From a virus, in the IMG/VR virus record IMGVR_UViG_3300046652_000023, positions 1 to 23,093 of that record: a stretch of DNA of 23,093 bases, one strand, 5' to 3'. Both the position numbers and the translations under genes were made by a program. Below the pieces are notes generated by a model. The model was not told the DNA's origin. It ran no database searches and worked only from the letters and a program-made list of their open reading frames with translations. Position 1 is the first letter of the stretch, and every line of letters starts with the position of its first letter. Of the stretch, positions 1 to 23,093 are shown in pieces.

Positions 1-2076
1 GATTTGGCCGTGGCGGGCGGCGCACATGTCGTCCTGATCGCCGTCGATGGCCTCCACCATCTCGACGCCCGCCTCGCCGTATGAACCGAGGGCGGCGTCG
101 TTGTAGGCGGTCATGAGTTCGGTCCGACCGATCAGCTCGGCGCGGTACTCGTCGAACGTCGTGGCTGACTCGATCAGATCGCCCATCGCTGCCGGGGAGA
201 GTCCATCGCGCACCCCCTGGTCGATCAACTCCTGGACGGCGTCGCGAGTGGTCCGGTTGATGTTCGTGATGCGCGCCCCGCCCTTGTTCAGCACGGATGC
301 CAGGACGCGCTCGACGAACCCCTCGTCGTCCGGGACCGGGAGCGGCAGCGCCTTGCCGGTCGAGGGCGCCGTGGTCGACGGCAGGAGCTCCTTGACCTGA
401 GCCGAGACGACGCCGGCGATGCCGCCGAGGTGCGGTAGCAGCGCCGACCGGAGCCGGTCGTCCCACTGCTTGGCATTCCACCAGGCCGCCTGGTCGCCCG
501 GCTTGCTGGCCAGGTGCGCGCCCTTCGCGCGGACCTTCGCGGCGATCTCCGCCTGCTGCGCATCGAGGAACTTCGCCACGGCGGCCCGGAGGCGCGGCTC
601 CATCGTCTTTTCGACGTGGGCCCGTAGGCGGGTCATGCTCACGCGAATCGGCGCGGCCTTGCCAGTTGAGCCGCCTGCCGACGTCTCGCCGGCGGCCAGC
701 GACGCGGCGGGGGTGGTGCTCTCCGGAACGCGCCCCAGAGCCGCTTCAGTTGGGGAGGTAGTGGGGGCCGCCGTGGCACTGCCGGAGACCTGGACTAGCG
801 TGCCCGGCACCCAGTATTCCAGTCCCAGGGGCCCGCCCGAGGGGCCGAGGATCTTCGGGTCGATGGGGTCGATCCCGATCAGCCCGCGCCGGGTGTCGTT
901 GTCCATCATCAGGGTCTGCGACTTGCCCAGGAGGTCATAGCGGGGCGAGTCGTCGTCGAATTCGGGCTCCTCGAGCTCCAGGTGGAGGTCCGCGCCGAGC
1001 TTCTGCCATCGATCGACGAGCTGGTACTGGATGGTCTCCCAGAACGCGACCAGTCGGGGATGCACGGCGTTCTGCTGGAGCGCCGCCTCGTCGTACTTGC
1101 GGACGTCGCCGGAGTTGAGGCCGGCCGGGGTGACGCCGCCGATCTGGGAGAGCGGCACGCCCCAGATGGCGAGGATGTCTTCCTTGCTCTGGGTCATGAG
1201 CTCGAGGAGGCCGATCTCGGTGGGGGTGGCAGCGGTGCGGTTGAAGTCGACGGGCCCCTGGATGACGGTCATCTTCTTGGCCGCGTTGGCCGAATCGGCG
1301 ACCGTTCGCAGGTCCCGGACCAGCTGCTGGTAGACGAGGTCGGGGATCGAGCCGCCGGTCTTCGCCGAAATCACGCCGGCGAGCCGGCCGCCAGAGGCGA
1401 GCGTGTCAGAGGCGTGGCCATCGGCGAGGCGGGACAGGGACACCTTGGTCATGGCCGCCTGGACCTTGCCGATGCCGAAGTGGCCGGCGATCGGCGGGGC
1501 GAGCTTGAAGTGCAGGACCTCGTCGAGACGCAGCGGGATCCCGGTGCCTTGCGACTGGCGGTAGTCCAGCACCCAGCCGGTGAGGTTGCCCTGGGCGTCT
1601 TCCGCCGGGAACATGCGGACCGGGTTGATGTAGAGCAGCGCGAGCGGGGTACCGGCGAGTCCGTCCTGCTGGTCCATCAGCCAGAACGACGAGCCGCAGA
1701 TGCCCATGTCCCGCGAGACGAGGTGCCACAACTCCCGACGAGTCAGCTTCGAGCCGACGTCCAGGTTGGCCTGCGGCTTCTCGAAGAGGTCGAGGCAGCG
1801 GCGGGCGGCCTCGTTGGGATAGGAGCCGTCGATCTCGACCTCGTCCTGGTCCTCGAGGTGCCACTCGGTGGAGGCGAACTTGCCGGAGATCGCCTCCTCG
1901 GCGGCGAAGACCCAGGGGTTGCTCAGGTAGACCTGCTGGGCCTGCCGCATGAGCGAATGGGGGTCGGCCGCTGTCGCGCTCCACAACGGCAGGAGCGTCA
2001 TCATCGCGGCAGCTCCCGGGCCCGTGACGGCCTTCTCGGGGGCGGAGACGACACGGCGCGGGACCAGGATGCTCAC
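1..2076 (-). CDS. Portal protein fused to a MuF-like minor head domain (3' end outside window)
   Basis: The frame opens with GTG at 2076 (GTGA overlap with the stop of the preceding gene) and stays open for 692 codons to the window edge, so the C-terminus is missing. Residues about 30-400 read as a phage portal protein, the dodecameric DNA channel at the capsid vertex: an N-terminal stretch with YLSNPWVFAAEEAISGKFAS, then GSSFWLMDQQDG, VLHFKLAPP, and ILAIWGVPLSQIGG near the end of the portal core. After an Ala/Thr/Pro-rich linker (about residues 430-480) comes a helical region. It ends in a MuF/SPP1 gp7-type signature: YRAELIGRTELMTAYN, then EAIDGDQDDMCAARHG with the expected Asp, Cys and His. 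MuF proteins are minor head proteins that bind the portal and can be injected. The fusion replaces two separate genes. The portal assignment is firm; the MuF part rests on motif recognition. Confidence 0.88.
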   Translation of the reverse strand, partial: MSILVPRRVVSAPEKAVTGPGAAAMMTLLPLWSATAADPHSLMRQAQQVYLSNPWVFAAEEAISGKFASTEWHLEDQDEVEIDGSYPNEAARRCLDLFEKPQANLDVGSKLTRRELWHLVSRDMGICGSSFWLMDQQDGLAGTPLALLYINPVRMFPAEDAQGNLTGWVLDYRQSQGTGIPLRLDEVLHFKLAPPIAGHFGIGKVQAAMTKVSLSRLADGHASDTLASGGRLAGVISAKTGGSIPDLVYQQLVRDLRTVADSANAAKKMTVIQGPVDFNRTAATPTEIGLLELMTQSKEDILAIWGVPLSQIGGVTPAGLNSGDVRKYDEAALQQNAVHPRLVAFWETIQYQLVDRWQKLGADLHLELEEPEFDDDSPRYDLLGKSQTLMMDNDTRRGLIGIDPIDPKILGPSGGPLGLEYWVPGTLVQVSGSATAAPTTSPTEAALGRVPESTTPAASLAAGETSAGGSTGKAAPIRVSMTRLRAHVEKTMEPRLRAAVAKFLDAQQAEIAAKVRAKGAHLASKPGDQAAWWNAKQWDDRLRSALLPHLGGIAGVVSAQVKELLPSTTAPSTGKALPLPVPDDEGFVERVLASVLNKGGARITNINRTTRDAVQELIDQGVRDGLSPAAMGDLIESATTFDEYRAELIGRTELMTAYNDAALGSYGEAGVEMVEAIDGDQDDMCAARHGQI

Positions 2077-2273
2077 GGCTTCGCCTCCGGCTCAACTACC
2101 GGCGGGGTGCGCCGGTCGATCACAGCGGCCAGCACTCCGGAGACGGCCGCGAGGAAGAGGAGCCCCAGCGGGGCGTAGATCAGGCCGAACCCGGCGGCGC
2201 CGAATCCGGCACAGAGCAGGATGAGTCGGTCGAAGAGCTCGAGGCCCGCCAGTCGGGCGATCAGGCGTCTCAT
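2073..2273 (-). CDS. Small membrane protein between terminase block and portal
   Basis: The product is 66 residues. ATG at 2273 overlaps the previous stop (ATGA), and its own stop overlaps the portal GTG, so it is translationally coupled on both sides. The N-terminus is basic (MRRLIARLAG), followed by a long hydrophobic block from about residue 12 to 50 (LILLCAGFGAAGFGLIY, then LGLLFLAAVSGVLAAVI) that would make two membrane helices with a short turn. The tail is charged and Pro-rich. I do not recognise a family. An extra membrane protein here is unusual because portal and terminase genes are normally adjacent; a role in late-gene or lysis functions would be speculation. Confidence 0.7.
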   Translation of the reverse strand: MRRLIARLAGLELFDRLILLCAGFGAAGFGLIYAPLGLLFLAAVSGVLAAVIDRRTPPVVEPEAKP

Positions 2274-2539
2274 CGCAGCCGCCTCCGACTCAGGACGGCG
2301 CCTGCCGGAATGTGGATGACTCCGCACGCGGCGTTGTAGGTGGGATCGACGCTGTTCGCGAGGATGACGCCCGTCTTGTCATCAGCCAGCACGAAGCCCG
2401 CTGACACCATCACCGGGCGGCGGTGTTTCTTCTGCTTGACGTACCAGCTGCATGGATGCCAGCCACCGTCCGAGACGTGCGAGTCCACCCACTCCACTTC
2501 CATGCGCCAGTAGCGCTTGGACATCGCACGCTTCGTCAT
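2270..2539 (-). CDS. Hypothetical small phage protein downstream of terminase
   Basis: The product is 89 residues. ATG at 2539 overlaps the TGA of the large terminase gene (ATGA), which fixes the start. The protein is basic, with a Trp/Val-rich N-terminal half (RYWRMEVEWVDSHVSDGGWH). It ends with DPTYNAACGVIHIPAGAVLSRRRLR, a pattern (IP-G followed by a basic leucine-rich end) that recurs in small beta-rich phage proteins beside terminase and portal genes. No catalytic motif is visible and the function is not known. Confidence 0.7.
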   Translation of the reverse strand: MTKRAMSKRYWRMEVEWVDSHVSDGGWHPCSWYVKQKKHRRPVMVSAGFVLADDKTGVILANSVDPTYNAACGVIHIPAGAVLSRRRLR

Positions 2540-3813
2540 GCGTTCCCCGATCCGTAGCTGCCCCAGGTGTTGGTCCGAAGGGCCATGACGGCGTACCGCA
2601 GGGCATCGCAGGCGTCGTCCTCGACCTTGACCGGAGCCTCCTTGAACCCACCGGCCAGCTTGTCCGGTGCCCAGACATAGCCCGGCATCTCGCCGAGCAG
2701 GCCAACGCAATAAGGCGAGACCGTCAGCCCTTCGGAGATCGCGGCGGCCACGGCGCTGATACCCGGAAGCACGTCGTTGGTGGCCGGCTCGATCGGCACA
2801 CCCCGCGATCGGGCGGCGGCGATGTACTCGGGTTGGCTCGGGTCGGCGTAGAACGTCTCGACGTTGTAGGCGAGCTTGAGAGCCAGGAGACGCGGCACGA
2901 GATCCTGCTCAAGCAGCGCACCCTTGGCGTAGACCTCGTCCAGCACGGCCATCTTGCCCTCGCCGGTCTGCCCAACGACCTCGCAGGCGAAGGCGTGGAC
3001 GAAGCCCCAGTCGATGCCGGCGACCACGCGCTTGAATGGCGGATCCACTCGGCGGATCTGCGCGTCGGGCAACTGCCAGATGACGCCCTCAGCCGAGACC
3101 CACTCACCCATGTGGTACCGGCGGTGGCGGAAGTCGTCGAGCGACGATGCGGCTTCGGACAGGTAGTCCGACGGCAGGGCCGGGTTGTCGAAGGTTGAGG
3201 CGTGGAGGTAGACGCGCTCCGGCGTGGGCGGTGTGAAGCGCATCTTGAGCCAGTGCTTCGGGCTGGCCGGGTTGGTGGCGGCAGCGAGCTGGTGCCAGGG
3301 GATACCCGGCCAGGAGAGACGGCCCTTGACCATCTCCCAGTCGCCGCTGGAGACCTCGGCGGCCTCGTCGATGAACGCCCAGCCGAGCTCGACCGAGCCG
3401 ACCTTGCTGGGTATGCCGGTGATCGGGTCCGGGTCGAGGCCAAAGAACCAGATGCGGCTGCCGTTCGCCAGCTCGTACCAGCGCTCCGAACGGTTGGAGT
3501 GGGCGATCGAGTCGCGCGGCATCACGTCATGGAGCAGCGTTCGCTCCGTCGACGCGGCGAGGCTGGCCGCCGTCTTGCGGAAGATGCCGATCGGGATGCC
3601 GGGGAAGCGGCGGGCCAGGTAATAAGCCTTCTCGCAGCCGATACGGCTCTTGCCGGCGCGGAAGGCGCCGGAGTAGAGCACCTCGGGCGCCACTGACCGA
3701 AAGAAGGTCTCCTGCTGCTCGTTGATGAACGTCGGCGGCTTGCGACGCTCCCACTCGGCCAGCATCATCGCCAGGGCGGTGTCACGGGCGGGCTGCGGCG
3801 TGTAGGTCATCAC
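2536..3813 (-). CDS. terL: Terminase large subunit (ATPase and nuclease)
   Basis: The product is 425 residues, normal for the family. It is the DNA-packaging motor that cuts concatemers and pumps DNA into the prohead through the portal. The Walker A-like loop is SGAFRAGKS at residues 48-56, Walker B is WAFIDEA at 145-151, and a coupling-type ATNPAS motif lies near 180. The C-terminal RNase H-fold nuclease shows acidic positions in AGIDWGF (about 268), YADPSQPE (about 325) and VEDDACDALRYA (about 400). GTG at 3813 overlaps the small terminase stop; an ATG follows immediately at 3810 and could equally be used. Nuclease motif spacing fits the Terminase_3/Terminase_6 type. Confidence 0.96.
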   Translation of the reverse strand: MMTYTPQPARDTALAMMLAEWERRKPPTFINEQQETFFRSVAPEVLYSGAFRAGKSRIGCEKAYYLARRFPGIPIGIFRKTAASLAASTERTLLHDVMPRDSIAHSNRSERWYELANGSRIWFFGLDPDPITGIPSKVGSVELGWAFIDEAAEVSSGDWEMVKGRLSWPGIPWHQLAAATNPASPKHWLKMRFTPPTPERVYLHASTFDNPALPSDYLSEAASSLDDFRHRRYHMGEWVSAEGVIWQLPDAQIRRVDPPFKRVVAGIDWGFVHAFACEVVGQTGEGKMAVLDEVYAKGALLEQDLVPRLLALKLAYNVETFYADPSQPEYIAAARSRGVPIEPATNDVLPGISAVAAAISEGLTVSPYCVGLLGEMPGYVWAPDKLAGGFKEAPVKVEDDACDALRYAVMALRTNTWGSYGSGNA

Positions 3814-4328
3814 GACTTCCGCGCCCCTTCGATGAGCCGCTGCGCCTCAGCGATCGCGGCCTCCAGCTCCTCATCGGGCAGTTCGGCCAGGAAGGTCAGG
3901 CGGCTCTCCACGGTGAGTTCGGAGCCCTCGGCGCGCTCGGATGCCTGAGCAAAGGCGCGCACGTTGGCCCCAAAGCGCTCGGTATCCCGGGTCTCCGTGA
4001 CGATGGCGCGGGCCGCGGCCTCACGCGCCAGGGCCTCGCCGAGCTTCTTGAGTGGGACGCCGGCGAACGCGGCCAGCGCTTCGGCGACCGCCTGCTCGTG
4101 AGCGGCATACTTGCGATTGTTGGGGGCCCTGCCGCCATGCAACCAACACTGACCGAACCCCCGATGGTCGGTGCGTTGGCCCTTGCCGTTGCGGCAGGGG
4201 TGCTCGCCCACCAGCGGGTTGGTCTTGGCGCCGCAGAGCTTGGCCGGGTCGCGGGGCTTGCGCCAGGCAGCCGAAAGCGGGCGCTTGTCCGCGCCCGCCT
4301 GTTCGGTGCCGATCGTGTCGATCGCCAA
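3810..4328 (-). CDS. terS: Putative terminase small subunit
   Basis: The product is 172 residues, starting at TTG 4328 with GGGGAG five bases upstream. No ATG or GTG has a comparable ribosome site. The N-terminal half has a Cys/His pattern (LCGAKT, HPCRN, GQCWLHGGRAPNN) resembling the HGG-type DNA-binding small proteins found next to terminases. The rest is charged and helical, ending in an acidic coiled-coil-like stretch (LPDEELEAAIAEAQRLIEG). Position directly upstream of and overlapping terL supports a role in recognising phage DNA for packaging. No direct homology beyond the HGG motif can be claimed from sequence alone. Confidence 0.75.
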   Translation of the reverse strand: MAIDTIGTEQAGADKRPLSAAWRKPRDPAKLCGAKTNPLVGEHPCRNGKGQRTDHRGFGQCWLHGGRAPNNRKYAAHEQAVAEALAAFAGVPLKKLGEALAREAAARAIVTETRDTERFGANVRAFAQASERAEGSELTVESRLTFLAELPDEELEAAIAEAQRLIEGARKS

Positions 4329-4420
4329 GTTGACTCCCCGCGAGTAGGGGACCGACCGAGCCTCCCTCCACTCGCACTCGCGGAGGCTCGGGTTGCGCCG
4401 GCGGCGCTATCCAGACGTCG
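4329..4420 (-). promoter_or_regulatory. Non-coding leader with two stem-loops upstream of terS
   Basis: This 92-base gap is one of few untranslated stretches in the leftward operon. A perfect 10-bp inverted repeat, CCGAGCCTCC at 4356-4365 and GGAGGCTCGG at 4382-4391, encloses 16 bases. A second hairpin pairs TCCCC at 4335-4339 with GGGGA at 4347-4351 around a 7-base loop. On the minus-strand transcript, the arm at 4339-4335 contains the GGGGAG ribosome site of the TTG-initiated terS gene. No T-run follows either stem, so a factor-independent terminator is not supported. A translation-controlling leader or an RNA-processing site is the better guess. Confidence 0.5.
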
Positions 4421-4789
4421 TCAGGCCGACCTCCAGATGACGGTGCGGCGCGGCTTGCGGCCAAGGGTCTCGAGCGGAGTCGTCATCGACGCCACGGTGA
4501 CCTCGGGGACGATCTGCAGGAATGCGATCAGCCAGGCCAGCAGGTTCGGCAGGATGTAGGTCTGGAAGAGCGGGACCACGATGCCGTAGGCCAGAGCGGC
4601 GAAGGCCGCGAGCTCGACCTGAAACTGCGCGCCGGTGGCCGGGATCGTCCAGTTGAAGCCCTGGGCCGCGGCGAAGAGGGCGAAGACGGCGAGCGTCAGG
4701 AACGTCTGCGCGGCGGCCGGGAGCCCGGCGTAGACGTTGTGAGCGAAGTCGACGACCGCCCGGATGGCGTGGCGGATGGTTGAGATCAC
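4421..4789 (-). CDS. Holin-like membrane protein
   Basis: The product is 122 residues, starting at GTG 4789. The start is chosen because AGGAGG sits immediately upstream, just after the protease stop; the same frame is open further upstream but there it only reads the protease gene out of frame. One hydrophobic segment (TFLTLAVFALFAAAQGF, about residues 26-42) and a longer one (about 57-95, with VELAAFAALAYGIVVPLF and ILPNLLAWLIAFLQIV) suggest two or three membrane helices, followed by a short basic tail. Size, topology and position next to a putative lysis enzyme fit a holin that times lysis. No named holin family is recognised. Confidence 0.6.
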   Translation of the reverse strand: MISTIRHAIRAVVDFAHNVYAGLPAAAQTFLTLAVFALFAAAQGFNWTIPATGAQFQVELAAFAALAYGIVVPLFQTYILPNLLAWLIAFLQIVPEVTVASMTTPLETLGRKPRRTVIWRSA

Positions 4790-4799
4790 GGTTGCCTCC

Positions 4800-5942
4800 T
4801 TACGGGGTGAAGTACGCGGTGACATCGACGATGAGATCGGCGGTCGTGCCGTCGCCCAGGACCAGGGCGAGGGTGCCGTCCGAGTGAAGGGCCGCGATGA
4901 AGCCGTTGGCGAGCTCGTCGCCGGCCTTGAAGTTGAGCGTCGACGTGGTGGGCGAGGCGACCTGGTCCGGGCCGATCGAGACGTTGCCCTTCGTCGCCGC
5001 GGTGGCAACCGTCAGGTTGCCGGCGATGAGGATGGCTCCTGCGGGGATGCCGCCGCGCCCCGCGATCTGGACGGCGCGCGGGACATGGGCGGTGAACTTG
5101 CCGGAGAGGCCGAGGCCGGAGCGGCTGTCCAGCAGGCGGACGGGCGGGATGACGGGGGTGATGTTCACGGCAGACCTCGGTGGGGTCGGAGGGGCCGGCG
5201 GGGCGGGTGGGTTCTCGATGACGTCGACGGCCTTCCAGGCCTCGCCGACGACCTGGGCGAGGTAGCTCGCGGCGAGGTAACACCGGCCGGCGACGCCCCA
5301 GGCCGTGCCCCAGGAGTTCTGGAGGATGAAGTACAGGACGCCGGCGATCGTCGTCCAGCCGATGACCAGGATGGCGTGCCCGCCGCGGATGACGCCGCTC
5401 GGTTTGCGGAGGATCCCGCTCGAGGGCGGGTTATCGAAGGCGGCGTCCCAGCTCATGCCGATGACGATCGGCCCGAAGGCGAGGATGGCCGCCTGCCACT
5501 CGGCCGCGCTGATTGGCACGGCGTAGTAGGCCGCGATCTTGTGGTCCTTGGCCCCATCGACACTACCGACGATCGGGTAGCCCAGATGCAGCATCTGGTC
5601 GAAGGCGACTCGCGTCACTGCCCCGTCTACGGTCCCGCCGATCTGGCCGAAGAAGCGGGCCTGGTCGAAGGCGAAGAACTGGCCCTGGTCTATCCGGTCT
5701 TCCTGGCCCTTGAGTTCCGAGGTGCTATAGGCGACGCACTGAGGCGTGGAGCCCTGATTGAGCACCGGAGGCACGTCGGGGACGGTGTAGTCGGCCGGCA
5801 GCGCGAGCGGCTTCTCGATGCCGCGCAGCGCGTAGAGCTGCGCGATCGGGAAGTCGTTGGGATCGAAGGGGCTCGGGATCCGGCCAAGGCCGTGGAAGTC
5901 AGGGGGCCAGTCGCCGGCCCCAGGATATGTCTCGTCGGTCAT
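4800..5942 (-). CDS. Papain-like (C1 family) cysteine protease with C-terminal surface domain; putative lysis enzyme
   Basis: The product is 380 residues. ATG 5942 overlaps the previous stop. The papain fold signature is complete: VLNQGSTPQCVAYS places the oxyanion Gln at 63 and the nucleophile Cys at 69, GGHAILVIGW gives His 189, and LQNSWGTAWGVAGRCY gives Asn 209. A proline-rich linker (about 245-256) leads to a domain at about 262-380 that begins VRLLDSRSG and ends VDVTAYF. This domain type is common in secreted actinobacterial and Chloroflexota proteins. There is no signal peptide and no pro-region, so it would need a holin to exit. It lies between tiny membrane proteins and a holin-like gene, the position usually held by an endolysin. 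The fold is near certain; the lysis role is inference. A role in virion entry or host-surface digestion is the alternative. Confidence 0.85.
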   Translation of the reverse strand: MTDETYPGAGDWPPDFHGLGRIPSPFDPNDFPIAQLYALRGIEKPLALPADYTVPDVPPVLNQGSTPQCVAYSTSELKGQEDRIDQGQFFAFDQARFFGQIGGTVDGAVTRVAFDQMLHLGYPIVGSVDGAKDHKIAAYYAVPISAAEWQAAILAFGPIVIGMSWDAAFDNPPSSGILRKPSGVIRGGHAILVIGWTTIAGVLYFILQNSWGTAWGVAGRCYLAASYLAQVVGEAWKAVDVIENPPAPPAPPTPPRSAVNITPVIPPVRLLDSRSGLGLSGKFTAHVPRAVQIAGRGGIPAGAILIAGNLTVATAATKGNVSIGPDQVASPTTSTLNFKAGDELANGFIAALHSDGTLALVLGDGTTADLIVDVTAYFTP

Positions 5943-6088
5943 GGCTTCACCCGGCGGACGAGGCGGCGGTTGGCTGCCCGTGTGGCGGCTTGCTCGCGCA
6001 GGCCGCGGCGGTAGAGCAGGACCACCAGCAGGACGTCGGCCGCGATCCAGGCCGGGACGATGATGGCCAGGGCGAGCAGGGCGTTCAT
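5939..6088 (-). CDS. Small single-pass membrane protein
   Basis: The product is 49 residues. ATG 6088 overlaps the preceding TGA, and its TGA overlaps the protease ATG (ATGA on both sides). Residues 3-26 are hydrophobic (LLALAIIVPAWIAADVLLVVLLY). They are followed by a strongly basic tail (YRRGLREQAATRAANRRLVRRVKP), giving an N-out or tail-inside topology by the positive-inside rule. The coupling makes it a real gene despite its size. Its place just before the protease suggests an accessory lysis protein, such as a second holin or an antiholin. No family is recognised. Confidence 0.7.
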   Translation of the reverse strand: MNALLALAIIVPAWIAADVLLVVLLYRRGLREQAATRAANRRLVRRVKP

Positions 6089-6159
6089 GGTCGGAGCCAT
6101 TGGTGCTGCAGGAAGAGCAGAACGAGCAGCGCGGCGACGATGTAGGCCAGGGCGGTCAT
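6085..6159 (-). CDS. 24-residue membrane peptide
   Basis: The product is MTALAYIVAALLVLLFLQHQ followed by WLRP. ATG 6159 overlaps the stop of the upstream coiled-coil gene, and its TGA overlaps the next ATG, so it sits in an unbroken chain of coupled starts. Nearly the whole peptide is one membrane helix. At 24 residues it is below normal gene-calling limits. If made, it could act as a pinholin-like or regulatory peptide in the lysis cassette. The precise overlaps are the main evidence that it is translated. Confidence 0.55.
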   Translation of the reverse strand: MTALAYIVAALLVLLFLQHQWLRP

Positions 6160-6557
6160 GTCTGCACGTCTCGGTTGGCGTCCGAGACGCGCTGGCGCTT
6201 GGAGTCCCGCACCCGGGTCATCTCGCGGATGGCTCCCTCGAGGTCGCCGATGCGCCGCAGGGCCTCCGTCAGGTCGTTCTTCGTGGCTTCGAGCTCCCCC
6301 TTGACGTTGCCCAGCTGCTCCTCGAGCGCGTCGTTGCAGGCCTGGAGGGCGTCGACCGCTCGCTTGAGCATGGCGTTCGTGTTGACGACCTTGCGAGCGG
6401 CGCCCGTGGTCATCGGGCCCTTGCCGCCGGAGATCGCCGTCGCGGCTTCGATGGTGGCTCGGTCGGCGCGGACCTTCGTCACGGCGGCAGTCACGATGGC
6501 TCCAAATAGCACACCGAAGGCCGCCACCCAGATGGGGAGCGGGATCTCGTTCAGCAC
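6156..6557 (-). CDS. Membrane-anchored coiled-coil protein (spanin/holin-associated type)
   Basis: The product is 133 residues starting at GTG 6557. One N-terminal membrane helix (IPLPIWVAAFGVLFGAIVTAAV, about residues 5-26) is followed by about 100 residues of charged heptad-like sequence (ALEEQLGNVKGELEATKNDL, then ALRRIGDLEGAIREMTRV). This is the architecture of inner-membrane spanins and of several phage accessory lysis proteins. No lipobox partner gene was found nearby, so a two-component spanin is not shown, and a spanin would not be needed in a host with a single membrane. It stands first in the run of membrane genes leading to the protease. Confidence 0.65.
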   Translation of the reverse strand: MLNEIPLPIWVAAFGVLFGAIVTAAVTKVRADRATIEAATAISGGKGPMTTGAARKVVNTNAMLKRAVDALQACNDALEEQLGNVKGELEATKNDLTEALRRIGDLEGAIREMTRVRDSKRQRVSDANRDVQT

Positions 6558-6730
6558 GTCACCACCAGCCCCGAGCAGGCAGACAGGTGCGGTGGGCGCT
6601 CCGATCGAGGGGGCTTGCTGGCCGCGCCCGTCAAGTCACGGCCAGCCGCCTGGGAAGAGCCGTCCGGCGTCGCGTCGGCACCGCCTGAGCGGTCCGGGTG
6701 GGTTGCCTTCGGGTAGGTGACGGCCTTCAC
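6551..6730 (-). CDS. Possible small protein after the LuxR-like gene
   Basis: A 59-codon frame runs from GTG 6730, three bases after the TAG of the LuxR-like gene, to a TGA that overlaps the GTG of the coiled-coil gene. It fills an otherwise empty 175-base gap and keeps a high-GC third-position pattern. However, no ribosome site is visible and the product (Pro/Ser/Gly/Ala-rich, ending LSACSGLVVTC) shows no domain. It may be untranslated leader instead. Confidence 0.35.
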   Translation of the reverse strand: MKAVTYPKATHPDRSGGADATPDGSSQAAGRDLTGAASKPPRSERPPHLSACSGLVVTC

Positions 6731-6732
6731 GG

Positions 6733-6972
6733 CTATAAACCGTAGCTGCGGGCAGCTGCCAAAACTATTCCCCCAGTTAGACTAGGCAGCGCCAACCAGC
6801 CGAGCGCGATCGCTGCTTGCGTCTGGGTGTGGACCCCCAGCTTGCGGTTGAGATTCGCGGAGTGGACGCGGACGGTGTTGGGCGAGATCCCGAGCTCGAT
6901 CGCCGCGCACTTCTGGCCCAGCCGAAGAGAGGCGGCCAGCACCTCCAGCTCGCGGGCGGTCGGGGCGCTCAT
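6733..6972 (-). CDS. LuxR/GerE-type helix-turn-helix protein (DNA-binding domain only)
   Basis: The product is 79 residues; ATG 6972 overlaps the upstream TGA. The sequence is almost entirely a GerE domain: PTARELEVLAASLRLGQKCA (first helices), then IELGISPNTVRVHSANLNRKLGV, the LuxR recognition helix with its TVRVH core, followed by TQTQAAIALGWL. There is no receiver or ligand-binding domain, so activity would depend on its amount. It is the second gene to the left of attP and starts a run leading into the lysis and packaging genes, which makes a late-gene activator an attractive but unproven role. Confidence 0.8.
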   Translation of the reverse strand: MSAPTARELEVLAASLRLGQKCAAIELGISPNTVRVHSANLNRKLGVHTQTQAAIALGWLALPSLTGGIVLAAARSYGL

Positions 6973-7208
6973 CGGTTGCCGATCCTGACCGGGGCCGCGC
7001 CTCGTTCCGCTCGGATGGCATTGCCGCGTCGCTCGAGCTCCTCAACGGCGACGTCGACCAGGCCGAGCAGCTCGCCGGGCCGCAGCTTCAGGACGAGCGG
7101 GCGGTACTTCTCCCGCGCCCGACGTTGCTCATCGGCCAGGAGGCCCAGCGTGGCCGGGTAGGCCGGGATGGGTGGCAGGGCGCTCATGCCACGCCCGCAG
7201 AAATGCAC
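6969..7208 (-). CDS. Hypothetical small charged protein next to attP
   Basis: The product is 79 residues from ATG 7208, or 72 from an internal ATG at 7187 (MSALPPIPAYPA); neither has a strong ribosome site. The body is helical and charged (LADEQRRAREKYRPLVLKLR, then VDVAVEELERRGNAIRAERG), with no recognisable domain. Its stop overlaps the start of the LuxR-like gene, so the two form a unit. As the first gene left of the attachment site it would lie at the prophage end away from the integrase after integration. Confidence 0.6.
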   Translation of the reverse strand: MHFCGRGMSALPPIPAYPATLGLLADEQRRAREKYRPLVLKLRPGELLGLVDVAVEELERRGNAIRAERGAAPVRIGNR

Positions 7209-7437
7209 GCAGAGCGAGGCGGGAGAACGGGGCCTACAGGGGCTCCAGCGTGCTCAGTGGGAGCGTGTCGAGCATGCCGCCCGTTGCTTCGTAAACAACA
7301 GGTCCTCGGTTCGAATCCGAGTGTCGGCTCCACTTTCCCCTCGTTGAGCGCAACCTTTCGCGCGGAATGTCGCAACCCATCCCGCAGGACTACCCGCAGA
7401 AGGCCGCCGAGGATGCGTGAGCGGTCAGGCATCGGGG
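7209..7437. other. Intergenic region between two gene runs, containing attP
   Basis: This is the longest gap inside the leftward gene array (229 bases). It holds the tRNA-like attachment core (7283-7332) and two direct copies of CGCAACC (7349-7355 and 7371-7377) 22 bases apart. No convincing promoter hexamers were found for the genes to its left. Translated frames across it exist only as by-products of the tRNA sequence. Confidence 0.6.
7283..7332 (+). other. attP: Probable attP core: 3' half of a tRNA-Thr(CGU) gene
   Basis: The plus strand reproduces a tRNA from the anticodon arm to the CCA end. The anticodon stem is GTTGC/ACAAC (one C-A mismatch), the loop TTCGTAA has anticodon CGT (Thr) at 7290-7292, and the variable bases are AGGTC. 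The T stem is CTCGG/CCGAG around TTCGAAT (7305-7321), the acceptor strand is TGTCGGC (7322-7328), followed by T and CCA (7330-7332). The matching 5' acceptor strand GCCGACA is absent at the needed distance upstream, so this is not a whole tRNA. A tRNA 3' half beside a tyrosine integrase gene is the classic attP arrangement. Recombination would restore the host tRNA on the integrase side. Confidence 0.8.
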
Positions 7438-7584
7438 CTACCGGGCTCGGATGATGCGGGGTGTCCGGACGGGGTGGCCGAGGCCCTTGCGCCAGGCCAT
7501 CATCCGAAAGCGGCGGGCGATGATCTCCAAGATCGGAGAGGCGCGGTCGATGGCGCGGAGGGTCACGGTGATGTCCTCGCTCAT
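7438..7584 (-). CDS. Small basic protein at the integrase end of the early operon
   Basis: The product is 48 residues, beginning MSEDITVTLRAIDRASPILE. ATG 7584 overlaps the upstream TGA, which argues against a longer start in the same frame. The second half is strongly basic (IIARRFRMMAWRKGLGHPVR, then TPRIIRAR), compatible with nucleic-acid or membrane-surface binding. It is the last gene before attP. No family is recognised. Confidence 0.55.
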   Translation of the reverse strand: MSEDITVTLRAIDRASPILEIIARRFRMMAWRKGLGHPVRTPRIIRAR

Positions 7585-7706
7585 CCCTCGCCTCCCTGTC
7601 GAGCACTGGCCCGCATGAACTCGCGGCGATAGAACCAAGCGCCGAAGATCACTCCGGTCAAAAACAGCACGGGCCAGCCCGCAGCCAGGACCAGCATGGC
7701 GATCAT
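7581..7706 (-). CDS. 41-residue membrane protein
   Basis: ATG 7706 overlaps the upstream TGA, and its own TGA overlaps the next ATG. Residues 1-25 form one hydrophobic helix (MIAMLVLAAGWPVLFLTGVI, then FGAWFY), followed by a basic, Gly-ending tail (RREFMRASARQGGEG). It is one of several tiny coupled membrane proteins in this genome. The function is unknown; small membrane proteins near integrases sometimes act in exclusion, but nothing here shows it. Confidence 0.65.
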   Translation of the reverse strand: MIAMLVLAAGWPVLFLTGVIFGAWFYRREFMRASARQGGEG

Positions 7707-8053
7707 CGGCTCTCCTTCAGTTTCGCGGTCAAAGCACGGAGAGCAGCGGCAGGGGTGGGGCCTTCTGCGTCGATCCGGCCAATCGGCCCGTTGAGGTTGT
7801 AGGCCGAGGCCGTCCATACGTCGCGCAGCGGTCCGTCGTCCCCCTCGTCCCCGCCCCATTCGATCCGGTCGACGCGCCAACCCTTCTCAGCGGCCAGCGC
7901 GATAGCCTCAGCCCATGCGAGGTCTAACTCGCCACGAACGATCACCTCGGATGGCATCGCCGCGCGGATGGCATCGACGGTTCGCTGAATGAGGGCTTCG
8001 GTCTTACCGCCCTTCTGGCCGACAATCTGCAAAACGAATGGCGCCTTGCTCAC
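7703..8053 (-). CDS. Hypothetical protein downstream of integrase
   Basis: The product is 116 residues from GTG 8053, which overlaps the integrase TGA. The N-terminus MSKAPFVLQIVGQKGGKTEA has a hydrophobic beta-strand followed by a G-x-x-G-G-K-T sequence. This recalls, but does not match, a P-loop (MobB-like proteins begin in a similar way). The centre (WAEAIALAAEKGWRVDRIEW) is helical and the end (PTPAAALRALTAKLK) resembles the tail of small phage proteins. No Walker B is visible. Function unassigned. Confidence 0.6.
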   Translation of the reverse strand: MSKAPFVLQIVGQKGGKTEALIQRTVDAIRAAMPSEVIVRGELDLAWAEAIALAAEKGWRVDRIEWGGDEGDDGPLRDVWTASAYNLNGPIGRIDAEGPTPAAALRALTAKLKESR

Positions 8054-9174
8054 TTCGGGCCTCCTATCGCGCGCTGCATGACCTCGGCCGCGGCCACATC
8101 CGCGAGCTCCGCCTGGCTCGTGTACTTGCGCGCCATCGTCGCGGTGGCGTGGCCGGCGCGGCGCTCTCTGACGTCCTCGGGCACTCCAGCATCGGCGAGG
8201 ATCGTCAGCGAAGCGTGGCGCAGCTCGTGGGGCGTGATCCGAGGCAACTTCAGGCGCTCGCAGGCCGCGTCGAGCTCGGCGCCCACCTTGTGCGGCGGGG
8301 CGCCGGCGGGCGTGACGAAGATGTGGCCGAAGTGCGTCCAGCCCGGCTGGCGGGCCTCGGCCATCCGGACCTTGTGAGCGGCCAGGGCGGCGGACGCGAA
8401 CGCCGGGAGCGCGATTCGCTCGAGCGTCCGATCGGCCTTGGTCGGGACCAGGACCCAGGCGCCATCGCGGAACTGATGCTGCCCCGTGACGGCGATGCTC
8501 TTGCCGTCGAAGTCGTCCCAGGTCAGGCCGAGGGCCTCGGAGATCCGCAGGCCAGTCGCCAGCAGGACCGTCCAGAGCGGGCCGTACCAGTCGCCGGCGG
8601 TGCCTTCGATCAGAGCCCGGGCTTGCTCGACGCTCAGGACCGTCGCCTGGTGTGCCGGGGCGAGAACGGGCTCGACGCCGGCCATCGGCGAGCGGATCAG
8701 CAGGCGCCGGACGACCGCGCGGTTCAGGGCCTCGCGGAGCGTGCCGTAGACGTGGGCCCGCGTCGACGGTCGCTCAATCCCCTCGAGCATCCGGGCGATG
8801 GCCGAGGGACCGAGTCGCGAGAGCAGCACGTCGCCGATCGCCGGGATGATCCACGACTCGACGGCCCAGCGGCGGCCGCGCATCGTGGCGGGACGGACGT
8901 TCATCTCAGCCAGCCACGCGCGGAGATACGCCGCGAGCGTCAACCTGCGAGTCGGCACGAGCTCGGCGTCGCGCTCCTCGAGCAGAGCCGCCAGCAGCTC
9001 CTTGGCTCGCTCCCGCGTGTTGTCGTGCCAGGGTGCGGCTCGCTCGACGCGGCGACCGTCCGGCATCGACACGGCCGCCGTCCACTTGCCGCCCCGCCGG
9101 CGCCGGAACAGGCTGCCCTCGTTGTGCGAGCGAACCAGAACACCTCCCCGTGGCGCTGATTGTATCGGCTGCAC
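8050..9174 (-). CDS. int: Tyrosine-type site-specific integrase
   Basis: The product is 374 residues. It catalyses integration at, and with Xis excision from, the tRNA-Thr site via the attP about 0.7 kb downstream. The N-terminal arm-binding part contains GSLFRRRRGGKWTAAVSMPD. The SAM-like core-binding domain spans about residues 80-165. The catalytic domain has R210 (ATGLRISEALGL), K246, H316 and R319 (HELRH), H342 (AGHATATMA) and the nucleophile Y351 (RKYTS). The start is GTG 9174, directly after the TAG of the HNH gene, whose last codons supply AAGGAG at good spacing. All catalytic residues are intact. Confidence 0.96.
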   Translation of the reverse strand: MQPIQSAPRGGVLVRSHNEGSLFRRRRGGKWTAAVSMPDGRRVERAAPWHDNTRERAKELLAALLEERDAELVPTRRLTLAAYLRAWLAEMNVRPATMRGRRWAVESWIIPAIGDVLLSRLGPSAIARMLEGIERPSTRAHVYGTLREALNRAVVRRLLIRSPMAGVEPVLAPAHQATVLSVEQARALIEGTAGDWYGPLWTVLLATGLRISEALGLTWDDFDGKSIAVTGQHQFRDGAWVLVPTKADRTLERIALPAFASAALAAHKVRMAEARQPGWTHFGHIFVTPAGAPPHKVGAELDAACERLKLPRITPHELRHASLTILADAGVPEDVRERRAGHATATMARKYTSQAELADVAAAEVMQRAIGGPK

Positions 9175-9928
9175 CTACGTCGGCTCCTTCCAGCTTCGGC
9201 CCTCCAGGACTAGCTGAATGGCCCGCGGCGATACGCCGAACCGCCGCGCCTGTTGGGCTTGAGTCGTTGTCGCGGCCTCTCGCCGAATGGTCCGCGCTGC
9301 TTCCATCGTGAGCTTCGGCAACCCTGGATTCCAACGGCCGCCGCTCCGCGCTCGACCTTTGGCTTTCATGTCGCCCATGTTCTCCGCGGGGGTGCCGAGC
9401 TCCAGGTGATCCGGCCTCACGCACCAGGTGTTGTCGCAGCGATGCATCACGCACATCCCCGCCGGGACCGGACCGTTGGTGAGTTCCCAGGCCACGCGGT
9501 GGGCGTATTCGTGTCGCCGCCGGATCGAGATCCGACCGTATCTCTGGTGTCCTCGGTCGCCCTTCCACTCCCAGCAGGTCGGCCCTTTCTGCACCCGGTC
9601 CCAGAACCCCTCCAGGCTCGACTGCGCGACCCACTCGTGGAAGCACTCGCGGCTGCAATAGCGACGCCCGAGAGCGACCTCGGCGCCGCACATCCGGCAC
9701 GTTCCCATACCCATCCTCGGCTAGTAGTGTCCTCTCATTATAGCCCCTCCGTGTCCGCGCATTGGCGTAGGCATAGATGTCCTCGATTGCGATTCGGGTC
9801 AGACGGCGACCGAGCTGGACGTAGGGCAGACGGCCGGCCAGGCACTCGCGGCGCACGAAGTCCGGGGACACGGACAGCAGGTTCGCTGCCGTGGCTACGG
9901 AGATCCAGCCGGGTGCCTGGTCGGTCAT
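8906..9928 (-). CDS. xis: Excisionase-type MerR-like HTH frame; only the first ~65 codons (9734-9928) are credible
   Basis: ATG 9928 overlaps the stop of the upstream gene. Residues 1-65 are a complete winged HTH of the excisionase/AlpA kind: ISVATAANLLSVSPDFVRRE, GRLPYVQLGRRLTRIAIED, then a short helix YAYANART. Such proteins bind attachment sites and bias integrase toward excision, and this one lies just upstream of int. The frame then continues without a stop through the HNH gene and into int (340 codons in all), but that extension reads those genes out of frame and has no domain. The other two frames carry stops just where a normal Xis would end (TAA at 9740-9738, TAG at 9723-9721). The native end may therefore have been lost by an indel or by HNH insertion. 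Confidence 0.6.
   Translation of the reverse strand: MTDQAPGWISVATAANLLSVSPDFVRRECLAGRLPYVQLGRRLTRIAIEDIYAYANARTRRGYNERTLLAEDGYGNVPDVRRRGRSRASLLQPRVLPRVGRAVEPGGVLGPGAERADLLGVEGRPRTPEIRSDLDPAATRIRPPRGLGTHQRSGPGGDVRDASLRQHLVREAGSPGARHPRGEHGRHESQRSSAERRPLESRVAEAHDGSSADHSARGRDNDSSPTGAAVRRIAAGHSASPGGPKLEGADVGAADTISATGRCSGSLAQRGQPVPAPAGRQVDGGRVDAGRSPRRASRTLARQHAGASQGAAGGSARGARRRARADSQVDARGVSPRVAG
9175..9714 (-). CDS. HNH homing-type endonuclease with zinc finger and C-terminal HTH
   Basis: The product is 179 residues from ATG 9714; an ATG at 9708 has GAGG six bases upstream and may be the true start. The N-terminus holds a four-Cys zinc site (CRMC at 6-9, YCSREC at 20-25). The HNH_3 core follows at about residues 47-115: CWEWKG, HEYAHRVAWELTNG, then VMHRCDNTWCVRPDHLELGT with the catalytic His and Asn-type positions, and PAENMGDMKAKGR. 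The C-terminus has an HTH-like stretch (AARTIRREAATTTQAQQARR, then FGVSPRAIQLV). It is a free-standing endonuclease lodged between the excisionase-type gene and the integrase, and probably a selfish element. Confidence 0.9.
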   Translation of the reverse strand: MGMGTCRMCGAEVALGRRYCSRECFHEWVAQSSLEGFWDRVQKGPTCWEWKGDRGHQRYGRISIRRRHEYAHRVAWELTNGPVPAGMCVMHRCDNTWCVRPDHLELGTPAENMGDMKAKGRARSGGRWNPGLPKLTMEAARTIRREAATTTQAQQARRFGVSPRAIQLVLEGRSWKEPT

Positions 9929-10287
9929 GGCAGCGGCGGCCAGGCTGGCGCCGTCTCGGCCTCATCTTGCGGGAGCCGATGCTTGCCGAACTCCAGGCGC
10001 TCGCCCTCGGGCAGAACCGCGACGGTGAAGCCCTCGCAGGGGCAGGCGTCCTGCTGCTCCAAGTCGTACTCGATCTTGCCCACGACGTGATGCACCATCC
10101 GCCTCTCTCCGGTGAGCATGTAGCAGTGGGTCGGGTCGCGCCGGGTCGGCTTGTGATGGCTTCGCTTGCCATGCCCACAGCGTGTGCAATCGCCCTCGCC
10201 ACGGTTGGTCCGGTCGAAGCCCACGAGACACGAGCCGTTGCAGGTGGGGCAGTAGCCGCCGATCAGGTTGTGCTTGGGGAGGCTCAT
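9925..10287 (-). CDS. Zinc-binding hypothetical protein
   Basis: The product is 120 residues; ATG 10287 overlaps the previous stop. The N-terminus has two knuckles, YCPTCNGSC (about 12-20) and CTRCGHGKR (about 34-42), a DnaJ-like zinc-ribbon arrangement, and a further CPC lies near residue 84. The rest has a beta-rich pattern (MVHHVVGKIEYDL, then EGFTVAVLPEGERLEFGKH). Likely a small nucleic-acid- or protein-binding factor. Function unknown. Confidence 0.65.
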   Translation of the reverse strand: MSLPKHNLIGGYCPTCNGSCLVGFDRTNRGEGDCTRCGHGKRSHHKPTRRDPTHCYMLTGERRMVHHVVGKIEYDLEQQDACPCEGFTVAVLPEGERLEFGKHRLPQDEAETAPAWPPLP

Positions 10288-10664
10288 CGGATGTCCCTCG
10301 GCGGCACCCTGAATTCGTAGTGCCCGCCGCGGCGAGACGAGTACCAGCAGAACAGCCAGAAGTGGTCGACGTTGCTTTCGAGCGAGGCGAGCATCGACTC
10401 ATGCCCGGACCAACCGCCCGTGCTGACGCTGTAGCGCCGCTTGAGCGTGCAGGTCTTGCAGTCGCGTCTGCGGGTGCCCCAAACCACGAAGTAGTCAGGC
10501 CAGCGCCAGCGGACCTGGAGATAGGCCATGAGAGCATCCCAATCAGCCTCAGCCGGCCAGTGCTCAATGCGCATCAGCTCGACGTCGCTCGGGTACTCGC
10601 CGAGGCCGTTGACCGGATCTTCAGCCGCCTCCTGGCGCCACTTCGAGGGGTCGATCGTCGTCAT
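10284..10664 (-). CDS. Hypothetical protein
   Basis: The product is 126 residues; ATG 10664 overlaps the TGA of the resolvase gene (ATGA), fixing the start. The composition is aromatic-rich (WPAEADWDALMAYLQVRWRW, then PDYFVVWGTRRR). There is one CKTC motif (about residue 73) and an unusual tryptophan- and glycine-rich stretch, GGWSGHESMLASLESNVDHF, near the C-terminus. No domain is recognised. Position among replication and recombination genes suggests DNA metabolism or host takeover. Confidence 0.65.
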   Translation of the reverse strand: MTTIDPSKWRQEAAEDPVNGLGEYPSDVELMRIEHWPAEADWDALMAYLQVRWRWPDYFVVWGTRRRDCKTCTLKRRYSVSTGGWSGHESMLASLESNVDHFWLFCWYSSRRGGHYEFRVPPRDIR

Positions 10665-11143
10665 CGCGCGCCGTCCGCCCAGGCGACTGCCACGGCTAAG
10701 GCGGCCCACACGTCCTTGCTGACCCCGTAGAGCGGGCCAGGGGCGCGCTTGGTGCCCTTCGCATGCTCCCCGCCGAAGCGGTCGAGCAGGGCCTGGCGGA
10801 TGTTCGCGTCCTTGGCCTTGGCCGAGTGGCAGAGGTGCGTCTTGACGGCCAGGCGCCGGAGGTATTCGACCGGCGTGTCGCGGCAGGCGGCCTCCTCGAA
10901 TCGGCCGGCCCAGCGCACGGTCTGGAAGACCTCGCGGCCGACCGGCATGCCGTAGCTGGCAATCTCCTCGATGACGACGACGTCCGCCCACTTCGCCTGG
11001 CCGCGGTTGAGGCTGTCGAGCAGCTCCTGGTTCGGGGTGATGCCGAAGTTGTCGGGGCCCTCGATGCCGGGAGCCAGAGTCACCCAGGCCGACTGCTCGG
11101 AGCCGGGGTCAATCGCCAAGATGCGGTCAGATCCAGTCGTCAC
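10661..11143 (-). CDS. RuvC-like Holliday junction resolvase
   Basis: The product is 160 residues from GTG 11143, preceded by AGGAGG at six bases. Upstream codons in the same frame belong to the overlapping HNH gene region. The RNase H-fold signature is clear: ILAIDPGSEQSAW with D12, VVVIEEIAS with E59/E60, a conserved middle segment (VEYLRRLAVKTHLCHSAKAK), then D112 (KDANIRQAL) and D144/D157 in VSKDVWAALAVAVAWAD. It would cut four-way junctions or branched DNA before packaging, complementing the YqaJ/RecT pair. Its first 17 bases overlap the 3' end of the HNH gene. Confidence 0.88.
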   Translation of the reverse strand: MTTGSDRILAIDPGSEQSAWVTLAPGIEGPDNFGITPNQELLDSLNRGQAKWADVVVIEEIASYGMPVGREVFQTVRWAGRFEEAACRDTPVEYLRRLAVKTHLCHSAKAKDANIRQALLDRFGGEHAKGTKRAPGPLYGVSKDVWAALAVAVAWADGAR

Positions 11144-11573
11144 GTTCTGCCTCCTGCTCGATGGGCCAGCGCTGCCCGTTGACAATGCGCGTGATGTGCC
11201 CACGGCTCACTCCATACGTCTCGGCCAGACGGACGATGTTGCCGTGCAGCCCTGGCCGGCCCTCGGAGCGAATGGCTGCTATCTGATCGGCGGACAACCG
11301 GGCATGCCGATTTCGACTCCCCAACGTCGTACGCCCCTTGACGGCCGCATCTCGCATGTTGTCGAGCTGGGTGCCGAGGAATAGGTGCGTGATCTCGTAG
11401 CAGAGCGGCGTGTCGCAGTGGTGACAGACCATCTTTCCCGGCGGGATCGGGCCGTAGGCTTCCTCCCACGTCAGGCGATGGACTTTGACCATACGGCCGC
11501 CGTGCCAAGTCGCGCCATAGCCGCGATTGGTCGAGCCGGTCCAGAGGCGGCACGGCTCGGTGAGTTCAGTCAT
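11127..11573 (-). CDS. HNH homing-type endonuclease with C-terminal HTH
   Basis: The product is 148 residues; ATG 11573 overlaps the TGA of the zinc gene. The HNH_3 region is at about residues 8-80: CRLWTGSTNRGYG, VHRLTWEEAYGPIPPGKMVC, HHCDTPLC, then THLFLGTQLDNMRDAAVKGR. The usual N-P-x-H ahead of the last His reads YEITH, so one conserved Asn is replaced. An HTH module (ADQIAAIRSEG, then VRLAETYGVSRGHITRIVNG) follows. The protein ends RDDWI, the same last residues as the upstream zinc protein, because a 15-base sequence is duplicated at both ends of the gene. It resembles, but is not identical to, the HNH gene at 9175-9714. Confidence 0.88.
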   Translation of the reverse strand: MTELTEPCRLWTGSTNRGYGATWHGGRMVKVHRLTWEEAYGPIPPGKMVCHHCDTPLCYEITHLFLGTQLDNMRDAAVKGRTTLGSRNRHARLSADQIAAIRSEGRPGLHGNIVRLAETYGVSRGHITRIVNGQRWPIEQEAERDDWI

Positions 11574-11884
11574 ATCCAGTCGTCCTTCTCGGGTTGTCCA
11601 TCGGGTTGCGGGGTCTCGGATGGCTGCATCGGGCCGGGGCTACCTGGGCTCTCGCCGCGCTCGAGCAGCGGCCAGCGCCCCTTGACTCGGCTGCGGCAGG
11701 CTTCGACGTTCAGGCAGCGAGCGACCGCCTTGGGCGCCGAGTCGTCTCGGTACCAGGCCAGGCGCAGGGTGATGGTGCCGAACTCGTCGTGATGCCCACA
11801 GATCCCGCAGTCGGTCTGGAGGCGCAGCTCGAGCGGCACGTCGACGTCGGGCTCCGTGTCGAAGTACGGCTGTGACCGGCTCAC
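11570..11884 (-). CDS. Zinc-binding hypothetical protein
   Basis: The product is 104 residues from GTG 11884, which overlaps the previous stop (GTGA). A Cys/His cluster CGICGHHDEFGTITLRLAWY (about 26-45) plus a distal CLNVEACRSR (about 57-66) form a plausible four-Cys zinc ribbon. The C-terminal third is Pro/Gly/Ser-rich and ends KDDWI. Before the HNH gene arrived it probably overlapped the resolvase gene directly. Function unknown; zinc-ribbon proteins of this kind often bind DNA. Confidence 0.65.
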   Translation of the reverse strand: MSRSQPYFDTEPDVDVPLELRLQTDCGICGHHDEFGTITLRLAWYRDDSAPKAVARCLNVEACRSRVKGRWPLLERGESPGSPGPMQPSETPQPDGQPEKDDWI

Positions 11885-12573
11885 GTCTCGCCTGCCCAGT
11901 CGTCGATCGTCTCAGGCTCGGGTCTGGGCAGCAGTTCGCCGAGTCGCTGTAGGGTGCGTCGGTCCGCCTCGGGACTCCCTCGCTCCAGCTGGCGCGGGCT
12001 AGTGCCGTTGGCCCGCGGGTTCTCGCCGTTCTCCCGTCGCGACCTTGGTCGAGCCCCCGCTTGCGGGGGTTTGGGGGTAGTAGATTCGGATTCGGTCGGG
12101 TCGGGTCGGGGGCTAGCCCCGGGTGCTAGGGTTTTGCTTGAAGCACTCTCTAGCACGGTGCTAGGCGTTTGCTTGGCTGGCACATCGCTAGCACCGTGCT
12201 TGGATTGTGCTAGGTTTCGTGCTCGGGAGAGGCCCCCAAGGCGCCCGGCTTCCGCCTTCTTCTTTCGCTCGGCGTGGACCTCAGACCGGCTCTTGTTGTG
12301 CGCCAAGAAGTCGTGCAAGCGGTAGCCGATGCGGCATCGCTCGAAAAGTCCAGCGCGGAATCCCGGAGCGATTAGGAGCAGCGCCTCGATCTCCTCGGGC
12401 CTGGCATCGAGGGCTATCAGGGCCGCTTCGGAGAGCTTGCCGTCGGTCAGGTAGCGGTTCGAGTAGCTGACCGCGCGCCAGTAGAGCCCGCAGGCGGCGT
12501 TCCGGGTCTTGGCCGGCATGTTCTTGACCTTCGGGTGGTCGTAGAAGTCGTCGTCGACGCGGCCCCAGGGCAT
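11881..12573 (-). CDS. Replication initiation/helicase-loader type protein; gene contains the probable origin
   Basis: The product is 230 residues; ATG 12573 overlaps the upstream TGA. The N-terminal ~110 residues resemble phage replisome-organiser DNA-binding domains. They start PWGRVDDDFYDHPKVKNM, followed by a helical LYWRAVSYSNRYLTDGKLSE and RIGYRLHDFLAHNKSRSEVH. From about residue 115 to 200 the protein is a low-complexity Ser/Pro/Lys/Ala linker. Its DNA is an array of repeats and palindromes (12061-12222). A short acidic C-terminus (ELLPRPEPETIDDWAGET) may contact a helicase. The layout matches lambda O and similar initiators, whose genes carry their own origin. The family assignment is moderate; the internal repeats strengthen it. 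Confidence 0.68.
   Translation of the reverse strand: MPWGRVDDDFYDHPKVKNMPAKTRNAACGLYWRAVSYSNRYLTDGKLSEAALIALDARPEEIEALLLIAPGFRAGLFERCRIGYRLHDFLAHNKSRSEVHAERKKKAEAGRLGGLSRARNLAQSKHGASDVPAKQTPSTVLESASSKTLAPGASPRPDPTESESTTPKPPQAGARPRSRRENGENPRANGTSPRQLERGSPEADRRTLQRLGELLPRPEPETIDDWAGET
12109..12222. repeat. ori: Iteron array: probable phage replication origin
   Basis: Direct repeats of GTGCTAGG occur at 12123-12130, 12158-12165 and 12207-12214, with a one-base variant (GTGCTTGG) at 12196-12203. The first two extend to 18 bases with 16 identical (GTGCTAGG-N2-TTTGCTTG). Inverted copies CTAGCAC at 12150-12156 and 12188-12194 face neighbouring repeats to make near-perfect palindromes (CTAGCAC-G-GTGCTAG at 12150-12164; CTAGCAC-C-GTGCTtG at 12188-12202). 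A 12-base palindrome GGGGCTAGCCCC lies at 12109-12120. The repeats are out of codon phase and fall in a linker, so protein sequence does not explain them. Local GC is lower than in the flanks. Confidence 0.75.
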
Positions 12574-12917
12574 CAGGCGTCCCCCTTCTCTGCCAGGCTC
12601 TCGAGATCGGCAGGGTCGATCAAGCGGAGCGTCTTAACGCCGATCTCCGCTGCTCGAGCAGCCTCTGCCGCCATCCCCTCGGAGACCCGCGGCCCGCAGA
12701 GCCAGAGGGCGTCGACCATCTCGAGGAAGGCGAGGTCGTACTCGAGCCCGAGCGCGCGGTCCTCCGGCTCGTGGAGGACGTCGACGCACATCAGGTAGGG
12801 CGCGACCGGATAGAAGCCGGCGCGGAAGGCGGCTGCGACCCAGCGCCGCGCCTGCGCGATGTTGGCCTCCCAATCGCCCGAGAGCGGGTGCGCGATGTAC
12901 ACCAGGGGTCTGCTCAT
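12573..12917 (-). CDS. Nucleoside 2-deoxyribosyltransferase-like (DUF4406-type) protein
   Basis: The product is 114 residues; ATG 12917 is chosen because it overlaps the upstream TGA (ATGA), although the frame is open further up. The sequence starts RPLVYIAHPLSGDWEANIAQ, the glycine/proline substrate loop of the nucleoside deoxyribosyltransferase/DUF4406 fold. It continues with EYDLAFLEMVDALWLCGPRV, then SEGMAAEAARAAEIGVKTL, with the conserved SxGM..E-type active-site segment. Such proteins cleave or transfer the N-glycosidic bond of (deoxy)nucleotides, and phage versions may salvage or adjust nucleotide pools. The exact substrate is not known. Confidence 0.75.
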   Translation of the reverse strand: MSRPLVYIAHPLSGDWEANIAQARRWVAAAFRAGFYPVAPYLMCVDVLHEPEDRALGLEYDLAFLEMVDALWLCGPRVSEGMAAEAARAAEIGVKTLRLIDPADLESLAEKGDA

Positions 12918-13279
12918 GCCGCTCCTCCCTTCGCTTCTGCTGCTCGAGCTTCTCGTTGGGCCGTGCGCTGGGCCATGACCCGCTGGCGGCGCTTGTACCA
13001 GGCCCACTGCCCGGGACTCCAGCTCTCCCAGGGCATGCGCTCGGGCTGTGGACAACATGTGCATGCGTGGTGGGCGCGGATCAGCGAGGCCTCCGACATC
13101 GCGCCTGCGGCGGCCTCCCTGTAGGGCTCGAATGGCTGCCCTACTGCGCCCACTCCCTGCCGATCCTCTGACGGGTCGATCGGCGGGATCCGCGCCGGCG
13201 GCAGCGCATCGCGCACGAGCTCGCCGACCTGGACCCAGGGTCGGATGCCGGCGTTGGGAGGCAGCGAGCCGAAGTGCAT
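12914..13279 (-). CDS. Hypothetical protein with Cys-rich segment
   Basis: The product is 121 residues; ATG 13279 lies two bases after the previous TAG. The N-terminus is Pro-rich (LPPNAGIRPWVQVGELVRDA). A His/Cys cluster HHACTCCPQPE appears near residue 70. It is followed by an aromatic stretch (WESWSPGQWAWYKRRQRVMA) and a basic, Ala/Glu-rich helix at the end. It could bind metal or nucleic acid. No family is recognised. Confidence 0.6.
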   Translation of the reverse strand: MHFGSLPPNAGIRPWVQVGELVRDALPPARIPPIDPSEDRQGVGAVGQPFEPYREAAAGAMSEASLIRAHHACTCCPQPERMPWESWSPGQWAWYKRRQRVMAQRTAQREARAAEAKGGAA

Positions 13280-13281
13280 GG

Positions 13282-13668
13282 CTAGTCGGCTGTCTTGAGC
13301 TGCTTGGCCGCCGCTCTCTGCTCAGCCAACTTCGCCCGGTTGCGCGCGGCGTTGTCCCGCAGGTGCTGGAGTGTCTCTGGGCTGTATTGGGGCTTGGCTC
13401 GGCCGCTGGGCGTCTCTGCCGCTTCCGCGTTCCCGGCAGGCTCTGCGGCGACCTGGGCGTCTCTGGCGTGGGTGTTCGAGCCTCTTGCTCGTAGGTAGGC
13501 GTCGCAGTCGATCGTGGCGCTGATGGCGACCGTGAGGCCCGCGTGGAGCGGGGCGCTCTCGACGTTGATCTGGCCCGCCAGGCGCTCCAGGCTCCCGAGG
13601 CGATCGCAGACCGGCTGGTGCGCGCAGCTCGCGCAGGGCGCGGTGACGGTAGCTTTGACGCTGGCCAT
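13282..13668 (-). CDS. Cys-containing hypothetical protein
   Basis: The frame is open from ATG 13785 (ATGA overlap with the ASCH gene, 167 residues). The internal ATG 13668 is preferred because AGGAG stands four bases upstream, whereas 13785 has no ribosome site; this gives 128 residues. The product begins ASVKATVTAPCASCAHQPVC, a possible zinc knuckle. It is followed by RLGSLERLAGQINVESAPLH and a beta-rich LTVAISATIDCDAYLRA, then a charged Ala/Lys/Arg-rich tail. If the short start is right, 13669-13781 is a 113-base spacer with a GCCGGG/CCCGGC hairpin. Function unknown. Confidence 0.6.
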   Translation of the reverse strand: MASVKATVTAPCASCAHQPVCDRLGSLERLAGQINVESAPLHAGLTVAISATIDCDAYLRARGSNTHARDAQVAAEPAGNAEAAETPSGRAKPQYSPETLQHLRDNAARNRAKLAEQRAAAKQLKTAD

Positions 13669-13781
13669 GGTTCTCCTACTTTCCGCCGGGGCGGGCCCGG
13701 CTCCTTCCATGCGTTGGGGTTTGAGCGCGGGCCGGCGGCCGCCCGAGAAGAGGCCGAAGGGCGGGAAGCGGACCTCGCTGG

Positions 13782-14150
13782 TCATGGCAGGTACTCGAAC
13801 TCGATCCGGTTGACGAACCAGGCGCGCGTGACACCCGCGGAGCGGTTGGCCTTGCAGAACATCGCTACGAACTCAGGTCCGGTCATGCCGGGGAAACCCT
13901 CGCGGGCCGTCTCGGCAACAGCCTCGGCAGTCGTCTTCAATTCCAACAGGCCGAGTCGCTCCGCCCTCCGCGACACCACCCGAATCAGGCAGATCGGCTT
14001 GACGTGCTCGCCCTTCCGCAGCCCCTGTGCCTTCTCGACGGCTTGCAGGACCGTGCCGGGCTTGAGGTCCCACCAGCCCAGGCGGCGCGTGACGGTCTTC
14101 TCGTGACGGCGCACCGCCTCAGTGGTCATTGAGAAGCTCATGTTCCTCAT
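13782..14150 (-). CDS. ASCH-domain-like protein
   Basis: The product is 122 residues; ATG 14150 overlaps the upstream TGA. The pattern MSFSMTTEAVRRHEKTVTRR, then LGWWDLKPGTVLQAVEKAQG, then PICLIRVVSRRAERL follows ASCH (PUA-like) domains widespread in phages. In these, a conserved K-T-x-T-R near the start, a G/W-containing turn and an I-x-V-strand define an RNA- or modified-nucleotide-binding fold. The C-terminal half (FPGMTGPEFVAMFCKANRSA) fits the family's usual G-x-x-x-x-F-V/I-x-M-F end. A role in RNA binding or nucleotide hydrolysis is possible but not shown. Confidence 0.7.
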   Translation of the reverse strand: MRNMSFSMTTEAVRRHEKTVTRRLGWWDLKPGTVLQAVEKAQGLRKGEHVKPICLIRVVSRRAERLGLLELKTTAEAVAETAREGFPGMTGPEFVAMFCKANRSAGVTRAWFVNRIEFEYLP

Positions 14151-14722
14151 GCCACGCCCCGACCCGCCGGCTCAACCCAGGGCAGCCCGAGCGCCTCGTA
14201 CACGCTCTCCTCGGTCGGCGTCGGGATCGTCTTGCAGGCGCAGTCAGAGCGCCCGGGGATGCCCAGGCCGTTGTGCAGGTGGCTGCCGACGACATGCAGC
14301 CCGCGCCGGCGAGCCTCGGTGACGAGCCACTGGCTGTAGTCGGCCGGCCCGGTCCGGATCAGCAGGATCAGGCCCCAGGATTCCGGCGTGGTGATGAAGA
14401 GGTCCACCTGCATCCCCGAGCGGACGTGGCGCAGCTTGACGTAGCGATCGCCGCCGGACAGCCGCTCGAGTTCGCCCGCCGCCTCTTCGCGCGCCAAGAC
14501 GGCGGAGAGCATGGAGACGCGGCTCGTGTCGCCCCACAGGCTCGACGGCTCTTCGCGGAATCGCGGGATGGCCACGAGCTCGATGTCGCCCACGTCGGTC
14601 GTGCCGCGCCGGATCGACCCGGCGATGGTGAGGCGTTCGCAGTGCGGATCCAGCTGGCCCCAGATAGCGTTGGCGTGATGCCGGGCCTCGGCGAGCGGGA
14701 GGCGCGTGGCGGTGGTGCTCAT
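14147..14722 (-). CDS. Stand-alone DNA polymerase X core (nucleotidyltransferase palm plus thumb)
   Basis: The product is 191 residues; ATG 14722 overlaps the upstream stop. The pol-beta-type palm is complete: TIAGSIRRGTTDVGDIELVA supplies the GS nucleotide-binding pair (35-36) and carboxylates D46 and E48, and GMQVDLFITTPESWG supplies D107. The thumb-like region RTGPADYSQWLVTEARRRGL and the final PTEESVYEALGLPWVEPAGR match the C-terminal thumb of bacterial/archaeal PolX. The 8-kDa lyase domain and PHP domain of cellular PolX are missing. One of the usual two Asp in the first motif is Glu. It probably fills gaps or adds nucleotides in repair or recombination; tRNA-type transfer is less likely because the thumb is PolX-like. 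Confidence 0.85.
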   Translation of the reverse strand: MSTTATRLPLAEARHHANAIWGQLDPHCERLTIAGSIRRGTTDVGDIELVAIPRFREEPSSLWGDTSRVSMLSAVLAREEAAGELERLSGGDRYVKLRHVRSGMQVDLFITTPESWGLILLIRTGPADYSQWLVTEARRRGLHVVGSHLHNGLGIPGRSDCACKTIPTPTEESVYEALGLPWVEPAGRGVA

Positions 14723-15087
14723 CCCCCACCCCTTCGGCGCATCTGCGCATGGAGGTGCAGCAGGCTGGCGATCGAGGGCAGCGTGTCGAGCGCGTCCTCT
14801 TTCACGCCGGGCCAGAGCCCCATCGGGCTCTCCGGATCCATGAAGTCCGCCTGCCGCTCATGGTCGAGCAGCGGCAGCAGATCGCCGAACTCCTGGTAGC
14901 GGTAGGCCGCCCAGGAGTTGGCCCACTCGCTGCGCTTGCGAGCCTTCGCGATGATGGCCGCGTGCTGGGCCCGGCGGGCGAGGCGGTACTCAGCGGCCAG
15001 GGTGGCCGAAGGGTGCCCGGCGGAGAGGGGGGAATCTCCGCCGGGCATGGAGGAATCGCGGGGCTTAGGGCCCCAGGGGCGGTACAT
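14719..15087 (-). CDS. Hypothetical protein
   Basis: The product is 122 residues from ATG 15087, three bases after the metallopeptidase stop; its TGA overlaps the polX start. The first ~30 residues are Pro/Gly/Ser-rich. The centre is a basic helix (EYRLARRAQHAAIIAKARKR) followed by acidic, hydrophobic helices (FGDLLPLLDHERQADFMDPE, then ALDTLPSIASLLHLHAQMRR). No domain is recognised. Coupling to the polX-like gene suggests a functional link, possibly as an accessory factor. Confidence 0.6.
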   Translation of the reverse strand: MYRPWGPKPRDSSMPGGDSPLSAGHPSATLAAEYRLARRAQHAAIIAKARKRSEWANSWAAYRYQEFGDLLPLLDHERQADFMDPESPMGLWPGVKEDALDTLPSIASLLHLHAQMRRRGGG

Positions 15088-15090
15088 CGG

Positions 15091-15717
15091 TCAGCCTTCC
15101 GGCTCTTCGGAGTCGTCGTCGCTGCCTGGAGGCGTGTCATCGATCGGGTTCGGGTCTTCAGCCTCCGGCTCGTCGGAGGTGGCTACGGGCGGTGCGAACG
15201 GGATGACGTTCTGCGTGCCCTCGTTGCCGGCAGTGCCCAGGCCGGGATCGAACATCGAGAGCTGCTTGTCGAAGAGAGCGATCTCCTCCTGCCAGGCGCC
15301 GTACTTGCGGACGACGAAGCCAAACTCTTCGAGATCGTGTTTCATGACGCGGAGCGCGCCCTTCTCGGACATCGAGCCGTGGCAGAGCTCGTGAGTCACC
15401 AGGGCTTCCTGCTGGCTGGCGGCCAGGCGCTTCCAGGCCCACTCCTCGACCCGGATGAGGGCGTCGTACCCGGTCAGGCCGTGCCAGAGCGGGGGGACCT
15501 TGACGAAGCGGGCCAGGACCACGCAGCCGCCGTGCTCCTTGGGCTTGGCGCCGCGGACGATGACGGCGCCGAGCTTGAAGTTGTTGGCCCAGCTGAACTG
15601 GACCGTGTTGAGGCGGATGAGGCGGTGCATGACCGTCTCGATCTCGCCGCTGATCTCGTAGACGACTGGCGCCGCAGGCTCCTTGGCCTTGCGGGCGGCA
15701 CGGAACGCTCTTGCCAT
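15091..15717 (-). CDS. Putative phage metallopeptidase (HExxH)
   Basis: The product is 208 residues; ATG 15717 has AAGGAG at eight bases. It matches the phage metallopeptidase family: a beta-rich first half (LGAVIVRGAKPKEHGG, then VVLARFVKVPPLWHGLTGYD), the zinc motif VTHELCHG (H109, E110, H113), and the downstream helix GALRVMKHDLEEFGFVVRKY with its conserved Asp/Glu. The C-terminal ~50 residues are acidic and disordered (DDSEEPEG end). It lies in the recombination cluster, where such proteins resemble SprT-like proteases that act on DNA-bound proteins; that role is inferred. Confidence 0.78.
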   Translation of the reverse strand: MARAFRAARKAKEPAAPVVYEISGEIETVMHRLIRLNTVQFSWANNFKLGAVIVRGAKPKEHGGCVVLARFVKVPPLWHGLTGYDALIRVEEWAWKRLAASQQEALVTHELCHGSMSEKGALRVMKHDLEEFGFVVRKYGAWQEEIALFDKQLSMFDPGLGTAGNEGTQNVIPFAPPVATSDEPEAEDPNPIDDTPPGSDDDSEEPEG

Positions 15718-15738
15718 GACGGATGCTCCTTCTCTGTG

Positions 15739-16656
15739 CTATGCGAGCCCCATCTCGACCGCCAGCGCGAGCCAGTCGGCCGGCAGCAGTTCGGATGGCT
15801 TGGTGCGCTCGCCTTGCGTGATGCGTGCGACGGCCGCGCGGTCGACGTCGGCGAGCTTCTTGTCGATCGTGCCGAGGCGCCGCACGAACTCCTCGCGCGA
15901 CATGCCGGCCGGCTGCTCGGGCTCTGGGTCGGTGAAGTCAGCCTCGATCACGCCATCGGCGTCGACTGGCGCGCCGGAGTCGGTGACGGCAACGGGCTCA
16001 GCCTTCGCCGCGAAGGTGTCCTCAGTGGCCTTGCGCCGCATGGCGACACGTTCACGGGCTGTCGGTTGCGGTACGACCGGAGCCGAGGTGCCCCGGTCCG
16101 CCTGCGTCATCTCTTCGGTGGTGTAGAGGTCGGCACCGATGCCGTGCTTGGCGTCCGGGTCGTAGGGGAAGGCTTTGCGAAGCGCGAGCGCCTCGGCCAC
16201 CTTGGCGAGCATCACCCGCGGCATCCGCTGCCACATGAAGTCGTTGTCCTGGGGCTTGTACTCGTCCCAATAGGCCGTGGCCGAGATCGGATGCTCGACA
16301 CCCTTGCGGTGTACGCGCACCACGCAGAACTCGGGATGCCCGAAGGGCTTCTCGATCCAGGGCCCGAATTCCGGCTCGTCCTGGCCGTCGTACATGCCGG
16401 TCCGGGCGGCGATCGAGCGATAGCCGTCGATCCCGGTCTGGAAGGTGACGCGGCCCTTGCGCTTGACGGCATAGACCTGCTTGGCGAACGGGTCGAGCCC
16501 CGAGCGGGCCGCCACCATCGCGAAGAGCTTGAGCTCGTCATCGGACAGATCCGGCGCGAGCACGTTCTTGACGGTCTGGAGCCCACGCAGGATGGTCGCC
16601 GAAGTCATCTCGCCGCCGCTCGATGGCAGCGCGAGAGCGGTTGTCTGGTCGGTCAC
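15739..16656 (-). CDS. bet: RecT/Bet-family single-strand annealing protein
   Basis: The product is 305 residues; GTG 16656 overlaps the exonuclease TGA. It binds single-stranded DNA and anneals complementary strands after resection by the neighbouring exonuclease. The family core is clear: LSDDELKLFAMVAARSGLDP, FAKQVYAVKR, VTFQTGIDGYRSIAARTGMY, PEFGPWIEKP, ATAYWDEYKPQ, and WQRMPRVMLAKVAEALALRK followed by AFP. The C-terminal ~90 residues are acidic and variable (IEADFTDPEPEQ), as is usual for a region that contacts host SSB. Length and motif order are typical of Bet proteins. Confidence 0.93.
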   Translation of the reverse strand: MTDQTTALALPSSGGEMTSATILRGLQTVKNVLAPDLSDDELKLFAMVAARSGLDPFAKQVYAVKRKGRVTFQTGIDGYRSIAARTGMYDGQDEPEFGPWIEKPFGHPEFCVVRVHRKGVEHPISATAYWDEYKPQDNDFMWQRMPRVMLAKVAEALALRKAFPYDPDAKHGIGADLYTTEEMTQADRGTSAPVVPQPTARERVAMRRKATEDTFAAKAEPVAVTDSGAPVDADGVIEADFTDPEPEQPAGMSREEFVRRLGTIDKKLADVDRAAVARITQGERTKPSELLPADWLALAVEMGLA

Positions 16657-17639
16657 GATGCACTCTCCTTGTAGACAGTCCGCAGGACGCGAGCGCCCCC
16701 GGAGGTCTCGGAATGGATGGACTGCAGCGTGTCGAGCGTCTCTTCCGAGGCACCCTGCTGCACCAGGAGTTGGCGGTACGAGTTGGCGACCGCCGGCCAG
16801 TTGATCCGCAGGCTGTCCTTGTTCTTGCGATAGGTGAAGCAGCCCTCGACGCCTGCCGCGTCGCCAAGCAGGGCCCGGATGGCGTTGGAGATCGAGCCCT
16901 CGGCATCCTCTGCGGCCTTGGCCGCGGCCTTGGCGGCGACGAGCTGGCGGGCCAGGTCCACGAACTCGGGGGCGGAGGGCAGCATCGTGCCGTCGTCCGC
17001 CGGGTGCAGCCTGACCAGCGCACGGCGGGTCGATTCGCTGCCATCGATGGGCGGGCGTGTCTTGGCCTGGACGTAGCCCCAGAACTCGCGGGCCAGGTAG
17101 AGCAGGTCAGCGATCCAGGCATCGTCGCGCGGGACCTCGAGCACATGCGGACTGGACCCGTAGCCGAGCACGCCGACGTCGACGACCTCGTAGCCCCCGA
17201 CGTACATCTGCCACTGGCACTGAACCTGTACGTCGCCCGGGACAGCGGAGAAGTCGCCCCAGCGCGGACTACGGGTGTTCTTCAGCTCGACAGCGCGCCG
17301 CTCGCCCTTGACCGCAGACTCGCGGTCGATCGAGGCGCGGGCAACCGGCCATTCACGGCTCTGGAGCATCCGGTTGACGCGGCGCAACGGCCGGCCGGTT
17401 TCCTCGGTGTAGAGCTGCGCGATGACCGGCTCCATGAGGTGGCCGACGCGGAAGAGCTTGGCTGTCTGCTCGTCGATCGGCTCCGGCTCCATCAGGCCAG
17501 CCTTCACGGCCCAGAGCGCGAGCAGGCCATCCTTCTCGCCGACGACGATTGGCATGTCCGAAGCGCCCAGGCCGTTGACGCGCTCGGCCTCCCACTCGGG
17601 GCTGCCTTGGCGAACAGCAAGAGCGGTAGGTGCGTTCAC
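16653..17639 (-). CDS. YqaJ/lambda-exonuclease-type recombinase nuclease
   Basis: The product is 328 residues; GTG 17639 overlaps the upstream TGA. It degrades one strand of duplex DNA to feed the annealase encoded immediately downstream. The YqaJ motifs are present: WEAERVNGLGASDMPIVVGE (helix and ASD), GHLMEPVIAQLY with E70, VARASIDRE with D105, VELKNTR giving E118-x-K120, and GDVQVQCQWQMYVGG with the conserved Gln residues. The C-terminal region is charged and helical. Together with Bet this makes a classical exo/SSAP pair. Confidence 0.93.
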   Translation of the reverse strand: MNAPTALAVRQGSPEWEAERVNGLGASDMPIVVGEKDGLLALWAVKAGLMEPEPIDEQTAKLFRVGHLMEPVIAQLYTEETGRPLRRVNRMLQSREWPVARASIDRESAVKGERRAVELKNTRSPRWGDFSAVPGDVQVQCQWQMYVGGYEVVDVGVLGYGSSPHVLEVPRDDAWIADLLYLAREFWGYVQAKTRPPIDGSESTRRALVRLHPADDGTMLPSAPEFVDLARQLVAAKAAAKAAEDAEGSISNAIRALLGDAAGVEGCFTYRKNKDSLRINWPAVANSYRQLLVQQGASEETLDTLQSIHSETSGGARVLRTVYKESAS

Positions 17640-17932
17640 AGGTACCGCCTCAGCTCAGGCCGCACGCTCAGCAACTCCGCCCGGTCGTTGCAGACCGGCC
17701 GGGCCTCGCGCTCCGTGTCGTGTCTGACCCGTTCGGCCAGTTCGGCGAGTCGCGCCTGTTCGTCCACGTCGGCCTTGTGGCCGGGGAGGGCGCAGTAGGA
17801 CCGCTGGACGTTGAGCACGTCCCAGAAGGAGCGGATACCCACGACCTGGCGGCAGGTGCCGCGGTACTCGTACTCCGGCCAGCCGGCGGGACCGTTGACC
17901 ATGTGCGGGCGCAGACGGGCCTGGCACTTCAT
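17636..17932 (-). CDS. Small Cys/His-containing protein
   Basis: The product is 98 residues; ATG 17932 overlaps the upstream TGA and its stop overlaps the exonuclease GTG. Cys residues at about 3, 27 and 47 with His near 52 (MKCQARL, YRGTCRQVVG, RSYCALPGHKAD) could bind zinc. The second half is a charged helix (EQARLAELAERVRHDTERE). It may be an accessory of the exonuclease given the coupling, but no family is recognised. Confidence 0.62.
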   Translation of the reverse strand: MKCQARLRPHMVNGPAGWPEYEYRGTCRQVVGIRSFWDVLNVQRSYCALPGHKADVDEQARLAELAERVRHDTEREARPVCNDRAELLSVRPELRRYL

Positions 17933-18141
17933 GACTGCTCTTCCTTCTCCAGGTCTCTCAGGATTCCGGCGAAGTGCTCAGCCCTGATCAGGGCAGCGTT
18001 TCTCCGATATGCATCTGCGATGTAGGGGTCGCTCGCCTCCAGCGAGTCGGCCAGGAGGTCCAGTTGCGTCGCGACGCGCGCCCAGTCGGCGGGCTGGAGG
18101 CGCGATTCGGTGACGGGTTCGTAGGTGGCGGCGAGAGGCAT
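17929..18141 (-). CDS. Small helical hypothetical protein
   Basis: The product is 70 residues from ATG 18141, with GAGG seven bases upstream and a stop overlapping the next ATG. It is predicted all-helical and amphipathic (PADWARVATQLDLLADSLEA, then YIADAYRRNAALIRAEHFAG), ending LRDLEKEEQS. No domain is recognised; it resembles the many small early phage proteins of unknown function. Confidence 0.6.
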   Translation of the reverse strand: MPLAATYEPVTESRLQPADWARVATQLDLLADSLEASDPYIADAYRRNAALIRAEHFAGILRDLEKEEQS

Positions 18142-18157
18142 GACGGGACCTCGGGTG

Positions 18158-18523
18158 CTAGATGGCGGAGACGGGTGGCTGATTACCGGCTTGTGGGGCG
18201 GGAACGGCGTGTACCCGCGTTTCCGCGACCCGGCGTCGCATCCAGGAGGGGGCTTCCGGGTCGGAAGCGACGGTGTAGCCGGCGGTCCGGGGGTGATGCC
18301 GGATTACGACCGGCCCGAGCCAGTCGCCGGCCGGCTTGGCAAGGTGTGCGCGGATGTGACCTACGCTCGTATCGAGCGGGTCGAGGTGGGAGCCGAGCGG
18401 GCAGCCGTTACCGTCGTCCCGCCCATGCTCGTGGTCGGCCAGGTCGTACTCGGCAGTCCGGCAAAAACTGCAGAAGGAGCCCGCCAGCTCGTGGCGGCCG
18501 CATCGAAGGCAGAGCTGCATCAT
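18158..18523 (-). CDS. Zinc-ribbon hypothetical protein
   Basis: The product is 121 residues, beginning MMQLCLRCGRHELAGSFCSF. The ATG at 18523 overlaps the stop of the upstream membrane peptide (ATGA), which decides the start although the frame is open eight codons further. CLRC and CSFC, ten residues apart, form a compact zinc ribbon at the N-terminus. A His/Asp-rich segment follows (DLADHEHGRDDGNGC). The rest (LGPVVIRHHPRTAGYTVASD) is unassigned. Confidence 0.6.
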   Translation of the reverse strand: MMQLCLRCGRHELAGSFCSFCRTAEYDLADHEHGRDDGNGCPLGSHLDPLDTSVGHIRAHLAKPAGDWLGPVVIRHHPRTAGYTVASDPEAPSWMRRRVAETRVHAVPAPQAGNQPPVSAI

Positions 18524-18654
18524 GCCGCTTCGACCATTCCGAGCCACACGGCGGCGATGAAGCCGAAGAAGACCAAGAGGGCGGCCAGGCCGGACCAGGA
18601 GGGCCGGAGGTCGGCCACGCCGAGATCGGCGGCGAACCAGCGCACGAGCCTCAT
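18520..18654 (-). CDS. 44-residue single-pass membrane protein
   Basis: The product starts MRLVRWFAADLGVADLRPSW and continues with a hydrophobic helix, LAALLVFFGFIAAVWLGM. ATG 18654 overlaps the stop of the next upstream membrane protein, and its own TGA overlaps the zinc-ribbon ATG, so it belongs to the coupled chain. The amphipathic N-terminus plus one helix suggests an inner-membrane peptide. Function unknown. Confidence 0.58.
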   Translation of the reverse strand: MRLVRWFAADLGVADLRPSWSGLAALLVFFGFIAAVWLGMVEAA

Positions 18655-18776
18655 GGGATCGCCTGCCGGAGGTGCTCGGCGACGCCCGTCAGGCCCAGCG
18701 CCACGAGGAGGATCGCCAGGGCGACGACCGCGCAGGCGCCGAGAACCACGAGGAAGCCGAGCGTCTGCTCGTTCAT
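18651..18776 (-). CDS. 41-residue membrane protein
   Basis: The product is MNEQTLGFLVVLGACAVVAL, then AILLVALGLTGVAEHLRQAI and a final Pro. ATG 18776 overlaps the TGA of the upstream gene. A single long hydrophobic helix spans about residues 7-31, with a short amphipathic tail. It sits next to a second tiny membrane protein, an arrangement seen for early exclusion or signalling peptides, but no family is recognised. Confidence 0.62.
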   Translation of the reverse strand: MNEQTLGFLVVLGACAVVALAILLVALGLTGVAEHLRQAIP

Positions 18777-19024
18777 GCGGCCCGCCCGTGGTTCCGGCCC
18801 GAGAGGCCGTCCGGGCAGGAGATCGCGTCGAGCTGGCCCGTCAAGCGGCGCAGTTGCGTCCGGGCAGCCCGGAGCGTCCCGGCCAGAGCGTGGCTCTCGC
18901 TCATCAGGGACCAGGAGCCCGACGCGAGCGCGGCCGTCCAGAGCGGGGCACAGGCACGGGTCAGGGAGTGAAGCGCGGCCTGCGCGTCCATGGCGCGGTT
19001 GACGGCTGGAGTAGGGCGTGGCAT
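18773..19024 (-). CDS. Hypothetical helical protein
   Basis: The product is 83 residues; ATG 19024 shares bases with the preceding TGA (TGATG). It is Ala/Leu/Arg-rich and helical (AQAALHSLTRACAPLWTAAL, then LAGTLRAARTQLRRLTGQLD), with a Cys-containing SCPDG near the end. No domain is recognised. The tight overlaps on both sides support expression. Confidence 0.55.
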   Translation of the reverse strand: MPRPTPAVNRAMDAQAALHSLTRACAPLWTAALASGSWSLMSESHALAGTLRAARTQLRRLTGQLDAISCPDGLSGRNHGRAA

Positions 19025-19206
19025 CAGCGGGCCGCCTTCGGCCGTTCACCGGCCTGGGTCTCGCAGATGCGACAGTCCGCGCCGCTGGCGGTCACGAGCA
19101 CCTGCAAGACTGCGCGGCGGCACAGGGTGGTCAGACCATCCGCGGTGTAGTGCCAGAACCGGCCGGAGTCCGTGGTCGCAACCTGCAAGCCGACGATGCG
19201 GGGCAT
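19024..19206 (-). CDS. Small zinc-finger-like protein
   Basis: The product is 60 residues; ATG 19206 lies one base after the TGA of the Cro-like gene. The pattern FWHYTADGLTTLCRRAV then GADCRICETQAG resembles short phage proteins with an H...C...CxxC zinc site. It is the second gene of the early operon, so an early regulatory or host-directed role is plausible. The function is unknown. Confidence 0.58.
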   Translation of the reverse strand: MPRIVGLQVATTDSGRFWHYTADGLTTLCRRAVLQVLVTASGADCRICETQAGERPKAAR

Positions 19207-19207
19207 G

Positions 19208-19420
19208 TCAGCGCTCGCTCTCGGGGAAGAGCACCGCGACCGGCACGCTCAGCGCCTCGGCGGCGCGGGTCTTGAAGTCGTCGCTCGGGCGGCGCTTGCC
19301 TTGGATGACGAGCGTCACGTAGCTCGGCGACTTGCCGGCCTTGCGAGCCAGCCACGAGGCCGTCCGCTCCTGCGTTGCCAGGACCGAGACGAGGGTGGCC
19401 GTCGAAGATCGTTGGTCCAC
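19208..19420 (-). CDS. XRE-family HTH regulator, first gene of the leftward operon (Cro-like)
   Basis: The product is 70 residues from GTG 19420, with GGAG nearby upstream. An HTH of the XRE/Cro-CI class covers about residues 15-55: TASWLARKAGKSPSYVTLVI, then QGKRRPSDDFKTRAAEALSV. It ends VAVLFPESER, the usual tail of small XRE repressors. It is transcribed from the strong leftward promoter at 19487-19515 and faces a second XRE gene on the other strand, the arrangement of a cro/cI pair. Its small size and operon position favour the Cro side. Confidence 0.82.
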   Translation of the reverse strand: MDQRSSTATLVSVLATQERTASWLARKAGKSPSYVTLVIQGKRRPSDDFKTRAAEALSVPVAVLFPESER

Positions 19421-19555
19421 GTGGGCTCCGAAGTGTCAGGCTGGTACGTACAGATGCTTCATCCGTCCGACCAACCGCTGCGCACACTTATACGCCTCCA
19501 TGCCGCACCTGTCAATACGCTTGTTACAGTCGGGGGCAGGAGCAGCGGAGGCTAC
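19421..19555. promoter_or_regulatory. Divergent control region between two HTH regulators
   Basis: This 135-base region is lower in GC than its surroundings. It holds the leftward promoter (19487-19515), an 8-base palindrome GTACGTAC at 19444-19451, and an imperfect inverted pair TGTCAA-N5-TTG-TT-ACA (19510-19528) overlapping the -35 box; these are candidate operators. No good plus-strand promoter was found for the rightward HTH gene. Confidence 0.6.
19487..19515 (-). promoter_or_regulatory. Leftward early promoter (sigma70-type)
   Basis: On the minus strand TTGACA (19515-19510, consensus -35) is followed after exactly 17 bases by TATAAG (19492-19487, five of six matches to the -10). Transcription would begin about 19480, some 60 bases before the GTG of the Cro-like gene. 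It is the only consensus-quality promoter noticed in the window and could drive the whole early operon. Confidence 0.85.
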
Positions 19556-19858
19556 TTGGAGGCGTTCGTAAGGGCCCGCTGGGGGCGCAAGCAAGGCGGG
19601 ATCCGTGGCCTGGCATCGCGCTCAGGCGTCTCCGCCGAAACGATCTATCGGCTCTTCAATGGGGTCGGCCAGCCCGACCTGGCCACGATCACTGCTCTGG
19701 CGGATGCCCTCGGCGTGAAGCGCCACGAACTGCTGGCAGCAATGGACGGGGAAGGGCCGGTCGCGACCCTGGATGACCGGACACGCGAGGCGGTTCGAGC
19801 CGAGATCGAGGCGGTCCTAGACGAGCGTCTAGGGCCTCGGCGAGAAGCTCGCGGATGA
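19556..19858 (+). CDS. XRE-family HTH regulator on the opposite strand (repressor-like)
   Basis: The product is 100 residues starting at TTG 19556, chosen because AGCGGAGG ends four bases upstream and the domain begins right there. The frame upstream is open but reads intergenic DNA. The HTH spans about residues 12-62: GGIRGLASRSGVSAETIYRL, then FNGVGQPDLATITALADALG, then VKRHELLAAM. The tail (DDRTREAVRAEIEAVLDERL) is a charged helix that may dimerise. It is one of only two plus-strand genes and faces the Cro-like gene, so it is the best candidate for the lysogeny repressor. It has no protease or large dimerisation domain, so it would not be a LexA-type, self-cleaving repressor. Confidence 0.8.
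   Translation: MEAFVRARWGRKQGGIRGLASRSGVSAETIYRLFNGVGQPDLATITALADALGVKRHELLAAMDGEGPVATLDDRTREAVRAEIEAVLDERLGPRREARG
19816..19833. repeat. 18-base palindrome at the end of the rightward HTH gene
   Basis: CCTAGACG-AG-CGTCTAGG is perfect (8-base arms, 2-base centre). With a 3-base bulge it extends by GAGGC/GCCTC, and it is followed by GCGAG-AAG-CTCGC at 19840-19852. It lies inside the last codons. No T-run follows, so it may be an operator or a weak terminator hairpin. Confidence 0.55.
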
Positions 19859-20034
19859 GTCGGCGCAGCGTGATCTCTGGACCGTTCCCGCCGTTCATCG
19901 AGTACCCCCGTGGTGCGCCGCGAGTAAGGCTGGACGTTGGCCTCCGAGCCGCGCCACCATAGGCTGACGGACTTACGTGCCACTTCGCTGTCACAGAGTG
20001 GTGCCAGGGAGCACCATCATTCGGAGGTGAGCCG
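19859..20034. other. Intergenic region right of the repressor-like gene
   Basis: In this 176-base region no credible gene was found on either strand. It holds an inverted repeat TGGTGC (19999-20004)/GCACCA (20011-20016) just before the ribosome site GGAGG (20022-20026) of the 34-residue plus-strand gene. No consensus promoter was seen. Confidence 0.45.
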
Positions 20035-20139
20035 GTGAAAGCGAGACTGACCGGGCCGGGCGGGTGGCCTGGCCTCATCGGTTTCGGGATCTTCGTGGCG
20101 GCGTTGTCCGCGGCTTGCTGGTGGTTGGGCTACTTCTAG
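20035..20139 (+). CDS. 34-residue membrane peptide on the plus strand
   Basis: GTG 20035 has GGAGG seven bases upstream, one of the best ribosome sites in the window. The product has a basic start (MKARLTGPGGWPG) and one helix (LIGFGIFVAALSAACWWLGY), ending in Phe. Its TAG (20137-20139) overlaps the minus-strand TAG of the fibre gene in the sequence CTAG, so the two convergent genes share their stop. It may be a lysogeny-expressed membrane peptide, for example for exclusion, but the function is unknown. Confidence 0.55.
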   Translation: MKARLTGPGGWPGLIGFGIFVAALSAACWWLGYF

Positions 20140-21068
20140 CCCGCCGTGGCGATGTAGTTGAACGCGCCGTACATCGGCAGCGTGGCGGTGGCTTCAGCGA
20201 TGTAGAGCCCGCACGTTGCCACCGTGAAGGCGATAGTCGTCGTGGTGGCGGACTCAAACCAGTCCACGCCGTTGCCCGAGACTCCGCAATACAGAGTCGA
20301 GCCGGCACGCCGGAGCCTGAACCAGTAAGGCGTACCGATACCGACAGTGGTAAGCACCATGCCGCCAACAGTGCCCGTGCTGAAGAGCGAGGTCTCACTG
20401 CCGCCGTCGAACTTGGTGAACTTCCAGGCCGCCCCCGTGTTCCCCGAGAAGATGTGCGTCTCCAGGCGATGACCTGAACCCCCATTGGAGGGGTCCGCGG
20501 CACCTACAAACAACCCGGCCCACTGGTAGTAACTGGCGAAGTTCAGCCCGAGTATCTTGCACCAGACCGAGAAATCGCCGGCCGGCGCGAACGACCGCTT
20601 GATGCCCCGGTCCGCGCCTCCTGTGTTGCCAGTGGTCCTCATCGTAAGGATGCCCGCCAGGGAGCGGTCCTTGGTATCCACGGCCGTCGTCTGGAGGTCT
20701 GACCACCCGCCATCGAGCGACGTGCCTGCGAAGAGATCACCCGAGCCGACCGCCGCGATCGCCGCGGCGTCGATCGGTAGGACCAGGCCGCCGCCTCCTC
20801 CGGCCGCCGGGTGCACGTGGTCATCTTTGCTGGCCGCAGTGCCCGTGCCGGCCGAGCCTGCACCCGACTCGACCAGCGGTGTTGCCGACGATAGCGAAAC
20901 GCCTCCTAGCGTCGCCCAGGTCGACCAGGAGTTGCCGGCATAGTTGGACTTGTAGATCAGGCCGTGAGTCGAGCAGGAGTAGAGCGAGCCATCCGGGACG
21001 GTGTTCGCCGCGGGCCGGTTGGCGTGGATGTCGATGCCGATGTGGATGCCGGCGACTGTCGCTGTCAT
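20136..21068 (-). CDS. Tail fibre/appendage protein with beta-sandwich C-terminus
   Basis: The product is 310 residues; ATG 21068 is preceded by GAGGT seven bases upstream. The N-terminal part has short phage-fibre features: ANRPAANTVPDGSLYSCSTH, SNYAGNSWSTWATLGG, and TGTAASKDDHVHPAAGGGGG, a typical linker with the D-H-V-H-P motif of tail fibres. The C-terminal ~200 residues look like a concanavalin-like or laminin-G-like beta sandwich (GDFSVWCKILG, YYQWAGLFVG, GIGTPYWFRLRRAGSTLYCG). A receptor- or glycan-binding role is likely. It is the last gene of the leftward late operon. Confidence 0.78.
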   Translation of the reverse strand: MTATVAGIHIGIDIHANRPAANTVPDGSLYSCSTHGLIYKSNYAGNSWSTWATLGGVSLSSATPLVESGAGSAGTGTAASKDDHVHPAAGGGGGLVLPIDAAAIAAVGSGDLFAGTSLDGGWSDLQTTAVDTKDRSLAGILTMRTTGNTGGADRGIKRSFAPAGDFSVWCKILGLNFASYYQWAGLFVGAADPSNGGSGHRLETHIFSGNTGAAWKFTKFDGGSETSLFSTGTVGGMVLTTVGIGTPYWFRLRRAGSTLYCGVSGNGVDWFESATTTTIAFTVATCGLYIAEATATLPMYGAFNYIATAG

Positions 21069-21078
21069 GTGGGTTACC

Positions 21079-22653
21079 TCAACTCAGGGCCATGATTGCT
21101 TCGCCGGTCGCGCCGTCCACGATCACAGCGCCGGCGCCGTCCATGAGCGGTCGCCAGATGCCCGATCCGCCCGCCGCGGGCGTCTGCCAGGTAGCCGCGG
21201 TCGGGCTCGTGGCTGTTGGGACCTGGCCAGCCGAGGGCGTGCCGGTAACGGCGACTCCGTTGACCTTGGCGACGGTCGGGGCGTCCATCGTGCCCGAAAG
21301 GTCGCCCCCCGCCGTGACGTGGGCCAGGCTTCCGACCGTCGGGTTGGGGTAGCTCCCGCCGAGATCGCCGCCGGCAGAGCCGCCCGACGACGCGGCGATC
21401 GCCTGCTTCGCAAGTGCGATCTGACGCACGGCCGGGCTGCCATCGTTGACCGCCGTGTACCAGTGGAGGTAGGCGGTCGGCGTGATCCAGATGGCCGGCT
21501 TGTGGGCGAAGGCCGCGTCGATGGACGCCGGCGCTCCATGGGCCAGGACCGGGTTGCCGCTGTAGGGCGTCCATCCCAACGGGAAGAGCGAGTCGGGGGT
21601 GTACCAGACGCCGTCTCCCGCGTGTACGCTGTCGTAGCCGTAGGCGACGAGATACCACGTCGCACCGATCCGGTAGACGAAGGGATCGCCAACGTGCGAG
21701 GACGCCCAGCCCGAGGCGGGCGAGATAATCGGGGAGTTGGCGTCGTCGACGGTGACCGGGCCGAGCGGGCTGGTGGAGGTCCCGTAGCCGATGGTCTCCG
21801 TCGTCCCGGTGGCGTTGAAGAACCAGTAGTAGACGCCGTTGCGCTTGACGATGTTCGGGTGCCAGATGGCAGACGCCCGCCAGCCGGAGGTCGGTGAGAT
21901 AACCGCGCCCCCCCGCGTCCAGGTACCCGAGTTGACCCCAGGCAGCCAGTCGGTCGAGTGGGCGACGCAGATCCTCTTGGTGCCGCCCTCGTAGCCACCC
22001 GACGTCAGACCGATATAGGCCAGGTACGTGGTGCCGTCCTCGTACCAGACGAACGGCCCCGACGTTCCGGCCGAGTCGGCACCCGAGCCGGATGCGCCGA
22101 AGAACGGGTTGGAGGCGTAGGGCGTCCAGGGTCCGTTCTCCGGATCGTCGGCCGTGAGGCAGCCGATCGATCCGACCGAGGGTGAGCCGAGCGCCCCGGT
22201 GTAGCCGACGCAGACCATGACGTACTTGCCGACTCGGGGGTGCCAGAAGACCATGGGCGACTCGACGAGCGACTCGTTCCAGGCGCCCGAGCCGCCTCGA
22301 GCGACGACCACGCCCTGCTTCGTGAGCGCGTAGCCGTGGGGGAGATCGTGCTCGTCGAAGGCCGTCAGCGGTAGAGAGCTGCCGATCACGGTCGTATCTG
22401 CCATCGTGGCGAATGGGTTGCTCACGCTGGGGGACGCGGCCCCAGTTAGGGCGTCAGCGATGTCCTGTCCGCCGGACAGAGCCAGCACGGCGTCGAGGTC
22501 TGAGGCGCCCCCGCCGACCGAGGTCCACACCGCCTCGAGCGTCCCGCTGTACGCGGGGACCATACCCGTCGTCGGCGTACCGGAGGCGAGCTGGTCAATC
22601 GGGACGAGTCCGCGGTGCGCCTCGTCGTGGCGGTGCGTAGGGTGAGGCATCAC
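21079..22653 (-). CDS. Tail protein with GH43-like five-bladed beta-propeller
   Basis: The product is 524 residues; GTG 22653 overlaps the upstream TGA (ATG 22650 is also possible). After a short fibre-type N-terminus (RHDEAHRGLVPIDQLASGTP), about residues 100-400 show five blade-like repeats: VFWHPRVGKYVMVCVG, FVWYEDGTTYLAYIGL, AIWHPNIVKRNGVYYWFF, VGDPFVYRIGATWYLVAYGY, and HKPAIWITPTAYLHWYTA. This is the look of glycoside hydrolase family 43/32/68 propellers. The C-terminus carries fibre linkers DLGGSYPNPTVGSL and GGDLSGTMDAPTVAKVNGVA. It is likely a receptor-binding or capsule-degrading tail protein. The three catalytic acids were not assigned with certainty. Confidence 0.78.
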   Translation of the reverse strand: MMPHPTHRHDEAHRGLVPIDQLASGTPTTGMVPAYSGTLEAVWTSVGGGASDLDAVLALSGGQDIADALTGAASPSVSNPFATMADTTVIGSSLPLTAFDEHDLPHGYALTKQGVVVARGGSGAWNESLVESPMVFWHPRVGKYVMVCVGYTGALGSPSVGSIGCLTADDPENGPWTPYASNPFFGASGSGADSAGTSGPFVWYEDGTTYLAYIGLTSGGYEGGTKRICVAHSTDWLPGVNSGTWTRGGAVISPTSGWRASAIWHPNIVKRNGVYYWFFNATGTTETIGYGTSTSPLGPVTVDDANSPIISPASGWASSHVGDPFVYRIGATWYLVAYGYDSVHAGDGVWYTPDSLFPLGWTPYSGNPVLAHGAPASIDAAFAHKPAIWITPTAYLHWYTAVNDGSPAVRQIALAKQAIAASSGGSAGGDLGGSYPNPTVGSLAHVTAGGDLSGTMDAPTVAKVNGVAVTGTPSAGQVPTATSPTAATWQTPAAGGSGIWRPLMDGAGAVIVDGATGEAIMALS

Positions 22654-23093
22654 GCCACCTGCCAGGAAGCGGCTATAGCCTCGGCCGTCACGGAACCTGC
22701 GGCTCCGGCCGCCGCGAAGTCGAGCGTGAACGTGCCCGCAGCCGGGTCCGTCTCGGCGATCGAGGTCTGCTCGACCGGCTGTGCGTCCACGTAGACCAGG
22801 AGCGAGCCCGGGATGTAGGGCGTCGAGACGGTGAAGAGCGCCGTTGAGCCGTTACCGTAGGCCAGGAAGGTGGGTGGCACGCGCTGGCCTGAGACGGCGT
22901 CGGCCGGCACGGTGGCGGGCGTGACCACCTGGCCGATGTTCTGACTCCACAGCGAAGGCGAGAGGAAGGTGCCCGGCTGGAAGCCGGTGAGGACCGGGTT
23001 GGAAAGTTCCATCTGCACCTTGTACGTCCCGGCCGCGACGGCGGTTACCGAGCGGCGCATGATCGCCATGTACGCGCCGCTGGTGTAGTCGGG
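22650..23093 (-). CDS. Virion/tail protein, 5' end outside window
   Basis: The frame is open to the window edge. An ATG exists at 23069, but no ribosome site precedes it and the upstream eight codons (PDYTSGAY) read on naturally, so the gene probably starts beyond the window. At least 147 residues are seen. They are beta-rich with Gly/Thr/Ala/Val content and end TFTLDFAAAGAAGSVTAEAI followed by AASWQVA. The part GNGSTALFTVSTPYIPGSLL then VYVDAQPVEQ resembles beta-sandwich fibre or baseplate modules. The stop overlaps the start of the propeller gene. No named family is recognised. Confidence 0.62.
   Translation of the reverse strand, partial: PDYTSGAYMAIMRRSVTAVAAGTYKVQMELSNPVLTGFQPGTFLSPSLWSQNIGQVVTPATVPADAVSGQRVPPTFLAYGNGSTALFTVSTPYIPGSLLVYVDAQPVEQTSIAETDPAAGTFTLDFAAAGAAGSVTAEAIAASWQVA

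Follow-up and report, generated by a model that had tools for sequence, protein, structure and literature searches.

A putative theta-type replication origin inside the initiator gene of a phage, with a layout shared by a family of relatives

Introduction

Intragenic replication origins are already known from lambda O and from the RepA_N plasmids, the latter being plasmids of low-GC Firmicutes. In lambda, the origin lies within the initiator gene, behind the part that encodes the DNA-binding domain, and comprises four iterons of 18 bp, spaced at roughly 20-24 bp and located at +349 to +433 of O, together with an AT-rich tract. The order there is repeats first and then a tract that is easily opened (PMC7466680). 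In RepA_N plasmids, the origin sits in the middle of rep, over a linker of the encoded protein that is not needed as a peptide; in pSK41, the N-terminal winged helix of Rep binds Rep boxes placed centrally in the gene (PMC5703833). The rep gene of the lactococcal phage TP901-1 also carries repeated DNA in its middle, with a 15-bp lag in the sequence. For the mycobacteriophage Miko, a representative of the cluster A prophage plasmids, repA has been found to be both required and sufficient for replication and the origin is presumed to lie in or beside repA, and no repeats were reported between the tail genes and parS-L (PMC7157519).

Here we analysed a viral DNA stretch of 23,093 nt (IMG/VR record IMGVR_UViG_3300046652_000023, positions 1 to 23,093; hereafter the window), in which a first-pass annotation made from the letters alone had read 12061-12222 as an iteron-like origin embedded in a replication gene. 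We find that the segment 12040-12213 is very probably a theta-type phage origin located inside its own initiator gene, with the encoded protein reading the repeats. By sequence, this initiator belongs neither to the lambda O group nor to RepA_N.

Results

The initiator combines a winged helix and a disordered linker, both predicted

The gene occupies 11881-12573 on the minus strand and encodes a protein of 230 aa (PHROG 2447 / 3926), which matches PHROG 2447, 'replication initiation protein', over residues 1-188 with an E value of 1.3e-26. Codons 1-120 (12214-12573, minus strand) encode the most conserved part, a predicted winged-helix DNA-binding domain with a long helix. The AlphaFold2 model shows winged-helix-like elements and one long helix, and most of residues 11-120 score above 90 in pLDDT. 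Codons 121-200 (11974-12213, minus strand) encode a low-complexity linker that is predicted to be disordered, with pLDDT of about 50 over residues 131-200, and this linker coincides with the repeat region, as the first-pass annotation had placed it.

A Foldseek search with the predicted structure of the window protein returned nothing at E<=0.001. In a second look, the folds 5kbj and 4pt7, which we take to be RepA_N proteins, matched with Z 6.2 and an rmsd of 2.6-2.8 over 75-78 residues, a level that unrelated winged helices also reach; the likeness of the predicted fold to these two solved replication initiators is suggestive, not diagnostic. The mid-gene position and the predicted linker disorder would fit the RepA_N arrangement. 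The Pfam family RepA_N (PF06970) was not matched by the window protein and was absent among the 25 families listed for 63 family members at E<=1. Likewise, the window protein did not match the O-like PHROGs (phrog_277 and phrog_391), which were matched by 5 of the 63 relatives. Pfam, NCBIfam and PDB sequence searches with the initiator family gave no meaningful match.

TP901-1 Rep differs in that it belongs largely to other PHROG families, is AT-rich and contains no 4-9-mer tandem run of at least 13 nt in its gene. Miko RepA (PHROG 35571) was considered as a family member and rejected, as profile comparison shows no detectable homology.

Repeats, a tandem and a hairpin follow one another within the gene

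Read in the direction of the gene, about ten half-sites, many of them 11 bp apart, are followed by a CCCGA tandem, an AT-richer segment and a hairpin. The iteron array, supported by phasing and synonymous-shuffle tests, spans 12111-12213 on the minus strand (+361 to +463 of the gene) and is built from half-sites of the [CGT][TA]AGCA type. On the minus strand these are CTAGCAC at 12207-12213, 12158-12164 and 12123-12129; CAAGCA at 12197-12202, 12170-12175 and 12135-12140; and the variants CTAGCG at 12186-12191, CTAGAG at 12148-12153 and CTAGCC at 12111-12116. Opposite-strand copies lie at 12188-12194, 12150-12156 and 12140-12146. Written on the plus strand, the array contains the unit GTGCTAGG three times exactly (12123-12130, 12158-12165 and 12207-12214), its one-base variant GTGCTTGG (12196-12203) and inverted CTAGCAC at 12150-12156 and 12188-12194. 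The palindrome GGGGCTAGCCCC (12109-12120) closes the array; it is kept in the relative L003 (GGGGCTAGCCCC) and partly in L004.

The three exact units, the variant, the two inverted copies and the 12-base palindrome are thus all where the first-pass annotation had seen them. Its list had missed the CAAGCA copies, the CCCGA tandem and the hairpin and had left the minus strand unstated, and its interval does contain the repeats, with 12040-12213 as the more useful span.

The clustering is evident at the level of the whole window. CTAGCAC occurs six times against 1.40 expected, a count reached in 1 of 100 dinucleotide shuffles, and five of the six copies, counting both strands, are packed into 91 bp. 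The core [CGT][TA]AGCA or its reverse reaches nine per 130 nt in the array and at most two per 130 nt anywhere in the window outside 11900-12350. Several half-sites are spaced by 11 bp (gene coordinates 361/372/383, 399/410/421 and 434/445). The 11/12-bp phasing gives p=0.07 in the window alone, and the phasing claim therefore rests on the relatives described below.

Behind the array, the tandem CCCGACCCGACCCGACC (12094-12110, minus strand, which is the gene strand) consists of CCCGA units, and no other 5-7-mer tandem in the window is as long. It is followed by an AT-richer segment, GAATCCGAATCTACTA (12078-12093, minus strand), a candidate melting site. The AT-richness of the origin region is not striking; across the family, the trend is 48% AT in the AT-richer part versus 38% in the part encoding the DNA-binding domain. 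Further on the minus strand are a C-run direct repeat, CTACCCCCAAACCCCC (12065-12080), found with changed spacer letters in L002 and L003; the hairpin CCCCCGCAAGCGGGGG (12054-12069), for which L003 and L004 have a stem of other letters at the same place; and a second small stem, CGACCAAGGTCG (12040-12051), with CGACCAAGGTC common to L002. The folding z-score of the window hairpin is not significant, and hence the stem-loop is argued from the statistics of the family. Cumulative GC skew, a check proposed in the first-pass annotation, shows no turn at 12.1 kb, where the repeats lie, and has low power in a 23-kb fragment.

As that annotation had remarked, the repeats are unlike the lambda iteron. 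In place of lambda's long iterons and AT-rich tract, the window shows short half-sites with a spacing of 11-12 bp, followed by a GC-containing tandem and then a stem-loop.

The layout is kept in relatives and the letters vary by clade

Relatives were gathered by wider alignments and from phage records, giving 257 loci, or 213 after removal of near-duplicates. A scan of genome contigs yielded 12 loci, which come from Streptomyces, Sphaerisporangium and several MAGs. The initiator gene is present in 395 phage records, and PHROG 2447 was matched by all 63 family members scanned. Where hosts are known, the relatives are mostly actinobacterial phages. The contig of the relative L163 matches the window in length (23,093 bp), apparently by coincidence, as a 60-base probe from it was absent from the window.

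Across the 213 non-redundant relatives, we observed the same location behind the winged-helix domain with letters that vary by clade. Scores for repeats, tandem and hairpin all peak 300-600 nt past the gene start and are flat elsewhere within ±1.5 kb. In L002, L003 and L004, whose proteins share 64%, 53% and 46% overall identity with the window protein, the repeats lie at the same place, and each of the three has a CCCGT tandem behind them; the repeat core of L002 has drifted to GAAGCA, and the stem letters of the hairpin after the tandem are identical in L002 and different in L003 and L004.

Repeat spacing was compared among the relatives, as the first-pass annotation had suggested. Counting identical 5-mers in the 125 nt before the tandem, we found 3.76 repeated 5-mers per locus at lag 11 versus 0.18 in the control and 3.52 versus 0.49 at lag 12, that is, 7-21-fold above control, with clear harmonics at lags of 22-24, 33-36 and 44-48. 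An exact tandem, defined as a run of a 4-9-mer of at least 13 nt, was found in 190 of 213 loci. Nearly all units are 5- or 6-mers (ACCCG in 51 loci, ACAGAG in 30, CCCGT in 19, AACCCC in 13 and many others). Units of 5 and 6 nt yield different peptides, so the common property is the DNA repetition. The tandem has a strand bias, with 72% A+C on the gene strand. Stem-loops of at least 7 bp occur just after the tandem in 34% of loci, compared with 1.8% in shuffled sequence and 2.8% elsewhere; they often abut the tandem, and their commonest loops are TAAC, TGAC and TAC. G-quadruplex-type motifs lie near the tandem on the strand opposite the gene in 52% of relatives, compared with 0.6% elsewhere and 1.6% for the gene strand. 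The strict motif is absent from the window and is not expected in the ACAGAG clade.

Alternatively, the repeats could be operators that let the protein repress or adjust the operon in which it is encoded. A winged-helix protein encoded next to repeats could indeed autoregulate, and the inverted CTAGCAC/GTGCTAG pairs are operator-like. However, the array is found at 350-460 nt within the gene, away from the promoter, and arrays in the family are nearly always followed by the tandem and often by a stem-loop. Several cultured relatives, moreover, encode a helicase loader, DnaB or a helicase immediately downstream of the initiator gene or after one intervening gene (helicase loader and DnaB in Blett, DnaB in 1191A and in Howe, a helicase in Schmidt). 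We therefore regard an operator in place of an origin as improbable, although autoregulation could exist alongside origin function.

The repeat region is kept as DNA

In the window, the repeat copies occupy all three codon phases, which agrees with the first-pass description of repeats out of codon phase. Synonymous shuffling with protein and codon usage fixed left a mean of 0.25 CTAGCAC copies, versus five in the real gene (p=2e-4). Over 185 coding loci, phased matches amounted to 7.31 in the real sequences versus a mean of 1.84 in synonymous shuffles; 111 of the 185 loci reached p<0.05 and 60 reached p<=0.005.

In some relatives the elements lie beyond the reading frame altogether. The ORF of Anatole (L020) ends early, and GGGTAAGCAA repeats followed by a CCCGTA tandem stand in non-coding DNA; L017 carries ATGGCAA repeats and a CCCCAA tandem past an early ORF stop; and Arthrobacter phage ArV1 has non-coding 12-mers of the GCGATCACAAAA type behind a 176-codon ORF. 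Codon-level conservation among the closest pairs was not consistently higher in the origin part (74% for the window and L002, 61-62% for the other two pairs). Given the synonymous shuffles and the relatives whose ORFs stop before the repeats, the sequences indicate that it is the DNA of this region, not the peptide, that is maintained.

The same results bear on the idea that the repeats arose at the peptide level or by slippage in a low-complexity linker and have no function as DNA. The linker is predicted to be disordered, and tandem 5-6-mers arise easily by slippage; yet the synonymous shuffles, the mixed codon phases, the non-coding cases and the sharp single location in 213 genes make this explanation very improbable.

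Repeat letters follow the N-terminal domain

In pairwise comparisons, the more alike two N-terminal domains are, the more alike their repeats, and the rise is steep. Where the DNA-binding domains were similar and the C-terminal domains different (199 pairs), mean repeat similarity was 0.39, whereas pairs with similar C-terminal and different DNA-binding domains (n=15) had 0.04, about background. Since the repeats sit between the two parts, plain linkage would favour neither side. The link to the DNA-binding domain could be partly physical linkage, but the C-terminal part is equally close. As far as sequence comparison goes, the evidence that the repeat letters follow the N-terminal and not the C-terminal domain is strong, not conclusive, the pairs being phylogenetically non-independent.

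This dependence also weighs against a parS-like partition or centromere site bound by ParB. Such sites can be repetitive, as in the mycobacteriophage RedRock, whose parS consists of eight direct repeats of an 8-bp motif (PMC7157519). Here, however, the repeat letters track a domain of the very gene that bears them, and no ParA or ParB family match was found among the 20 window ORFs scanned, a subset of all ORFs; a partition site is among the least probable explanations.

Loss of the repeats with retention of the protein, which the first-pass annotation had named as evidence against an origin, is rare. Among 212 relatives with enough sequence, L019 and L140 are the only two without a tandem or phased repeats above the background median, and a Streptomyces plasmid homologue also lacks repeats. 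The sequences suggest that L019 and L140 hold broken or repurposed genes. Read by eye, the initiator gene of L019 (4280-4500) is truncated by an apparent transposon-type (TnpB-like) gene. In L140 (2501-3200), also read by eye, the winged helix is fused to an apparent HNH-type domain without origin repeats, and a second copy of the domain (MPWVKLDDEFF...) directly follows the fusion.

Discussion

The origin reading rests on the initiator family, a position like that in lambda O, the family-wide layout, DNA-level selection and the link to the N-terminal domain, and it agrees with what the first-pass annotation had proposed. The initiator would bind the half-sites through its winged helix, one monomer per helical turn, and the array would thereby wrap or bend the DNA. 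Strand opening may take place at the tandem or the AT-richer segment, and the exposed single strand of the tandem could be a landing site for the initiator or the helicase, with the hairpin assisting in fixing the site of priming or opening. Helicase loading and priming would follow, the variable C-terminus recruiting a helicase loader or DnaB, and the disordered linker would tolerate the constraint imposed on the DNA. For binding, opening and loading, this scheme is modelled on lambda O and pSK41 Rep (PMC7466680, PMC5703833). A DnaB_C search of the window and of five relative records, L002-L004 among them, found none; as the window encodes no DnaB, a host helicase is presumed.

We also consider, tentatively and with more doubt than confidence, that the tandem and stem-loop may form an undescribed origin module, maintained as a layout across hundreds of phages while its letters change, in which the G/T-rich strand of 5-6-mers, often G-quadruplex-capable, would give the initiator or helicase a single-stranded register, replacing a plain AT-rich tract. 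That the repeats work as mRNA structure (an attenuator, terminator or regulatory RNA) is as improbable as a partition site: in single-stranded form, the iteron region of the window does fold unusually well, from two 13-bp inverted arms (z -5.4), but it has no Rfam match, z falls below -2 there in only 39% of the relatives sampled, and direct phasing at 11/12 bp is foreign to RNA hairpins. A tRNA scan of the window found nothing.

The combination of half-sites 11-12 bp apart, a strand-biased tandem, a stem-loop and free letters was not found described in the open-licence literature. The nearest published statement is a suggestion that the mycobacteriophage RepA replicons, whose RepA is not detectably homologous, have their origin in or beside repA (PMC7157519). 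In the open papers searched, we also found no mapping of replication origins for these actinobacterial phages, and the relatives are usually annotated as 'hypothetical protein' or 'replication initiation protein'. The three-part signature at a fixed place allows an origin to be predicted in many of the 395 phage records, including laboratory phages of Mycobacterium smegmatis (Fruitloop), Gordonia terrae, Arthrobacter and Propionibacterium freudenreichii, and these predictions are now testable in cultured phages. The family further offers candidate phage-derived replicons and a naturally occurring collection of DNA-binding domains, each paired with its target repeats, from which recognition rules might be derived, and a tandem whose layout is conserved while its letters are free raises the question of how GC-rich origins open.

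Several neighbouring features of the window were also observed. At 14147-14722 (minus strand) lies a gene for a small protein with matches to the palm and thumb of DNA polymerase beta (PF14792, PF14791), which is unusual in an early phage operon. Upstream of the initiator, 15739-17639 (minus strand) encodes a pair consisting of a RecT-like annealing protein and a RecE/YqaJ-like exonuclease. The initiator itself ends in IDDWAGET (11881-11900), and the next two genes (ends at 11570-11590 and 11127-11145, minus strand) both end in DDWI; similar DEWI/DDWI tails occur on the initiator and on one adjacent ORF of L003 and L004. This common acidic-tryptophan C-terminal tail is perhaps a docking tag for a shared partner.
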